Assembly (NCBI GenBank): GCA_009904015.1
Contig: WYEQ01000035.1
Span: forward strand, 1 to 64,000
Direction of reading: 5' to 3'
Length of the DNA: 64,000 nucleotides
From: Desulfurococcales archaeon
GTDB taxonomy: Archaea; Thermoproteota; Thermoprotei_A; Sulfolobales; Fervidicoccaceae
Of the stretch, positions 1 to 64,000 are shown piece by piece. The position numbers and the translations under genes are program-made. The notes below the pieces were generated by a model. The model was given only the letters and a program-made list of their open reading frames with translations. It searched no databases and had not been told where the DNA came from. Each line of letters begins with the position of its first letter. Position 1 is the stretch's first letter.

Positions 1-913
1 CCTTCTCCAATGCAATTCTTATTGGGGCCATCCCTCTTCTCTTGGGATAGATATCGAATCTTCCCTGGAGATGAATGTTGATTAATGGGTTGGGGACAAT
101 GCTTACTCCAGCCTGAGCAGCTAGGCCGAATATCCTGTTTCTATAGACAGGGTCCCAGCTATGACTAGCTGTAACGTGTCCAGCCGCGACTCTACCATGA
201 TACTTTCTTCTAAACGTCTCTCTAACCACTACCTCGAAGTTTCTGCTCCAAGGATCATCCGTTTCATCAACATGACCATCTATGTCTTTGTTGTACTTCT
301 GGGCCAGGTCAAAGGCTATCTCAACGCTTCTAGCTCCATCAAACCTTGTGTATTCGTTGTGAGGAATCATGCCAACGTTATCGGCTCCAAGTTCTAGTGC
401 TTTCTCTAGGAGCTCGGCGTTCTCTGGTTCTGTCAGTATACCGTCCTGTGGAAAAGCGGTTACCTGTATATTAATTATGTCTTTGAATAGCTCTTTAGCT
501 TTAACTAGTCCTTTAACTGTTGTGAGAGTCTTCTCTGTTGTATCAGCGTGTGTTCTGAGCCATAATGTTCCATAAACAGCCATCCACTTAACTGCCCTCT
601 CTACTCTTGATAGCATTTCATCGATGGTCAGCTTCTTCTTTCTCTCGGCCCATATAGCTATGCCTTCCCACAATGTTCCTGACTCATTGAACCTCGGGTC
701 ACCAAGGGTTAGTACGCTATCAAGGTGGAAATGCATGTTAAAAAACGGCGGGATAACAAGGAATCCTCTGGCATCTATCTCTGTTTTTCCATGATAGTTG
801 CTTTCCTCCGTGATTTTAGCAATTTTGTCGTTTTCGACGACGATGGTGTATAGCTTATCCTTCGGTTTGCCTCTAATCCTAGCGTTTTTTATTACGAGGT
901 CATACTCTACCAT
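1..913 (-). CDS. codA: Cytosine deaminase-like amidohydrolase (3' end beyond window)
   Basis: This amidohydrolase probably deaminates cytosine to uracil in the cytosol. About 304 codons are present, read leftward from an ATG at 913 with an AGGTG ribosome site just upstream. The C-terminus lies outside the window. An H-F-H metal motif sits at residues 61-63 in the context PPFFNMHFHLDS. Further on come RTHADT, DGHVDETDD, AGHVTASHSW and NPLINIHLQGRFD, which follow the same order as in bacterial CodA. The NCS1 permease directly upstream on the same strand supports a nucleobase substrate. The final catalytic Asp region is not visible, so another N-heterocycle amidohydrolase activity cannot be excluded. 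Confidence 0.82.
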   Translation of the reverse strand, partial: MVEYDLVIKNARIRGKPKDKLYTIVVENDKIAKITEESNYHGKTEIDARGFLVIPPFFNMHFHLDSVLTLGDPRFNESGTLWEGIAIWAERKKKLTIDEMLSRVERAVKWMAVYGTLWLRTHADTTEKTLTTVKGLVKAKELFKDIINIQVTAFPQDGILTEPENAELLEKALELGADNVGMIPHNEYTRFDGARSVEIAFDLAQKYNKDIDGHVDETDDPWSRNFEVVVRETFRRKYHGRVAAGHVTASHSWDPVYRNRIFGLAAQAGVSIVPNPLINIHLQGRFDIYPKRRGMAPIRIALEK

Positions 914-1001
914 CTTGTACACCTATTATTATTATTAAGACGAGGAAATATTTAATGTTAATCATCTATAATTAAATAATGAGATGAAAAAAGAAAAAAG
1001 A

Positions 1002-2453
1002 TTAGATTTTGGCGTATTTTTTCATTGCGTAGCTAAGCACTAGATATATGATGGCGCTTAGGAAGAAGCCGTAGTACCATGTTAACTCAATGCCGGGCAC
1101 CGGTATTCCATAATAGTATTGCATATTTCCTTGAGCTGCAGCTATAACGTACTCTATCAAAATACCAAGCACTAGGCTCATAACGCCTATCCAGTTGATG
1201 CCTCCCGAGTACCAGTACTTTGATTTCGGCGAGAACTCGTAGAGGTCTTTCAAATCGTACTGTCTCTTCCTAATTACCCAGTAATCCATCACCATTATGC
1301 CGGCTATTGGTCCAAGCCACATCGAATAGTACCAGTTGAAGTTCAGTAGTGTATAAGCTACATCCAGTGACTTCTTCCAGTTATATATGCTGTAGGGGCC
1401 GATAACAATCCATGCAAGAATAGTAGCTATCGTTACAGCCATCTCCCATCTAACCCTTGCTATCCTGATAACAGCGTTGGTCGCGGCGGGAACATCGCCA
1501 GTCACGTTTGTGCTTCCAGTAGCTAGAGTCGCGAAGAGTAAACCGAAGAAGGCTACAGCCGCGCTGGGGGTGTACTTAGCAATGATGTCTATTGGGCTGT
1601 GTATACCGCCGGTTAATGATGTTGCTATAAAGCCTAAAACTGTACCAATCACTTGCGGAACTATTAATCCTAGTATATGAGCTACAGGCAGCGAGCTAAC
1701 AGATTTGTTAAATCTCGTCAAATCGCTCACGTTCAAAGCTATTGTTGACCACCAAGCTGTCTGCACTGCTATCATTAGGAAGAAGTTGCTACTGGTCCAT
1801 CCAACCCCTCCCTCGGTCCACCCAGGAACGTGTCCAGGCAAGCCGGGCAGTCTCGCGAGATAGATGGTGAACCACGCGAAGAATATCATTAGTAAAGGTC
1901 CTGCAACTGTGTCAAGATACTTAATACCCTTTATCCTCTTGTACCCGAATGCCCAGACGAAAGCTAAGTAGACAATGAAAGTAATCGGCGTGTACCTTAG
2001 GCCGTGCTCAACAACCCAATCCGCCGGCTTACCAGCTATTATCAAGACCATCTCGGTTATGGCCCATGCAGCTATGTACCCATCAATGCCGTACCAGAAG
2101 ATGCTTACTATTGCTCTTATGACTAGTGGTAAAATGGAGCCTTTGTGCCCAAATGCTGGTCTCAGCTGGACGGGGAACGGTATTCCGTACTTTACGCCAG
2201 GTATACCGTTAAAGTACATTATCAACGCCACTACCGCATTCCCGATGAACGCTGCAACTACTGTCTCAGCTAGGTTGAGGCCGAGGATCTGGCTCAGCCA
2301 TCCAAGGAAGAAGATTGATGTCGTGATGGCCATAGACAGTATCATTAAGGTGTAGGATAAAGTGCCCGTTGTTCTCTCCTCCGGCTTAGATGGCCATAAG
2401 TCTTTGTGGTCCTTTATGGTGAGGCCTTCCAGCTCTTTTGGGAGTTCCGACAA
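1002..2453 (-). CDS. NCS1-family nucleobase permease
   Basis: This is an integral membrane transporter of the NCS1 family (cytosine, purine, uracil, allantoin, thiamine), 483 residues and about 12 hydrophobic segments, the usual size and topology. After a hydrophilic N-terminal tail, conserved-looking blocks include GIPGVKYGIPFPVQLRPAFG and GSTNVTGDVPAATNAV. The start is a TTG at 2453 with a GGTGA site 7 bases upstream. It is followed by the cytosine deaminase on the same strand, so cytosine uptake coupled to deamination is the simplest reading. The exact substrate cannot be told from sequence and uracil or another base remains possible. Confidence 0.85.
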   Translation of the reverse strand: MSELPKELEGLTIKDHKDLWPSKPEERTTGTLSYTLMILSMAITTSIFFLGWLSQILGLNLAETVVAAFIGNAVVALIMYFNGIPGVKYGIPFPVQLRPAFGHKGSILPLVIRAIVSIFWYGIDGYIAAWAITEMVLIIAGKPADWVVEHGLRYTPITFIVYLAFVWAFGYKRIKGIKYLDTVAGPLLMIFFAWFTIYLARLPGLPGHVPGWTEGGVGWTSSNFFLMIAVQTAWWSTIALNVSDLTRFNKSVSSLPVAHILGLIVPQVIGTVLGFIATSLTGGIHSPIDIIAKYTPSAAVAFFGLLFATLATGSTNVTGDVPAATNAVIRIARVRWEMAVTIATILAWIVIGPYSIYNWKKSLDVAYTLLNFNWYYSMWLGPIAGIMVMDYWVIRKRQYDLKDLYEFSPKSKYWYSGGINWIGVMSLVLGILIEYVIAAAQGNMQYYYGIPVPGIELTWYYGFFLSAIIYLVLSYAMKKYAKI

Positions 2454-2539
2454 GATATTTCACCATTTTTATTTATAATTATTATATGATGATATTAAAT
2501 AAAAACATTTTGTTTGCTTATAGCTTCCTTCGCTTATTT

Positions 2540-2966
2540 ATGGTTACAGGCTTGGTTGAGAATCTGAGGAAGCTCCCAAAAGAACACAGAGTTGGATTAA
2601 CTATTCTAAGCTACAGGAGACTGGAGCATTGGATTGACTGGCAGTGCGGAAAGCAGAGGGGTACCCATAATCACCGTTAAACCCAGAGGCACATCATCAA
2701 CGTGCTCAATATGTGGCTCAAAGCTTATTGAGAACATCTATAGAAGATTGAGGTGTCCTAGATGCGGGTTCGAAGCCGATAGAGATACAGTAGCAGCATT
2801 AAACATTGAGAAGAGAGCACTTGAAAAAATGGGGGGATCCCTGACCACCCCGACTGCCCCGCAGATGACAGATGTAGACCCAAACAGATGAGAGGAACCA
2901 ATGAAACCCCTAAAGGGAACCCTCGCCCTTCAGGGCGGGGAGGAGGTCAGCTCCAGAAAACATTGA
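2540..2966 (+). pseudogene. Decayed tnpB (IS200/IS605 OrfB) C-terminal relic
   Basis: This is the last third of a TnpB RNA-guided nuclease. The first part reads VENLRKLPKEHR and YRRLEHWIDWQ. The reading frame shifts near 2640-2650 and continues as RGVPIITVKPRGTSSTC, then the C-terminal zinc ribbon (CSICG ... CPRCG) and GFEADRDTVAALNIEKRAL. A TGA at 2889-2891 interrupts the expected NPNRCGEP stretch, and the homologous frame then runs on to a TGA at 2964-2966. The N-terminal two thirds, including the catalytic region, are missing and no tnpA is nearby. The copy is therefore dead: truncated, frameshifted and nonsense-mutated. Confidence 0.85.
2917..2950 (+). mobile_element. IS200/IS605-type right-end hairpin
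   Basis: A perfect 5-bp stem with a 4-base loop (CGCCC-TTCA-GGGCG, 2924-2937) is followed by GGGAGGAGGTCAG. It lies within the 3' coding end of the tnpB relic. This arrangement is typical of IS605-group right ends and of the guide-RNA scaffold made from them. A closely similar copy lies at 33516-33552 on the other strand. Confidence 0.7.
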
Positions 2967-2997
2967 TGATTATGTATTGTTATTAGAAACCAGGTAG

Positions 2998-3071
2998 TGG
3001 GGCCGCGGGGATTTGAACCCCGGACCACGAGGGCCCAAGCCTCGCATCCTACCAAGCTAGACGACGGCCCC
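2998..3071 (-). tRNA. tRNA-Pro (anticodon TGG)
   Basis: A full cloverleaf is readable on the minus strand. The acceptor GGGGCCG pairs with CGGCCCC. The anticodon stem is CGAGG/CCTCG with loop CTTGGGC, giving anticodon TGG. The T arm is CGGGG-TTCAAAT-CCCCG. The discriminator is A. No intron is seen and CCA is not encoded. Confidence 0.95.
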
Positions 3072-3192
3072 TTTGAGATACACTCCAAAATATTTTCTAT
3101 TTTGTTTATTTTTTGAGGGAGTTTTATTTATTTTAACTTTTTTCTTTCTGAGTTTTAGTGTACATAAATGATGATGGAGATGCCGTAAAGTC

Positions 3193-4053
3193 ATGAACAA
3201 TGCTTTAAAGGGGATACTGATTCTTTTTGCCATTACTTTTCTATGGGGAACAAGCTTCCCAGTTATAAAGATCGTTGTGTATGACCAGTCACCATTTATT
3301 TATACTGGTTTCAGAGCGTTGTTCAGCTCAACCGTGCTTGTTCCTATTTTGATTTTCGATTTCGCCAAGAATGGCTTGGATAAAAACAGTATCAAAGCAG
3401 GCATTCTCACAGGGATAATGTATTCCCTCGGCATTTTCTTTCAGGGATGGGGCACACAATACACTAGTGCTAGTAACAGCGCGTTTCTCACTAGTACAAG
3501 CGTTATAATAGTTATAGTTATAGAGACTCTCCTAAAAAAGAAGTTCAGCAAAGAAGTCGCAATGGCGGGTCTGGGGGCTGTCATAGGCGTTTATCTTCTT
3601 ACGGATACTAGTGGGGATTTAACTACCGGAGATTTACTCGTTCTTGTCTCAGCGCTTTTTTGGTCACTGCAAATACTATTTATATCTTACCTCAAGTTTG
3701 ATAACTACAACCAGTTTGTTTCTGTTATGTTGCTTTTTCCGCTGGTTTTTCTGTTGAGTCTGCTTAGAAAAGACTATTCGGCGAGCCTAGCTCTCAGTAG
3801 TGTAATATGGCTTGCGTATCTCGGCATAGTTGTTGGGGTACTATCCTCTTATGGACAGGTTGTCGGTCAAAGGAAGGTTTCAGCTTCTATCTCAGCTATT
3901 ATCTATCAAATGGAGCCGTTATTCGCTTATATTCTCTCCTACTTGTTCCTGGGAGAAAGTTACTCTTTAAAAAAAGGTCTTGGAGCAATCATTATTTTCA
4001 TGTCTTGCCTCTACGCATCATATTATAAGGTTAAGAAGGAAAATCAGGTATAG
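3193..4053 (+). CDS. DMT-superfamily (EamA) transporter
   Basis: This is a ten-helix membrane transporter of the drug/metabolite family, 286 residues, with two EamA repeats. The first repeat begins with FLWGTSFPVIK and the second with LLVLVSALFWSLQILF, both recognisable family features. The ATG start has a TGGAGA stretch about 12 bases upstream. Its 3' end overlaps the convergent tldE gene by about 23 bp. Family members export amino acids, amines or sugars, and the substrate here cannot be inferred. It appears to be a single-gene unit. Confidence 0.85.
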   Translation: MNNALKGILILFAITFLWGTSFPVIKIVVYDQSPFIYTGFRALFSSTVLVPILIFDFAKNGLDKNSIKAGILTGIMYSLGIFFQGWGTQYTSASNSAFLTSTSVIIVIVIETLLKKKFSKEVAMAGLGAVIGVYLLTDTSGDLTTGDLLVLVSALFWSLQILFISYLKFDNYNQFVSVMLLFPLVFLLSLLRKDYSASLALSSVIWLAYLGIVVGVLSSYGQVVGQRKVSASISAIIYQMEPLFAYILSYLFLGESYSLKKGLGAIIIFMSCLYASYYKVKKENQV

Positions 4054-5365
4054 TTACTCTGACATTGTCGATAACTACGTAGGGTAGAATGAATGGGTTT
4101 TCTACCTCCCACCATTTTATCTTGTATCTCTCCTTGCCTATGGTCCTTATGTTTCTGAGTAGCTGGGGGTAGCTCGACGATATTCTAGCTTTTCTAAGTA
4201 GCCCCTTGAACTCCCCGTTTTCAATGAGTATAATGGCGTCCCTCGCGACTGTGCTGAACTCCCCGGTCGTGTAATTCTGGAAACGTGTGTACCAATTATT
4301 GTTTAGAAGAACTCCTTTTTTAGTATCCTTTATCATTTCCTCCAGGCTTGCGTCACCCTCTTTTATCTCGAGGTTCCATGGAGTTGGCTCTATCCAGCCT
4401 GCATTGCCGGTGCTCCTTGCTCCAAATAACCTTGCTGTAGCTGTATTGTGAAGAATGTTCTTTAAAACCCCCTTCTCTATTATAGGCTTGTTATAAGTGC
4501 TTACTCCTTCAGCATCAAATGGCGTGTTGAAAGGCAGCTCTATGTTTCTTGGATCGTCATAGAGGCTTAGTTCATTTGTTGTGATTTCTTTTTCTAGGTC
4601 GCTTGGCTTCAAGAAGCTAAGACCATTTTGTATAGCGAAGGCACTGGACATGTAGGCTAGGAGGCTGAATAAGTTGCCGGCCACCATTGGTGATAGTATC
4701 GCAGTATATTCTCCTTCTTCTGGCTTTAAGTATGGTAGCTTTAGACTAGCATAGAACTCGGCGTTATCAAGTGTTTTTTCAACTAGGCCTTCATCGTAAA
4801 ATGTGGACGAGAATGCCCACTGACCGCTTCTTTCTCCGCGAAAGATTCTGAAGTAACCGTTAAAGAACGTGTTTGCGTGTTTTCCAGTAAAGCCTGTGCT
4901 TGTTCTCAGCATTATTTCTCTCTTCCCAAGTGAAATCATGCCTGCAATTTCTGTTTCGTTTCTCGTTCTTGACGAGACTAGTTCCATTAGCTTGCCTAAG
5001 TTGCTTTGGGCATCAATTACTTTTTTATCCAGCGAGGGCAGAGCATCGTGTGTTTTTGTTGAGGGAAACTCAGGTAATAGCTCTGTTTCCCTTATTTTTT
5101 CCAGTTTCTTTAAGCTGTTCTCTATGAATACGTCTAGGTCCTCCTCGTTGGGGTTCCTCAGACCCGCCACAAATGCCTTCTTATCTTTTATAAGGTACAA
5201 TCCTAACTCGTACATATTCCATGATTGAGTAACACTTGGCTGCGAGTTTGCGTATTTAATCATTGTTTCATCAATTAAGGTTAGCAGCAGCGCGTAGGCA
5301 TTTACTCTTGACTCCAGCTTATTTGATATTTTATCAAGCATATCCTCGAAGTAACTGCTCTTCAT
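4031..5365 (-). CDS. tldE: TldE/PmbA-type subunit of TldD-TldE protease
   Basis: This 444-residue protein belongs to the PmbA/TldD family and lacks the HExxxH zinc motif of its neighbour, as expected for the TldE partner. Family features include the central region TFFNGYFRIFRGERSGQW, the SPMVAGNLFSLLAY block and a C-terminal TIPDF segment. It overlaps tldD by 4 bases (ATGA), so the two are translationally coupled. In studied bacteria TldD and TldE form a metalloprotease heterodimer that degrades unfolded peptides and matures small modified peptides. The archaeal role is unknown, and I see no RiPP precursor or maturation gene adjacent. Confidence 0.85.
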   Translation of the reverse strand: MKSSYFEDMLDKISNKLESRVNAYALLLTLIDETMIKYANSQPSVTQSWNMYELGLYLIKDKKAFVAGLRNPNEEDLDVFIENSLKKLEKIRETELLPEFPSTKTHDALPSLDKKVIDAQSNLGKLMELVSSRTRNETEIAGMISLGKREIMLRTSTGFTGKHANTFFNGYFRIFRGERSGQWAFSSTFYDEGLVEKTLDNAEFYASLKLPYLKPEEGEYTAILSPMVAGNLFSLLAYMSSAFAIQNGLSFLKPSDLEKEITTNELSLYDDPRNIELPFNTPFDAEGVSTYNKPIIEKGVLKNILHNTATARLFGARSTGNAGWIEPTPWNLEIKEGDASLEEMIKDTKKGVLLNNNWYTRFQNYTTGEFSTVARDAIILIENGEFKGLLRKARISSSYPQLLRNIRTIGKERYKIKWWEVENPFILPYVVIDNVRVTIPDFPS

Positions 5366-6801
5366 AATATTCTCACCTTTCTAATTCTTATTGGTGGTCC
5401 ACCGAACCACACGGGCACACCTTGGGAAGGCTCGCCCTTCCCGCACGTGCCAGCGTGAAAAACCAGGTTTTTTCCAACAGCATCGATGCTACTATATATC
5501 TCTCCGGTCGTAGCCTCGAGCACCGGGTTCTTTACCAAATCCTTTATTTCTCCATTCTCTATTAAGTAAGCCTCAAGGCCAACGTACCTGTTACCCCATC
5601 TTTCATCATCAATGTTCCACTCCATGTAGCTCTTCATGTAGATTCCATAATCGATATCCTTTATTAGCTCATCCAAGCTATGATCCCTTGGCTCAATGTA
5701 AGTGTTCGACATCCTAATTATTGGTTCGCTAAATGCATCCATAGCTCTCGCTGACCCATTGCTTCCCTTACCAAACAAGTATCCCGTGTATCTGTTGTGG
5801 AGATACTCGTTGATGACCCCATTTTTGTATAAGTACTTCTTCCTAGCTGGAACAGCTTCATCATCATACAGGAAAAACCCATTGCTTCCAGGTATCGTTG
5901 GATCATCCACGACGCTTACGATTTCAGACCCGATCCTTGTTCCAATAGAGGTTGGTTTAATGAAGCTTTTGCCTGCTTGCGCAGCTTCTCTGCCGAGAAT
6001 TCTGTCCGCTTCTGATGGGTGTCCGCTTGACTCATGTGCTAGTAGCCCGACTATTTCGTCTCCAAGCACTACATCCATTCTCCCTTTTGGAGATGGTTTA
6101 GCTTTCCTAAGTATCTTATCCAATACGTACACATCTTCGTACTGTCTGCCCTTAGCCACGAATTCCTCAGCTAGCTCAGAGCCTCCGCTGGCAGCGTACT
6201 CGTACCACTTATTTATCGAGTTGCCATCGTTATACTCGACTAGATTGAAGAAATAAAACACCCTTGGAACATAGCTCTCCACGAATCCGCCGTCACTGTT
6301 AACTATTACCTTGTACTCCTTGCTCCAAGATAAATTCTGCATGTATACAGGTATTTTTGAGTGTATATCAGCACTTTTTATTTTATCCCATGAATCCATT
6401 AGTAAATTGATCATTTCCTCTGTTGATAGGTCATCGATTTTTTTCTTCTCAATCACGCTTACCTTTGCTCTACCTAGCTTTTCGTTAGAGAAGATAATTT
6501 GGTTCTTCATGTGGACGGATGCTTCCCTAGCTTGGGATACCGCTCTCTCCACGGCTTTTAGAACATCCTCTTTACTTAAGGAATAAGTAGAGGAAAAACC
6601 TAGAGCGCCCTTAAAAACAACTCGAATAGCTATGCCTCTACTAGATGCGAGTGTTGTTCCAATAATTGCATCGTTTCTTGCTATTACCCCCTGTCTTTCC
6701 AATAAGTGGAATCGCGCCTCGGCATATGATGCTCCTAGGCTTAAGGCTTTTTCTTCGGCTGAATAAAGAATATCTAATATATCTTCATTACCCAGGAACA
6801 T
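5362..6801 (-). CDS. tldD: TldD zinc metalloprotease subunit
   Basis: This is the catalytic subunit of the TldD-TldE protease, about 479 residues. The zinc motif HESSGH (HExxxH) lies near residue 256 in GLLAHESSGHPSEADRI. The C-terminal CGKGEPSQGVPVWFGGPP carries the cysteine that usually completes the metal site. I chose ATG 6801. A TTG at 6810 three codons upstream is possible, and a TATA-like stretch at 6829-6838 would place the transcript start close to it, giving a very short leader. It is coupled to tldE by an ATGA overlap. Confidence 0.88.
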   Translation of the reverse strand: MFLGNEDILDILYSAEEKALSLGASYAEARFHLLERQGVIARNDAIIGTTLASSRGIAIRVVFKGALGFSSTYSLSKEDVLKAVERAVSQAREASVHMKNQIIFSNEKLGRAKVSVIEKKKIDDLSTEEMINLLMDSWDKIKSADIHSKIPVYMQNLSWSKEYKVIVNSDGGFVESYVPRVFYFFNLVEYNDGNSINKWYEYAASGGSELAEEFVAKGRQYEDVYVLDKILRKAKPSPKGRMDVVLGDEIVGLLAHESSGHPSEADRILGREAAQAGKSFIKPTSIGTRIGSEIVSVVDDPTIPGSNGFFLYDDEAVPARKKYLYKNGVINEYLHNRYTGYLFGKGSNGSARAMDAFSEPIIRMSNTYIEPRDHSLDELIKDIDYGIYMKSYMEWNIDDERWGNRYVGLEAYLIENGEIKDLVKNPVLEATTGEIYSSIDAVGKNLVFHAGTCGKGEPSQGVPVWFGGPPIRIRKVRIL

Positions 6802-6828
6802 GCGAATCAACTCTCAATAGATGAAAAG

Positions 6829-6854
6829 ATTTTATACGCAAATAGTTTATAAAA
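6829..6854. promoter_or_regulatory. Divergent promoter region tldD / prf1
   Basis: Two TATA-like elements face away from each other in the 91-bp gap. GTATAAAATC (minus strand, 6829-6838) is about 28 bases before the tldD start. GTTTATAAAA (6845-6854) is about 40 bases before the release-factor ATG, which also has a GGGTGTGAT ribosome site. Called from sequence and spacing only. Confidence 0.5.
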
Positions 6855-6892
6855 TTCTCCATATTGACTGTTAATAGAGGGTGTGATTTTCG

Positions 6893-7999
6893 ATGAGCTT
6901 GGAGGAAAAGCTATTGGTGACAAAAGAGCAGCTAGCGCAGATTATAGCGGAACTCAAGAAATGGAATGCTCCAGCTACAGTATTGTTATCGTTGTACATA
7001 CCTCCCGGCAGACCTGTAAGCGATGTAATGAATCTGCTGAGAGAGGAGTACAGCATAACTGATAACATAAAATTGAAGAGAACGAAAACAGCTGTTCAAA
7101 CAGCTCTGGCTATGGCGATGGATAGAATATCGAATATCCAGAAAATCCCGAAGAACGGTTTGGTGTTGTTCTGCGGAGTTGACGTGGATACCGGAAAGGA
7201 TATCTGTATAATGTTCAGTCCACCGGAGCCTGTCCAGATATACTTTTATAGAACAGATAAGTGGTTCCACACAGAGCATCTAGAGGAAATGCTTAAGGAA
7301 AAAGAAGTGTATGGCTTGATAATTATTGAGAGAGATGAAGCAACTATAGGATTGCTTAGAGGTGGGCGAATAGAGGTTTTAGCGAACTTCATGAGCTATA
7401 TCCCCGGTAAGCACAGCAAGGGTGGGCAAAGCCAGAGGAGATACGATAGGATAATAGACCAAATGATAGAGGACTTCTACAAAGAAGTAGCTGAAAGAGC
7501 GAATGAGGCCTTTCTACCTCTACTGGAACAAGGAGTGCTAAAGGGAATTATAATTGGTGGTCCAGGTTTTAGTAAAAAAGACTTCTACTCTGGCGAGTAT
7601 CTCGACTTCAGGCTCCGAAAACTCGTTTTTCCACAACTAATAGATGTCTCGTATCAAGATGAGGCAGGCCTAAGAGAGCTTGTTCTCAAGGCAGAAGACT
7701 TGATAAAAGGCCACCAGTACATAGAAGCAGTCAAAGCGGTAGAAGAACTAAAGCTTCACATGGCAAAAGCAGACGGATTAGCTGTATTCGGCGAAGAAGT
7801 TTTCCTAGCAGCGGAAAGCGGAAACCTATCAGTCATAATCGTGAATGATGATTATCCGAGAATAGAGGAGGTCAAAAATATTGCTGAGAAAACAGGTGCG
7901 AAGATCGTGATAGTTCCATCATCTATGCCCGAGGGTTCATGGCTTAAAAGTGCTTTCGGAGGAATAGCTGGCTTACTGAGATACAGGCCTTTTCAATGA
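6893..7999 (+). CDS. prf1: Peptide chain release factor aRF1
   Basis: This is archaeal release factor 1, which recognises all three stop codons and triggers peptide release. At 368 residues it is slightly short of the usual 400-plus. The catalytic GGQ tripeptide is at 177-179 in PGKHSKGGQSQRRYDR. The N-terminal decoding loop, usually NIKS, reads NIKL at 58-61. C-terminal domain features (FGEEV, then an RIEEVKNIAEKTGAKIVIV stretch) are typical of the pelota-interacting domain. The ATG start has a GGGTGTGAT site. Whether NIKL is common in close relatives needs an alignment. Function is otherwise secure. Confidence 0.93.
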   Translation: MSLEEKLLVTKEQLAQIIAELKKWNAPATVLLSLYIPPGRPVSDVMNLLREEYSITDNIKLKRTKTAVQTALAMAMDRISNIQKIPKNGLVLFCGVDVDTGKDICIMFSPPEPVQIYFYRTDKWFHTEHLEEMLKEKEVYGLIIIERDEATIGLLRGGRIEVLANFMSYIPGKHSKGGQSQRRYDRIIDQMIEDFYKEVAERANEAFLPLLEQGVLKGIIIGGPGFSKKDFYSGEYLDFRLRKLVFPQLIDVSYQDEAGLRELVLKAEDLIKGHQYIEAVKAVEELKLHMAKADGLAVFGEEVFLAAESGNLSVIIVNDDYPRIEEVKNIAEKTGAKIVIVPSSMPEGSWLKSAFGGIAGLLRYRPFQ

Positions 8000-8036
8000 A
8001 AAGCTTTAGTAGCTAAAAAGCTCTAGAATAGTACTA

Positions 8037-9086
8037 TTAAGCTCTGCTCTTAATCCGGCTGTATTCAGCTGGTAAACTCCTCAATATGCTGGACGCCACC
8101 ATTATGTCTTTTATGTTTATTTTTTCTTTAGGTGTATGGGAAAGCTTAGAGTCCCCTGGACCGAATGATACGATATGCTCTGTTATTGGATAGAGAACAT
8201 TCATATCACTTGTGCCCATTTTCTTTATGTAGTTAACCTTCAACCCCTCCTTGATTATGCTTCTAGCCAAAGATTGCACGAGTATATCGCTTGGTTTAAC
8301 CTCTACGGGAGGCAAGTAAGATATTTTCTGGATGCTACAGTTAGTTGGTATCATGGATTTTAGCTTATCTAGCAACTCATTTGCTATTTTTTCTTCAGAG
8401 AATCTTATGTCATATAGGAGCTGGCCTTTCGATGGGACAACATTGGACATGCTCCTTGACACTATCTTCGTGGGTGTAACTAATACTTTGTCTTGCCCAA
8501 GCGTATCAGCGATTTTCTCCATTAGCAGAATAATGTTTGTTAGGTATTGGATAGGGTTTACCTGTGACGATGTTGCTGCGTGTTGATTTTGTCCTTTACA
8601 ATCGATACGCAAGAGAATACGTCCCCTGTAGCCAATACATATTTGGTTATTGCTTGGCTCACCTATTACAACATTGCTCAGTTTTTTCGTATTTTCTAAC
8701 AAGTAGCGGGCCCCCCGCGAGTCTGATTCCTCACCGACTAATCCATAAACTTTTATGCATGGATTACGCGATTCATACAGAGCATCTATCATCGCTAATA
8801 ACGGCCCTTTTGCATCAACGGCTCCTCTACCATAAACGAAATCATCGAGAATTTTAGGTTTGATGTATGGCTTCACAGTATCTATATGTGAAATATAATA
8901 AAAAACTTCGGAGTCGCATACTCCATCTTGTTCCAGGATAACATTGCCTACTTCATCTATCCTTGTTTTTAATCCAAGGGCACCGAACTTCTCTTTGATG
9001 TACTCAGCTACTTTTTGCTCCGTACCAGACATTGAGGGTATTTGAACTAATTCGAACAGAATTTTCTTCAGTAACTCTTTCTCCAT
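8037..9086 (-). CDS. lysK: [LysW]-lysine/[LysW]-ornithine hydrolase
   Basis: This M20-family zinc hydrolase releases lysine or ornithine from the LysW carrier, the last step of the carrier-protein lysine/arginine route. Metal-site motifs in order are SHIDTVKPY, GRGAVDAKGP and VGEESDSRGA, with GTSDMNVL near the end. The 349-residue length is normal. The ATG at 9086 gives the usual short lead before VQIPSMSGTE. This start lies 83 bases inside the end of lysJ, an unusually long overlap. It is last in lysW-lysJ-lysK. Confidence 0.9.
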   Translation of the reverse strand: MEKELLKKILFELVQIPSMSGTEQKVAEYIKEKFGALGLKTRIDEVGNVILEQDGVCDSEVFYYISHIDTVKPYIKPKILDDFVYGRGAVDAKGPLLAMIDALYESRNPCIKVYGLVGEESDSRGARYLLENTKKLSNVVIGEPSNNQICIGYRGRILLRIDCKGQNQHAATSSQVNPIQYLTNIILLMEKIADTLGQDKVLVTPTKIVSRSMSNVVPSKGQLLYDIRFSEEKIANELLDKLKSMIPTNCSIQKISYLPPVEVKPSDILVQSLARSIIKEGLKVNYIKKMGTSDMNVLYPITEHIVSFGPGDSKLSHTPKEKINIKDIMVASSILRSLPAEYSRIKSRA

Positions 9087-10245
9087 TAGCTTCTTCCCAG
9101 CACTCCTTGATGCCTTTTGTAAAGACTTCTATATCTCTCTTTGTTATTAAAAATGACGGCAGAAGCCTAACCGTGTTTCTGGCTGCTCTGGAAATAATTA
9201 CTCCTTTCTTGATTAAACATGAGAAGATAAAGTTTATCTGGGCATGCTGACTTATGCCAATCATCAATCCTTTTCCCCTTACGCTTGCGTGTGACACATC
9301 TCTTATTGCTTCTTGAATTTTATTTATTAAATACTCGCTTTTTCTCTGAACCTTACTTTCCACATCAAGCTTAAAATAAGCTTCAATAGCCCCAGCGACA
9401 CCGGCAGCCGCTATTGGGTTAAAACCAAACGTGGAGCCGTGCTCATGGGCTTCCAGTTTCGATGATATCTCTTCCCTTGCAAAAACAACGCTTACTGGTA
9501 CACCGCCCCCTATTGATTTTCCGGCCAGAAGAATATCAGGTTTGACATTATAATGCATGAAAGCCCATAGCTTACCCGTTCTTCCAAAACCAGTTTGTAT
9601 TTCATCAATAATTAGTGGGGCATCGTTTGCCTGACATTTCTCATACAGAGTTTTCAAGAACTCTTCTTTTGCTGGGATTACTCCGCCTTCCCCTTGTATA
9701 ACTTCTATTATTACGCCTGCCACGTTTTCAAAAGAAGCATTATCCAATGCATATACATCATTATATGGTAAAATTAAAGTGTTGTTTAGCAATGGGAAAT
9801 CCTTGTTATAAGCTGGGTTACTACTTGTTATCGATAAAGCACCAAGAGTTCTTCCATGAAAAGAATTGGTGAAGTAAACAACTTTTTTGTCCTTTCCTTT
9901 GTATTTGTACAACAGCTTTAATGCTAGCTCGACGGCCTCGCTTCCTGTGTTCAACAATGCTAAGCTGTCAAGATTTTTGGGAGCAATCCTGGCTAAAGAC
10001 TCCAAAGCCTCTTCCTTTATAGGTGACTTGAATGATGGTGGAAGTATATATATAGTTGATAATGCTTCTTTTATTTTTCCGAGAACAAATGGATTACCGT
10101 GCCCCAAGAAGCCTATGCCGTTTCCAGTGTTAAAATCAACGTATTTCTTCCCCGAAGAATCCCAAACATATTGTTTTTTAGCCTTTACAATTTCTATTGG
10201 GTAGAATTTTTGAAAAGAAAAAAGCTTGATATTCGAATCTGGCAA
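9004..10245 (-). CDS. lysJ: [LysW]-aminoadipate/glutamate semialdehyde aminotransferase
   Basis: This PLP aminotransferase of the ArgD/LysJ class III family transaminates the LysW-bound semialdehyde using glutamate. Visible motifs are NTGSEAVELALKL, TNSFHGRTLGALSIT, IIDEIQTGFGRTGK and the PLP-lysine block LLAGKSIGGG. The 413-residue protein is longer than the usual 385-395. The extra length is a tail of about 28 residues after GIKECWEEA that overlaps lysK, so an ancestral stop has probably been lost. Ribosome site GGTGA precedes the start. One enzyme probably serves both lysine and arginine synthesis, as shown for Sulfolobus. Confidence 0.9.
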   Translation of the reverse strand: MPDSNIKLFSFQKFYPIEIVKAKKQYVWDSSGKKYVDFNTGNGIGFLGHGNPFVLGKIKEALSTIYILPPSFKSPIKEEALESLARIAPKNLDSLALLNTGSEAVELALKLLYKYKGKDKKVVYFTNSFHGRTLGALSITSSNPAYNKDFPLLNNTLILPYNDVYALDNASFENVAGVIIEVIQGEGGVIPAKEEFLKTLYEKCQANDAPLIIDEIQTGFGRTGKLWAFMHYNVKPDILLAGKSIGGGVPVSVVFAREEISSKLEAHEHGSTFGFNPIAAAGVAGAIEAYFKLDVESKVQRKSEYLINKIQEAIRDVSHASVRGKGLMIGISQHAQINFIFSCLIKKGVIISRAARNTVRLLPSFLITKRDIEVFTKGIKECWEEANGERVTEENSVRISSNTLNVWYGAKSS

Positions 10246-10263
10246 TAAGGCATCACCCTTTTG

Positions 10264-10434
10264 TTATTCTCCCCAATCCTCACCTACATTTTCCAGCAGC
10301 TTTAGCGACAACGTCCCGTTATTATTAACTACCTCAAGCATAGCTCCACAGTCGTGTTCGTATATCTCGCCTGGAAGAGCATCGTCTGGTATGTTTATTG
10401 GTCCACTACAGATTGGACAGGTTAGTTTAACCAT
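10264..10434 (-). CDS. lysW: LysW amino-group carrier protein
   Basis: This 56-residue acidic carrier protein protects the amino group of aminoadipate or glutamate during lysine/arginine synthesis. An N-terminal zinc site begins with CPICSGP (Cys6, Cys9) and continues with EHDCGA around residue 29. The chain ends in the diagnostic EDWGE, whose terminal glutamate carries the substrate. It begins the lysW-lysJ-lysK unit and ends 18 bases before lysJ. The other pathway genes (lysX, lysY, lysZ) are not in the window, so the pathway is split in this genome. Confidence 0.93.
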   Translation of the reverse strand: MVKLTCPICSGPINIPDDALPGEIYEHDCGAMLEVVNNNGTLSLKLLENVGEDWGE

Positions 10435-10628
10435 AGAGTACGCACCTCGATTGTTGCTTGTTTAGTATTTGATAATTAAAAAAACGCCTCTCATGATAAC
10501 TTTACTGAAAGAAAAGTCACGCTCAGAACAAGTTATTTATTCATAAAGATGTTTTCATCTTAGATGATAATTTTGAGATTAGTAGAGAATTTATTTATTC
10601 ATGACTAAAAGATTAGCTGGGATGAGGC

Positions 10629-11480
10629 TTGGGCATCTGTCCTCATAGATTCGGGCCAGCAGGTAAACCTATAGAATTTAAGGGAGACTTAGCTGATATT
10701 CCTGCTTTTCTGAAAAGCATTGGTCTTAACGCAATGGAGTATGAAGCCGTTAGAGGAGTGAACATAAAGAAAGAAAACGCCGAAGTTTTTGGGCAAAAAG
10801 CAAGAGAGAATGATGTGCTCCTCAGTCTTCACGGCCCATACTACATTAATTTGGCTTCTCCTGAGGAAAAAACCGTGCAGGCTAGTGTTAGAAGGATATA
10901 TGAGTCTCTAAGGGCCTCGCACTGGATGGGCGCATACGCCGTTGTTATTCATACAGGATACTATGGGGATTTAAACCCAAGCGAAGCTATTAGATTAGCT
11001 ATAAAAGGATACAAGGAAGCCCTCGAGCAGGCCTGGAGCGATGGATACGTGTTTCCATCCGTATCTCCAGAGACAACGGGTAAGACAACTCAAATCGGCA
11101 CGGTTGAGGAGGTAGTCAAGATATGCTTGTCTCTTGGGAAAAAATGTAGACCAACAGTAGATTGGGCTCATATATATGCTAGAACTAAAGGAGAACTTAT
11201 ACAAAAGGTAGATGATGTCATTAAAATAATAGAGTATATAGAGAGCAACCTTGGAAAAGACGCAGTATCGCCTCTACATACCCATTTTTCAAAGATCGAG
11301 TTTGGGAAAGGAGGGGAGAGAGAGCACCACACTTTGGAGGAAGAGCTTTATGGCCCTAGCTTCGATGTAGTGGTAAAGGCCTACAAAGAAGTTGGCGTCA
11401 CCGGAACGTTTATTTCAGAGTCACCTATTTTAGAGAAAGATGCTTTGTTAATGAAGAAGATATGCGAAGATATTTACTAA
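10629..11480 (+). CDS. nfo: Endonuclease IV (AP endonuclease family 2)
   Basis: This zinc-dependent AP endonuclease cleaves DNA 5' to abasic sites in base excision repair. The 283-residue TIM barrel shows metal-ligand blocks SLHGPYYINL, VIHTGYYGD, SPETTGK, TVDWAHIYA, PLHTHFSKIEF and ISESP. The start is TTG 10629. It is preceded immediately by an in-frame TGA, and a GGATGAGG site lies just upstream, so no longer version is possible. A TATA-like GAATTTATTT at 10588-10597 fits a short leader. It stands alone, divergent from lysW. Confidence 0.9.
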   Translation: MGICPHRFGPAGKPIEFKGDLADIPAFLKSIGLNAMEYEAVRGVNIKKENAEVFGQKARENDVLLSLHGPYYINLASPEEKTVQASVRRIYESLRASHWMGAYAVVIHTGYYGDLNPSEAIRLAIKGYKEALEQAWSDGYVFPSVSPETTGKTTQIGTVEEVVKICLSLGKKCRPTVDWAHIYARTKGELIQKVDDVIKIIEYIESNLGKDAVSPLHTHFSKIEFGKGGEREHHTLEEELYGPSFDVVVKAYKEVGVTGTFISESPILEKDALLMKKICEDIY

Positions 11481-11486
11481 AGTTTT

Positions 11487-11681
11487 CTATTGTTTCCTGG
11501 TCTCCCTGTATGACCTAAATAATAATGGTGCCAAGATAAAACTGAATATCACTATAGCTAGTATTAAAACCTCGATTAGACCAACGGAGAATCTAATTAA
11601 AATCAGTAACCAGATTATTAGCAATAAAAAGGCAATAGGCAATAATAACTGAACTTTATTCAATGTTATCGCCCACAGCAT
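11487..11681 (-). CDS. Small two-helix membrane protein, unknown
   Basis: I do not recognise this 64-residue protein. Two hydrophobic segments (LLPIAFLLLIIWLLILI, then IEVLILAIVIFSFILAPLLF) are followed by a basic tail ending RSYRETRKQ. That suggests a small membrane hairpin with a cytosolic C-terminus. The chosen ATG at 11681 lies 26 bases inside the end of the upstream phosphatase gene, with GAGG about 9 bases before it. A longer reading from 11795 would overlap the phosphatase by 140 bases and is unlikely. It could be cotranscribed with the phosphatase. Confidence 0.45.
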   Translation of the reverse strand: MLWAITLNKVQLLLPIAFLLLIIWLLILIRFSVGLIEVLILAIVIFSFILAPLLFRSYRETRKQ

Positions 11682-12507
11682 CCAGCGCGTCCTCGAGGTA
11701 AGTGTTCGACCACGATGCAACAAGGCTCCTGACCGGTTGTATGTCCTCCAAGGAAAAATCAATATCCATGCCATCAATGTCCTTGAATGTACCATTAAGC
11801 TCTCTCAGTATTCCCAGAGCTGCTGCTAAGTCAATGTTCCTTAGCTTTGCTCTTGCATCAATAAATAAATCGATTTTCCGTAAAGAAAGATAAACTAAAT
11901 CTAAAGCAACACTTCCAAGGCTTCTTGCCTTAATTTTCCCGTATTTTTTCGCTAATGCAGCGTGAATCTTGCTGTGTATGCTCATGGCCTCAGGTTCATC
12001 TCCATAGAAAGCGACAACGATGAAATCAGTGAAGGAACGCGCAGGGGGAGACTCAATTTTTGTCTCTCCAATATAAACCCCTCTATCCACCGAGAAGCTA
12101 ATTGGAATGGGATCAAGAACAGGTACAACAGCACCAGCGACAAGGTCTTTCAGTGTTGCCTGTCCTCTGCTTCTCTGAGCGAAAGCTATGCTTATACTAA
12201 ACCATGGAATACCCAGTGAATAGTTAATTGAACCGTCAAGAGGGTCTATAATAGCTATTAAATCTGAATCGCCCACCTCAATAACCCCTGTCTCTTCCGT
12301 AACTATTTTTCCCTTAAAGCCTAATTCTTTGAGTTGATTAACGATGTAGTTTTCAGCTAGTAAATCAGCTTTTATTGTTTCGTTTTTCTCGACCTCAGAA
12401 AGTTCATTTCCAATTAAGGTGTACTCGTTCTTAAGTTTAGTAGCTGTTTTTACGCCGATGAGCACGGCTAATTCCCTTAGCTTGCCGGACCCGATTTCAG
12501 CTCCCAC
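11656..12507 (-). CDS. Inositol monophosphatase-family phosphatase (possibly FBPase)
   Basis: This is a Mg-dependent sugar or inositol phosphatase of the IMPase superfamily, about 283 residues. Metal ligands are visible in TEETGV and in the signature IDPLDGSINY. A third block, INIDLAAALG-like (RNIDLAAALGIL), takes the place of the usual WD..A motif. Archaeal members often hydrolyse both inositol-1-phosphate and fructose-1,6-bisphosphate, so assignment beyond the family is uncertain. GTG 12507 is preferred because AAGGTG lies 6 bases upstream. The GTG within that motif (12516) is the alternative. Confidence 0.8.
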   Translation of the reverse strand: MGAEIGSGKLRELAVLIGVKTATKLKNEYTLIGNELSEVEKNETIKADLLAENYIVNQLKELGFKGKIVTEETGVIEVGDSDLIAIIDPLDGSINYSLGIPWFSISIAFAQRSRGQATLKDLVAGAVVPVLDPIPISFSVDRGVYIGETKIESPPARSFTDFIVVAFYGDEPEAMSIHSKIHAALAKKYGKIKARSLGSVALDLVYLSLRKIDLFIDARAKLRNIDLAAALGILRELNGTFKDIDGMDIDFSLEDIQPVRSLVASWSNTYLEDALDAVGDNIE

Positions 12508-12528
12508 GATGAACACCTTTTTAAATAT

Positions 12529-13233
12529 TTAAATAATGATATTGGGTTGTAAACATATTTTATAGGTTATCCCTAAAGTCTGCATATATACAAGTATCCT
12601 GTTTAAAGCATGTATTAGTAATTCGTCGCTTATGCCTGGAACGCCTGCTGCTAATCCAAGCACAACTCTGCTATCTATATCTATAGAGGTTAAGCGCGAG
12701 TCTCTATGTGGGAAGAGATGAACAACTACATCTTTTGATAAGAGGATAGGTAATCCTTTAGGGAGTATTTCCTCGTCTTTTCCAATTGGGTAGAATTTTT
12801 CTCCCCCGTTGCTAATAGTTAATTTCAGGTTTCCCGGGAGCTTGTTGACATCGTATAGGCCAATTGAAACCATAGTTTCAGCGCTAGCCAGGTTACCAGC
12901 ATCGACGACTGGCTCGATGGCGTCTATCCCCTTCCCGCTCAAGAGCCTTCGTGCTAGAGCCTCTCCAGCTGGCCTTGTTTTTGTTGGGTCAATACCTATT
13001 TTCCAGTAGAAGTCCCTATAAGCCCTCACAACAGGATGACTCTTAAGGTTTTCAAGGGTCTTTATATCAATTAGTAGCTTTGCTTTGATTTTATATAAGG
13101 CTTCATTGTAGACTTTTAAATAATGGTCATTCATAGCTGGTTTTTTATCTACCGAGAAACACATCACGCCTAGCTTCACTCCGAGTGCTTTTGTAGCAGA
13201 ATCTACTTCGATCTTTTTTCCCATACACTCCAT
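12529..13233 (-). CDS. Solo B3/B4-domain protein (PheRS beta-like editing domain)
   Basis: This protein of about 234 residues resembles the B3/B4 domain of the phenylalanyl-tRNA synthetase beta chain, found here without synthetase domains. Typical blocks are FYWKIGIDPTKTRPAGEALA and SAETMVSIGLYDV, with a late GVPGISDELL. B3/B4 in PheRS edits mischarged tRNA. Free-standing versions are widespread and poorly studied, and an editing or tRNA-binding role is inference. Several starts are possible (GTG 13245, ATG 13233, ATG 13224), none with a strong ribosome site. The N-terminal MNKCMECMGKK leader, present only in the longest version, is suspect. Confidence 0.75.
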   Translation of the reverse strand: MECMGKKIEVDSATKALGVKLGVMCFSVDKKPAMNDHYLKVYNEALYKIKAKLLIDIKTLENLKSHPVVRAYRDFYWKIGIDPTKTRPAGEALARRLLSGKGIDAIEPVVDAGNLASAETMVSIGLYDVNKLPGNLKLTISNGGEKFYPIGKDEEILPKGLPILLSKDVVVHLFPHRDSRLTSIDIDSRVVLGLAAGVPGISDELLIHALNRILVYMQTLGITYKICLQPNIII

Positions 13234-13297
13234 ACACTTATTCACTAACAGTTTTTTATTCCGTAGATACTAAAAATCATTTCCATGGAGAAATACT

Positions 13298-14287
13298 GTG
13301 ACTGGTAATAAACAAATAATGATTTATATAATAACGCACAATGACCTGGACGGCGTTGCTAGCGCGGCTATTTACCTCTCATTAGCGAGAAGGATATTCA
13401 GCAACAATAATGTAGAGATTCACTTCGTAGAACCAAGCGGCTTGCTCAATCTACTTCAAAAAAGCATGAAGATAGACGATAACAGTATAGTTGCCTTAAT
13501 GGATTTAGGAATGAATGAGTCGATATTGCCGGAATTATCACACTATCTGTCGAGCCTCTCTAAGAGGAATATTAGGATTGAGTGGTATGACCATCACGTT
13601 TGGAGTGAAAAGTGGATTGAAGCTTTATCATCAGTAGGCGTAGCAGTTTTTATTGATAAATCCACTTGTGGCGCGGGCGTCGTATATAGATATTCTTTCC
13701 CCGGCGTTGAGAGAGAAGAGTGTCACCCAATGCTTGTGGAGGCGGTCTGCGGCGCTGACCTGTGGTTATGGGATAACCCGATATCTCCACTACTTTATAG
13801 AGCAACACGAATGCCTAGAGGAAAGAAGGGCGATAGCTTTAGGCGCTATCTCGTGGAGGAGTTCAGTAAATGCAGATTACTAAATGATGAGCTAATAAAC
13901 AAAGCTGAAGCTAACCTAGACGCTGAGCTGTCAGGGTACAAGAAAATACTACGTGAAACACAAGTAATCAATATATGCAACGAGAAGATCGGCATTTTAT
14001 ACAAAGAACTTGATCACCCCGGAATTAGCCTATCGGCAAACTACCTTCTGGGAAAGCTGGAGCTTGACTTAGCTGTTGTGGTTAAGCCTGACGGCTCAGT
14101 TAGTTTTCGATCAAGAAAAGGAATAGCGAGGAAGTACGCTTTGTGCTTTGGTGGCGGGGGTCACCCTAACGCTAGTGGTGGGAGGGCTGATTTATCGTTG
14201 ATTCAAAAGTTCTTGTCGTTAATCCCGTTTCTTAAGAAGCGCGTTCTTCTCGGCTATGTTAAAAGGAAGCTCACTAGCTGCTGCTAG
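13298..14287 (+). CDS. DHH-family phosphoesterase
   Basis: This is a cytosolic DHH/DHHA1 phosphoesterase of 329 residues, probably acting on short oligonucleotides or single-stranded nucleic acid. Metal motifs are HNDLDGVASA near the N-terminus, VALMDLGMN, and WYDHHVW. The DHHA1 glycine-rich motif CFGGGGHPNASGG is near residue 290. The GTG start at 13298 has TGGAG about 8 bases upstream. ATG 13319 is an alternative that would remove seven residues before MIYIITHND. Whether it acts as a nanoRNase, a RecJ-like exonuclease or a cyclic-dinucleotide phosphodiesterase cannot be decided here. Confidence 0.8.
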   Translation: MTGNKQIMIYIITHNDLDGVASAAIYLSLARRIFSNNNVEIHFVEPSGLLNLLQKSMKIDDNSIVALMDLGMNESILPELSHYLSSLSKRNIRIEWYDHHVWSEKWIEALSSVGVAVFIDKSTCGAGVVYRYSFPGVEREECHPMLVEAVCGADLWLWDNPISPLLYRATRMPRGKKGDSFRRYLVEEFSKCRLLNDELINKAEANLDAELSGYKKILRETQVINICNEKIGILYKELDHPGISLSANYLLGKLELDLAVVVKPDGSVSFRSRKGIARKYALCFGGGGHPNASGGRADLSLIQKFLSLIPFLKKRVLLGYVKRKLTSCC

Positions 14288-14312
14288 CAAAGCTTCCTCA
14301 CAGCTCTTTTAA

Positions 14313-15656
14313 CTATGATTTCACAAGGTTCTTGGTACGGCAAACCGGGCATACCCTTGTTATCTGAACCACTTTTTCGCTATCCATGCCGCTTTCTATC
14401 ATCTTTTTTTCTATATACTCAATTCTTCTTCTTGAGCCCACCGGGGAGCCACAATAGATACAATTAATCATCTCATCGTGAGCTAGAGTTTTATAGCCAT
14501 TATAAGTTAGAAGAGGCTCGAATCGCGATATAGCTTGGGTGGGGCAAGCGTACATGCAGTTGTAGCAGCCTTGGCAATAGTTCAGCTTTAGTAGCAGCCT
14601 TGGCAATTTTGGTTCAGATTCAAGCTCGAGCGCTTCGTAAGGGCAGGATTTAACACATGCACCACAGAATATACATTTTTGATTCTCCACGATTGGAACA
14701 AATGACCGTATTGAATCTGGCTTGTAGCTCGAGAGCCCCTTTCCCTCAGCTTGTAGAAGCATGCTTAGTTGAGGAACTAGGTTCTTAGAATCAATGTTTG
14801 TTTGATTAGCTTTCTTCTTGGTTTTCAGAGCTTCATTTATGAATTCATCGTCAACTTCTTCGTTAGTTATTGCGTAGAACACGTTGTTTAGATACAAGTT
14901 TTTGATGTCTTTCTGTATATAACTTAAGTATGGATTTAGTGGTCCGAGGAGAAATGCCGGCACCCCATATATTCTATGTAAGAGTGGAAGCCACCAAGGA
15001 ACCATCGAATTGGTAACCGGTATCCCCAACACATTATTGCTCCATTTTGATATCACAGCGTATGCTTTCTCTTCGATGCTTAAAGCGTAGTATAGAACCA
15101 CCGTAGATATAGGCCTGTTGCTTAATGAAGCAAGAAGACTTTTAATCCCATCAAACGGCAACAAAGGGTTCTCAAGAACCTGAACAGGAAGAAAAGAGTA
15201 GCAAACACCGCACTCGTTACATCTAGATTCAACCATTGAGACCAAGTCTTCCAGTAAAGCTCCATAAGGGCATATTTTTGAAAACAAACGTTTTGCATCG
15301 CTGTTTAATAGATGAAGACTAGGCCCAGGTATAGGTCCATTAATATATTCTTTAAGGCTTCTCCATAAAGAAAAAATCTCTCTTCTACTTACAGCTTTGC
15401 TCCTGCTGATTCTTGATGGAGGAACCCCCAGTTTGAGCCTCTCTCGCAAAAGGATACGGATAGCACTGAGCAAGTCATCATCTATATCTGCGTTGTATGC
15501 ATGAACATGGAAATGTTGCCAAACAAAGGATTTTTCTCTTAGGATTCTGTAGGCAGGGATAGGTCTCTTAAGCAAAATAATTCCTGCTGATAAATTTTCA
15601 GTAGCATCAATGAGTTCTTTCTCATCGCCAATAATAATGGTCTTTATATCCGTCAA
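14313..15656 (-). CDS. Multi-cluster ferredoxin-like Fe-S protein, unknown
   Basis: I do not recognise the family. The 447-residue protein has a ferredoxin-type double [4Fe-4S] domain: CIFCGACVKSCP followed by CQGCYNCMYACP. A middle block CNECGVC has another potential cluster or zinc site. The tail carries two CxxC pairs (CIYCG and CPVC) that look like a zinc ribbon. The first 300 residues have no obvious catalytic motif. No partner oxidoreductase is adjacent: DHH converges on it and tRNA-Arg lies upstream. An electron-transfer or maturation role is possible. Start is TTG 15656. Confidence 0.65.
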   Translation of the reverse strand: MTDIKTIIIGDEKELIDATENLSAGIILLKRPIPAYRILREKSFVWQHFHVHAYNADIDDDLLSAIRILLRERLKLGVPPSRISRSKAVSRREIFSLWRSLKEYINGPIPGPSLHLLNSDAKRLFSKICPYGALLEDLVSMVESRCNECGVCYSFLPVQVLENPLLPFDGIKSLLASLSNRPISTVVLYYALSIEEKAYAVISKWSNNVLGIPVTNSMVPWWLPLLHRIYGVPAFLLGPLNPYLSYIQKDIKNLYLNNVFYAITNEEVDDEFINEALKTKKKANQTNIDSKNLVPQLSMLLQAEGKGLSSYKPDSIRSFVPIVENQKCIFCGACVKSCPYEALELESEPKLPRLLLKLNYCQGCYNCMYACPTQAISRFEPLLTYNGYKTLAHDEMINCIYCGSPVGSRRRIEYIEKKMIESGMDSEKVVQITRVCPVCRTKNLVKS

Positions 15657-15745
15657 AGAAGCCCAACCTAGTTCAAAAACTATTAATCATGTGGTTTATG
15701 TTTAAAATATCCATTACGACATAAAATATTTGGCGATAGGTAAGG

Positions 15746-15823
15746 GGGCCCGTGGCCCAGCCAGGATAGGGCACCGGCCTGCGGAGCCGGTGGTCCGGGG
15801 TTCAAATCCCCGCGGGCCCGCCA
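15746..15823 (+). tRNA. tRNA-Arg (anticodon GCG)
   Basis: The acceptor GGGCCCG pairs with CGGGCCC. The D stem is GCCC/GGGC. The anticodon stem is CCGGC/GCCGG with loop CTGCGGA, giving GCG. The T arm is CGGGG-TTCAAAT-CCCCG. The discriminator is G and CCA is encoded (15821-15823). No intron. An AT-rich stretch (ATAAAATATT, about 15721-15730) lies at TATA distance. Confidence 0.95.
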
Positions 15824-15968
15824 TTAAGAATTTAGGAAAGCTAAAGTAAAGTTTATAATAATAATAATTATTTGAAGTATTGGTTTCCATGAAAAAAGTA
15901 ACTAAGCTTTGCATGACAAGAAGATTTAAAAAGTTTAGCTAGACGCTTAGCTAAGTATTATATCAATA

Positions 15969-16409
15969 TTACTCAGTGATTTCTATGTATTTCGATAAGA
16001 ATTCAGATATAATTTTCTCCGCTATTTTCTCTACTTCTTCATCTGAGAAGTCAAGAGAAGGTAGTTTACTTATTCCCTCTTTAGCTACTGTAACTTCGTA
16101 TGTAATGTTTATTCCTTTCTGTCTCAATACATTGGATGCACACATTAACTGACAGCCATTAATTGATATGACGGCTTTTGAGTTTTTAAATAGCTCTATA
16201 TGTGTCTTGCTACCTGCACCAACGGCGGAGAGACAACACATTCTAACTACGTTCGGAAACTGTTTGGTTAATCTTCTAGCGACTTCATTGCCTATTTGCC
16301 CAACGCTTGATGCACCATCGCAAGCAACAATGATGATTAAGTCTTTGGCATGCGTAGCGCAGTGAGGTAATAATTGGTATCTACCGGAGGAAGTTAGCGA
16401 ATCGTTCAC
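15969..16409 (-). CDS. DGC-domain putative zinc-binding protein
   Basis: This 146-residue protein belongs to the uncharacterised DGC-type putative zinc-binding family. Cysteines occur in HCATHAK, ACDGASSVGQIGNEVARRL, RMCCLSAVGAG and INGCQLMCASNV, matching the family layout. No enzymatic function is established for the family. It is often found near redox or metal genes, and here it is divergent from the A-type flavoprotein. The start is GTG 16409 with GTGAT 5 bases upstream. A redox or metal-handling role is inference. Confidence 0.7.
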   Translation of the reverse strand: MNDSLTSSGRYQLLPHCATHAKDLIIIVACDGASSVGQIGNEVARRLTKQFPNVVRMCCLSAVGAGSKTHIELFKNSKAVISINGCQLMCASNVLRQKGINITYEVTVAKEGISKLPSLDFSDEEVEKIAEKIISEFLSKYIEITE

Positions 16410-16564
16410 TCTTAATCACTTTTGTGATTTGATGTGATTTCTAACAATCAAAAGATAATTTAAGATTAGTTAATATTTTTTTATTTATTTACCACAATTA
16501 ACTATTTTTGGAAATCAACGATGTTTTGCTTGGCGAAAAGGCGAGTAGGAATGTTAACTTTAAA

Positions 16565-16574
16565 TTTTATAAAA
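16565..16574 (+). promoter_or_regulatory. TATA box for the A-type flavoprotein gene
   Basis: TTTTATAAAA lies about 72 bases before the GTG start at 16646, in an AT-rich 236-bp gap between divergent genes. The gene has a GAGGTTGTGAT ribosome site. The element is palindromic, so it could also serve the leftward gene. Called from sequence only. Confidence 0.45.
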
Positions 16575-16645
16575 ACAGAAAAGAAAGAAAATAATTGTGT
16601 AGTTATGGTTCTGGAAACCTCATAGCCTTGAAGAGGTTGTGATTA

Positions 16646-17851
16646 GTGGTTGATTATATTATTCAAAAAGTAGTTGAAGATATCTATATTCTTCGCTTGA
16701 ATGACTCCTCGACGAAATACTTTGAGGCATTGTGGGAGATCCCGGAGGGCGTAACGTATAATTCCTTCGTGGTTTTTACCGATGACAGAGTTATAGTAAT
16801 GGATGGGTGGAAGAAAGGTTATGAGCAAACATACATTGAAGCTCTAAAGGAGGTTGTTGAACCAGGTAATATTAATTACATAATAGTCAATCACAGCGAA
16901 CCCGACCATAGCGGTACTATTCCAACCTTAGCTAAGGTAGCTAAGCAATCCTTAATTTTGGGTCACAGGATGGCCATAGAAATATTGCGTTCGTTTTATG
17001 GTCTGGAGGCAAAATACAGGCCGGTTAATGATGGGGAGCTCGTGAAGATATCAGAGGGAGATACTATAGTAACTCATCATGTTCCGTGGCTTCACTGGCC
17101 AGACACTATTGTTAGCTATTTTTTAGAGAAAAAGACCTTGTTTTCTTGCGATGTTTTTGGGTCTTATGGGATACCGAGCCGCGTTTTTTACGAGGAACTC
17201 GGTGATGATGAGAAAAGGCTTTTCAATCATTATGCCAAGAAGTATTTTGTTAATATAATTGGCAAGTACGTGGATTGGGTAACTAAAAATCTTTTGAAAC
17301 TTTCACCTTTACTCAACAATATCGAAATTGTAGCTCCTGGTCATGGTCCTATCTACAAGAATGTTGAGACCCCGCTTAGTTTGTATAGATATCTGGGTTC
17401 TAAAGCCATTGAGAGGAGAAAAACAGTTATTGTATATGCATCAATGTATGGTTTCACGGAAAACATCATTAATACGCTTATAGAGGAAATAGAAAAGAAA
17501 GGGATACATCCACTAGTTTTTAGGATAACGGATAAGAACCAGCCTGTATATAGTGAGTTAATTACAGAGCTTTTTGATGCCGAAAACATAGTTATAGGGA
17601 CGCCCAACTACGATTCAGATATCTATCCATCAATAAAATACGTTGTTGAGCTGATGAAAGCCAAGATTCCTCCGGACAATAAAAGAATAGTGCTATTGTC
17701 GTCATATGGTTGGGGGGCCGTTGCAGCGAGAAAATTAAATGACGTTCTCTCTGAAAAAGGCTTTAGGGTTGTGGATATAGTTGAGTTCAAGGGTAGACCT
17801 ACAGAAAATACAGTTGACTTCCTTAAACGAGTAGTTGAGAAAATAACTTAA
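16646..17851 (+). CDS. fprA: A-type flavoprotein (di-iron oxygen/NO reductase)
   Basis: This is a flavodiiron protein that reduces oxygen to water (or NO) to protect anaerobes. The 401 residues hold a metallo-beta-lactamase di-iron domain with HSEPDHSG (HxExDH), PWLHWPDT, CDVFGSYG and PGHGPIY. From about residue 257 there is a flavodoxin domain with VIVYASMYGFTENI as the FMN phosphate loop, followed by GTPNYDSDIYPS. The start is GTG. The electron donor, probably a rubredoxin or ferredoxin, is not in the window. The adjacent hydrogenase operon is oxygen-sensitive, so protection of that complex is plausible. Confidence 0.92.
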   Translation: MVDYIIQKVVEDIYILRLNDSSTKYFEALWEIPEGVTYNSFVVFTDDRVIVMDGWKKGYEQTYIEALKEVVEPGNINYIIVNHSEPDHSGTIPTLAKVAKQSLILGHRMAIEILRSFYGLEAKYRPVNDGELVKISEGDTIVTHHVPWLHWPDTIVSYFLEKKTLFSCDVFGSYGIPSRVFYEELGDDEKRLFNHYAKKYFVNIIGKYVDWVTKNLLKLSPLLNNIEIVAPGHGPIYKNVETPLSLYRYLGSKAIERRKTVIVYASMYGFTENIINTLIEEIEKKGIHPLVFRITDKNQPVYSELITELFDAENIVIGTPNYDSDIYPSIKYVVELMKAKIPPDNKRIVLLSSYGWGAVAARKLNDVLSEKGFRVVDIVEFKGRPTENTVDFLKRVVEKIT

Positions 17852-17893
17852 TAAATACTTACTAGCGAAAACCTCGCTCATTTAAGGAAGAGC

Positions 17894-18859
17894 TCAGAGC
17901 ATAATGGCTATTGTTAAAGAAATCAGGCTTAAAGGTAAACCAAACCTCAGTAGAATCTTTATCGCTTGGTCTATCTTTACTCTACCAAGTGAGTATGATA
18001 ACACGGTTATAACTCCCACGACTGCAAAGTATTTCGCGATTGACAAAAGTAAGAAGGGTAATCCCTTTCCATTATATGGTAGTGGTATAATCATTGAGGA
18101 GAAAATATAGAACATAAGCGTTAACTCCGCTTCATGTATAAGTATGTACAACGAGAGTAGAGGGCCACTTAGCTCCGAAACAAGTCCTCCAGCAATCTCT
18201 GTTTCAGCCTCAGAAATATCGAGTGGCTTTAATGAAAGCTTCGAAAATAAAGCTAGCCCGAAGGAAAGACATGCCAATATGTATGACATTATTTTTGCCA
18301 CATTAGATATGCCATTTGAGCTCAGAGATAAATACCTTGACAGAGCCTCCCCGAGAGAGTAAGTGCCAGGGGCAATTAGTTCAACTAGACTAATTATAGA
18401 AATGGCTAGCACAGGTTCCGATAAGAAAAACAGGTTCAAGTACCTTGAGCTGCCGATTCCGGGATAAACGGAGTGGGTACCATAACCTAGCAGCAGTATG
18501 GCTATTGATGCGTAGACTGTTAGGTATAGAAAAACAAAAACATCGTAGTTTGTTCTTAAAGGCGTTAGCGAGAGAGGCGTTATAAGAATGGCTGCAACGA
18601 GCGAAAAGAGACCTATTAGACCAATGAAGACTAGCCCTCTCACAGGAGCGTGTTTATGAATCGTTACTTCTTTTCTGAAAAGCTTAGCTATGTCAGCAAA
18701 AGGCTGAAGTAAGCCATATGGACCAACGTATTTTGGCCCGACTCTTCTTTGAATGCGAGCTATAATTTTTCTACGGTACCACTGTGTAATAAGCGAGAAC
18801 GTAACAAGAAACAGCAAGCCTGGATATACAATAAATGACAACAATATCTCGCTCATCAT
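17894..18859 (-). CDS. mbhM: Membrane-bound hydrogenase subunit MbhM (NuoH-like)
   Basis: This membrane subunit of the Mbh-type hydrogenase is homologous to NuoH/HyfC and links the hydrogenase arm to the membrane arm. The 321 residues hold about eight helices. The first cytosolic loop, RRKIIARIQRRVGPKYVGPY, is the typical quinone-site-like loop of the family, followed by LLQPFADIAKLFRKE. DISEAETEIAGG is the conserved acidic loop. It is the last gene of the 13-gene operon, whereas in Pyrococcus mbhM sits between mbhL and mbhN. Confidence 0.9.
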   Translation of the reverse strand: MMSEILLSFIVYPGLLFLVTFSLITQWYRRKIIARIQRRVGPKYVGPYGLLQPFADIAKLFRKEVTIHKHAPVRGLVFIGLIGLFSLVAAILITPLSLTPLRTNYDVFVFLYLTVYASIAILLLGYGTHSVYPGIGSSRYLNLFFLSEPVLAISIISLVELIAPGTYSLGEALSRYLSLSSNGISNVAKIMSYILACLSFGLALFSKLSLKPLDISEAETEIAGGLVSELSGPLLSLYILIHEAELTLMFYIFSSMIIPLPYNGKGLPFLLLSIAKYFAVVGVITVLSYSLGRVKIDQAIKILLRFGLPLSLISLTIAIML

Positions 18860-18863
18860 ATTA

Positions 18864-19172
18864 TCATCCCTTAAGATACGCGATTATGAAAATAATCATT
18901 AAGACCACGAGGAAGGGTAAAGATAACAAAAACCAGTCTCCCCAGTAACCTGTCTGTATATATTTATATATTGCGTCATAGAGTTTTCCAAAAATTCTTT
19001 TCAGGGTAATGGATGGTTCATGAATATTGAGGGAGTAGTCCTTTTCTGGCTCGCCTGATAGGTATGGCTCGGTTATCCTCACTTTTATTACCTTCATCAG
19101 TGCGAGCCATGATACAAAAGAGAACAGGAAGGTTAGGCCAGTTAAAACTATTGCTAAGGTTATGACGTCCAT
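18864..19172 (-). CDS. mbhI: Mbh hydrogenase small membrane subunit MbhI-like
   Basis: This protein of about 102 residues has an N-terminal helix (LAIVLTGLTFLFSFVSWLAL) and a C-terminal helix (WFLLSLPFLVVLMIIFIIAYL), separated by a charged loop of about 50 residues containing YLSGEP. Position between the MrpD-like subunit and MbhM matches MbhI of the Pyrococcus complex, which helps join the two membrane modules. The assignment rests on topology and location more than on motifs. ATG 19172 is preceded by GGTGG. Confidence 0.7.
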   Translation of the reverse strand: MDVITLAIVLTGLTFLFSFVSWLALMKVIKVRITEPYLSGEPEKDYSLNIHEPSITLKRIFGKLYDAIYKYIQTGYWGDWFLLSLPFLVVLMIIFIIAYLKG

Positions 19173-19174
19173 CA

Positions 19175-20773
19175 CTAACCACCAAGTGCGAGAAAATACT
19201 CTAAGAATTTATTCAAAGCACTATTAGCGTATTGCGTTGGGGTAAGCATTTCAGAGGCAGCTTTAGATAATACGCTGTCTATGATGAATGGGTTTAAAAT
19301 CACTAGTAAAAACATCATGATTATTAGTGGCAGTAATGCTCTAATGTTGTATGTCGTATTAGCGGGTTCATTGCTGATTGTTTTTGGCTCAGGTTTAAAA
19401 ATTAAAGCATAAATTAACTTCATGTAGCCCACTATTGCTAAACCGGTCGATATTAGCAGAATAGCTATGAGGATGTAGTTGTTGCTAAGCACGAAGGCTT
19501 TGTACATATATAGTTTGCTGAAAAACCCAGCCAATGGTGGAATACCGATAAGTGAAAGGCTTGAAAGTATGATAGCTATGGCTAGAACGGGGTTTTTCTT
19601 GCCTAGAGGAAGGACTTCGTGTATATTCCTGGTCGCCGACAATTTTACTACAATTCCTACGGATAAGAACAGAAGAGCCTTAGCTACAGAATGCGTGATT
19701 ATATGATAAATAGAGGCTTTCAAAGCGTAGTAACTACCAAGGGATATGCCAGTGAAAATTAGACTAGTATGAACAATAGTGCTGTAGGCAACTAGCCTTT
19801 TCACGTCTACTTGTATCATCATCATCATGGAGGCATACAGCATGGATACACATCCAATCACCAACAATATTGTCTTGGCATAAAACCCAATAGAGTGGAA
19901 CAAGCTATACTCATCGTATATCCCGAATATAGTGTAGAAAAACCTTGACAGTGAGTACAAGCCAGCGTTTACTACAAGCCCGGATAGAACCGCAGATATG
20001 GGTGAGGGAGCAGCCGGATGAGCATCTGGAAGCCAGTAGTGGTTAGGGAAAACTCCCGAAATAAAAGTAAAAGTCCATATACATAAAGCCAATATTAATC
20101 CGGTTGTGCCAAGGATGTTCCCCCATACAAAGTAGTTAAGGTCAGGCACTACGAAGCTGTAGATTGGTCTTGATAAGGAAGCTATGAATCCCATGGTCAG
20201 GGCCCCGTAGCTTGAATACGTTAAAACACACGCGAGGAAGTATAGAAGACCAGCTATCAAGCCGAACAAGGAGTACTTTACAGCGGCTTCTATAGCTTTT
20301 TTGTTATTTCTGTAGTACGCAACAAGCGCATATGAAGTTATACCTGTTACTTCTAGCATGACGAACAAATTGAATATGTCTCCTGTATAGAAAATACCGA
20401 TGAGCCCTGCTTCTAGGCCCAGTAGAAGAGAGTAGTAGTAAGGCGCATTAGGATGATTATCTATATACCACCAGGAGTAAACCACGACTAGTAGTACGAC
20501 GAGGCTAGTCAATACGCCGAGCAAAGCACTTAATGTGTCTACCTCGTAAACAATCCCTATAGGAGGCGGCCAGCCCCCCATCTTGTATACGATAGGTATG
20601 CCGGATTTCATTACGGACTGCATGTTGTAAAGAGTTAATATGAAGACGATGGCGGAGGAAATCAAAGCGAGATAATGATAAACGTAACTTCTTGTCTTCA
20701 CGAGAACGGATAACAACAAAATTATGAATGATAAGCTTATCAGAAGTGCTGGAGGAGCTCCTATGGTGTTCAT
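19175..20773 (-). CDS. mbhH: Mbh antiporter-like subunit MbhH (MrpD/NuoN type)
   Basis: This large ion-translocating membrane subunit of 532 residues and about 14 helices is homologous to MrpD and to NuoL/M/N. The conserved helix-5 glutamate appears in FNLFVMLEVTG and the helix-7 lysine in EAAVKYSLFG. YWLPDAHPAAPSPISA is the family signature around the broken helix. Such subunits move sodium or protons. ATG 20773 is preferred because a GGTGG site lies upstream. A longer GTG start at 20782 would use that site itself as the codon. Confidence 0.92.
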   Translation of the reverse strand: MNTIGAPPALLISLSFIILLLSVLVKTRSYVYHYLALISSAIVFILTLYNMQSVMKSGIPIVYKMGGWPPPIGIVYEVDTLSALLGVLTSLVVLLVVVYSWWYIDNHPNAPYYYSLLLGLEAGLIGIFYTGDIFNLFVMLEVTGITSYALVAYYRNNKKAIEAAVKYSLFGLIAGLLYFLACVLTYSSYGALTMGFIASLSRPIYSFVVPDLNYFVWGNILGTTGLILALCIWTFTFISGVFPNHYWLPDAHPAAPSPISAVLSGLVVNAGLYSLSRFFYTIFGIYDEYSLFHSIGFYAKTILLVIGCVSMLYASMMMMIQVDVKRLVAYSTIVHTSLIFTGISLGSYYALKASIYHIITHSVAKALLFLSVGIVVKLSATRNIHEVLPLGKKNPVLAIAIILSSLSLIGIPPLAGFFSKLYMYKAFVLSNNYILIAILLISTGLAIVGYMKLIYALIFKPEPKTISNEPANTTYNIRALLPLIIMMFLLVILNPFIIDSVLSKAASEMLTPTQYANSALNKFLEYFLALGG

Positions 20774-20782
20774 TATTACCAC

Positions 20783-21280
20783 CTAATCAAACACTTTTCT
20801 TATTCGGTTTTCAAAGGGCTCAAGAATATTTTTGTAGCAGTATTCTTCTTCAAGCTTGTCTGCATATAACCAATGAACATAGAATACTTTTTTCTCTTCA
20901 TTTAAATCAATAACAACGGTTCCAGGCGTATTAGTTATGGAGTTGGCCTCGGAAACAACAGCATATTGATTATTGGATTTGTAGTTGACTTTAACAATAG
21001 CTGGTCTCAAATCTGGTTTTCCGAAGATTATTGTTCTTATAACCTGTGCGTGAGCTTTGAATTCAGCTACTGAGAGGTAATATATTGTGTAAACTAGTAG
21101 ATAGAACAGTCTTTTTAGGTCCAAGGCTTTTTTCTCATCTGAAACTATAAAGGGTGTTACTATCACGGAAACCAGGCTACTTATAATTATACCTACTACT
21201 ACGTCGAATAAAGTGAATGTGCCACCAACAAATACGTAAACCAAGAACGTCAGGACAAAAATCGGTATATACTTCTTCAC
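20783..21280 (-). CDS. mbhA: Mbh subunit MbhA (MrpE-like)
   Basis: This 165-residue protein is of the MnhE/MrpE family. Two N-terminal helices are followed by a cytosolic domain. The family block VTPGTVVIDL-like reads NTPGTVVIDLNEEKKVFYVH here. It is part of the sodium/proton antiporter half of the Mbh complex. GTG 21280 has GTGAT 6 bases upstream. It lies between the MrpC-like and MrpD-like genes, whereas the Pyrococcus operon starts with mbhA. Confidence 0.88.
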   Translation of the reverse strand: MKKYIPIFVLTFLVYVFVGGTFTLFDVVVGIIISSLVSVIVTPFIVSDEKKALDLKRLFYLLVYTIYYLSVAEFKAHAQVIRTIIFGKPDLRPAIVKVNYKSNNQYAVVSEANSITNTPGTVVIDLNEEKKVFYVHWLYADKLEEEYCYKNILEPFENRIRKVFD

Positions 21281-21287
21281 CGGTGCA

Positions 21288-21671
21288 TCACTCTCTTAGC
21301 TCTTTTATTTTTCTCAAGTCCAATGTCCCGTGAAGTCTGAATAACTGCAGTGAAATGAATATTAGAAACAACGTGACGGCTAGACCAATAACTATTGCTG
21401 TTAGGACTAATGCCTGAGGAAGAGGGTCAACAGTTCTGTTTAAAACTTCATTTATGTTGCTCATGCCTTTCAGCTCTGGCGGTATAGAGTAAAGCTTGTA
21501 TCCAATGAATATTGCGAGTAAGTTTATAGAATCACTGAATATCGTTATTGATATAATCTTTTTTGTTAGGTGAGGCTTGAAAATCACCCCATACAACGAG
21601 ATTCCTATTGTGGCAACCAAGACATAAAACACATAAGTCAAGAGAACGTTATCTAGTAACTCATTATTCAA
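21288..21671 (-). CDS. mbhG: Mbh subunit MbhG (MrpC/NuoK-like)
   Basis: This 127-residue, three-helix membrane protein is homologous to MrpC and NuoK. Recognisable features are the GISLYGVIF start of helix 1 region and DPLPQALVLTAIVIGLAV, which is strongly conserved in the family. The start is TTG 21671 with GAGAGG 7 bases upstream. It overlaps the end of the MbhEF gene by 8 bases. Role: part of the antiporter module. Confidence 0.9.
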   Translation of the reverse strand: MNNELLDNVLLTYVFYVLVATIGISLYGVIFKPHLTKKIISITIFSDSINLLAIFIGYKLYSIPPELKGMSNINEVLNRTVDPLPQALVLTAIVIGLAVTLFLIFISLQLFRLHGTLDLRKIKELRE

Positions 21672-22482
21672 GGCTTTCCTCTCCTCTTAGTTTTTCTTTG
21701 AAAACGTGTTCTGGTATGGATAGCAAAGCAAAGGCCGTTAAGAAACCAAAACTAACAGCTATGAATTCAAATATATTAAAGAGACCGATGCTCCCGCCAA
21801 ACACGAGCCCTCCAACTCTCTTTGGATAACCGAAAGCAGAGTCGAGCTTAGGTTGGTTCTGTATTAAATACGCGTTGTCGAAGAAGACATCGAATGCCAG
21901 GGGGATAAGGGTAACTACTACTATGGCGATTAGCCCTAAGCTCATAAATAACAATGTTCTGTGAGGATTGATGCTTTTAGCGTTAAGTGCGTAGTATGAG
22001 AAGATAACAACAAAAAGAACTCCAACTACAGCTAGGATAGACCCCGCCTGGAATCCTCCTCCTGGGGAAATACTTCCGTGAAACGCTATTGTGGATGCTA
22101 TGGCAATGTTGATGGGCAGCAGTATCTTTGTAACCAGCCTCGGAATTATTGTGAAACTGCTGTTTAGGCTTCCTTTTTCTTCCAGGCTGTCAATTCTGAA
22201 TAACGAGTAAATAGCAATTATAGCCATTGCAAAAACGGTTGTTTCGTACAGCGTGTCAAGCCCTCTAAAGTCCCAGACAATAGCTGTTACTGGTTCAAGT
22301 GAAGCTGTTGATAATCTTAGGTCTTCATGATTAGTGAAATAAACGTAAAGTTTCCCTAGAAACCTGGTATCTAATCCTAGTGGTCCAAGAGATTCGGTTA
22401 AGTTGGTATATACAGCTAATATGAATGAAAAAACAACTATGCTGGTTATAACTATTAGTTTTTTGTTCAAATCACGGTTCAC
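21664..22482 (-). CDS. Fused MbhE-MbhF membrane subunit (MrpA C-terminus + MrpB)
   Basis: This 272-residue protein appears to join two subunits that are separate in Pyrococcus. Residues 1 to about 98 match MbhE, related to the MrpA C-terminal part, with EPVTAIVWDFRGLDTLYE. Residues about 110-272 match MbhF/MrpB, with IAFHGSISPGGGFQAGSILA and GSIGLFNIFEFIAV. No stop or internal start separates them. The start is GTG 22482, inside the end of mbhD by 11 bases. The fusion keeps the 1:1 stoichiometry seen in the complex. Confidence 0.82.
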   Translation of the reverse strand: MNRDLNKKLIVITSIVVFSFILAVYTNLTESLGPLGLDTRFLGKLYVYFTNHEDLRLSTASLEPVTAIVWDFRGLDTLYETTVFAMAIIAIYSLFRIDSLEEKGSLNSSFTIIPRLVTKILLPINIAIASTIAFHGSISPGGGFQAGSILAVVGVLFVVIFSYYALNAKSINPHRTLLFMSLGLIAIVVVTLIPLAFDVFFDNAYLIQNQPKLDSAFGYPKRVGGLVFGGSIGLFNIFEFIAVSFGFLTAFALLSIPEHVFKEKLRGEESLE

Positions 22483-22726
22483 CTTCTTCGCTTTCTGTTT
22501 TACCTACTAGAAAGAATAATGCAGCTGGATAAAGCCCCACACTAACGGGGATATATACAAGTACTATATCGGGCGCTCTGAGCAGATATAGCATTACGGC
22601 GAAAGCCATGCTCTGTACAGCCGAGTAAATTATAGCTTTAACTAAGGCCCTCTCAGTTACGGCGAAATAAGCGAATACGAGACCAATGGTTCCCATAATA
22701 GCCAGGAACAAAACAGTGATATCCAC
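22472..22726 (-). CDS. mbhD: Mbh subunit MbhD (MrpA-related, DUF4040)
   Basis: This 84-residue membrane protein has three helices. The block ERALVKAIIYSAVQSMAFAV followed by LRAPDIVLV is typical of the MbhD/DUF4040 segment of MrpA. Its GTG start shares a base with the TAG stop of the preceding gene (TAGTG), so translation is coupled. It belongs to the antiporter module. Confidence 0.85.
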   Translation of the reverse strand: MDITVLFLAIMGTIGLVFAYFAVTERALVKAIIYSAVQSMAFAVMLYLLRAPDIVLVYIPVSVGLYPAALFFLVGKTESEEGEP

Positions 22727-23079
22727 TAAGAGCTCGCCTCCTCCTCTTTTATTTTGTCTCCTATTAATGGTTCTGGTATCGCTATTCTTTTTCTATACGT
22801 TGCTCTAGCCAAGGCGTGTGTGCCTGTTGGGGATAGTAGGAGGATAAGGAAAGCCGATAAGAGAAGGCTAACCCCAATATAGTGCTCCTTTTCTATAAAA
22901 GCTATAATTGATAATACTAAGAGAGGATAAAACGCTCCTCCAATTGTTGATACAGTTGCTGCATGTAATCTTAGATAGAAGTTTTTGAACCTGTAGAAAC
23001 CAAGTACACCTATTAAGTTGATTATGGCTGTTAAAATTACGAGGAGGCTTAGAATAAAAACCACGTATTCACTGTTCAC
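22726..23079 (-). CDS. mbhC: Mbh subunit MbhC (MrpG-like)
   Basis: This protein of about 117 residues is of the MnhG/MrpG family. The signature LIGVLGFYRFKNFYLRLHAATV and a later SPTGTHALARAT are well conserved. Three helices. GTG 23079 is preferred, with GAGGTG 6 bases upstream. GTG 23088 is the alternative. It overlaps mbhB by about 11 bases. Confidence 0.9.
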   Translation of the reverse strand: MNSEYVVFILSLLVILTAIINLIGVLGFYRFKNFYLRLHAATVSTIGGAFYPLLVLSIIAFIEKEHYIGVSLLLSAFLILLLSPTGTHALARATYRKRIAIPEPLIGDKIKEEEASS

Positions 23080-23338
23080 CGAGCTCACCTCTTTCTAGAT
23101 ACTTCGAAAAGTATAGGTCAAGCGCGTATGCCCATAGAACAAGTATGATGGTACAAATCGCCATTGCTTCGGAACCAATAATTATACCAGTAATAGCTAA
23201 TATCACGCTCGATGTATATAGAGCAACGTCAGCAGACAAAACTTTATCAGATACAGTTGGTCCACGAACCACTATGTATGTTAGTAGGAGGACGGAAACG
23301 GTATAAATAAATAAAGATATGACTAGCGGTATCGTCAT
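23069..23338 (-). CDS. mbhB: Mbh subunit MbhB (MrpF-like)
   Basis: This 89-residue, three-helix protein is of the MnhF/MrpF family. The conserved VRGPTVSDKVLSADV loop is present. Its ATG overlaps the stop of the ferredoxin-subunit gene by 4 bases (ATGA), tying the hydrogenase and antiporter halves into one transcript. Confidence 0.9.
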   Translation of the reverse strand: MTIPLVISLFIYTVSVLLLTYIVVRGPTVSDKVLSADVALYTSSVILAITGIIIGSEAMAICTIILVLWAYALDLYFSKYLERGELGEQ

Positions 23339-23730
23339 TTTATCTCGCCTCTTTGAAGATTCTTCATACTGAAACTCAGCGACGTTGTTCCTGGTGACTC
23401 GACAAGCTCAAAGTTATTAGTTGTTATGTAAGCCTTGACAGGGCATATATACACACAGTGGCAGCAGAACACGCATTTTTCGTAATTTATTATTGGATAA
23501 AGGTTTTTTGGGTTAGTTCCTAACTTAAGCTCTATTTTTGTCATTTGGATAGCGTTTGAGGGGCAATCAATAGCGCATAGCGAGCACCCGGTGCACTTGC
23601 TGAAATCAACATAATGGAGGCCTCGGTGGGATTCAGGTATTTCGATATCCCTCTTGGTAATTGGATAAGCTTTGGTAATGGGTTTTTTAATTATATTCGT
23701 TAATGCTTCCTTTAGCATTGATAGCTTCAT
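23335..23730 (-). CDS. mbhN: Mbh ferredoxin-like subunit MbhN (NuoI type)
   Basis: This protein of about 131 residues has two [4Fe-4S] motifs: CTGCSLCAIDCP and CVFCCHCVYICP. It relays electrons from ferredoxin towards the MbhJ cluster. ATG 23730 is preferred, with AGGTGG 8 bases upstream. GTG 23742 lies inside that motif. It is placed directly after mbhL, unlike Pyrococcus where mbhM intervenes. Confidence 0.92.
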   Translation of the reverse strand: MKLSMLKEALTNIIKKPITKAYPITKRDIEIPESHRGLHYVDFSKCTGCSLCAIDCPSNAIQMTKIELKLGTNPKNLYPIINYEKCVFCCHCVYICPVKAYITTNNFELVESPGTTSLSFSMKNLQRGEIK

Positions 23731-24884
23731 TTTGGCTGCCACCTTGAAAGTTGTTTAAGGGTCAAGTATCTAGGCTTATCCTTATCTTCGATTAACAGTA
23801 CTCTTTCCATGCATGATATACATGGGTCAAAGGAGACTAGTATCACTGGAACATCAGCGAGCTTGTGCCCAATGAACAGCTTCTCTGTGTTAAGCACGTT
23901 GAAGAAAGATGGTGTCCTTACTTTGACTCTATATGGAGTACTACCACCTCTACTCACAATGTGGTATATCAACTCTCCTCTAGGCGCTTCCACTCTTGAA
24001 ATGTACTCTCCTTGCTTAACTACTCTTGGAATCGTCTTTAGGGCGATGCTTCCCTGAGGCAGCTTTGATAATGCTTGGCGTATTATTTCTATTGATTCCG
24101 ATATCTCGTCTAGTCTTACCATCATCCTGGACCAGGAGTCCCCTTCCTCTCTCGTCACGACCCTGAAATCAATCTCGCTGTAAGCTGCATATGGCTCTAG
24201 AGCCCTTATATCATATGGTATTCCGGATGCTCTTGCGGGTGGTCCTACAAGGCTGTTTTTCAGAGCGTAGTTTCTCGATACGTAACCCACGTTAACTAGC
24301 CTTTTCTGGAAAGTATAGTCCTCATGCATTATTTTTTTATAATCCTTGACTCTCTGCTCGATGTATGCGAGCTCTTTTAGAATTACTTCTTTTTTGGAAT
24401 CATCTATGTCTCTCTTTACACCGCCAATAATGTGTATATCAGCGTGCACCCTGTTGCCCGTTACTAGGTCTTTGAGATACATTACTCTTTCTCTATCCTT
24501 CATAACAATCATGAACAAGGTATCGAAGCCTATGGTCTCGGCCATCACGGCGAATAAAAGCATGTGGCTATGTATTCTCTCCAGCTCCATTACTATTGTC
24601 CTTATGTAATTTGCCCTGGGAGGGGGCTCTATTCCCAAAAGCCTCTCTATCCCCTGAACGTAGGTCTGCATATGCACAGCGTTGCATATTCCGCATATCC
24701 TGCTCGAGATGTATATGCTTTTAATCCAAGTGTTTTTTTCAAGAAGTTTCTCAACGCCTCTGTGATTGTACCCGGTAGAAATCTCGCTGTCGATTACCTC
24801 CTCGCCATCGACTTTTAGTCTTAGGAGAATAGGCTCGTGTAGCGCTGGATGCTGGGGCCCTATAGGTATCTCGACAAAGGTCAA
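23727..24884 (-). CDS. mbhL: Mbh [NiFe] catalytic large subunit MbhL
   Basis: This is the NiFe catalytic subunit of a group 4 membrane-bound hydrogenase (NuoD/HycE family), about 385 residues. Both cysteine pairs that hold the NiFe centre are intact: RICGIC (Cys67/Cys70, counting from GTG 24893) and DPCISC (Cys358/Cys361). The chain continues 24 residues beyond DPCISCMER, a tail that the adjacent maturation protease would remove after the Arg by analogy with HycE. Retention of all four cysteines argues for hydrogen evolution rather than an Mbs-type sulfane reductase. TTG 24884 has AGGTG 6 bases upstream. Confidence 0.93.
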   Translation of the reverse strand: MTFVEIPIGPQHPALHEPILLRLKVDGEEVIDSEISTGYNHRGVEKLLEKNTWIKSIYISSRICGICNAVHMQTYVQGIERLLGIEPPPRANYIRTIVMELERIHSHMLLFAVMAETIGFDTLFMIVMKDRERVMYLKDLVTGNRVHADIHIIGGVKRDIDDSKKEVILKELAYIEQRVKDYKKIMHEDYTFQKRLVNVGYVSRNYALKNSLVGPPARASGIPYDIRALEPYAAYSEIDFRVVTREEGDSWSRMMVRLDEISESIEIIRQALSKLPQGSIALKTIPRVVKQGEYISRVEAPRGELIYHIVSRGGSTPYRVKVRTPSFFNVLNTEKLFIGHKLADVPVILVSFDPCISCMERVLLIEDKDKPRYLTLKQLSRWQPK

Positions 24885-24885
24885 T

Positions 24886-25302
24886 TTAAACACCTGAGTC
24901 TTTTCTTAATGGGAAGATTCCTTTTTCAACTACGTCGGTGGGAGCGAAGATCCCTCTCTTTATATGCGGGTTTCCGATAAAATCTACTCCAACTAAATCG
25001 TAAGCCTCGGCTTCGCTGTAAGTTGCTCCTGGGAACAAATCGCTTATCGTGTCTATTTGTGGTGAGTCTCTGTTAACATGAGTCTTAATTATGATAAGAG
25101 ACTTAGAAGCATGATTCCAAAACACATACGTAAGCTCGAATTTCTTTTCGTCTGGATAATCAGTTGCGGTAAGCAACAAGAATGTTGTCTCCATAGCTGA
25201 TAGTCTATGGGCTAAGCCTCTGATTTTCTCTTTCTCGATGATGCATTGATATCTATATGGCCCTATAGGCTGGAGACTACACTCATTTCCGAGCTCTTCC
25301 AT
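24886..25302 (-). CDS. mbhK: Mbh subunit MbhK (NuoC-like)
   Basis: This soluble protein of about 138 residues is of the NuoC/30-kDa family. The hallmark YSEAEAYDLVGVDFIGNPH followed by KRGIF is present. It packs between MbhJ and MbhL in the peripheral arm. ATG 25302 is preferred, with GGTGG 6 bases upstream. It overlaps mbhJ by about 20 bases. Confidence 0.9.
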   Translation of the reverse strand: MEELGNECSLQPIGPYRYQCIIEKEKIRGLAHRLSAMETTFLLLTATDYPDEKKFELTYVFWNHASKSLIIIKTHVNRDSPQIDTISDLFPGATYSEAEAYDLVGVDFIGNPHIKRGIFAPTDVVEKGIFPLRKDSGV

Positions 25303-25720
25303 TTCCGCCACCGATCCTCTCCAATAGAGTCTTTATTCCTAGCAATATTGCCTCTGGCCTCGGAGGACAGCCAGGTATAGTTAAATCAACGGGAACAACG
25401 TCTGATGCCTTAAGGCGCAGCGAGTAGGAGCCCGCGAAAACACCACCGCTGATCGCGCAAGCGCCACAAGCTATAACGTACTTTGGGCTAGGCATCAGGT
25501 CATAAAGTCTCTTCAGCCTCTCGCTACTCTTTTTGTTAAGAGCCCCTGTTACAACAAGAATATCCGCGTGTCTAGGATTAGGCGCTAGCCTTATCCCAAA
25601 TCTTTCGGGATCATAAACAGGCGTTATTGCCGCCAGAAACTCGATGTCGCATCCATTGCATGCACCTGTGTTAAAGTGCAATATCCATGGAGAGTATTTT
25701 ATTATATTCTTGGAAATCAA
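25283..25720 (-). CDS. mbhJ: Mbh small subunit MbhJ (NuoB-like)
   Basis: This 145-residue electron-transfer subunit carries the proximal [4Fe-4S] cluster. Ligand cysteines are visible in GACNGCDIE (Cys21, Cys24), CGACAISGG (Cys88) and IPGCPPRPEA (Cys118). It is the first gene of the Mbh operon. TTG 25720 has GTGAAGATG just upstream, and the 58-bp AT-rich gap before it (25721-25778) separates it from the maturation protease gene. Confidence 0.92.
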   Translation of the reverse strand: MISKNIIKYSPWILHFNTGACNGCDIEFLAAITPVYDPERFGIRLAPNPRHADILVVTGALNKKSSERLKRLYDLMPSPKYVIACGACAISGGVFAGSYSLRLKASDVVPVDLTIPGCPPRPEAILLGIKTLLERIGGGNGRARK

Positions 25721-25778
25721 GCATCTTCACTTCACTAGTAAAATAGTCTTATTAAATCTATAAGAAACTTATTGTTTA

Positions 25779-26291
25779 TTATTCAATTAAGTTACACCTT
25801 GATAGCAAAGATTTATAAACGGACCTTATAACCATGGACATTGCCTTTGCTGTTTGTAAACTAATTTTTATTTCATAGTCTAGGCAGGATGCATAAATAC
25901 CAATGAGCAAAGTTTTCTTCCCGCTAATCAGCTTTCCTAGACTAACCGAGTGTGTTGTGAGCCGATACTCTTCCATGAACTCTGGGTCAAGCTCAGTAGC
26001 CATTAATCCTTTGTTATTTAAGCTTGGAGCAAGCGTATCCAAGACTATGATGTTCTCGTAGGAGTCAAATACATCTAGGAAAGCCTCGGGATTAGTGCTC
26101 GCCGTTACTATTTTCACGCAGTTACCTATGTGTGGGGGCAAAATCTTCTGAAGAGCATTTGTAACCAGTACTCCAAAAGCATCATCGCATCTAAGCTCAT
26201 TTCCCAAGCCAATAATGGCTGTTTTTTTAGGAATTATGAATTTCTCTAAAATCTCTACTAGCTCGTCTTCCCGGTTGATTTTTTCATACAT
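25779..26291 (-). CDS. Hydrogenase maturation protease (HycI/HybD family)
   Basis: This endopeptidase probably trims the C-terminal tail of MbhL once nickel is inserted. GLGNELRCDDAFGVLV near residue 27 is the family motif, with the metal-sensing acidic residue. LDTLAP and LTTHSVSLG follow. Length about 170 residues. ATG 26291 is chosen. A TTG at 26369 would extend it 26 residues into the upstream MFS gene and gives no family-like sequence. Adjacent to the Mbh operon on the same strand, a strong functional link. Confidence 0.87.
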   Translation of the reverse strand: MYEKINREDELVEILEKFIIPKKTAIIGLGNELRCDDAFGVLVTNALQKILPPHIGNCVKIVTASTNPEAFLDVFDSYENIIVLDTLAPSLNNKGLMATELDPEFMEEYRLTTHSVSLGKLISGKKTLLIGIYASCLDYEIKISLQTAKAMSMVIRSVYKSLLSRCNLIE

Positions 26292-26331
26292 AGCACGGTT
26301 TATGTTGGGGTGCTTGTAGATAAATAAATCT

Positions 26332-27549
26332 TTATGTCTTGAGCGATAGGTACAGATAAAACAGACCAACCAAGCCTATAGCTGAAGTGATTAAAAACGC
26401 TTCTCCTGGGTTCAATGAGCTGTAAATGTAACCAGCCACTATTGATGCTAGCGAGGCACCAGCGTTATCAAGAGAGCCTTTTATGCTCATTGTTCTCCCC
26501 CTAATCTCTTGAGGGATAAGCCTGGTTAGAAGGGTTGAAATGCTCGAATTCACTATGTTGCTTGATAAATTGATTATGAAAAGAGCCGCAAGCACTATTG
26601 GGAGCTTGGGGGTCTCCATATAATAGGGTATAGACATCATGAAGAGGGATACTGAGATTGCACCTATAGATAGCATTAGTACATTTTTCGGGTTCCTAAT
26701 ATTTAAGCGAAACAATATTAATAGAGAAAGGATCCCCCCGACGTTGGATACGCTACTTATGAAACCCCAGGTTGTTTTATTGAAACCAAGAACCTCTATG
26801 CCATAGATTGCCCCATAAGTATTAATTACGCTGTTGGTCAGCTGGAACAATATTGATGTAAAGAAGAAGATCTTCAGGGATTTTTTTAGTATTGGTATGT
26901 ACCCCGTTAGTTCTATTATAGTTTTGCTGAAATCCTTGTTTATCCCCATGAAGGTTTCTTGGAATCCCCTCATTCTTAAAACAAAGACGATAAGGCTGAT
27001 TACGCCGGATAGAACGAAGCTTATCCTAACACCTACCACTCCATAGTGGTCGTAAAGGTAGCCCCCAACGATAGGCATAAACAGATATGGAACGTTCGGG
27101 AATATGTTTAGAATTAGGAACCCATTGAATGTTTTTTCCTTTGGGAGAGAATCCATAACTATTGCGTTTAATGCAGGTTGGTAGAAATGAAAAGCAAAAT
27201 CAATAACCCATATCACAGCGAAGATTCTCCAGTCAGTGGCCATTGCATAAGCAAATTGAATGATGCTTATTCCCAGGGTGCCAATTAGAATTGTTTTAAC
27301 TCTACCTATAGTATCTGTGAGGAATCCTCCTGGTATAAGAGATAACGATAGTGCTAGCATGGCGACCATCCTCATTCTAGCTACATCTAAATCGGTAGCA
27401 CCGAGGTCCTTGGCATACTTGGTGAAGAAAGGCTGGACAAGAGCTCCGCTTAGGGCGAACAAGAACCATGATAGAGCCATGATTCTGACATTTCCAGTTA
27501 AAATCTCGTTAATATCGCTCCAGAACTTCCTTAGTGTACTGATAATCAA
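26332..27549 (-). CDS. Major facilitator superfamily transporter
   Basis: This is a 12-helix MFS protein of 405 residues. The loop 2-3 motif GGFLTDTIGRVKTIL is the MFS A-motif, and a related IPQEIRGRTMSI lies in the second half. The start is TTG 27549 with GGTGAT 6 bases upstream. It is transcribed towards the hydrogenase protease gene with a short gap. Substrate unknown. A drug or metabolite exporter is likely, and a nickel or cofactor role is only suggested by position. Confidence 0.82.
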   Translation of the reverse strand: MIISTLRKFWSDINEILTGNVRIMALSWFLFALSGALVQPFFTKYAKDLGATDLDVARMRMVAMLALSLSLIPGGFLTDTIGRVKTILIGTLGISIIQFAYAMATDWRIFAVIWVIDFAFHFYQPALNAIVMDSLPKEKTFNGFLILNIFPNVPYLFMPIVGGYLYDHYGVVGVRISFVLSGVISLIVFVLRMRGFQETFMGINKDFSKTIIELTGYIPILKKSLKIFFFTSILFQLTNSVINTYGAIYGIEVLGFNKTTWGFISSVSNVGGILSLLILFRLNIRNPKNVLMLSIGAISVSLFMMSIPYYMETPKLPIVLAALFIINLSSNIVNSSISTLLTRLIPQEIRGRTMSIKGSLDNAGASLASIVAGYIYSSLNPGEAFLITSAIGLVGLFYLYLSLKT

Positions 27550-27640
27550 TGACTATCACCGAGATGAATCCAAGTATTAAGATTCCCTGTTTTCATTAGA
27601 GATAATTTATTTTGAATTGTTTTTTCAGGTCTTCTAGTAT

Positions 27641-28645
27641 TCAGGTGTATAGCAACAAGCATATTGTTCCTATGACCGCTTGCCACGTAATTATGAGTAA
27701 GGTGACCTGTTTCTCATAGGCTTTTCCAAGAAGCCTTCTTAAAGTAATTATCGCTAGATGCGTGACGCTATACGCTTTTTCGTAAGGAGGAGATAAAGAG
27801 CCATCGGGTTGCGGTATTCCGAAGTTTTCTTTGTACACACCGTTTAGTAGTCCTCTCAGGAAAAGGGTCAATTCTAGGAAATAAAGAGAAAACATAGTGA
27901 TGCCGAACTTCTCAAAATTACCTGTAATAACAATAGCTGCGTAAAAAGCACCGAAGGAATATGTAAAGGTGTTTCCCGGAAAAACCTTGGCTGGATACTT
28001 GTTATATAGTAATAGGATTAATGTGGCTGAAATCATTGATAACAGTAAGGGGATCAAGAAGAAAAGGCCCTTTATATAACAAAAAGCTAATGTGAAGAGG
28101 CTAATAACTAGGGCTTGCCCAGCCTCTAAACCGTTATAACCAGCTATCATGTTGAAAGCGTTGCTGGCACCCATCACTCCAATCGGAACCACCACGAGAG
28201 GATAAAGAACTCCTAAATCCACTGGGCCGACCAGAGGTAAATCAATTACGGAGTACCCTGATTTAATTATGACCAAGGGCAGAGCAATTGGCATTGTAAA
28301 TAAGATTCTTTTTACGGGGGATAGACCCTTCTTCCAACCTGTTACATCGTCTATGAACCCCAAAAACCCTGATAAGAGGAGCAGAGAAACAATAGCTAGC
28401 AGGGTTATATCACTGAAGCTATTACTGAGGTAAACATTATAAGCTATACTCAACATTATTCCAAAACTTGCCCCCATGATTACAGAAAGACCCCCAGCCT
28501 CCGGTACTCTTCGATCTTCATTTTTGTTGAGGTCTTTGCCAACAAGACCTATCATGGGAGCGGTTTTTATCCACCAAGACAAGAAAAGATACGTAATCAG
28601 ACTAGAGACAGCAATAATGCTTATGAAGCCAATCACAGGTATCAT
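27641..28645 (-). CDS. GlcNAc-1-phosphate transferase, AglH/Alg7-MraY family
   Basis: This polytopic membrane enzyme would transfer a sugar-1-phosphate from a UDP-sugar to dolichyl phosphate, starting N-glycan assembly. The 334 residues show about ten helices. Family motifs are RRVPEAGG near residue 45, GFIDDVTGWKKGLSP (catalytic Asp pair) and NAFNMIAGYNGLEAG (metal site). Alone on its strand between an MFS gene and a MaoC gene. The sugar donor cannot be read from sequence. Confidence 0.85.
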   Translation of the reverse strand: MIPVIGFISIIAVSSLITYLFLSWWIKTAPMIGLVGKDLNKNEDRRVPEAGGLSVIMGASFGIMLSIAYNVYLSNSFSDITLLAIVSLLLLSGFLGFIDDVTGWKKGLSPVKRILFTMPIALPLVIIKSGYSVIDLPLVGPVDLGVLYPLVVVPIGVMGASNAFNMIAGYNGLEAGQALVISLFTLAFCYIKGLFFLIPLLLSMISATLILLLYNKYPAKVFPGNTFTYSFGAFYAAIVITGNFEKFGITMFSLYFLELTLFLRGLLNGVYKENFGIPQPDGSLSPPYEKAYSVTHLAIITLRRLLGKAYEKQVTLLIITWQAVIGTICLLLYT

Positions 28646-28767
28646 CTCGCAAGCGTTGGCTTACTGTTCTTTCATACCTTAAGAGTTTTCTGCTTATTAA
28701 TGTGAGTTAATTATTTCTTAGTTCCTTAAAAAAGAGTTACTGGTGAATAGCGAATTATTGCCGAGAA

Positions 28768-29310
28768 CTAGATACTCCATAACAAGATTTTTGCTTGTCC
28801 TTCTACAACTATTTTTTCATTTACTCTGCAAGTTATTTTGATTGTATATCTATTTTTCTTTTCCTTGTCTACTTCTATTACTTCTCCATCAACGGTGACA
28901 ATATCCCCAGGCTTGACTGGGGATTTGAAGTTCAGCGAACATGATAGCAGAACGGGGATTCCAGGTAGCCTTGAAAGTAGTGCTGAGACTAGACTTCCCG
29001 TCAATAACCCATGTACAACTGGTTCGCCGAACTTCGTTTTTTTCGCTACGTTTCTATCGAAGTGAATAGGATTGAAATCTCCACTGAGCAGACCGAACAT
29101 CAGGACGTCTAACTCACATATCTTCTTTGAGTAGGATAACTTGGTCCCAACTTGTATTTTATCTATGTTCTCCTTCTCGAACTTCGGTACAGGGCCACAG
29201 TTTTTTTGGTAAAATTCCGATAGTTGATTAAACAAATCTGTTTCCAATAGATTTCCATAGGTTCCTGGCTCATTGACCGCCTTTAATTCGCGAGATTCTA
29301 TTTGATTCAT
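28768..29310 (-). CDS. MaoC-like hotdog dehydratase
   Basis: This 180-residue hotdog-fold protein is of the MaoC/R-specific enoyl-CoA hydratase family. The hydratase motif GDFNPIHFDRNVAKKTKFGE carries the catalytic Asp and His. VHGLLTGSL and the late FKSPVKPGDIV are typical. Enoyl-CoA hydratase activity is expected from the motif. The pathway is unclear, since no acyl-CoA enzymes are in the window. About 60 N-terminal residues precede the hotdog core. Confidence 0.78.
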   Translation of the reverse strand: MNQIESRELKAVNEPGTYGNLLETDLFNQLSEFYQKNCGPVPKFEKENIDKIQVGTKLSYSKKICELDVLMFGLLSGDFNPIHFDRNVAKKTKFGEPVVHGLLTGSLVSALLSRLPGIPVLLSCSLNFKSPVKPGDIVTVDGEVIEVDKEKKNRYTIKITCRVNEKIVVEGQAKILLWSI

Positions 29311-29497
29311 AAATCAATCACAAATCTACAATAATTCTCCTCGGGGATATTGGAAAAAGTGGTTAACAATGAAAAATTAGATGCCTAAATAACGAATTAA
29401 AAAAGAATAAATTTTTAAAGTAAGTTTAGAAGCTGATTGGCCTTAATCTTCTTATATGAAAGAGAAAATAGTTTGTTATAATCATGAGCATTCATTT

Positions 29498-30688
29498 TTA
29501 AAGCAACTTTGAGGTCACCTTTATGTTGATCGTAACGGTATTCGAGGATTCAAGAAGTACGTTGTATATGACTGTGGTATTGTCGATTTTCATTAAATAG
29601 CCGGTGTCATTAAGAGATTCTTTATGAACTACATGGGCTCTCGAGGCTAAATAGTTTCTTAGCGTTTCATAAAAAGCTTGGGCGGCATTGTCTTCTTGAA
29701 ACTCTATTGTCCATTTAATATCTGTGGTGTCACCGTTTCTACTGATAACGACTTTGTCGCTTTTCCACTCCTTAGTTATGAGCGATGCGTAGCTTATGTT
29801 AGTCATCTTGCTGAGTACAAGGTATAAATAAAACGCCCCCATCGTGTCAACAAGATCAGCTTTTGCCTCAGCTACGCACGGTGTATAGGAAACGTTGCTT
29901 CTAAGATACTCAATATAACTTTTTGGATACATAACCATGTAAGTATCTATGGGGGGTTTGCTATACGCGGCGTTTACAAGCTCCCAGCCTCCCTCACGAT
30001 ACAGGTAATCAACGAATATTTCCCCATATATGTAGGGGAAAGCGCTGAACGATAAATATAAGTTATTATAATCTACTGTCCAGGGCTCGCTGGGCTCACA
30101 TTCCTTTGTGTAGCTACAGTATAGTCTTTGGACAAGGCCAGCGTCTCCCTCTACAAGTGCTGCCAGGGCATTTCTAGCGTCAGTGCATGATGGCCAGTTT
30201 ACCCTAAAATGCTCGTATTGTATTATGTGAGTTAACTCGTGGGCCAAAACATTCCTTGAGTATTGAGAATCGGGGTTAAAGTAATCGATATTTATGTAGA
30301 GAGTATAGCCTGATGACGCAGCTACGAATAGACCTACCCATTCTTGGCTTAAGCTAACTATGCTTTGGTTCCAGTCTATCAAGAAGGTGGTTTTGTAGAA
30401 AAGCTCCCGGAGCTTGAGCTCCTCAGGTACATCGGTGCTTCTTGGTGCCCAGTTTCTGATAGCCCATTCCTTGTCTACGAATCTCACGTCTATGTTCTTC
30501 GTTATGTTCAATTCACGTATAGCTACGACTTGGTCTCTAATACGTGAGATTTCAGCTAGGGTTTTTTCCTTGTATTCGATGGACACGTTCACTGTTTGGC
30601 TTTCTTTTCGCAAGTTGTATATAGAACTAATTGCAATGAAAAAAATAATAAAAAATATAATGCCTAGCTGTATCCTCCTGTCTTTCAT
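29498..30688 (-). CDS. Membrane-anchored HExxH metallopeptidase, uncharacterised
   Basis: This 396-residue protein has an N-terminal anchor (about residues 9-23, LGIIFFIIFFIAISSIYN) and an extracellular domain. A zinc motif HELTH at 150-154 sits in NVLAHELTHIIQYEHF. A downstream acidic stretch ALVEGDAG could supply the third ligand, as in gluzincin-type peptidases. Four cysteines (in WPSCTDA, LYCSYTKECEP) may form disulfides outside the cell. I cannot assign it to a named peptidase family. It stands alone with AT-rich flanks, and 29311-29497 shows no gene. Confidence 0.65.
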   Translation of the reverse strand: MKDRRIQLGIIFFIIFFIAISSIYNLRKESQTVNVSIEYKEKTLAEISRIRDQVVAIRELNITKNIDVRFVDKEWAIRNWAPRSTDVPEELKLRELFYKTTFLIDWNQSIVSLSQEWVGLFVAASSGYTLYINIDYFNPDSQYSRNVLAHELTHIIQYEHFRVNWPSCTDARNALAALVEGDAGLVQRLYCSYTKECEPSEPWTVDYNNLYLSFSAFPYIYGEIFVDYLYREGGWELVNAAYSKPPIDTYMVMYPKSYIEYLRSNVSYTPCVAEAKADLVDTMGAFYLYLVLSKMTNISYASLITKEWKSDKVVISRNGDTTDIKWTIEFQEDNAAQAFYETLRNYLASRAHVVHKESLNDTGYLMKIDNTTVIYNVLLESSNTVTINIKVTSKLL

Positions 30689-30784
30689 TAATAACCACGT
30701 AATCTACGAGGACTGTTTATATAAATATGCTTGAGGCTTTATTAAAAATGACCAACACGAGTTTTATTCTGGATGGTGAACGCT

Positions 30785-31654
30785 ATGAGGATTCTTGTAG
30801 CTGGATTGAATGTTTTTGATTCAGGCAAAACCTGGGTCTCAATAGCTATGTACAAAGCGGCGCTTGCTCGTGGCTTTAAGCCATCTATATACAAGCCCGT
30901 CGCTTCTTTTAATCTGTGGTTTGGCTACGGAACATACATGGAGTCTATGAAGCGAAAGTTATTGTTAAGTAACGATGTTTTGCTCTATGAAAATTACCTA
31001 AAAGTTACTGATTTATCCATGATTAATCCAATCAGTATTGCCTTGGCGCCACTGGACCCTGATAAGTACAGGGTTCAAAGAGCAATAGAGAGTTATCACA
31101 GAGACAGCCAGGATTTATTCCAGCAAATTGTTTTGTCAAGGGTATCCACATGTAATGGTAAGACTGTCCATTACGTTTTTCCTGAGAACCTGGGCAAGTT
31201 ATCAACAATAATGGAAAGCAGGGTCAGGGAGCTATCATTAGCTTTGGGTTCAACTCCATCAAACATAGAGGAGTTCAAGGCTTTTCTTGTCTCTGTTTCT
31301 AGCGAGGAGGTTTTAACGAAGTGCGAGGAGAAATTATCAGAGGGATCAGACTTAGTTATAATTGAAAGCTTCAGTGATTCTCTAGCGCCTTATGGCAAAT
31401 CTCTCCTGGAATCTGACTACATCGTTGTGGTATCTCCATCAGTTCTTTATATCTTGAAAAATAACGACTCATTATTAAACATCATTGAGAATGGTCTAAA
31501 CACTGTAGGAATAGAGGCTCTCAGAACATACTACGTACTACAGAGAGTAGAGCCTATAAATAAAATCGAGATTGATATGTCCCCCTCTCCAGAATCCCTA
31601 GCCCAGCAGCTCGACCACGCTCTGCACGGTTTGGGAATTAAGAAGAGCTCTTAG
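30785..31654 (+). CDS. Predicted P-loop ATPase/GTPase, uncharacterised
   Basis: This protein of about 289 residues begins with a Walker A-like loop, AGLNVFDSGKT, similar to dethiobiotin-synthetase and MinD-type loops. LVIIESFSD is a candidate Walker B. It resembles the archaeal predicted P-loop ATPase group COG4028, whose function is unknown. ATG 30785 is preferred over ATG 30773 because a GGTGA site lies about 5-6 bases upstream. No functional partner is evident. UPF0282 follows about 120 bp downstream. Confidence 0.6.
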   Translation: MRILVAGLNVFDSGKTWVSIAMYKAALARGFKPSIYKPVASFNLWFGYGTYMESMKRKLLLSNDVLLYENYLKVTDLSMINPISIALAPLDPDKYRVQRAIESYHRDSQDLFQQIVLSRVSTCNGKTVHYVFPENLGKLSTIMESRVRELSLALGSTPSNIEEFKAFLVSVSSEEVLTKCEEKLSEGSDLVIIESFSDSLAPYGKSLLESDYIVVVSPSVLYILKNNDSLLNIIENGLNTVGIEALRTYYVLQRVEPINKIEIDMSPSPESLAQQLDHALHGLGIKKSS

Positions 31655-31774
31655 TTTTTCTTAACTAATAATTCAAACTCGGTGTTCCTATAAAGTCCCC
31701 CATTGCGTATCTGTATTAAAATATTTGTGTTATACCTATAAGCAGGAAGAAACAACTAAAATAACAGTGATTTG

Positions 31775-32680
31775 ATGAGGATAAGCCTTATTGCCTTTGA
31801 TAGCTTAGGTGTTAGGTCCTCGGCATCGTATATCGAAATAGGGGCACTGAGGATATTCATTGACCCTAGCGCAGCACTAGCACCCCTAAGATACGGGTTG
31901 CCCCCTCATCCCAGAGAGTTAGAGGAGCTCAGAAAAAAACTAAAAGAAATAGAGCAACTCCTAGAAAAAACCAACGTTATAATCAATACCCACTATCACT
32001 ATGACCATCATGATCCTGGGTTGAGGCTTCCTCCAGATATATATAAGGATAAAACAGTACTCGTTAAGGATCCTAATCGATATATAAATTTTAGTCAGAG
32101 AAAACGTGCTTACAGATACCTGAACTTATTGAAAAACCACGCTAGAGAAATCATGATAGCTGATTCTATGGAGTTCAGGTTCGGGGATACCGTGATTAGG
32201 TTTAGTGAGCCCATACCTCATGGGCATAACGATAAACTTGGCTACGTAATCCAAGTGCTAATCAATGATGGGGAAAAAAGTCTGCTTTACACAAGTGATG
32301 TTGAGGGGCCTTGTCTTGAGTCACAGATAGAAGCAATTCTGAGGTGGAGGCCTAATATAATAATTCTTGACGGGCCATCCACGTATCTCGCTGGGTACAA
32401 GTATCCCCAGGAATGCGTGGCCAAGTCAATAGAAAACATAAGGAAAATAGTTGCCTTAAATCCCGAATTCATAGTTATAGACCATCACTTGGTTAGAGAT
32501 AGTAATTACCCCAGTATTATCAAGGAGGTATCCTTTAAGAACATTGGGACCGCGGCGCTTTATATGGGGAGGCAGGAGAATCTTTTGGAGGCTAATAGGA
32601 AAAAACTGTATGAGGAGGAGCCTGTGGATGGGTCAAGTAAACAATTGCAAGACAGCATGAATGGTTATTTGGATGAATAA
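31775..32680 (+). CDS. UPF0282-family metallo-beta-lactamase-fold hydrolase
   Basis: This 301-residue protein has the metal motif THYHYDHHDPG (HxHxDH) near residue 72 and a later PIPHGHNDKLG and YTSDVEGP. IVIDHHLVRD supplies a late metal ligand. The sequence matches the archaeal UPF0282 group, which lacks an assigned substrate. A nuclease or hydrolase is likely from the fold. ATG 31775 is chosen, with TTG 31772 directly before it. Confidence 0.8.
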   Translation: MRISLIAFDSLGVRSSASYIEIGALRIFIDPSAALAPLRYGLPPHPRELEELRKKLKEIEQLLEKTNVIINTHYHYDHHDPGLRLPPDIYKDKTVLVKDPNRYINFSQRKRAYRYLNLLKNHAREIMIADSMEFRFGDTVIRFSEPIPHGHNDKLGYVIQVLINDGEKSLLYTSDVEGPCLESQIEAILRWRPNIIILDGPSTYLAGYKYPQECVAKSIENIRKIVALNPEFIVIDHHLVRDSNYPSIIKEVSFKNIGTAALYMGRQENLLEANRKKLYEEEPVDGSSKQLQDSMNGYLDE

Positions 32681-32769
32681 TTTTACGTAAGACTGGATTT
32701 GACTGCTCTAGTCTGGAGGCAGAGCTATAAGGTTGAAGCTATCAAAAAATAACTTTGGGCTGCATCAGA

Positions 32770-33519
32770 ATGCTAGTATTCATAATGGGCCCAGCAGGAG
32801 TAGGAAAAACCACCTTGACTCATAAGCTGGGAAACTGGATCAAAAGAAACATAGACACGGATGTAGGATTCGTGAATCTTGACCCAGCCGTTGAATTCTT
32901 GCCTTACAACGCTGACGTGGATGCTAGAAGCATCATTGATGCTAGAGAACTAATGATAAAGGAGAAGCTAGGTCCAAACGGTGCACTCCTAAAGGCTATT
33001 GAAATCCTAGAGAAAAACTTGGATGACCTCGTCATCAGGATTAAGGAATTAAGGAGAAACTACGTTATCATTGATACTCCTGGTCAGCTTGATATGTTTA
33101 TTTTTCATGATTTCGGCGAAAAGATAGTTTCTGCTCTACAGGAATATGAAAGGTCTGTAGGGATTTTCCTATGGGAACCATCTATGCTAATAAGCCCCAT
33201 CAACGCCGCAACGCTTTTCCTGCTCACGATTATTGTGAGGTTCAGGCTAAACATCCCAGTAGTGCCAGCTGTATCAAAAATCGACCTCATAGGTGACCAG
33301 TATAGAAGTACTTTTTATGATTCCCTCGCTAAGATAAAGGAGAAACTAGATAAAGAGGCAGGAGCGGTATCAGAGCTTATCTCTAACATATACACTGTTC
33401 TGAAAGAATACTCCATACCAACCAGAATCATTGGGGTTTCAAGTGAAAAAGAAATTGGGTTTGATTTAATGTATGGTCTGTTAAAAGAAGTCTTCTGTGT
33501 ATGTGGGGACTTGACCTGA
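32770..33519 (+). CDS. GPN-loop GTPase
   Basis: This is an archaeal homologue of the GPN GTPases that assist RNA polymerase assembly in eukaryotes. The 249 residues show P-loop GPAGVGKTT, the eponymous GPN in KLGPNGALLKAI, DTPGQLD (G3) and SKIDL (G4). ATG 32770 is preferred over TTG 32755, since it places the first strand directly before the P-loop. The stop codon (33517-33519) lies within a tnpB right-end scar, so the final two or three codons derive from, or were altered by, that insertion. Confidence 0.85.
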   Translation: MLVFIMGPAGVGKTTLTHKLGNWIKRNIDTDVGFVNLDPAVEFLPYNADVDARSIIDARELMIKEKLGPNGALLKAIEILEKNLDDLVIRIKELRRNYVIIDTPGQLDMFIFHDFGEKIVSALQEYERSVGIFLWEPSMLISPINAATLFLLTIIVRFRLNIPVVPAVSKIDLIGDQYRSTFYDSLAKIKEKLDKEAGAVSELISNIYTVLKEYSIPTRIIGVSSEKEIGFDLMYGLLKEVFCVCGDLT

Positions 33520-33552
33520 CCTCCTCACCGCCCTGAAGAGCGAGGCTTTCGG
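33516..33552 (-). mobile_element. Solo IS200/IS605 right-end scar
   Basis: On the minus strand this reads as GAAAGCCTCGCTCTTCAGGG followed by CGGTGAGGAGGTCAG. It matches the right end at 2917-2950 almost base for base. The hairpin (33529-33542) survives with one G-T wobble. In the homologous frame it encodes SLALQGGEEVRSS, close to LALQGGEEVSS at the end of the tnpB relic. No other tnpB sequence is adjacent. It lies between convergent genes and could act as a terminator. Confidence 0.7.
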
Positions 33553-33563
33553 TTGTAATCTTC

Positions 33564-34382
33564 TCAAGGACATTTCTGATTTGATATTAGTTCTATGATT
33601 TCCTTGAAAGACACTATTCCAATTGGTTTCTCATCTTCAACGACTATTGCTCCAACAGTCTTTTTCTCTAAAATTTTCTTAGCAACCATGCCTAACTCAT
33701 CTTCGGGTAGCGCTGTAGGTATGTCCTCCTTCATTATTTCCCCGATTCTGAGTTGGTTTAGTCTTTTGTCCCTGAATTTATCATCAACTTGGTATTGCAG
33801 AAGGAAGAGTGCGTCCGCAACCTCATTTATTGTTACTGCACCAACTAGTTTTTCATCACTTACTACAGGGAATATTAATACATCGTGTTGGAGGAAAAGA
33901 TGCCTTGCATTAATGACCTTGTCGTCGGTTGTAAGCACAGCGGGTACAGGCTTAATTAGCTCCTTTATCATTATGCCAACCGAGTTCGTAGCTAAGGACG
34001 ATATTTCTCTTCGGGTCACCAAGCCCGTGAGTTTATCTTTGTCATCGATGACTGGGAGCGAGCCGATATTTCTTGTATGCATCAAATGAGAGGCATATAC
34101 AGCGTCGCTGTTCTCAGGCAAAACATATGGGTCGGAAGTCATAAAGCTCGAGACATGTAATCTTCCTATATCAACCTTTATTGTTCTAGTTAACGCTAGT
34201 TTTTTCATAATGTCCTTCTTTGTTATGATACCAGTGATTTTTTCGTTGGGCCCAACCACAACTGCTCTGTCTAAACCGTGTTTTTTCATAACGTCATATG
34301 CGTATTCGATTGAATCGTTTTTATTAACTACAGGGAACGTGCTTAGTTTTATCTTTGATAACGCTACGCAGAATGTGCTCAT
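33564..34382 (-). CDS. Four-CBS-domain protein
   Basis: This protein of about 272 residues consists of four CBS motifs, that is two Bateman modules, with repeats around GIITKKDIMKK, GLVTRREISS, GAVTINEVAD and GIVSFKEIIE. CBS pairs bind adenine nucleotides or S-adenosylmethionine and regulate partner proteins. No effector domain is fused. ATG 34382 is chosen, with GGAGA 6 bases upstream. A longer start at 34415 gives a poor leader. Partner unknown. Confidence 0.85.
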   Translation of the reverse strand: MSTFCVALSKIKLSTFPVVNKNDSIEYAYDVMKKHGLDRAVVVGPNEKITGIITKKDIMKKLALTRTIKVDIGRLHVSSFMTSDPYVLPENSDAVYASHLMHTRNIGSLPVIDDKDKLTGLVTRREISSLATNSVGIMIKELIKPVPAVLTTDDKVINARHLFLQHDVLIFPVVSDEKLVGAVTINEVADALFLLQYQVDDKFRDKRLNQLRIGEIMKEDIPTALPEDELGMVAKKILEKKTVGAIVVEDEKPIGIVSFKEIIELISNQKCP

Positions 34383-34545
34383 ACAATCTCCATAATGTAA
34401 TATGGCGCGCCGCATAAATATAACTAATTATTTAATCAGTGTTTGTATGTTGCTATGTATCGCTAAAGCTTTGATAATTTTAATCAATTACTTTATAATT
34501 CTACAGCGCTAACTATTTAATTGATAAAGAAAGGCTGTGCAAGCT

Positions 34546-35799
34546 ATGGATTATCCCAGCAAAATTGACCCTAGATTATGCGTAGTTTGCAGAGGAGGCA
34601 AATATCTCTGTGGTTTAGCTTATTGTCCAATAGTAGTTAAGAGCAGTATTTATAGTAGACTTGAAGGGCTTGAGAACAGAACAGTGATTGAGGGGAGCAC
34701 CCCTCCCTCAGTTTTTATTGGCAAAACTGGTTATCCCAAGGTTAGAGCAGGGCCTGTGGCACCTCCCCTGATAGGGGATACAAGCATATTTGATTACCCG
34801 GAGACATGGCTAAACATGAAGCTTGAGGACATACTGAATTATCGTTTTTCCATGATAAGGGGATACAAGCTGTTTAACATAACTGATATTTATAACCGTG
34901 ATTTACAAGCTTTGCAGGAGCTAACTCTTTCATTCAGACCTATTGATATTGAAATCGAAATGGAAAAACCCGTTGGTAGGAAAATTCTGCTCGATGAGCA
35001 TGTCCCACCTCTTGGCCCCTCCTCTCCCTACAGAAGACTATTTATTAATAGTAACCCAAATATACCTAGGCAGGCTGAAAAGGCTTACTACGACACGGGC
35101 TTAAAAGCCAATGAAGCTGTTATTTATCTATACACGAGCGGTTTGCCGGTCTCTTATATTCAAAAGGTTCTTAGTGTAGGTGCTCTTGGAAGCGGTAAAA
35201 ATAGGCGTCTCGTCCCTACCAGGTGGTCTATAACCGCTGTGGACGACGTTATTAGCAAGTATCTATTATCAAAGATTAAACAGTACGCGGAGATCGATGG
35301 TATATACGTGTATATCCTCAACGTTCATCTGAACCTGTTCATGGGTATTTTGATGCCTAGGGAATGGAGCTATGAGTGGGGGGAAGCATGGTTTCCAGGC
35401 TCCACATGGAACCCCGCTCCTTATGGGCAGGTCTACGTCGAGACTGACTGGGAGCTACATATGGGTAGGAAGACCTATGCCTCAACGGGCGGGTGCTACT
35501 ACGCAGCTAGGCTCGCTGTAGCCGAACATCTTTACAAAATTAAGAGACAAGCAACCGTGATTTTGTGGAGGGAAATTTATCCCGGCTTCAACATCCCAAT
35601 CGGGGTGTGGTTTGTAAGAGAGTCTGTTAGGAAAATGTTCTCTCAGAATCCATATAGAGTAGATAGCCTGCAGGAGGCATTCGACATAATCAATAAGCAT
35701 AGCAGGATAGGTGTTCATAGGTGGATTTTGTCGTCAAAGCTTATTTCCTATCTTCGTTCACAGAGGAGGATTGAGGATTGGGTTGTAAAGCCCAAGTAA
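34546..35799 (+). CDS. Nre family DNA repair protein
   Basis: This is an archaeal Nre (DUF650/651) protein, about 417 residues. The N-terminal zinc-finger-like block CVVCRGGKYLCGLAYC follows DYPSKIDPRL. Nre proteins are implicated in repair of DNA damage and bind PCNA through a C-terminal motif. Here the C-terminal QRRIEDWV could be a degenerate PCNA-interacting peptide. The core shows AGPVAPP and STGGCYYAARLAV, typical of the family. ATG 34546 is preferred to GTG 34537. It is followed after 5 bp by a radical SAM gene. Confidence 0.85.
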   Translation: MDYPSKIDPRLCVVCRGGKYLCGLAYCPIVVKSSIYSRLEGLENRTVIEGSTPPSVFIGKTGYPKVRAGPVAPPLIGDTSIFDYPETWLNMKLEDILNYRFSMIRGYKLFNITDIYNRDLQALQELTLSFRPIDIEIEMEKPVGRKILLDEHVPPLGPSSPYRRLFINSNPNIPRQAEKAYYDTGLKANEAVIYLYTSGLPVSYIQKVLSVGALGSGKNRRLVPTRWSITAVDDVISKYLLSKIKQYAEIDGIYVYILNVHLNLFMGILMPREWSYEWGEAWFPGSTWNPAPYGQVYVETDWELHMGRKTYASTGGCYYAARLAVAEHLYKIKRQATVILWREIYPGFNIPIGVWFVRESVRKMFSQNPYRVDSLQEAFDIINKHSRIGVHRWILSSKLISYLRSQRRIEDWVVKPK

Positions 35800-35804
35800 G
35801 ATTC

Positions 35805-36623
35805 ATGTCAGTGAAAACAGCGCTCTCCCGCTCAGGCCTCCCTGACCTAGAATATGCTCTTAACCCCTATGTTGGTTGTCAGCATGGATGCTTATACTGC
35901 TATGCCCCAAACTATGTCGGCGATACTGATGTTAAGGCTAATTGGGGCAGATTAGTGGTTGTTAAGGAGAACTTGGGGGATGTCTTACTCGAGGAGGTAC
36001 TTAAGAAAAAGCGCGGTGTTGTGGGCTTAGGAACAATCACGGATGCTTATCAACAGGTAGAATCTGTTTATGGTCTCGCTAGACTATCGCTAAAAATACT
36101 CTTGACTCATGGGTTCAGGGTTTCAATACAGACCAAATCAACTCTGGTTATCAAAGACATCGATATATTGATGAAATACAAAGACAGAGTAGATATAGGG
36201 TTCACCATAACCAATCCTAACTATGAAAAAGCAAAGCCAGTCGAGCCATGCTCTCCCCCGCCTGCTGAACGAATAAAAATACTCAGGTTGCTTTCAGAAA
36301 CAGGCCTAAAAACATGGGTTTTTATCGGTCCATTAATTGATTTTAGAGATGGGGAATTCGAGAAAGATATGGAGAAACTGATTCTTCAAGTAAAAGACTA
36401 TGTAGATGTTATTTATTATGACCACATGAGGCTAAAGCCCAGCATTTATCTATTGGATGACCCATATCGATTAATGCTTGTTAAATCGGCCTTAAACAAA
36501 GATACGCTCCTAAGAATAATAGAGAACCTGTGCATCGAGCACGGAGTGAAATGTAAACCTGCTTTCAGCGATATAAAACAACAGAAGCTACACGGGAATA
36601 CCCTCGATGAAGTTAATGGATAA
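35805..36623 (+). CDS. SPL-family radical SAM protein
   Basis: This radical SAM enzyme is of the spore-photoproduct-lyase-like group (COG1533), about 272 residues. The cluster motif CQHGCLYC (Cx3Cx2C) is near residue 25 in ALNPYVGCQHGCLYCYAP. GTITDAYQQVE and EPCSPPPAERI are typical of the wider group, which includes non-photolyase members. ATG 35805 lies 5 bases after the nre stop, suggesting one transcript. A TTG at 35778 is possible. A DNA-repair role is inferred only from the nre linkage. Confidence 0.8.
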   Translation: MSVKTALSRSGLPDLEYALNPYVGCQHGCLYCYAPNYVGDTDVKANWGRLVVVKENLGDVLLEEVLKKKRGVVGLGTITDAYQQVESVYGLARLSLKILLTHGFRVSIQTKSTLVIKDIDILMKYKDRVDIGFTITNPNYEKAKPVEPCSPPPAERIKILRLLSETGLKTWVFIGPLIDFRDGEFEKDMEKLILQVKDYVDVIYYDHMRLKPSIYLLDDPYRLMLVKSALNKDTLLRIIENLCIEHGVKCKPAFSDIKQQKLHGNTLDEVNG

Positions 36624-37758
36624 TAGATGCGAATCTTGTGGAGCAAAAAGCCCAGTTATCTCGAGCTACTTATCGCTATGCAAGAAATGTTTATTGAAAA
36701 CAGATAGCGAGGTTCTAGCCAAGAAGCATGCTTTATTCAGGAACAAGCTCAGGCTGCCAGCGATGCCGCCCGTAAATCAACGAGGCATAAAGTGCAATGT
36801 ATGTGTGAACGAGTGCTCTGTTTCCGAGGGAGAAATAGGATATTGTGGAGTAAGAGTAAATAAAAATGGGGTTCTGGAAAATAGAGCGGGAAGAAATAGT
36901 ATTCTTGCTTATGTTTACTTGGATCCCCTCCCAACAAACTGCGTAGCTATAGAGTATTGCCCAGCTACAACCGGGGCTGGTTACCCAAAATACGCCGTTT
37001 CTCCGCGTGGCGAGAAGGGCTTTTATAACCTAGCGGTTTTCCTATATGGCTGCAATTTAGATTGCCTGTTCTGCCAAAACATCCAGCACAAGTATGAACT
37101 GATTGAGCACGATATGAGAAACAAAATTATAAATGAATCTACATTTTTACAGCAAGCAATGAGTCAAGATGTAACATGCATATGCTATTTTGGCGGAGAC
37201 CCAGCTCCGCAATCCTTGGAGGTTATTTATCTGTCAAGAAAAATAAGCGAGTACGCAAGCGAGAAAGGCTTAGTTAAGCGTATATGCTGGGAGACAAATG
37301 GCTTAGAGAATCCTTCTATAATGCGAATTATGGCTCTTCTTAGCTTGAGGAGTGGAGGACTAGTAAAAATTGATTGGAAAGCATGGAATCCATCATTATA
37401 CACTGCTTTAACCGGCGTAAATGGTGAAAAAGCTTTGAAGAGACTAAAGGAAAACGTGAAGTTACTAGCTGGCCTAATGAATGAAAGAAGAGAAATTCCA
37501 TTATTGGTTGTGAGTGTATTATTAGTTCCTGGATATGTAGATGAAGAAGAGGTGGAGGGGATAGCTAGTTTCATTGCATCGCTTGATACAGATATCCCAT
37601 TGGTTTTGTTGGCTTTTTATCCTCAGCATTTAATGAAGGATTTGCCTACTACGAGCTTGAATCACGCTCTTAGTTGCTATCAAGTAGCTGTTAAATCAGG
37701 ACTAAAGCATGTCTCGATCGGGAATTATTGGCTTTTATCAAAGAAAGAATATAAATAA
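36607..37758 (+). CDS. PflA-like radical SAM protein with zinc-ribbon leader
   Basis: This 383-residue radical SAM protein has the Cx3Cx2C motif CNLDCLFC in YGCNLDCLFCQN. The N-terminal 60 residues carry CESCG and CKKC, a probable zinc ribbon, followed by CNVCVNECSVSEGEIGYCG as in the PflA-like/AmmeMemoRadiSam-related group. Its substrate is unknown. It overlaps the SPL-family gene by 17 bases, so nre and two radical SAM genes form a tight unit. ATG 36616 is an alternative start. Confidence 0.75.
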   Translation: MKLMDNRCESCGAKSPVISSYLSLCKKCLLKTDSEVLAKKHALFRNKLRLPAMPPVNQRGIKCNVCVNECSVSEGEIGYCGVRVNKNGVLENRAGRNSILAYVYLDPLPTNCVAIEYCPATTGAGYPKYAVSPRGEKGFYNLAVFLYGCNLDCLFCQNIQHKYELIEHDMRNKIINESTFLQQAMSQDVTCICYFGGDPAPQSLEVIYLSRKISEYASEKGLVKRICWETNGLENPSIMRIMALLSLRSGGLVKIDWKAWNPSLYTALTGVNGEKALKRLKENVKLLAGLMNERREIPLLVVSVLLVPGYVDEEEVEGIASFIASLDTDIPLVLLAFYPQHLMKDLPTTSLNHALSCYQVAVKSGLKHVSIGNYWLLSKKEYK

Positions 37759-37766
37759 CAGCTCTA

Positions 37767-38273
37767 TTAATTCGAAGTATTAAATGTTAACAGTTTCTCA
37801 ATAGTTGGGAGACACCAATTGTATCTAGAAGATGACAAAATGTATATCGGTACAAATGATGAGGGGAGAGGTATCCTGACCAAAATGTGTCTACTGGTTT
37901 TTGGTGGAAGAAGCCTATTACTAAGCCCAGCCTCAACAACCAATTGTTTTGTAACATTGAAGTCTTTTCTAAACGACTTAACGATAATGTAGCTTTTACT
38001 GTAATCAACAAAGAAAACAGGAGCCTTATCAAAACCCAATTGTTTTAGAGCCTCAACTCTGTGATGACCATCTAGAATAACGAAAGTTTTTAAATCCACG
38101 AGGACAGGGTATTTGACGTAGCCTCTGCTCAGTATGTCCCTTTTAACCTGATTTACCTTCTCAGCTATGACCTCTTCATGTGGTCTCAGAGTTTTTATAT
38201 CAACTACACAGGTCTTGAGTTCGAGCTTAGTTAGCAAATTTGTTAAATACTGGTAATTTTGAGTTGTGGTCAT
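37767..38273 (-). CDS. serK: Free serine kinase (ParB/Srx fold)
   Basis: This kinase would phosphorylate free serine to O-phosphoserine for cysteine synthesis. The 168 residues show LRPHEEVI with the expected catalytic Glu, VILDGHHRVEALKQLG (nucleotide/phosphate site) and LPPKTSRHIL near the C-terminus. These align with SerK of Thermococcus, but this protein is clearly shorter, lacking an insert between the second and third motifs. An ATP-dependent version is reported from Staphylothermus. ATG 38273 has GGAG 6-7 bases upstream. Earlier in-frame starts are unlikely. Its neighbour uses the product. Confidence 0.85.
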   Translation of the reverse strand: MTTTQNYQYLTNLLTKLELKTCVVDIKTLRPHEEVIAEKVNQVKRDILSRGYVKYPVLVDLKTFVILDGHHRVEALKQLGFDKAPVFFVDYSKSYIIVKSFRKDFNVTKQLVVEAGLSNRLLPPKTSRHILVRIPLPSSFVPIYILSSSRYNWCLPTIEKLLTFNTSN

Positions 38274-38362
38274 TTTTACTCCTACAAAACAATAATTGCA
38301 TTGTTTTGCCGTATATATATGGAGTATATATTGCCTCAGGTAACTTTTTTGGGTGATAATCC
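38274..38362. promoter_or_regulatory. Shared divergent promoter serK / O-phosphoserine sulfhydrylase
   Basis: The 89-bp gap holds overlapping TATA-like runs (CGTATATATATGG then AGTATATATTGCC, about 38309-38334) readable on both strands, with GGGTGAT before the rightward ATG and GGAG before the leftward ATG. Coordinated expression of the two cysteine genes is likely. No operator is recognised. Confidence 0.55.
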
Positions 38363-39556
38363 ATGAAGCTGGTATCATCAAGCTTAATTGAGTGTAAAAG
38401 AGAAGCTCTGGATACCTTCGTACAGAATGCGCAGAAAATATTATCAAAAATGAGGGTAAATGCACCAGTAATAGTGAACCGCCAGCTCGAAGTTATTGGT
38501 AATAACGAAACATGTGACACGCTAAAGAGACTAGGAGCGAGATTCGTTCCTGTTGTTTTCATGGAAGAAGTTAAAGATATCAATATTGACCTGCGGGAAT
38601 TAGGGTTCTACGAGGACATCAAGCCATCCGAATTCAAAGTCTTCAGCAATATTCATGAATTAATCAGAGGTTTATGGCCCACTCCGTTAGTGAGAATAAA
38701 ACTCAGCGAGGCTCCAAGCAACATAGATTTATATCTAAAGCTGGAGGGCTTCAATCCTCTAAGCATGTCTGTTAAGGACAGGATAGCTTGGTACATGGTT
38801 ATGAACGCGGCAGAGGATATTCTGAGGTCTGGCAAGCGAAAATTATTCATGGAGCCTACCTCGATTAACACTGGTTTGGGAATTACGCTTATTGGCAACA
38901 CGCTTGGCTTTAAGACAAGGCTGTTTATTCCTAGAACAGTACAGAAGGAAAGCGAGGCTATCTTGAAAATAGCTGGGGCGGATGTTAAAAGGGAAGACAA
39001 GCAATTAACAGTAGAGATGATAGACGAGGTGAAAGAGCTAGCCTCTAGAGAACTAGGTGTTATGCTTAATCAGTTTGAGAACGATTTGAACCTGGAGGCG
39101 CATTTAAGGTTCACCGCGAAGGAGCTGGATGTACAGTTGCAACGCATAAAGAAAAAGCTTCTCGGCATCGTAGGAGGAATCGGTACATCGGGGCACATGT
39201 CCGCGTTATCGATTTACTTCAAGTCTAGATATCCATCTGCAAAAATTATAGCAGCGCAGCCTGCCCCTGGAACAAGCATTCAGGGTATAAGAAGAGCTGA
39301 AACAGGCATGAAATGGCTGAAGTACGCGGTGTTCGACCACATAATAGACGTTCATCCAAAGGAGGCTGTTGATGCAGTGAAAAAAGTAGCAATTGAGAAC
39401 GGATTGCTTATTGGCCCGAGCAGCGGAGCAGCCGTTCACGCTACTTTGAAAGCGATTGAGAAGGGATTAATACCAGACGAGAAAGGCGTAGTAGTGGTGG
39501 TCTCTCCAGATATGGGTCACAAATACGGCGAGTTCTTTTCACAATATCTTGATTAA
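38363..39556 (+). CDS. O-phosphoserine sulfhydrylase (cysteine synthase)
   Basis: This PLP enzyme probably makes cysteine from O-phosphoserine and sulfide. Residues about 105-397 form the fold-II catalytic domain: PLP lysine in NPLSMSVKDR (Lys138), the substrate loop PTSINTGLG, GGIGTSGHMSALS and a GPSSGAAVHA late block. The extra N-terminal region of about 90 residues matches the extended form known from Aeropyrum, which uses O-phosphoserine. That region resembles the neighbouring kinase domain with its DGHHR signature lost. ATG 38363 has GGGTGAT upstream. Divergent from serK. Confidence 0.9.
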   Translation: MKLVSSSLIECKREALDTFVQNAQKILSKMRVNAPVIVNRQLEVIGNNETCDTLKRLGARFVPVVFMEEVKDINIDLRELGFYEDIKPSEFKVFSNIHELIRGLWPTPLVRIKLSEAPSNIDLYLKLEGFNPLSMSVKDRIAWYMVMNAAEDILRSGKRKLFMEPTSINTGLGITLIGNTLGFKTRLFIPRTVQKESEAILKIAGADVKREDKQLTVEMIDEVKELASRELGVMLNQFENDLNLEAHLRFTAKELDVQLQRIKKKLLGIVGGIGTSGHMSALSIYFKSRYPSAKIIAAQPAPGTSIQGIRRAETGMKWLKYAVFDHIIDVHPKEAVDAVKKVAIENGLLIGPSSGAAVHATLKAIEKGLIPDEKGVVVVVSPDMGHKYGEFFSQYLD

Positions 39557-39605
39557 TGATATGGTTATTATGGTTCAGTGCAGTTTATTAAACAGGTGCT
39601 AAGGC

Positions 39606-40157
39606 TTGTCCTTGATAAGAGAGCTGAACAGGAACGAGCTCTTCGCGATAATGATAGGCATACTTGCAGTCTCGGTTGCCCTAATAAGAGATTTCGGGGT
39701 GATCGGGGTCTTATTCGTGATTATAAGCTTCCTGCTACATGAACTTGGTCATAGGCAATCAGCGAGAATGAACGGTTGTATAGGCCGCTTCATATTGGAC
39801 CCGTTTGGATTGCTACTAACTTTAATAAGCAGTGTTTTGCCAGTGAAGTTCCTAGCCCCGGGATACGTCGGGGTTTTCTGTGTTAATCCAAGCTCTCTTA
39901 CTTATAGAGCTCAGCTCGAGATAAACTCTGCTGGCATTGCCATCAACTTATTGTTAGCTTCAACCTCTTTGGTTCTAGCTCTTGTTCTAAGAATAAATGA
40001 GCTATTCATATTCTCTTTGATTAACTCGTGGCTGGCCTTTTTTAACTTAATTCCGGTAGGGCCTCTTGATGGAGCGAAAATATTTAGTCTTAATAAAAAA
40101 TTATGGGCTTCAGCCTTCATCGCTTCATTAATAATGCTCGTGAACACAATGTTGTAG
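39606..40157 (+). CDS. M50-family (site-2-type) membrane metalloprotease
   Basis: This 183-residue polytopic protein has the intramembrane zinc motif HELGH in LLHELGHRQSARMNG and a second metal block NLIPVGPLDGAKIF, the hallmark of M50 proteases. It is a minimal version without a PDZ domain. The start is TTG 39606 with AGGTG about 9 bases before. It may cleave membrane-spanning substrates. No partner or substrate is seen nearby. Confidence 0.8.
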   Translation: MSLIRELNRNELFAIMIGILAVSVALIRDFGVIGVLFVIISFLLHELGHRQSARMNGCIGRFILDPFGLLLTLISSVLPVKFLAPGYVGVFCVNPSSLTYRAQLEINSAGIAINLLLASTSLVLALVLRINELFIFSLINSWLAFFNLIPVGPLDGAKIFSLNKKLWASAFIASLIMLVNTML

Positions 40158-40218
40158 CTAGCTAACTAGTTATTTTTAAAAATAACCACATAACTATTAA
40201 GTGATAGGTGCTTAGCTG

Positions 40219-40395
40219 GTGCCAATTAAGGAGCTTGAATACTACTTGAACAAGGTTATCTCAAAGCTACAGGAGAAATACAACGAAAGTCTAAGAAAAC
40301 TCGAGGAGGCAAAAACAAGTATACTGAGCGAAGCTGAGAGGAAATTCAATGAAATAGCTGAAGGGCCTAGAGGAGTGGCGAAGAAGCAACGATGA
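40219..40395 (+). CDS. Tiny coiled-coil protein, ATP synthase subunit H-like
   Basis: This 58-residue protein is almost entirely a charged helix: a heptad-like run from KELEYYLNKVISKLQEK to LSEAERKFNEIAE, ending in a basic GVAKKQR tail. The composition and the SEAERK motif resemble the stalk subunit H of A-type ATP synthases, which is missing from the operon 2.3 kb away. At 58 residues it is shorter than typical H (about 100), so the call is tentative. The start is GTG 40219. Its stop overlaps the next ATG (ATGA). Confidence 0.5.
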   Translation: MPIKELEYYLNKVISKLQEKYNESLRKLEEAKTSILSEAERKFNEIAEGPRGVAKKQR

Positions 40396-40646
40396 ACTGC
40401 GATTCACTAGTTGTTTTCATAGATGAGTCTTCACCTAGCAAAAGGCTTCTAAGCTTTCTTGAGAAGGCATGCACCTCCACCTTCGAGATAAGAGACTACA
40501 GGGAATATATATACGATATACTCATGCTTGAGGGAGGATCCTCCCTTTTGCCCTTGGTATGGAATAAGAAAAACAACAAGATAATCGTTGGTTGCCCCTT
40601 GAGATATGAGGGTTTTTTGGAGAAACTTAGGGAAATCCTCGAGTAG
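40392..40646 (+). CDS. 84-residue protein, possible degenerate glutaredoxin fold
   Basis: I do not recognise the family. The predicted pattern is strand-helix-strand-helix-strand-strand-helix: SLVVFID, SPSKRLLSFLEKAC, FEIRDYR, YIYDILMLEGGS, LLPLVWN, KIIVGCP, GFLEKLREIL. This order, with a Pro before the third strand, fits a glutaredoxin-like fold. The position of the usual CxxC reads SSPSKR, so thiol redox activity would be absent. It is coupled by an ATGA overlap to the coiled-coil gene. Confidence 0.55.
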   Translation: MNCDSLVVFIDESSPSKRLLSFLEKACTSTFEIRDYREYIYDILMLEGGSSLLPLVWNKKNNKIIVGCPLRYEGFLEKLREILE

Positions 40647-40709
40647 ATAATTTTAATTAAACGAAGAGATTAGACGTGGGTTTAACTCAAGACATCATGA
40701 AATAAAATG

Positions 40710-40997
40710 CTAGAGGACTAGTTCTTTGCTTTTTCTCTCTTCCTCTGGTCTTACCTTGACTATTCCTAGATGGACGGCGCATGATACGCAGTAGCACTTT
40801 GTAACTGGGTATTTCATTATTATTGCTCCTTTTTTCTCGAGTTCCCTAGCTAGCTGTGGGTCTACAGGCGAGTACATTCTTGTTACGCATATGGCCTTGT
40901 CTTCAGGAACAAGTCGTCCACAATTATCACATTGAACTCTTTCCACGTATCCTTTATCTCCTTTTCTTCTACCTCTGCTTTCCCTTTTCTTTGGCAT
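40710..40997 (-). CDS. rps26e: Ribosomal protein eS26
   Basis: This is small-subunit ribosomal protein eS26, present in eukaryotes and some archaea, mainly crenarchaea. The 95 residues show a zinc site with CDNCGR near residue 25 and CYCVSC near residue 70, and the basic start PKKRESRGRRKGDKG. ATG 40997 is chosen, with AGGTG 8 bases upstream. The longer start at 41009 would use that motif as codon. Confidence 0.93.
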   Translation of the reverse strand: MPKKRESRGRRKGDKGYVERVQCDNCGRLVPEDKAICVTRMYSPVDPQLARELEKKGAIIMKYPVTKCYCVSCAVHLGIVKVRPEEERKSKELVL

Positions 40998-41065
40998 TTT
41001 AATTTGCACCTAGTCTAGGTGTGTGTTTAGGGATATTTAACGTTAAGGTTTTCTGACCGCGGATT

Positions 41066-42511
41066 TCAATAGGTTTTTGCGAGCCTAGCTATGGTTTTTG
41101 CCTCTGAGCCACATACAGGGCACTTGTGCTTGCTGACTTCCTCAACGCTGATATTCAGTGGTGAGCCCAGAAACCTAGCGTCTACTTCCTCCTCCATTCT
41201 CTTGCCGCAGGTGATTCTTCCACACCACGGAATCTCCACTATTCCTTTTTTCTCGCTGAGTACCTTTTTAGCTTCATCAATTGTGCTGGCTCTATTCACT
41301 GATTCATTGAATTTTCTTTTTGCCTTGCATTGTAAATCTGCATCTAGTTGTTCCCCAATCTTCTTTATGTTCAAGCATATGTCCTCTATTCCTATGTTTA
41401 TTTTTTCTCTGCTATCTCTTCTAACAACGGTTATAGTATTGCTATTCACTTCTCTTAGTCCAACCTCGATTCTAACTGGTACACCTTTAAGCTCCCAGTA
41501 ATTGTACTTCCAGCCAGGAGTATAATCAGGCCTATCGTCGACTTTGGCTGAGATACCGCATTCTGATAACTGCTCAGCTATTTTTCTTGAATAATCGAAA
41601 ATTTTCTTGTTATCCTGCTCATCCTTGCTTGGGATAGGCACAATAACTGTCTTTAAGGGAGCTATTTTGAAGGGGAGGATCAATCCTTTGTCATCGCCGT
41701 GAATAGCTATAACGCTGGCTACTACTCTGTCGGATAGCCCATAGCTCGTTTGCCATATATAATCATTTTCGCCGTTCTGTAGATGAATTTTCGCGTTTAG
41801 CGCTTTGCTGAAGGATTGTCCGAGATGATGAACGGTGCCTATCTGTAGCACTTTTCCGTCTGGGAGAATGGTATCAAAGGCTATTGTGTACAGAGCTCCC
41901 GCGAACTTATCCCAGTCCGGCCTCTTAGACACTATATATGGTATTCCCAGCTCATCAAATATCCTGGAGTATATCTCCACCGCTTCGAAGACCTGTCTCT
42001 CAGCATCCTCGAATGAATCGTGAGCCGTGTGGGCCTCCTTAAACGTTGTTACCTCTCTAAGCCTTATCATAGGTCTGGTAGCCTTGGTTTCATACCTGAA
42101 TATGCTTACTATTTGGTAGTACTTCTTAGGTAGCTCTTTGTAACTCGACAGCCAGAAGCTCTCCATATAGGTAAGTGACGTCTCGCTTGTAGGGCGAAGA
42201 GCAAGTTTAACATCCAGCTCCTCCAGCCCTCCATGCGTCACCCAGTAAACCTGGTCCAAAAAGCCTTTTATATGCTCAGCTTCCTTGGATAAAAGATCCT
42301 CAGGTATCAGTATGGGTAAAAGTATTTCCTCATGTCCAGTTGAGTCAAGTAGCCTTCTTATCATTTCAACTATGTTTTTCCTAATAGCGTAGCCATAGGG
42401 CATCCATACCCCCATTCCCTTAATGGGGTATCTGCCATAATCGTAAACCTCAGCTTCCCTTATCACGTAGTCAAACCACTCGCTGAATGATTCTCCCTCT
42501 TTTTTGGGCAA
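41066..42511 (-). CDS. proS: Prolyl-tRNA synthetase (archaeal/eukaryotic type)
   Basis: This class II synthetase charges tRNA-Pro. About 481 residues. Motif 1 region is [10 protein letters not shown], motif 2 is [20 protein letters not shown], and ALRPTSETS and [11 protein letters not shown] line the proline site. The C-terminal zinc-binding domain shows [13 protein letters not shown] and KCPVCGS. TTG 42511 is preferred, with GGTGA 7 bases upstream. TTG 42541 is possible but lacks a good site. A tRNA-Pro gene is present at about 3 kb. Confidence 0.92.
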
Positions 42512-42569
42512 GCCTTCTTCACCACAAAGAAAAGTAACCAATTATAGAGTGTTAAAAAAATCTTGGTTT

Positions 42570-42881
42570 TTAACCAACGAATATCAACAGAATAGCGACT
42601 AGCAAACCGTATATAGCTATTCCTTCCGCAAGAGCAACAATTATGATTACGGTGCCCGAAATTTCCGGTTTCTCTGTCAAGGCACTTATAGCTGATGAAC
42701 CTGTTGTTGCTACAGCGAACCCGCCGGCTATAGCGGGTATTCCTACGGTAAGAGCTATCCATAGTCCTCTGTAGTCTGGTGCGCTTTGACCTGTTGTTTG
42801 TGCAAAAGCTATGTTGCCCATTGAGATGAGCATTACTACTGATAGGAGAGCTAACGCGATAAGTGTTTGTTTCAGCCTCAT
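42570..42881 (-). CDS. atpK: A-type ATP synthase proteolipid subunit K
   Basis: This is the c-ring subunit. After a signal-like leader of about 25 residues, ending near NIAFAQ, two helices follow: LWIALTVGIPAIAGGFAVAT and VIIIVALAEGIAIYGLLVAI. The ion-binding Glu is in ALAEGIA. The residues around it (no adjacent Thr/Ser, no Gln in helix 1) do not look like the sodium-type site, so proton use is likely. It is last in the F-E-A-B-D-K unit. ATG 42881 has AGGTGG 8 bases upstream. Confidence 0.9.
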   Translation of the reverse strand: MRLKQTLIALALLSVVMLISMGNIAFAQTTGQSAPDYRGLWIALTVGIPAIAGGFAVATTGSSAISALTEKPEISGTVIIIVALAEGIAIYGLLVAILLIFVG

Positions 42882-42937
42882 TGAGAGCGCCACCTTCCAA
42901 ATGTTTTAGTCTTGATGTTTTAATATTTTACGTGTAT

Positions 42938-43591
42938 TTAAGCTGTTTCCTTTGCTCTTTCTAGCCTTCTCTTAATGAACTTAGCTCTAATGAACTCTTC
43001 TCTTGCTCTTTCATCCAAAATCATTTTTATGAAGCTAATAGCTCTATCAAGGGTTGGCAAAACAACGTTGTCAAGAGCGTTTATTAGTCTCTGAGTCTCT
43101 TTCAGCTCCTCTATTAGCCTCCTTATAGTCTGCTCAAGCTCAATGACCTTCAGGTATTCTTTAAAAGCCTCTCTCCATGTGCTTATCGCTTTTAATGCCA
43201 AGACAGGGGTCTCAGTGAACACGGGTATTTCTGGGTACGATTTTTCATCTACGATGAATAATTGTGTTCTTATCGTGAAGACAACGGTGGTCTTAACATT
43301 TATCTTTATCTTTGGCTGGAAGCTCTGTGTAAAATCAATATATTTATCGTACCCCATCTCCAGGGCTAATTGCCCAAAGAGCTCTTCAGATTCTCTTAGT
43401 TTTTTGTATGTTTGTTGGTATAGTTTTTCATACTCCGTTAAATATGTTCTTATAAATAGTATCAAAGCGTTTCTTTTCTCAACTAAGATGTTTCTTATTT
43501 TCCTTAGTGAGGCTCTTTCCCTCCTAAGCCTGATGAGATTGATTTTTGTTGGGAGAAATCTTCTTGAGTCAAAGCTCACTTGTTCAAGCAC
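42938..43591 (-). CDS. atpD: A-type ATP synthase subunit D
   Basis: This is the central-stalk subunit D, 217 residues, mostly long coiled-coil helices. The N-terminal [19 protein letters not shown] and C-terminal [20 protein letters not shown] are family features. The 3' tail is basic. It overlaps atpB by 8 bases and is followed by atpK after a gap of about 56 bp. Confidence 0.92.
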
Positions 43592-44984
43592 CTTTCTTCT
43601 TGTAGTACTTAGTTATGTACTCAGGTTTAATCGATGTTAACTCCTCTTCGGGCAATAAGCTTAGAACCTCCCATGCTATATCTAATGTTTTTTCTATGCT
43701 TCTATTTTCATTTACTCCTTGGTTCAAGAACCTTGTTTCGAAAGCTTCGGCGAACCTTAAGTACCTTTTATCCCTCGACGTTAGGCTTTCCTCACCGATA
43801 ATCATTGCTAAGCCCCTCACCTCTTGTGCTTTGCTATAAGCCGCGTATAGCTGGTCTGAGACATTAGCGTGGTCCTCCCTTGTTTTGCCTGGGCCTATCC
43901 CCTCCTTCATTAATCTTGATAGACTCATCAGCACGTTTATTGGGGGGTAAATCCCCATGTTGTATAATCTTCTATCCAGGACTATTTGCCCCTCAGTTAT
44001 ATACCCTGTCAAATCAGGGATTGGATGAGTTATGTCGTCATTTGGCATGGTGAGTATGGGCATCTGCGTTATAGAGCCCTTCTTGTTCCTGACTCTCCCA
44101 GCTCTCTCATATATGGTGGCTAGGTCACTATACATATAACCCGGATAACCCTGTCTTCCCGGGACCTCTTCTCTTGCAGCGCTTATTTCTCTAAGGGCCT
44201 CAGCATAATTTGACATATCCGTCAGTATAGCTAGTACATGCATGTCTCTTTCATAGGCGAGGTACTCGGCTAAGGTAAGCGCTGTTCTTGGCGTTAGAAG
44301 CCTAAGCATTGGTGGATCGTTGGCCAAGGTGAAGAACATAGCCGTTCTGCTCAGTGCACCTGTTTTTTCAAAGAACTTCTTGAAGAATACTGCTTCCTCA
44401 AACTTTATACCTATAGCCGCAAAGACAACGGCGAACCCCTCCGCCTCTCCCCTAACAGTTGCTTGTTTTGCTATCTGAGCTGCGAGCATGTTGTGTGGTA
44501 GTCCGCTCCCACTGAATATAGGTAGCTTCTGCCCTCTCACAAGGGTGTTCATCCCATCTATAGCGCTGATACCTGTCTGTATAAAGTCGTTTGGATATGC
44601 CCTGACAGCGGGGTTTAGAGGTTCTCCATTAACGTCTCTCCATTCTTCACCTACTACTGGTGGTCCACCATCAACTGGTTCTCCAAGAGCATTGAATATT
44701 CTTCCAAGCATTGACTCTGAAACAGGTAGCTCGAATGTCTTGCCTAGGAATCTAACTTTTGTTCCTGTAAGCGAGATTCCCGTTGTTCCCTCGAAGACTT
44801 GTACAACGGCTAGGTCCCTGAAGACCTCTAGGACTCTGCCTCTTCTTTTCTCCCCGTTGTATAACTCTATTTCAACTACTTCATCGAAAGCTACGCCGCT
44901 GGCTCCTTTAACGAATATTAATGGGCCTTTTATGCCTGTTAGCGATGTCACGATCTTTTTACCAAGACTTTCGGCATAGCTCAT
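43584..44984 (-). CDS. atpB: A-type ATP synthase subunit B
   Basis: This is the non-catalytic regulatory subunit B, 466 residues. No intact Walker A lysine motif is present where subunit A has one; instead the region reads [11 protein letters not shown]. Conserved blocks are [38 protein letters not shown] and [23 protein letters not shown] 44984 follows the atpA stop by 6 bp. Confidence 0.94.
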
Positions 44985-44990
44985 CGTGAA

Positions 44991-46766
44991 TCACCTTGCA
45001 GCTATGAAAGCTAATCTGTCTATTATTTTGTCCTCTAGCTTCTGAATTAATTCTGCTTGCTCATTTGGAATAGTGTATCTAGCGCGTATAAGCTCGGAGA
45101 ATAATGGCTGCATTTCCTCTTCTATGATTGCTACAGTGGCTTTCCCAGCATTAATTATTTCGAGGATTTTCTGGTATATGTTTATGATGGCTTTCAGCAA
45201 CAGGTATTGCTTTCTCGGTGCTGAGAACGCGTCTATCTTGTCATATGCATGTTGTTTCAAGAAGCCATCTTTAATTATCTTAGCTATAAGTAGAACGGCT
45301 TTGTCCTGCTCCGATAAACCCTCTGTTCCCATTAACCTAACTATCTCCCTCAAGCTATCTTCTCTTAGTAAAATATTCATTGCCTTCTCTCTAAGCTTCA
45401 GCCAGTCTTTGCCTACTTTCTCGCTCCACCACTGTGAAACAGTATCTATGTAGCCACTGTAGCTCATAAGCCAGTTAATAGCCGGGTAATGCCTCGAGTA
45501 GGCTAAGGATGCATCTAAAGCCCAGAACACCTTTATGAACCTTCTAGTATGCATTACGACAGGCTCTGTGAAATCCCCTCCTGGAGGACTGACGGCTCCC
45601 ACCACCGTTACGCTACCAACCCTTGATGGATCCCCCTTAGCTATTACTCTACCCGCTCTTTCATAGAACTCGGCTATCCTGCTTGCTAAGTAGCTTGGGA
45701 ATCCCTCCTCGGCCGGCATCTCCCCCAGTCTACCGCCGATTTCTCTAAGCGCCTCAGCCCATCTGCTTGTTGAGTCAGCTACTAGCAGTACGTTGTAGCC
45801 CATATCCCTGTAGTACTCGGCCATCGTTATCCCCACGTAAATGCTGGCTTCTCTGGCGGCTACCGGCATGTTGCTTGTGTTGGCTATCAGAATAGTTCTC
45901 TCCATTAATGGTTTGCCAGTCCAGGGATCAGTGTACTCCGGGAATTTCTCGAGGACCTCCGTCATTTCGTTTCCTCTCTCGCCACACCCAACGTAGACAA
46001 CAACGTTAGCGTCACTCCACTTAGCAAGCGAGTGTAGAGTAACTGTTTTTCCCGAGCCGAATGGTCCTGGAATAGCAGCTGTTCCTCCCTTTGCCAGTGG
46101 GAACAGGGTATCTAGGATTCTAACGCCTGTTATTAGGGGCTCTGTAGGCTCCAGCTTCTCGTGGAATGGTCTCGGGAATCTTGCAGGCCATCTATGATAC
46201 ATTTTGACTTCTGTTCTCCCCGTTTCTCCATCCACTTCAGCTATTACATCATCGATAGTGTACTCCCCCTCCGAGACAATGCTTTTAAGGGTGCCCCTTA
46301 TTCCCGGCGGTACCATGACTTTGTGAGTAATAATGCTTGTCTCAGCTACTTCACCAATAATTGTTCCCTCGCTGACCTTTTGTCCAACGAGTTCTTTTCT
46401 CGGCTTGAAGTACCACTTCTTCTCCCTAGGTAGGCTTGATGTCTTAACACCCCTCTTAACAAAGATGCTATTAGTTAAACCAGCTATAATGGGGAGGGGG
46501 CGCTGAATCCCATCAAATATCTGCGTAAGTAGACCTGGCCCTAGCTCAACACTGAGAGGAGTGCCTGTTCTATAAACAGGTTCACCGGGTCTTAAACCAG
46601 ACGTGCTCTCATAAACCTGGATGTAAGCTTTATCGCCATCAATTCTGTTAATCTCACCTATCAGCCTGTCCTCGCCCACCTCTACCATTTCATACATCAG
46701 TGCGCCCAGCATGTTCTCAGCTACAACAAGTGGACCCGATATTCGAATAACTCTCCCAACGCTCAT
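44991..46766 (-). CDS. atpA: A-type ATP synthase catalytic subunit A
   Basis: This is the catalytic subunit, 591 residues, the normal length with the characteristic archaeal insert. Walker A is GPFGSGKT at 234-241. Other blocks are [25 protein letters not shown] and [17 protein letters not shown]. No intein is present. Its ATG overlaps the atpE stop by 4 bases. Confidence 0.95.
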
Positions 46767-47383
46767 TTTTTATCACCAAACAGCATAGCTCTGGCTTTGC
46801 TCATCAAATACGGTTTTATGGACTCGAAAATCGTTCTAAAGGTATAGTCATAAAAAATAGTTTTTTCTGAGTTAGTAATTATAAACCCGTGGTCGATGCT
46901 TTTGTCTTCTTGCAACGTGATTCTGCTCCACAGTTGTTTTTTATTAATGATTTTCTTGATAATGTCCGCTTCGCTCGGAGCTATGTATAGAATTAGTTTT
47001 TCCTCACCGGTTTCATTCGCTACTTTCATCAGCAATTTTTTGTATAGTTTTTCTTTTTCTTCCATTGGGATTTCAACTAGTTTCTCATATACTTTTCCTA
47101 AAACCTCGTTTATCAAGGAGGTCTCCATGTTCTGAATTTCAATTTTATTATCTCTATCAAGGCTGACTTCGTATGCCCTTATTTCGCCTAAAGCATCATT
47201 GTAATAATCAGTCACAATCTGTACGCTCTTTCTAACAGCCTCTTCATAAGCGCTTGTTATCAGGCTTTTAGATGTATCATAAGCTTGTTGCATGGAAGTA
47301 CTTACTTCTTCCATGTACCGCGTGAAGATATCTTTCAGAACTCTCTCAACGAAGAGAGCAAGGTCTCCCTCTATTTTACTCAT
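46763..47383 (-). CDS. atpE: A-type ATP synthase subunit E
   Basis: This is the peripheral stalk subunit E, 206 residues. An N-terminal helical half ([20 protein letters not shown] and onward) is followed by a globular C-terminal half with [20 protein letters not shown], a typical E-subunit end. It lies between atpF and atpA. It normally pairs with subunit H in the stalk, and H is not in this operon. Confidence 0.88.
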
Positions 47384-47389
47384 TTATAA

Positions 47390-47704
47390 TCACCTCATTC
47401 CGAGAGCTTGGAGCAACATTTTTCTTAAATCAACCGGTTTCTCAATTTTACCATAAGAGGGAATAAATGAAACATATGGTTTAGATCGTGAAATAATTTT
47501 ATCTACTTGGTCGATGACTGGTTCGGCCAGCTCTTTTGAGATAAGTATGAGTGATAGGTCATCTCTCATTATGTTTGTTTCCAGGCTTTTTACTAGTTCA
47601 TCCGGGTTAGATACCTCTATGATTTCGCACCCAAGGGTTCTGTACATACTAGCTGTTAGTTCATCGCTTATTACGAGAACCCCGCCGGTTTTCTCCTCGC
47701 TCAT
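47390..47704 (-). CDS. atpF: A-type ATP synthase subunit F
   Basis: This is the small rotor/regulatory subunit F, 104 residues. Features are VLVISDELTASMYRTLGCE, LILISKELAEPV and VSFIPSYG, typical of the Rossmann-like F fold. It is first in the F-E-A-B-D-K unit and divergent from atpI, with an 87-bp gap between. Confidence 0.88.
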   Translation of the reverse strand: MSEEKTGGVLVISDELTASMYRTLGCEIIEVSNPDELVKSLETNIMRDDLSLILISKELAEPVIDQVDKIISRSKPYVSFIPSYGKIEKPVDLRKMLLQALGMR

Positions 47705-47755
47705 ATTCTCAGCGCATTCTTGATTTTAGCTAAGTAATGTTTAAAGCACAGTTGT

Positions 47756-47767
47756 CTATATAAAACT
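47756..47767 (+). promoter_or_regulatory. TATA box for atpI
   Basis: TCTATATAAAAC lies about 25-36 bases before the ATG at 47792, so the transcript probably starts close to the start codon with little or no leader. On the minus strand GTTTAAACATTAC-like AT-rich sequence (about 47735-47750) may serve atpF. Called from sequence only. Confidence 0.5.
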
Positions 47768-47791
47768 TAATAACAAATCAAAACTGGATAG

Positions 47792-49786
47792 ATGTCAATG
47801 CTTATCGCTAGAAAAACAAAAATAGCTACGATAGCTGTTCCCAAGGAGTATCTAAACGATGTTGTAGGCGCCCTCATATCCCTTGGCCTAATTCAACCTA
47901 TACCAATGAACCTGCAGGACGGCGGAAACAAAGAGCTGAAGGATCTATATAGAAACGTAACGCAGGCCCGTAGTAAATGTGAGGAGATAAGCCAAGTTAT
48001 CGGAGTGAGTCTACGCCTAGAGGATTCCCCAGCCAAGTTTACGTCTAAGGATTGGATAAATAACGCTAATGAAGCCTTGAGGGAATTTGAGGATATAAGA
48101 AAAATCATTGAGCCAAAAATCGAAGAAATAATGCAGCTACAAAAAACGCTTGAGGAATACGCCAGGTTAGCTGAGTCGATAAGGCCCCTGAACACCTTAG
48201 ATGTTGATTTGTCCCAAAAACCAAAGTTTTTCGGTTACCTAGTAGCCGTCGTAGAGGAGGACAAGCTCAGCAAGCTACTAGACTCAGTTAGCTACGAGGA
48301 CGTTTTTATTGAAAAGGTTGGCATCTATGGTTATTCCGTGGGGATAATTGTTCTTTATAGGCGAGCTTACGAGAAGGAAATCGAAAAGGTTTTCTCCAGA
48401 CTTAGCGTTAAGCCTTTGGTTATCCCGGAAGAACTGCCGCAGAACCCGGCTAAAGCTTATGCTCGATTAGAAGAACTAATTTTATCTTTAAGAAAAAGCC
48501 TAGAGATAGAGGCTTCACAGTATTTACCGTCATTGCTTTCTGTTTACTCGAAGCTAACAGTGGTTGAGGCAGCACTTCTGCTGCTAAATACTTCGGTTAT
48601 CACGGGGAGCTTCGCCGCTATAAGAGGGTTTATTGACCCTGATAAAGCGGATAGCATTAAAGAGCTAATTCGAAACTTGACTCGTGGATTATACTTATTT
48701 TCGGTTGAGGAGTCTAAGGATGTACCCGTCATACCAACAATCGTGCGGGTCCCCAAGCTTCTTAGGCCATTCCATAATCTGGTGATGCAGTACGGTGCGC
48801 CTTTACCAAACGAGATTATTCCAACAATTTTTGTAGCCTTGACTTTCCCGTTAGTCTTTGCATTGATGTTTCCCGACGCTGGTCATGCCCTGGCCGTGGC
48901 TCTTTTTGGCGCATACTACTATTATACGAGAAAAAGCGATTATGGCTTACTGTTTATTTATCTAGGCATAGCGGCATTTATAACGGGCTTTTTAGCCGGA
49001 GAGTTCTTCGGTCCTCTACTGCATTTTGGCGAGCTTGTCTGGCACGGTCACCCTCCCATGGAGAGCCCAGTTGAGGCGGCCAGTCCAAGCGAGGCCTTAT
49101 TTAAATTGATAGGTTTATCATTGAGGGTTGGTGCATTAATCCTTATTGCTGGAGTCACTCTGAGCTTTATTAATTCATTGATAAGTAGGGACTATGAGAA
49201 AGCATTCCTGTCAAAGTTGCCTAAGCTAATACTGTTTGGAGTTCCACTAACGGGTTTCCTATTCCTAAGTACACATGAGGCTTTAGGAGCGATTTATGAT
49301 GCAGCTCTAGGAGGAGCATCTACGCTTTATGGAAAGCTTATTCGCTATTCATTTTTCTTCTCGATACTAGGCCTACTGGTATTGGAGCCCCTGTATGAAT
49401 CAGCTAAGCATGGAAAACAAGTAAAAATAGGGATGTTGCTCATGAGCAGTTTCATGGAGGTGTTCGAATCTATACTTCTCCTTATAGGAAATACAGCGAG
49501 CTTTCTAAGGATTCTTGGGCTGGCTCTAGCGCATTCAGGAATCATGTATGGATTTGCATCCATGACAGAGAGGGCATTTGAGGGAGGAATCATCGGCATA
49601 ATGCTTGGAGTAATAGCATACGTTTTTGGCAACATACTCGGAATAGCGCTTGAGGGGATAGTTGCCTACGCGCACTGCACTAGGCTGCACTTTTATGAGT
49701 GGTTCACAAAGTTTTATAGTGGAAAAGGAAAAATCTTCGCACCCATAAAAATAAGAACAAAGGTTTTGTTTCAAACACAATACTAG
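47792..49786 (+). CDS. atpI: A-type ATP synthase membrane subunit I (a)
   Basis: This is the stator membrane subunit, 664 residues. A cytosolic N-terminal half of about 340 residues with coiled-coil segments is followed by about seven helices. The membrane block MFPDAGHALAVALFGAYYYY and IGNTASFLRILGLALAHSG carry conserved residues, including the Arg (in FLRILG) that faces the c-ring glutamate. It is transcribed away from atpF-E-A-B-D-K. Subunit C, which joins rotor and membrane parts, is absent from the window. Confidence 0.93.
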   Translation: MSMLIARKTKIATIAVPKEYLNDVVGALISLGLIQPIPMNLQDGGNKELKDLYRNVTQARSKCEEISQVIGVSLRLEDSPAKFTSKDWINNANEALREFEDIRKIIEPKIEEIMQLQKTLEEYARLAESIRPLNTLDVDLSQKPKFFGYLVAVVEEDKLSKLLDSVSYEDVFIEKVGIYGYSVGIIVLYRRAYEKEIEKVFSRLSVKPLVIPEELPQNPAKAYARLEELILSLRKSLEIEASQYLPSLLSVYSKLTVVEAALLLLNTSVITGSFAAIRGFIDPDKADSIKELIRNLTRGLYLFSVEESKDVPVIPTIVRVPKLLRPFHNLVMQYGAPLPNEIIPTIFVALTFPLVFALMFPDAGHALAVALFGAYYYYTRKSDYGLLFIYLGIAAFITGFLAGEFFGPLLHFGELVWHGHPPMESPVEAASPSEALFKLIGLSLRVGALILIAGVTLSFINSLISRDYEKAFLSKLPKLILFGVPLTGFLFLSTHEALGAIYDAALGGASTLYGKLIRYSFFFSILGLLVLEPLYESAKHGKQVKIGMLLMSSFMEVFESILLLIGNTASFLRILGLALAHSGIMYGFASMTERAFEGGIIGIMLGVIAYVFGNILGIALEGIVAYAHCTRLHFYEWFTKFYSGKGKIFAPIKIRTKVLFQTQY

Positions 49787-49790
49787 CTAA

Positions 49791-50486
49791 TTATTTTATA
49801 AAGACTGAGAGAAGACTAACCCTGTATAATGGATGAATAAAGACTCTTTTGAATCCTATTATGCGGGCTAAGACCATTATTTCATCAGTATTAAGGAACT
49901 TTTCATAAGTCAAATATAACCCTCTGTAAAGCCTGAAGCCATTAGCTCCAAGGAGTAGTGAACCTAATATTCGTGGAACTATTGATAAGTAAAGTTTCAT
50001 GAATATCGTGATAATTCTATGCCTACTTTTGTATAGGTCAAGCATTACGTAAATACCGTGAATCCTCAATGTGTAGTATATGTTATAAAAAGCTCTCACG
50101 TAATTATACGAGTCTCTAAACGAAAATGACGTTAGACAGGCATTTAAGCTATTTTTTCTTAACGGCATATGCTCGAATACTCCTCTTATTCTATCTATTT
50201 TTTCATTCTTCGCGTCTATCTGTTTAAGCATAGCTGGTAAAGGGTCGAGACATATGTAGTAACTTAGATTTTTATTTTCTTTCATTATGTAAGGTATCAT
50301 TGTTCCGGGGCCACAGCCAGCATCGAGAATAACTCCATGTATTCTTCCAAGAATTCTGGCTGTATTTAATCTAATTTTTCTGAGCGTGAAGAGCGACATT
50401 GCATAGTTTACTTTCTCGTAGACACTTACGATACTGTTCAGTATTCTAATAAGTTCATACCAGTATGATTGAAGACCGCGCGTCAT
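49791..50486 (-). CDS. Class I SAM-dependent methyltransferase
   Basis: This 231-residue protein has the SAM-binding motif I VILDAGCGPGT, then YICLDPLPAML (motif II) and a region LTSFSFRDS like UbiE/COQ5-type methyltransferases. Substrate unknown; quinone-type methylation is a weak possibility. It converges on atpI with a 4-bp gap and is followed on its strand upstream by cysS after about 29 bp. Confidence 0.75.
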   Translation of the reverse strand: MTRGLQSYWYELIRILNSIVSVYEKVNYAMSLFTLRKIRLNTARILGRIHGVILDAGCGPGTMIPYIMKENKNLSYYICLDPLPAMLKQIDAKNEKIDRIRGVFEHMPLRKNSLNACLTSFSFRDSYNYVRAFYNIYYTLRIHGIYVMLDLYKSRHRIITIFMKLYLSIVPRILGSLLLGANGFRLYRGLYLTYEKFLNTDEIMVLARIIGFKRVFIHPLYRVSLLSVFIK

Positions 50487-50515
50487 TTTCTCCCTAGTTA
50501 CGTCGCTTTTACGTA

Positions 50516-51922
50516 TTATCTGCTTAATTTGAAATCTGATTCCAACCCTTTATCGTAAATCACTATTCCCAGGTTCTTCAGTTTATCTCGAATCTCATCT
50601 GCTAACTGATATTGTTTTTGTTCACGTAGCTTCTTTCTGATATCCAGAATTACTCTGATTAATTCCTCGTCAAGCTTAGTTACTCTTTCTTTTTCAGCTA
50701 TTCTGAATCTGAACACCCTGTTGACCTTCTCCATAAACAAAACGTAAGATAGAGCTATAGCATAGCTTTCTTTTGTATAAACTGATTTCCAGAAAATGCT
50801 CGTGGCTTCATGTACAAATTTCAGAGCATTCGGGGTATCGAAATCATTATCCAGCGATAAGTAGTATCCTCGTATGGATTCCCACAGGTTCCTTAGTAAT
50901 AATAACTGACCATCATCTAGACTATATTCGACTCTATAAGCATCTATGATTTTAAGTGCTTGATCGAAACTATCATTCAGTCTCTCCCTTATTCTATCGT
51001 ATTGAGCAATGATTTCCTCGTTGAAATCAATTGGTGCTCTATAGTGAGCGCTCAGATACCATAACCTAAGTGTTTCTGGCTTGTACTTGGATAAAAGCTC
51101 TTTGAGCAAAACAATGTTTCCTAGGCTTTTACTCATTTTTTCTCCTCTTATTGTTACCATGCCTGAATGTAACCAGTACTTAACCCATGGAGAGACACCG
51201 AAGGCGCATTCTGACTGTGCCCTTTCGTTCTCGTGGTGGGGGAATATTAAGTCCATGCCTCCAGCGTGAATATCAATTTTTATTCCAAGGTATTTCGATG
51301 ACATAGCGCTGCATTCTATATGCCATCCAGGTCTCCCTGGACCCCATGGTGATTCCCAGTAGGGCTCCCCCGGCTTCATTTTTTTCCATAATGCAAAGTC
51401 CGCTGGGCTTCTTTTTTCCGATAAGTACTCTTCCTCTTGCCTCCAACTCTCCCTTGGAATTCTGCTTAGCATTCCGTAACTCGGGTAGGAACTCACATCA
51501 AAGTACACATTGCCATTAGAAACGTAGGCGTGGCCTTTGCTTATTAATAGCTCTATGAGGCTAATGATATCTCTTATATGTTCTGTTACTCTAGGATGAA
51601 TAATTGGATACACATCTAGTTTTCTGAGTACTTCAAGATAAGATGAGGTATACTCATCAGATATGGTTTTCCAATTTTTATTTTCTTCTTGAGCTCTCTT
51701 GATTATTTTATCATCTATGTCCGTTATATTCTGTATATGTACAACGTAGTATCCCTTCTCAACGAGGTATCTTTTCAGTGAGTCAAAAACAACGAAAGTT
51801 CTTCCATGCCCCACGTGTGTTTCGTCGTAAACTGTTGGTCCACATACATACATTCTCACTAATGGTGGCTCAAACGGAACGAATTCTTCTATTTCTTTTG
51901 ATAAAGAGTTATAGAGCCTCAA
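50516..51922 (-). CDS. cysS: Cysteinyl-tRNA synthetase
   Basis: This class I synthetase charges tRNA-Cys, 468 residues. HIGH-type motif is HVGHGR at 36-41; zinc ligands are in [19 protein letters not shown] and [17 protein letters not shown] is exact in [15 protein letters not shown] 51922 has GAGGG about 7 bases upstream. Its presence means cysteine is charged directly, so the O-phosphoserine made by serK is used for free cysteine and not via SepRS/SepCysS. Confidence 0.94.
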
Positions 51923-52322
51923 CTAAATCCCTCGTTGCCCACAATTAATAGTCACTTGTTAGCTAAGAAACTATTATACTTGGATAACCATTTTTATAGA
52001 TGTAGGTAGACTAGACGAGCTCTTTCTCCAGACATTAACTATTTTATTGAACTGAAAGATGTGACCTTTATTTGTGAGCCCGGGATTCCCCGCTGTATTA
52101 TCCATCTATATAGCTTCTGTAAGCGCATCATGAATGTAATTTTCATTGTTACCTGAGGGTTTTTCAATCATTGCGATTATGGTTTTCTTAGCTTTGCATG
52201 GTGTTAATTTTTATGCCATTATTGCTGGGTTTGTGTGGCTTATTGATTCTCATGTGCAGAAGGTCAGTTAAATTACTCTATTTCACAACTATTTGTGTAG
52301 GAAAAACGATTGGTTGAGAAAA
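51923..52322 (+). other. 400-bp intergenic region cysS / potD
   Basis: This is the longest gene-free stretch. A TATA-like CTATTATAC near 51971 may serve cysS on the minus strand. The only open stretch is a 41-codon hydrophobic frame at 52146-52271. I see no RNA gene or repeat. Confidence 0.5.
52146..52271 (+). other. Short hydrophobic frame, possible relic or small protein
   Basis: From TTG 52146 this 41-codon frame encodes two hydrophobic runs (FSIIAIMVFLALHG and FYAIIAGFVWLID). An in-frame stop lies three codons before it. No ribosome site is evident. It might be the remains of a transporter or chance, and it is noted because the flanks hold no other gene. Confidence 0.2.
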
Positions 52323-53543
52323 ATGGTTACTAGGCGGGATTTACTAAAAAAGAGCTTGATGATAACGAGCTTAGCCCTCATTGGAAAGCTAGCTCTTAGC
52401 GACTTTACTGCTCAGTCGAGGGAGGTCCGGGTATTTAATTATAGTTATTACATCGACCCTAGGGTGAACGAATGGTTTGAGAGAGAGACAGGTATCAAGG
52501 TAATATACGATGAGTATGAGTCCGGTGAAGAGGCATTAGCGAAACTGCAGATTGGCGGAGGCGGATATGACGTGATAATCATGCCTAGTGAGTACTTGAG
52601 AGACGTTATCAATAATGGTTTCGTTAGGGAAATAGATAAGAGCCTTGTGCCGAACATAGCCTTCATAGATGAGTCCTACTTTAGTAATCCACACGACCCC
52701 GGACTTAAGTACAGTGTTCCCTATCTAGGGGGAACAACGGGGCTTGGAGTAAACACGGTTAAAGTTACCGAGAATATAGATTCATGGGGAAAAATCCTAG
52801 AGGATACGCAGTTTCTTGGGAAATACAAGAAGAAGATATCAATGCTCGAGGAGTTCCCAGAGGTTTTTGGGACAGTAATGATTTACTTAGGGTTAGACCC
52901 ATCGAAAAAGGAAAACTGGAATGAAGAAACGGGAAAAAGAGTTGCCGAGATTCTAATTAAACAAAAACCATACATAGCGGGCTACTATGGAGCCAGTGTC
53001 TATATACCTCAGCTTGCCTCCGAGCAGTTGTTAATAGCCCATGCATGGAGCGGTGATGTTGAGATGGCGAGGCGGGAGAACAGCTCGATAAGCTACGTCA
53101 TTCCTGAAGAGGGGGCATTGAAATGGAATGACTTTGCAGTCATCCCGAGGGATGCAAGAAATATTGAGGAAGCTTATGCATGGATAAACTTCGTGACAGA
53201 CCCACTTATATCAGTTATTAATTCTGTTTACACGTTTTATATATCTCCCATCAAGCCTAGCTATCTAAAAACAGCACTCGAAAAAGCGTGGAGCCAAGGA
53301 CTAATCGAAGTCTCGCCGGAAACCTATCTCGGGAACCCGGCTTTCAATCCCCCATCTAGTGTTGCAAACAAGCTTAGGTACTATACCCCGTTAACGCAAG
53401 ATATTCTCAGAATCGTCGAGGAAACCAGGAAAAAGGTGCTGGGAGAAGGCGTGCAAACAAGCTTAGTAATAGGGGGAGTAGTTGCTGCGGCGATTGCGGC
53501 TGGTATAGGAGGATACTATGGACTTAGGAAAAAGAAATCATAA
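52323..53543 (+). CDS. potD: Spermidine/putrescine-type ABC substrate-binding protein
   Basis: This binding protein captures polyamine or a similar ligand outside the cell, about 406 residues. TRRDLLKK followed by a hydrophobic run resembles a Tat signal. Mature-domain features are REVRVFNYSYYIDPRVNEWF, YDVIIMPSEYL and YAWINFVTDPL as in PotD. The C-terminus has a second hydrophobic segment, LVIGGVVAAAIAAGIGGYYG, and a basic tail, so the protein is probably membrane-anchored at the C-terminus, a common archaeal arrangement. ATG 52323 is chosen. It converges on potC. Confidence 0.87.
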   Translation: MVTRRDLLKKSLMITSLALIGKLALSDFTAQSREVRVFNYSYYIDPRVNEWFERETGIKVIYDEYESGEEALAKLQIGGGGYDVIIMPSEYLRDVINNGFVREIDKSLVPNIAFIDESYFSNPHDPGLKYSVPYLGGTTGLGVNTVKVTENIDSWGKILEDTQFLGKYKKKISMLEEFPEVFGTVMIYLGLDPSKKENWNEETGKRVAEILIKQKPYIAGYYGASVYIPQLASEQLLIAHAWSGDVEMARRENSSISYVIPEEGALKWNDFAVIPRDARNIEEAYAWINFVTDPLISVINSVYTFYISPIKPSYLKTALEKAWSQGLIEVSPETYLGNPAFNPPSSVANKLRYYTPLTQDILRIVEETRKKVLGEGVQTSLVIGGVVAAAIAAGIGGYYGLRKKKS

Positions 53544-53560
53544 ATATTATTTTAATAGAG

Positions 53561-54355
53561 CTATTTACTTCTTTTTTCGATAAAAACTATTTTAGTGTAA
53601 ATAATTGAGAGAGATAGTGATAGTACTAATAGTATAGTTGCTAATGCGTTAAGCTCTGTTGTAGCTCTCCCTCTAACAGCGTTTTTCCATATTAGCAGGG
53701 GAAGGGTCTCGAAGCCAGGGCCGGTCGTGAAGGCTGTTTTAACAAAATTATTAAAACTTAATATAAACGTCATTAAAGCACTGGCTAGTAGCCCGGGCGA
53801 TGCCAGCGGAATAACTATTTTTCTCGCAAGGTCTAGGCCTTTTGCGCCAAGTATTCTTGCCGCTTTCTCAATGTTTTGGTTAATATTGTATAGTTGAGAC
53901 CTTATTGTTAGGTAGGCGAAGCTGATGTTGAAAGCTGTGTGTCCAATAAGAACTGTTATCCATCCAAACTGAAATCCTAGTATATAGAAGAAAATCATTA
54001 TTGAGACTGCTTCGGGTACCTCGGGGATAACTACTGGGAGGTACATTAATGACTCGAATTTATCTCCGAAAACTCTATATCTATGCATAGCGTACCCAAG
54101 CATGAAGCCGAGAATTGTAGATATAGCCGAGGAGGCTATAGCTACTTCAAGGCTGTTTTTCAGTGCCTCTAAAACCCTTTCGTTGCTGAAAAGTTGCTTG
54201 TACCACTTTAGAGTAAAGCCGGTGAACTCCGTCATATATTTTGATTCATTGAAGCTGTAGAAAACCGTGATTGCTATGGGTGTGTACAGGAAAGCCACTA
54301 TTATGGCAATAACTATTAGCCAAGCGAATTTATGCAAAGATTCCACCCTGCCCAC
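53561..54355 (-). CDS. potC: Polyamine-type ABC permease PotC-like
   Basis: This six-helix permease has 264 residues. The EAA-type loop is ILGAKGLDLARKIVIPLASPGLLASA. It overlaps potB by 26 bases and is third of potA-potB-potC. The start is GTG 54355 or 54346. Substrate assignment comes from family likeness of the whole set; polyamine, thiamine-like or other cationic ligands cannot be told apart. Confidence 0.87.
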   Translation of the reverse strand: MGRVESLHKFAWLIVIAIIVAFLYTPIAITVFYSFNESKYMTEFTGFTLKWYKQLFSNERVLEALKNSLEVAIASSAISTILGFMLGYAMHRYRVFGDKFESLMYLPVVIPEVPEAVSIMIFFYILGFQFGWITVLIGHTAFNISFAYLTIRSQLYNINQNIEKAARILGAKGLDLARKIVIPLASPGLLASALMTFILSFNNFVKTAFTTGPGFETLPLLIWKNAVRGRATTELNALATILLVLSLSLSIIYTKIVFIEKRSK

Positions 54356-55109
54356 GCGTTTTCTTTATGTAGTAATAAGCTACTAGTAGCGAAAGAGCGC
54401 TTATGATAACGCTCAGCGCAGAGCCCCTATAAATATCTCTGTAAATGAAGAACAAGTCGTAAATAGCGTATCCTAATGTATATCCAGACGTTCCTCCGAG
54501 CATTGCTGGTATAACGAACTCTGTTAAGCTCATCATAAACACAATAGTCGAGCCTGCGACAAGTCCTGGTATAGTCAGTGGAATAATTATTTTTCTAGCA
54601 AGCGTTAATCCTGATGCCCCCTGTATTCGGGCAGCGTTAATAATGGTTTTAGATACTCCCGTCATAGATGCGTATAGTGGTAGCAACATAAATAGAAAGT
54701 AATCATAGACCATGCCATAAATCAATGTGAAAAACCCTTCTTTTATTCCTAGTGGAAAGAAGAAGGCTTTTAACGCATAAGCCCTAATTAAAAAATCGAT
54801 CCAGAAGGGAGATATGAGGATAGCTAGGACAAGCCCTCTGTATTTATCGCTTACTACATGAACAAGGTAATAGGATGCTGGGTAGGCTATCAATATGCAA
54901 AGTAAAGTTGTTATGAGCGCTATCTCCAGCGAATACAAAGAGATTCTTATATAAAAAGTATCCGTTAACACTTTTAAGTAGTTTTGAATGGTCAAAATGC
55001 CAATATTTGATTGAAAGCTTTTGTAAATTAAAAAGACGAAGGGCGCGAAGAAAAACACTATGAGAAAAATTACTGCTGGTAGAGCTAGAATTACACCGGT
55101 CTTCTTCAT
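54330..55109 (-). CDS. potB: Polyamine-type ABC permease PotB-like
   Basis: This six-helix permease has 259 residues. The EAA-type loop is IQGASGLTLARKIIIPLTIPGLVAGS. It follows potA by 15 bp. Paired with PotC to form the membrane channel. Confidence 0.87.
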   Translation of the reverse strand: MKKTGVILALPAVIFLIVFFFAPFVFLIYKSFQSNIGILTIQNYLKVLTDTFYIRISLYSLEIALITTLLCILIAYPASYYLVHVVSDKYRGLVLAILISPFWIDFLIRAYALKAFFFPLGIKEGFFTLIYGMVYDYFLFMLLPLYASMTGVSKTIINAARIQGASGLTLARKIIIPLTIPGLVAGSTIVFMMSLTEFVIPAMLGGTSGYTLGYAIYDLFFIYRDIYRGSALSVIISALSLLVAYYYIKKTRGQGGIFA

Positions 55110-55124
55110 CTTTTAAGTAATCCC

Positions 55125-56141
55125 TTATTGTGCTTCTATGATTTTTGCTTCACTTGTAAAAGCTACTATGACTTCATCTCCTATATTGTATTTTGTTGCT
55201 TCGTTTCTTGGAAGTATTGTTTTCACGGTGTGCTTCTCATCAATCCTTATTTCCAATAAGACTTGAGGGCCCATGAATACCTTATCGCTGATAACTCCCT
55301 TCAGGTAGGCTAGGTAGCCATCCTTGATTGGTTGCTCCTTGAATATAACGGTGTTATCAAGCCTGGCGAACAGTATTTTGTTTTCCTCGTTGCCAATAAG
55401 CTTGAGTGGCACAATATTGGCGTCTCCGAAGAAGCTAGCCACAAAGAGGGATGCTGGGTTGTTGTAAAGCTCCTCGGGCGTGCCTATTTGTTCTATTCTT
55501 CCATAGTTCATAACTGCTATCCTGTCTGATAGGTACATGGCTTCGTTTTGGTCATGCGTAACATATAACGTTGTTACGCCTGTTTCTTTATGTATTCTTC
55601 TCAGCTCTGCTAATAGTTCTTGCTTTATCTTGTAGTCAATATGGCTTAAAGGCTCGTCTAAAAGTAGTAATCTTGGCTCCACAGCCAATGCTCTTGCTAA
55701 AGCCACTCTCTGTTGTTGTCCACCGCTAAGCTGTGCTGGGTATTTGTTCCATACTTCGCTTGGATTCAGTCTCACGAGCTCTAGCATTTCCTTTACCCTA
55801 GCTTTTATTTCCTGCTCACTTTTGTTTCTCAGCTTTAATCCAAAAGCTATGTTTTCAGCGACAGTCATGTGTGGGAACAAGGCTAAGTCCTGGAAAACCA
55901 TTCCGATATCACGTTTATGCGGCGGCTCGTTAGTGACATCCTTGCCGTCAAACAATATCTTGCCTGAATCAGGAGTGACTAATCCAGCGATTATGTGTAG
56001 GAGAGTTGTTTTACCGCAACCCGATGGGCCCAGAATAGTGAAAAACTCTTTCCTCTCTACCTTCAAATTCACTTTGTCCAGTACTTTTTGCTTACCGTAG
56101 CTTTTTGTTATTTCCATTACATCTAAGCTTATCCCGCGCAT
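55125..56141 (-). CDS. potA: Polyamine-type ABC ATPase PotA-like
   Basis: This ABC ATPase has 338 residues. Walker A GPSGCGKTT, signature LSGGQQQRVALARALA and Walker B LLLLDEPLSHID are intact, and DIGMVFQDLALFPHMTV is the Q-loop region. The last 100 residues form a TOBE-like regulatory domain as in PotA/MalK. It is first of potA-potB-potC; the 216-bp gap upstream (56142-56357) shows only AT-rich sequence. Confidence 0.9.
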   Translation of the reverse strand: MRGISLDVMEITKSYGKQKVLDKVNLKVERKEFFTILGPSGCGKTTLLHIIAGLVTPDSGKILFDGKDVTNEPPHKRDIGMVFQDLALFPHMTVAENIAFGLKLRNKSEQEIKARVKEMLELVRLNPSEVWNKYPAQLSGGQQQRVALARALAVEPRLLLLDEPLSHIDYKIKQELLAELRRIHKETGVTTLYVTHDQNEAMYLSDRIAVMNYGRIEQIGTPEELYNNPASLFVASFFGDANIVPLKLIGNEENKILFARLDNTVIFKEQPIKDGYLAYLKGVISDKVFMGPQVLLEIRIDEKHTVKTILPRNEATKYNIGDEVIVAFTSEAKIIEAQ

Positions 56142-56357
56142 TTCTTATTCCTATTTAATCTTTCTTCAATTTTATGGATCGATTAATGTGATAAAAAGAA
56201 TATGTGTTTCTATATGGATACATAAGCTTGGCCTTGAACAACTACTATTGCGCCGGTTTTATCACTACATGAATATAAGGAATTTTCGATTATTTCATAA
56301 TGTTTAATAGATAGAAATTTTATCCTCCAATATCTAACTAAAAGTTTGTGATTCACC

Positions 56358-56792
56358 ATGGAAATCGTTGGAGAAGTTGTTGCGAAAGCCCCTAGAAGCG
56401 TTGTGGCTTCTTTTTTCAGGGACCCAAAGCAAGTCGTCGAGTGTGTACCAGGTATTCAGTCTTATGAAATAACAGGCACAGCTTACAAGGCGAAGGTTAA
56501 GTTCAAGGTAGGAGCTATCTCAGGTACATTTAACATTGAGGGAGACATCAAGGAGTCCAAGCCTGAAGAAGTGTACACCGTTACTCTGAGGGGCAGAAGT
56601 ATGGGTAACTCCTTTGATGCTGTAGCCACGGTTACTCTGAGTGACGTTGAGGGTGGAACAAAGATTAGTTACAAAGCGGAGGCTAAGCTGGGAGGCCTAC
56701 TAGCAGCGCTAGGCAAAGGCTTGATAGAAGGGGTAGCCAAAGACATAGTGACGCAACTGTTCCAGTGTGCGGAGAAAAAAGTCAGTCAATAA
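56358..56792 (+). CDS. CoxG-like SRPBCC protein
   Basis: This 144-residue protein of the CoxG/SRPBCC fold begins EIVGEVVAKAPRSVVASFF and has FRDPKQVVECVPGIQSYEI and SYKAEAKLGGLLAALG, typical of the family. CoxG is linked to molybdenum carbon monoxide dehydrogenase, but no cox genes are in the window. Stand-alone archaeal members have no defined role. A TATA-like AATTTTATCC lies upstream. Confidence 0.75.
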   Translation: MEIVGEVVAKAPRSVVASFFRDPKQVVECVPGIQSYEITGTAYKAKVKFKVGAISGTFNIEGDIKESKPEEVYTVTLRGRSMGNSFDAVATVTLSDVEGGTKISYKAEAKLGGLLAALGKGLIEGVAKDIVTQLFQCAEKKVSQ

Positions 56793-56799
56793 GAAGATT

Positions 56800-57909
56800 T
56801 TAGATAAAATCAAAAACAGGTATATCACCGAATTTTTTCGTCATAATCTTTTCTTCATCGCTTGACTCGGGCAAAATGATTGCTCTGAACCCTACTGTTC
56901 TTCTTTTTGACTCAGAGTATGCTTTCAGCGTTAACAGCAAATCCAGTAATCTCTCTTTACTTGTTCTCAAAGCAAACATGTCAAGACCTGCTAGGCAAAC
57001 AGGGATCGTCTCCAACAAAGACCTTAGAGAAATCTTGCCTTCATAAACCCTCTTCTTAAGCAAAGAGTCTTCTGCTACTGCTAGCATAATCTCATTGAAG
57101 CCAGTTGACCTTGGCAAGGAGCTTGATACCTCGCTTATAATCTTGTTCAGGCGATAAATAACTGGGATGCATCTTAGATCACCGATTGTACACGACCCAA
57201 CCCTCTCTATGAGCTCTCCTACAGAGTCATCCATCCATGGGCTTAGTGATAAGTCAACGCCGGCTATGCCATAATCGTTGTTCTTGCTTATTATGTATTC
57301 TTTTAGAGATTTAATTGAAGATAATGAAAGCTCAAATAAGTAATCAATCACGCCTTCAAAGCCTTTATTCTCGAAAAGCTCCAGCAATGTTTTTGGCAAC
57401 ATAAATGACAGTGAAAAAACAGGCCTTGAGAGAAGAGCTGGTGCTCTGGACAACGGAAAGTATGGGGTAATAAAGCTGGGATCCCCCAGCAAATCTATCC
57501 CTATTCTGGTCATGTGCTCGTATGGCGGCTGTGACCATGAATAAATAATCGATGCCGCATCATTAAGGTCATCCCAGCCCCTCGTCTCGAAGAAAACATA
57601 GAATCCACTCATTACTGCGTTTTTGATTTCCCCAAGTCTCTTGTCCTTTACCGAGAATCCGCCTAAAGAAACAAGGATTTTCCCTGTGTCTACAGCTTCT
57701 TTTATTTTCTCAGCTGTTTTTTCCACTGATACATCTATTGGTGGAGTAGTTATTGTTAGTCGTTTGCTCCAGACTTCAAATCCCTTTGATGTTAGGAAAT
57801 CAGATGCTTCCTCTAATTTTTGTATTGCTACTGTAACTTCGCTCGCTAATCGAGACCAGTCTTTTACTGGGTAATGCAGAGTTAAAGAACGAACAGTTTT
57901 TCTAGTCAA
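56800..57909 (-). CDS. DUF711/UPF0210-like protein
   Basis: This 369-residue cytosolic protein resembles the DUF711 (COG2848) family. Family-like blocks are VRSLTLHYP at the N-terminus, GVDLSLSPWMDDSVGELIER and CLAGLDMFAL near the C-terminus. Function unknown; the family is related to pyruvate formate lyase-type folds, but catalytic residues are not recognisable here. It ends 8 bases after the CoxG-like gene. Start TTG 57909. Confidence 0.6.
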   Translation of the reverse strand: MTRKTVRSLTLHYPVKDWSRLASEVTVAIQKLEEASDFLTSKGFEVWSKRLTITTPPIDVSVEKTAEKIKEAVDTGKILVSLGGFSVKDKRLGEIKNAVMSGFYVFFETRGWDDLNDAASIIYSWSQPPYEHMTRIGIDLLGDPSFITPYFPLSRAPALLSRPVFSLSFMLPKTLLELFENKGFEGVIDYLFELSLSSIKSLKEYIISKNNDYGIAGVDLSLSPWMDDSVGELIERVGSCTIGDLRCIPVIYRLNKIISEVSSSLPRSTGFNEIMLAVAEDSLLKKRVYEGKISLRSLLETIPVCLAGLDMFALRTSKERLLDLLLTLKAYSESKRRTVGFRAIILPESSDEEKIMTKKFGDIPVFDFI

Positions 57910-58066
57910 TTATCTACGCACCACTTAATGGTGATCTGACAGATTGTAATATTCTTTCGCTTCTCCAAGCAAATTGACTGTAAATGGTATTTATGTTTCA
58001 AAAACAATAATGGATTTATACATGTAATTAATTAGGCATGAAGATAAATGTTTTCATGGGGAGATA

Positions 58067-58360
58067 ATGCCTCTGAAAATCAGGTTCTTCGGTAGACTAG
58101 CCGATAATCTGGGAGCAAAGACAATCGAGATTGACAAAAGAAACATCACGGCTAAACAGTTACTCGAGGTTTTAAAGGAAGCTCTAGGAGATAAGTCGAG
58201 GTATCTTTTCGATGATCATGGCAATCTACGTGCAGGCGTCCTAGTAGTAGTGGATGGCCAGCCACTATCAATGATTGGCGGCGAAAACGCTAAAATCGAG
58301 GGCTACGAAGATATATATTTTGATACTATAGATATCTACGAGGTTGAGGGAGGAGGATAA
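58067..58360 (+). CDS. MoaD/ThiS-like ubiquitin-fold protein
   Basis: This 97-residue protein has a beta-grasp fold of the MoaD/SAMP group. The start KIRFFGRLADNLGAKTIEID is typical and the chain ends in EVEGGG, so a Gly-Gly tail for adenylation and thiolation or conjugation is present. It may carry sulfur for molybdopterin/tungstopterin or act as a protein modifier. ATG 58067 has GGGGAG 5 bases upstream and a TATA-like GATTTATACAT at 58013-58023. It is first of a possible three-gene unit. Confidence 0.82.
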   Translation: MPLKIRFFGRLADNLGAKTIEIDKRNITAKQLLEVLKEALGDKSRYLFDDHGNLRAGVLVVVDGQPLSMIGGENAKIEGYEDIYFDTIDIYEVEGGG

Positions 58361-58399
58361 GGCACACTCGCGAAATCCTGTTGTTTAGAGTGACTAGGT

Positions 58400-58732
58400 A
58401 TGAGTATTGATGATATCGCAAAGAGATTGTCGCTGTGTCTTGCTCCTCCATACTACACTTGTGTATTCTCGGAGGATTTAATAAGCCTCGAGGAAATAAG
58501 TAAAGCCATAATCAGAAAAGGTCTTCAAGCGTTTCTTGGTGCTAGAAAAACCCTGTCTTTTGATGACAAAATCTCATATGGAATTATATATATCAGGGAG
58601 GATAATTGCTGGAGAGATTGCCTGAACAGATGTGGCTCTGAAGAGACGGGGTGTTTCCCAAGGTGTTTTTACGATTGTTTGAATGAGATTTATGTACACG
58701 TGAAAAACGTTTTGGAAGGAGGAGAAGCTTAG
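58400..58732 (+). CDS. Symmetric Cx3Cx3C protein, unknown
   Basis: I do not recognise this 110-residue protein. Near residues 70-93 it holds CWRDCLNRCGSEETGC followed by FPRCFYDC, giving C-x3-C-x3-C-x6-C-x3-C-x3-C. That is two helical Cx3Cx3C arms around a short turn, suited to metal, Fe-S or disulfide bridging. Two further cysteines (LCLAP, YTCVF) lie near the N-terminus. It follows the MoaD-like gene by 40 bp and precedes marC with a 2-bp gap. Confidence 0.6.
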   Translation: MSIDDIAKRLSLCLAPPYYTCVFSEDLISLEEISKAIIRKGLQAFLGARKTLSFDDKISYGIIYIREDNCWRDCLNRCGSEETGCFPRCFYDCLNEIYVHVKNVLEGGEA

Positions 58733-58734
58733 CA

Positions 58735-59325
58735 TTGGATACATATGGTTTCTTGCAGGCATTACTAATGTTATTCATTATACTGGACCCGATAGGCAAT
58801 GCGCCAATATTTCATTCCTTGACCATGAATATGGATAAGAATCAGAGGATAATTATAATTAAGAAAAGCGTTGTCATCGCAACACTAATGTTGCTTGTTA
58901 TCGGGTTTGTCGGGGAGGCTTTCTTCAGGTTTTTTGGCATAACACTTAATGATTTTAGAATCGCCGGGGGAGTCATATTATTTATATATGGTGTTCAGGG
59001 CATACTGGGAAAAACGGAGGCTGAAGAGATAAGCGGTGATTCCAGCTTAGCTATCATCCCCCTAGCTACTCCACTGCTGGCTGGGCCGGGCGCCATAGCA
59101 ACAGTTATTTATATAAAGTATAGGTGGGGCACAGCAATTATGCTTGGGTCGATACTGATAGACTCCATCCTCACGCTAGCGATACTTTTGCTTGGAGAAA
59201 AGCTATTTAAGTACCTTGGAAAAGACGGATCCCTCCTATTAGTTAAGCTTTTCTCAATGTTGCTAGCGGCTATAGCCGTTAACATGATTGGTCAAGGAAT
59301 AATTGGTTATTTGGAATCACACTAA
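58735..59325 (+). CDS. MarC-family membrane protein
   Basis: This is a six-helix MarC/UPF0056 protein of 196 residues. The DPIGNAPIFHSL block near the N-terminus and PLATPLLAGPGAIAT in the second half are family hallmarks. The biological role is unsettled. The start is TTG 58735, 2 bases after the Cx3Cx3C gene, so the genes are probably cotranscribed. It overlaps the convergent tadC-like gene by about 9 bp. Confidence 0.83.
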   Translation: MDTYGFLQALLMLFIILDPIGNAPIFHSLTMNMDKNQRIIIIKKSVVIATLMLLVIGFVGEAFFRFFGITLNDFRIAGGVILFIYGVQGILGKTEAEEISGDSSLAIIPLATPLLAGPGAIATVIYIKYRWGTAIMLGSILIDSILTLAILLLGEKLFKYLGKDGSLLLVKLFSMLLAAIAVNMIGQGIIGYLESH

Positions 59326-60210
59326 GTAGTTGCGTGAAACTATGAACAAAAACACAGCGTGCACAACGAGAAAAATGGTCATGTAGTCAGCGTAAAATTT
59401 CACCGTGCCTCTTATGATTTTGCTAACTATGAGTGATGAGAAGAAGACCAAGATTAGCATCAGCATATTCGAGAAGAAGAAAAAACTGCTTACCCCGATC
59501 ACGGGCTGGAACAGAGGTGTTTGCCCAGCGAGCATTTCCTTATACATCCTGGATAGGAATAGCCATGATGCCTCGTACACGATTATAGATATCAACATGA
59601 TGTAGAAATATATAGACAACGTACTTTTCTTTAGTCTATCAAAAGCCTGCAACCTATCATAGAAGTCCCTTATCAAGACGGCTATTTCGGGAGACTTTCC
59701 TCCAGACTCACTGATGGGGATAATCGCTAAGAGTGCATATGCTACTCTAGTGGGTAATCCATAGATAATCTTATTTAAGGCATCACCGATGCTGACCCCC
59801 TGCATTGCGAGGCTCACGAATACTTTTAATCTATGCCTCAATATCCTCGAGGTTATCTTGTCGCTTATCTTATCAATAGAGTCGATTAGTGTTAAGCCTG
59901 CCCTCAGATAACTAGACAAGGCATCGTACATTATGATTATACTTTCATTTAGCTTGTTAATCTCGGAGGTTATCTGAAGTGTTCTCACCGCCATTGGCAT
60001 TAGAGCTGCGATAAGCGAATTTATTAGAGAGAATATGAAGTATGGTTGCATGTAGATTTTTGCATTTTCAATTCTAGAGGGTAAAGAGAGTTCCTGGAAA
60101 ATAGGTAGAGTCAGTGAGAAAACCAGCGTGAATATAGTTATTGATGAGAAAATATTTAGTGCCCCGAGCTCCTCGACTCGCGTTAGTCTCAGCTCTCTTA
60201 TCTCAGCCAC
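59317..60210 (-). CDS. Tad/type II secretion membrane platform protein (TadC-like)
   Basis: This 297-residue membrane protein has the GspF/TadC-type domain, with a helical cytosolic region (GVSIGDALNKI and ISESGGKSPEIAVL) flanked by two helices at each side. It forms the membrane platform for pilus or flagellum-like assembly. GTG 60210 follows the previous stop directly. Third of an ATPase-platform-platform unit. Confidence 0.78.
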   Translation of the reverse strand: MAEIRELRLTRVEELGALNIFSSITIFTLVFSLTLPIFQELSLPSRIENAKIYMQPYFIFSLINSLIAALMPMAVRTLQITSEINKLNESIIIMYDALSSYLRAGLTLIDSIDKISDKITSRILRHRLKVFVSLAMQGVSIGDALNKIIYGLPTRVAYALLAIIPISESGGKSPEIAVLIRDFYDRLQAFDRLKKSTLSIYFYIMLISIIVYEASWLFLSRMYKEMLAGQTPLFQPVIGVSSFFFFSNMLMLILVFFSSLIVSKIIRGTVKFYADYMTIFLVVHAVFLFIVSRNYLV

Positions 60211-61101
60211 TCATAGCTTCACCTCGCTCATAACCGAGTCTATAATAATGATTGTTGATACGAAGAGCACTGGAATAAGGATGAAGAAGAAAACAATTAT
60301 TAGTGCTTCTGGCGGTATTCCTACCGGTAGCTGATTAGCGAAGAACAGCAGTATAACCTCTATTAATAATGGAAAAAGTACCCCCATCGCTATGTATCCC
60401 TCCATAATCAAGCTTATCTTGTCTATTTTTTCGCGGAGCTTGGAGTCAAGTCTCTTCAGATAGTTGTCAAGGGAGTTCTTAAGGAAAGCTAGGGTACCAA
60501 CACCGCTAGTTGATATACTCGCTAAACCCTCCAGCACGCTTCTGAGGTCTGGGGACGGGCACGCTATAGATTCTTTCAGTAAGCTATCCTCTATCCCCTC
60601 ACCTTTCTCGAGGTTTGCGATCACCCTCTCAATTATGGTTTTCGTGCTGTTCTCTTTAATGATTCTTGAGCTATTCAGTAATATACCCGTAATGGGGTAT
60701 CCTCCAGCAGCGTAGATAGAGAGGATCATCAGTGTGTAGGGCAAGTAAGATTGGATCGATGACCCCAGGATATACCTCTTCATAAGGGGAAGTACAGTTA
60801 AGAGTCGGAAGGTTATTAGTCCGATTATGACTCCATCTACTATGCTTAGAAGAATATTGAGTAAAATTGGGAAATTGGCTTTTCCTTGTAGAATAAGTAT
60901 TATTGGGACCGAGAATATTGATATCAAAATGGTTAGTAGAAGTCTTGTGGAGATAAAGATATCGTAAGTAAATGGATAATTGATTGATAACAGGACAGGC
61001 TCTAGCCACACGAATTTTCTGTGAACGTAACTTAATACTTTATTTATGGGGGGCTTGTCCACTATTTTACCGAGGTATACATGTAGAATCTCTACTTGCA
61101 A
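60211..61101 (-). CDS. Tad/type II secretion membrane platform protein (TadB-like)
   Basis: This 296-residue protein is a second GspF-type platform subunit with the same architecture (KGEGIEDSLLKESI; STSGVGTLAFLKNSL) and two pairs of helices. Having two separate platform proteins after one ATPase resembles the TadA-TadB-TadC arrangement, whereas FlaJ carries both domains in one chain. TTG 61101 start. Confidence 0.78.
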   Translation of the reverse strand: MQVEILHVYLGKIVDKPPINKVLSYVHRKFVWLEPVLLSINYPFTYDIFISTRLLLTILISIFSVPIILILQGKANFPILLNILLSIVDGVIIGLITFRLLTVLPLMKRYILGSSIQSYLPYTLMILSIYAAGGYPITGILLNSSRIIKENSTKTIIERVIANLEKGEGIEDSLLKESIACPSPDLRSVLEGLASISTSGVGTLAFLKNSLDNYLKRLDSKLREKIDKISLIMEGYIAMGVLFPLLIEVILLFFANQLPVGIPPEALIIVFFFILIPVLFVSTIIIIDSVMSEVKL

Positions 61102-61108
61102 GCCTGAG

Positions 61109-62698
61109 CTACCTCTCTATGCTCTGCCTAGCTTCCTCAACCATTTTGTCGGGGTCAGCGTAGAACTCAATCATTATGCTCGAGAAATCTCTGTAGCTCT
61201 TAATTTTCTTTTTCTCCGCAATGTATTTAAGGATTAACAGTCTTTTTTTGTACTCAGCCATAAGGTTTTCCTCAGAGATTCCTTCTCTTTTTGAGAGCTT
61301 GGTTAAGGCGCCCATAAAAGATGACATATAGTATTTGTCATTTATCAAATCGTATATGTATGTTTTCGTCGAGTTCAAGGTATCATTGACTGGGTCATAA
61401 TCTACTATATCAATGATGTCGGTGACTTTTCTCTCAAAAACAATGTCTTTCTTGTATCTCTTTATTATTACGACTGTATCTATTAGGCTTATAAGAGATT
61501 TAGGTATGTTCATTGGCTGGCTTTGAAGTCTTCTTACGACATGCTCGTATGACTCAGCATGAATGGTGGACATGGCTCCATGCCCAACAGCTACTGCTTG
61601 CAGCAATGTGTAGGCTTCCTCCCCTCTTATTTCACCAACAATTATGTAATCGGCTCTTTGCCTAAGGCTTGACTTGAGCAAATCAAACATAGTTATTTCT
61701 TTTATTCCCTCTGTCATGGAGGGTTTAGTTATAAGTGGGGTCCAGTTATCATGGTAGAGCCTAAGCTCCGGCGTTTCTTCAATAGTAACTATTTTCTTAT
61801 TTGGAGGTATGAATAGAGATATCGCGTTCAGCAATGTTGTTTTCCCACTAGCCATTGGCCCACCTATGAGTATAGTTGATCGGTACGAAACGAGCAGCCA
61901 CAAGTACGCAGCCGCCTCGTACGTTATCGTATTAAGCTTTAAAAGATCCATTATGGTGAGAGGCTCTTCAGTGCTTCTTCTAATAGTAAAAGTGGTCCCT
62001 CTTCTCGATACTACATCTAGAGTTAAATGGACACGGAAATCCCTTGGTGGGAGAGGGCCCTCAACGATTGGCGTCGCGAAGACAAGGTCCTGGCCTGCCC
62101 TGTAAGCCAGCTTCCTGGCAAAATTAGTCAAATCCTCGGGAGACAAGAAATAAATGCTGGTGGGCAGCCACTCATAGTACTTATGATAAACATAGACAGG
62201 TGATTGATAACCACTACACGTAATATCCTCGATGAAAGGGTCACTGTACATTGGGTCAATAGGGCCGTAGCCAAAAAAATCTCTGTTCAGGTAGTACAGA
62301 ATCTTGTTTTTCCCTTCCTCACTAAGCCTTTCACCAAGAACACGGAGGATCCTTTCTAGTGCATTGCTAAGTAGCTCTTTTCTCTTTTCCTCATCCTTCT
62401 CCACGTATCTGGAGAGCCTTAGCATACGTGGAGCTATTTCACGTACTTCCGAGTATACTCTGGCCTCATCTTCATCGAGAACAGGCTCAACCGGATAATA
62501 TACAAGCTTATTCCCTTCTTTTATAATAGCGATGTATACGTTTTCGCTAATCTTGTAGAAATCAATTATCTCTCTATCTTTGTATACAGATAAGAAATCT
62601 TCGATATAACTGTTCTCCGCGGACAACGTCGTCCCTCTTAGATTTACTAACATGTTTTTACTTGTAATGATTTCTCTAAATAGTTTTCGAGAGCTCAT
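61109..62698 (-). CDS. Tad-like/type IV pilus assembly ATPase
   Basis: This is the assembly motor ATPase of the VirB11/TadA/FlaI superfamily, 529 residues. Walker A is GGPMASGKTT, the Asp box is TIEETPELRLYH, Walker B is IIVGEIRGEEA and the His box is GHGAMSTIHAES. The N-terminal 200 residues carry the NTD. No pilin, prepilin peptidase or regulator is adjacent. Which filament it drives (adhesion pilus, archaellum or secretion) cannot be fixed. Confidence 0.87.
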   Translation of the reverse strand: MSSRKLFREIITSKNMLVNLRGTTLSAENSYIEDFLSVYKDREIIDFYKISENVYIAIIKEGNKLVYYPVEPVLDEDEARVYSEVREIAPRMLRLSRYVEKDEEKRKELLSNALERILRVLGERLSEEGKNKILYYLNRDFFGYGPIDPMYSDPFIEDITCSGYQSPVYVYHKYYEWLPTSIYFLSPEDLTNFARKLAYRAGQDLVFATPIVEGPLPPRDFRVHLTLDVVSRRGTTFTIRRSTEEPLTIMDLLKLNTITYEAAAYLWLLVSYRSTILIGGPMASGKTTLLNAISLFIPPNKKIVTIEETPELRLYHDNWTPLITKPSMTEGIKEITMFDLLKSSLRQRADYIIVGEIRGEEAYTLLQAVAVGHGAMSTIHAESYEHVVRRLQSQPMNIPKSLISLIDTVVIIKRYKKDIVFERKVTDIIDIVDYDPVNDTLNSTKTYIYDLINDKYYMSSFMGALTKLSKREGISEENLMAEYKKRLLILKYIAEKKKIKSYRDFSSIMIEFYADPDKMVEEARQSIER

Positions 62699-62717
62699 TC
62701 AGATATTGTTTTTTGAG

Positions 62718-62791
62718 GGCCGCCGCCGGGATTTGAACCCGGGACCTCCGGATCCACAGTCCGGCGCTCTTCCAGCTGAGCTACGGCGGCC
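62718..62791 (-). tRNA. tRNA-His (anticodon GTG)
   Basis: The acceptor GCCGCCG pairs with CGGCGGC. The anticodon stem is CCGGA/TCCGG with loop CTGTGGA, giving GTG. The T arm is CCGGG-TTCAAAT-CCCGG. An extra G (-1) faces discriminator C73, the hallmark of tRNA-His, and is included at 62791. CCA is not encoded. Confidence 0.94.
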
Positions 62792-63080
62792 AATTCCTGT
62801 TGTATTGGCCATCGCTCATCATTGCCTTATAGGCTCCTGTGGCGGCCCTCGGAGATTAATTTTTGTTTTTAGGAAAATATAAAAATAACATGTCTGTCAG
62901 CAACGATTTGTAGTTCCTTCGTGTGGCTTCCCTGACCTTTTCCACGTCATGAATAACAAGGCTTTTGTTTGTAATAGTAATGTTCCCGCTGGTCATCAGA
63001 AATAAACCTACAGAAAAAGTTAAAATAAAAAATAATCAAGAATAAGACATCAGTGTTAATAAAACAAGTTATGGAATAAG
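62792..63080. other. 289-bp gap with no recognised gene
   Basis: Between tRNA-His and the biotin-carrier gene I find no coding frame or RNA. The part near the carrier gene is AT-rich and may hold its terminator; the part next to the tRNA likely holds the tRNA promoter. Confidence 0.45.
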
Positions 63081-63554
63081 TTATTCGATGAGAATCAGTG
63101 GTGCTCCCTGAGCAACGAACTGCCCTGGCTTCACATATATTGCTTTCACTACTCCGTCTTTGTTTGCTTTTACTTCGATTTCCATTTTCATTGACTCCAT
63201 TATTATTACCGTGTCACCTCTCTTTACACTTTGGCCCTCCGAGACCTTTACTTCCTTAATCTTTCCTGGAACCCTGCTGGTTATTGCTCCAGCAGCGACT
63301 TGCGTTTGCTGAGCGGGTGGAGGCGGAGGTGGAGTTGCGGGCTGCGCAACGGGCTGAGCAACAGGTTTAGCTTCCTCCTTTTTAGCTTCTACTTGAGATA
63401 CTGCCGCTTGTTGTGTGCCTGCTGCTTTTTCTAGGCTTTCTAGGCTCACGGTTAGTTTTGTCCCATCAACATCTATCTCGAGTGCACCTTCTTTTTCTCC
63501 AACTATTTTTACTGTGTACTCTTTGTCTCCAACTTTAACCTTATACACACTCAT
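63081..63554 (-). CDS. Biotin carboxyl carrier protein of a decarboxylase
   Basis: This 157-residue protein has a biotinyl domain with MESMKM, the lysine standing exactly 35 residues from the C-terminus as in biotinylated carriers. The N-terminal 50 residues resemble the decarboxylase gamma/delta-linked region, and a flexible Pro/Ala/Gln linker (PVAQPVAQPATPPPPPPA) joins the two. ATG 63554 is chosen, with GGTGAT upstream. It is next to an OadG-like gene, so membership in a methylmalonyl-CoA or oxaloacetate decarboxylase is likely. Confidence 0.9.
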   Translation of the reverse strand: MSVYKVKVGDKEYTVKIVGEKEGALEIDVDGTKLTVSLESLEKAAGTQQAAVSQVEAKKEEAKPVAQPVAQPATPPPPPPAQQTQVAAGAITSRVPGKIKEVKVSEGQSVKRGDTVIIMESMKMEIEVKANKDGVVKAIYVKPGQFVAQGAPLILIE

Positions 63555-63581
63555 GGTAAGTATCACCCATCACGTTATAGA

Positions 63582-63950
63582 TTATCTTGTTTTTTCTCTA
63601 TGGAAGGGGTCCTCCCTGAAGTGAGGATTCAATCTCTCACTAAGAACCCAGTAGTTAATAAAAAATTGCTTCTGAGAGAGAGCTCCAGCGGACATAGGTG
63701 ATGTTTTCCTCGCTTTGCTTCTGAGATATTGGTGTGCTCCAGCTACAGCAGCGGCCACCAGCTCCAGTAAGGGGGGAGTAGTGATTAAGGTCTGCGGTAT
63801 TGGCTGTGGAGTTACTTGGGGCTGGGGAGCAATGGGAGCTTCGGGTTTGCTGGAGCATCTGCACAGTATTCTTACCACTGCGAAGAAGGCTACGATTATG
63901 ATAAACGCAGTTATGTATCCTAAAAGGTTGCTAGCGGAGACAGCATCCAT
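63582..63950 (-). CDS. OadG-like small membrane subunit of a biotin decarboxylase
   Basis: This 122-residue protein has a single N-terminal helix (LLGYITAFIIIVAFFAVVRIL) followed by a Pro-rich cytosolic part with a conserved-looking AAAVAGAHQYLR stretch typical of gamma/delta subunits. It would anchor the carboxyltransferase to the membrane beta subunit. ATG 63950 has GGAGAT 5 bases upstream. The next genes upstream lie outside the window, where the carboxyltransferase is expected. Confidence 0.75.
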   Translation of the reverse strand: MDAVSASNLLGYITAFIIIVAFFAVVRILCRCSSKPEAPIAPQPQVTPQPIPQTLITTPPLLELVAAAVAGAHQYLRSKARKTSPMSAGALSQKQFFINYWVLSERLNPHFREDPFHREKTR

Positions 63951-64000
63951 CAGTATCTCCGCTCTTTTTTTAAATATAAAAAGCTAATAAATATAACATA

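Follow-up and report, generated by a model that had tools for sequence, protein, structure and literature searches.

Why should an archaeal O-phosphoserine sulfhydrylase (OPSS) begin with some 90 residues that recall the serine kinase (SerK) encoded next to it? The question is raised by two adjacent genes in a 64,000-nucleotide stretch of contig WYEQ01000035.1 from a Desulfurococcales archaeon (the whole of this stretch is referred to as the window), where a first-pass annotation had read the N terminus of the sulfhydrylase as a decayed copy of the neighboring kinase domain. Part of this interpretation stands: profiles, fold, and intermediate forms agree on a decayed SerK-like ParB/Srx domain, and descent of the OPSS extension from a SerK-type ParB/Srx domain, closest to the free serine kinases SerK and SbnI, is well supported. 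The remaining part, that the extension is a copy of the neighboring gene, does not survive the comparisons given below.

The gene pair and its shared segments

SerK P0002 is read from the minus strand, with its ATG at 38273 and the last base of its stop at 37767; it is divergent from the OPSS gene P0001 and separated from it by a gap of 89 bases; both reading frames (37767-38273, minus strand; 38363-39556, plus strand) lie where they had originally been placed. Two TATA-like stretches occur within 38274-38362, between SerK and OPSS, and the divergent pair may have a common control region. The features of the locus are as follows:

37767..38273, minus strand: short SerK-like gene P0002, 168 aa, recognized by motif conservation
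38175..38180, minus strand: His32-Glu33 of SerK P0002, equivalent to His29-Glu30 of the crystallized free serine kinase
38058..38072, minus strand: DGHHR signature, SerK P0002 residues 68-72
37887..37907, minus strand: PPKTSRH segment, SerK P0002 residues 123-129 (the entire segment is missing from the OPSS extension)
38274..38362, no strand: divergent intergenic region of 89 bases with TATA-rich stretches, a putative promoter region
38363..39556, plus strand: predicted O-phosphoserine sulfhydrylase (OPSS) gene P0001, 397 aa
38363..38632, plus strand: OPSS N-terminal extension, residues ~1-90, a decayed SerK-like ParB/Srx-fold domain
38393..38398, plus strand: Cys11-Lys12 of OPSS, at the position of the SerK His-Glu pair (ungapped reading)
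38498..38512, plus strand: GNNET, OPSS residues 46-50, at the position of SerK DGHHR
38579..38608, plus strand: INIDLRELGF, OPSS residues 73-82, probable equivalent of the last SerK segment 'VPLxxL', judged from intermediate forms
38669..39505, plus strand: PLP-dependent enzyme core (PALP, PF00291), OPSS residues 103-381
38774..38776, plus strand: Lys138 of OPSS, equivalent of the PLP lysine (Lys127 of A. pernix OPSS)
39293..39295, plus strand: Arg311 of OPSS, equivalent of Arg297 of A. pernix OPSS (O-phosphoserine recognition)

The aligned Lys138 and Arg311 give P0001 both the PLP lysine and the Arg297-type residue of an OPSS, which it is predicted to be; Arg297 of A. pernix OPSS plays a part in O-phosphoserine recognition (PMC5120207). 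All three SerK motifs, namely the catalytic Glu, DGHHR, and PPKTSRH, are present in P0002, which is probably active as a serine kinase. An insert of roughly 90 to 110 residues distinguishes long SerKs from short SerKs, P0002 among them, and from the dead domains described below; against the NCBIfam SerK equivalog, P0002 scores 53.4 bits and does not reach the cut-off of 380.

All of the segments quoted in the first-pass annotation are present in the order given: ILSRGYVKYPVLVD, LDGHHRVEALKQLG, and PVFFV in SerK, and ILSKMRVNAPVIVN, GNNETCDTLKRLG, and PVVFM in the OPSS extension. BLASTP of P0001 against P0002 recovers exactly this stretch, with 16 of 52 positions identical (31%; E = 7e-4, for one comparison), and the pair's local score of 56 is matched by 1 of 2,000 shuffles of the extension. 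Taken from the window pair alone, the similarity is suggestive, and, since a single pair is indecisive, relatives were collected (from 229 genomes of the class, further stretches, and 79 loci found by a genome-collection scan) and family profiles were compared.

A profile of 71 short extensions, from which every intermediate form was excluded, aligns with a profile of 37 short SerKs at an HHalign probability of 98 (E = 2.5e-13, score 77.6, 68 columns). Reversed controls scored ~11.6, and every genuine match among 500 column shuffles scored ~23 or less; the profile-profile comparison proposed at the outset thus reveals similarity beyond chance. Scores near 130 appeared in 2 of the 500 shuffles, and both were discounted as program artefacts because the match of one of them spans just 7 columns, at the end of the shuffled alignment. 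Homology to SerK is likewise found at a probability of 99.2 with full-length dead domains (E = 1.2e-19, 129 columns), and one dead-domain query searched against whole genomes recovers the window SerK at E = 2.4e-12, as the sole match in that genome.

Among PDB sequences, an HMM built from the extension only finds SbnI (E = 0.004, 0.097, and 0.11), the A. pernix enzyme (E = 0.28), and SerK (E = 0.49). The top match of that search, a designed helical repeat protein (E = 6e-5), is spurious: one helix is matched four times. Pfam assigns no domain to the OPSS extension, and P0001 has no match to ParB_N (PF02195). For the most reduced extensions, direct profile similarity to SerK is weak (probability 48 for the Aeropyrum clade and 1 for Pyrobaculum), and their putative kinship with SerK is traced through the intermediates.

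Predicted fold of the extension

From residues 1-95 of the window OPSS and 38 extension sequences, with SerK left out, AlphaFold2 returns a model of the extension with a pLDDT of 89.9 and a pTM of 0.78. In a Foldseek search of this model against the PDB, ranks 1-47 are all SbnI, SerK, ParB, Noc, KorB, or sulfiredoxin (best E = 2.9e-4); the alignment to SerK spans 73 columns, at a TM-score of ~0.63 by query length. The predicted model therefore has the ParB/Srx (ParB-CTPase) fold that the first-pass annotation had anticipated, rather than an unrelated one, with the extension itself staying below the PF02195 cut-off.

The full-length window OPSS was modeled as well (pLDDT 91.9, pTM 0.90), and its extension is predicted to lie packed tightly against the PLP-enzyme core, as it does in the crystal structure of the A. 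pernix enzyme. Superposed on that enzyme (1wkv), the model aligns over 401 columns, with a TM-score of 0.90 by target length and an rmsd of 2.6. Bacterial cysteine synthases without an N-terminal domain align with the same model over roughly 290-330 columns. The window OPSS thus has an Aeropyrum-type N-terminal domain, in keeping with the extended N terminus that the first-pass annotation ascribed to the Aeropyrum enzyme, and superposition along nearly the entire 1wkv chain argues that the N-terminal domain of A. pernix OPSS is the same SerK-derived relic. That domain was reportedly termed a new alpha/beta fold in the 2005 A. pernix OPSS structure paper; an origin would now be supplied for the N-terminal domain of a 20-year-old crystal structure. 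A. pernix OPSS (CysO; PDB 1wkv, 3vsa, and 6l0p) belongs to the same family and has the same three-part layout, with the PLP lysine and Arg297 matched, but its N-terminal domain is more reduced than that of the window.

SerK of T. kodakarensis (TK0378; 5x0b, 1vk1) has the ParB/Srx fold and the sequence profile in common with the extension, from which, however, the catalytic Glu, DGHHR, and PPKTSRH are absent. The extension's best structural and profile match, SbnI of staphyloferrin B biosynthesis (PDB 5uje, 6nr6), differs in being an active, separate, bacterial enzyme; it supplies O-phosphoserine to the PLP enzyme SbnA.

A 2025 survey of the ParB-CTPase fold described fusions of the fold and foresaw non-catalytic versions; it relied on PF02195 with gathering cut-offs, and its text contains no occurrence of pyridoxal or PALP (PMC12704722). 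The PF02195 cut-off (26.3 bits) is missed by the window SerK P0002 (16.3 bits), by two fused SerKs scanned (22.2 and 25.3 bits), and by the extension, which would be a further example of the ParB/Srx fold retained without catalysis, beneath the cut-offs of the published survey. In a literature search conducted outside most subscription journals, the SerK paper itself was the only one to connect OPSS with the ParB fold, and, with the structure papers on SerK and on A. pernix OPSS lying outside that search, there was no mention of a relation between the 1wkv N-terminal domain and SerK; that the SerK origin of the OPSS N-terminal domain is a new finding is not proven.

Intermediate forms, motif loss, and age

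Among 125 distinct OPSS, 8 have an active SerK followed by a dead SerK, 18 are labelled dead SerK, 82 have a short extension, 6 are unclear, and 11 are without an extension, where the architecture labels were set by score limits, the E-values of the searches are relative to small reading-frame sets, and two short extensions labelled dead SerK (L019 and L045) are counted with the short forms below. Full-length SerK-like domains (~150 residues) occur on the OPSS of many Bathyarchaeota, Wolframiiraptor, Culexarchaeum, and one Thermofilaceae archaeon. In many full-length dead domains, a counterpart of TKELVREAGL..LLPPKTSRH and the final 'NVPLxxL' are still present; locus L080 has TKEAILEAGL..KLPPRSF in place of the former. 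The short form of the window is without the stretch (TKxxV...PPKTSRH in SerK) that leads from the last core strand to 'VPLxxL', and that of Aeropyrum is shorter still; judging from these intermediates, the last SerK segment 'VPLxxL' appears to have been retained as a linker in the short extension.

In eight distinct proteins, the dead domain follows an intact-looking SerK within a single chain (the SerK–dead-SerK–OPSS fusions of L066, L082, L085, L153, L158, L166, L172, and L174); these SerKs have DGEHR or DGVHR and PPKTSRH or a near form. At L160 (1910-3526) the first kinase is reduced to a worn remnant, and at L080 (1212-2621) it is gone: at these two loci, a once-fused active SerK seems to be decaying or to have been deleted again. 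In Pyrobaculum and relatives (L190, L192, and L195-L197), OPSS has an N-terminal stretch of 78-96 residues that resembles mainly the extension's tail; the Pyrobaculum OPSS extension matches SerK at a probability of 1 and other extensions at 95, and the stretch is either a further decayed extension or something else.

The His-Glu pair is present in 47 of 49 short SerKs and in all 8 fused SerKs, as against none of the 24 dead domains; HHR is present in all 49 SerKs and in none of the 24 dead domains or the 80 short extensions, every one of which is also missing the PPKTSRH segment. In the window extension, the catalytic Glu (Glu30 of the crystallized free serine kinase, whose PDB entries include E30A and E30Q mutants) is replaced by Lys12 on an ungapped reading, and GNNET stands in place of DGHHR, a loss that the first reading had rightly noted. 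Hydrophobic residues, glycine, and proline make up nearly all of the extension positions conserved in at least 60% of rows, and no conserved polar patch is found in the alignment columns of the short extensions. From these residues we infer that the OPSS extension no longer phosphorylates serine and is a non-catalytic scaffold.

In a tree of the PLP cores, from which the extension was left out, every extension-bearing OPSS falls on one side of a branch (FastTree local support, 98), and the full-length dead-domain enzymes and fusions form a clade inside this side (97). A tree of the domains themselves, which covers 82 columns only and is weak in its details, recovers the 24 dead domains as a single clade (99), separate from the active kinases; the fused active kinases cluster together as a group within the short SerKs. 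The SerK of the same genome has a median rank of 15 of 49 among the matches of an extension, and ranks 30 of 49 in the window. The extensions are thus not best matched by the SerK of their own genome. On the trees and these ranks, the acquisition is old and not a copy of the present neighbor; in line with the PLP-core tree, the extension was probably acquired once, long ago, by the enzyme from which a large clade of archaeal OPSS descends. Within the family of the window genome (L074, L062, and L114), OPSS is found with a short extension (window), with a full-length dead domain, or with none, and therefore gain, loss, or transfer may have occurred there.

A recent copy of the neighboring SerK gene would account for the adjacency and similarity of the two genes, yet the window rank, the single clade of dead domains, and the spread of the extension across a wide archaeal clade all speak against it; rejected on the PLP-core tree, the domain tree, and the match ranks, this reading is left with next to no credence. 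Equally improbable is that the extension is an unrelated small alpha/beta domain whose similarity to SerK arose by convergence or chance. The modest similarity of the single pair and the lack of a Pfam domain on the extension would be in keeping with such an origin, but profile, structure, and intermediate forms all agree otherwise, and the HHalign score relative to shuffles and Foldseek ranks 1-47 led to its rejection.

Gene-level links between SerK and OPSS, and possible roles of the dead domain

SerK adjoins OPSS at a minimum of 32 of the 82 short-extension loci, mostly directly upstream on the same strand and sometimes divergently as in the window, and a short SerK adjoins at least 4 of the 11 extension-less OPSS; neighbors were scored by presence and not by gap, and the counts are lower bounds because loci have flanks of 1.5-2.5 kb and many contigs are short. 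By genome, with the presence of the extension taken from open-frame length, a short SerK occurs in 41 of 78 with the extension versus 3 of 44 without it (22 of 36 versus 1 of 17 by genus), and 37 of the 78 extension-bearing genomes are without a short SerK. Gene order, fusions, and co-occurrence (the last of these confounded by ancestry) fit a tie between SerK and the extension-bearing form of OPSS, and lend a putative docking of SerK and channelling of O-phosphoserine indirect support only.

We regard as moderately likely the proposal as a whole, in which the extension is a SerK-derived dead domain, now a non-catalytic scaffold and a candidate SerK-holding surface on OPSS. A SerK-type domain was joined, probably once, to the ancestor of the large archaeal OPSS clade and has lost the catalytic Glu and DGHHR, the short form having also lost the PPKTSRH segment. 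The dead domain may be, or may once have been, a surface holding a separate SerK beside OPSS, where O-phosphoserine made from serine could be handed from SerK to the sulfhydrylase; chains in which the dead domain follows an active SerK would represent this pairing in covalent form. A present role of the dead domain as a putative SerK-docking surface is put forward tentatively, and is not clearly ahead of a structural role. Somewhat doubtful is the full docking platform, in which the active SerK would bind its inactive relative on OPSS and pass on O-phosphoserine, forming a putative archaeal serine-to-cysteine metabolon that would also exist as a single chain. That a biosynthetic enzyme should bear an inactive relative of the enzyme that precedes it in the pathway hints at a pairing of kinase and OPSS, and the natural fusions are single chains in which the hand-over of O-phosphoserine is testable. 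Methanogens offer an analogy in SepCysE-SepCysS-SepRS, where a scaffold protein unites two O-phosphoserine-to-cysteine enzymes and where a truncated SepCysE-type scaffold can be fused to one partner enzyme (PMC5424206), but that route is tRNA-dependent and its proteins are unrelated.

An extension of the same origin with no present tie to SerK, acting as a structural part of OPSS that stabilizes the fold, the dimer, or the mouth of the active site when hot, is a serious possibility, if short of an even chance. Such a role is consistent with an extension that packs tightly in the model and sits at the same location in the crystal structure, with conserved residues that are almost all hydrophobic, with the lack of a short SerK in about half of the extension-bearing genomes, and with Aeropyrum, which keeps a very reduced extension and encodes SerK elsewhere; since the extension has no conserved polar patch, a structural role suits it equally well. 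What this role leaves unpredicted is the near restriction of short SerK to extension-bearing genomes, along with the recurrence of neighborhood and fusion. We consider it unlikely that the dead domain is a sensor, tuning OPSS by binding serine, O-phosphoserine, or a nucleotide without reaction: the full-length dead domains do retain the SerK layout, including an LPPKSF-type segment, and nucleotide binding is a general property of the ParB fold, for which non-catalytic binders have been foreseen (PMC12704722), but the PPKTSRH segment is missing from the short form of the window, where conservation of polar pocket residues is also lacking.

Sulfur carriers also occur at or near OPSS. At L199 (1874-3493; Bathyarchaeota SKYB89), a MoaD/ThiS-like sulfur-carrier domain ending in PAVSGG lies in frame with a dead SerK and OPSS in a protein of 539 aa, and the fusion gene is followed by a MoeB/ThiF-like gene and a cysteine-desulfurase-like gene; the sulfur carrier and its neighbors were named by eye, and the arrangement recalls, as an analogy, the CysO-CysM route of M. 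tuberculosis. The OPSS of L150 (2399-3757) starts with MIFIPAVSGGSQ, which is how a sulfur carrier of this kind ends; no sulfur carrier is present upstream in its frame, and this start is possibly the remnant of a sulfur-carrier fusion. Separate MoaD-like sulfur-carrier genes lie near OPSS at L144 (481-777) and L119 (2521-2892).
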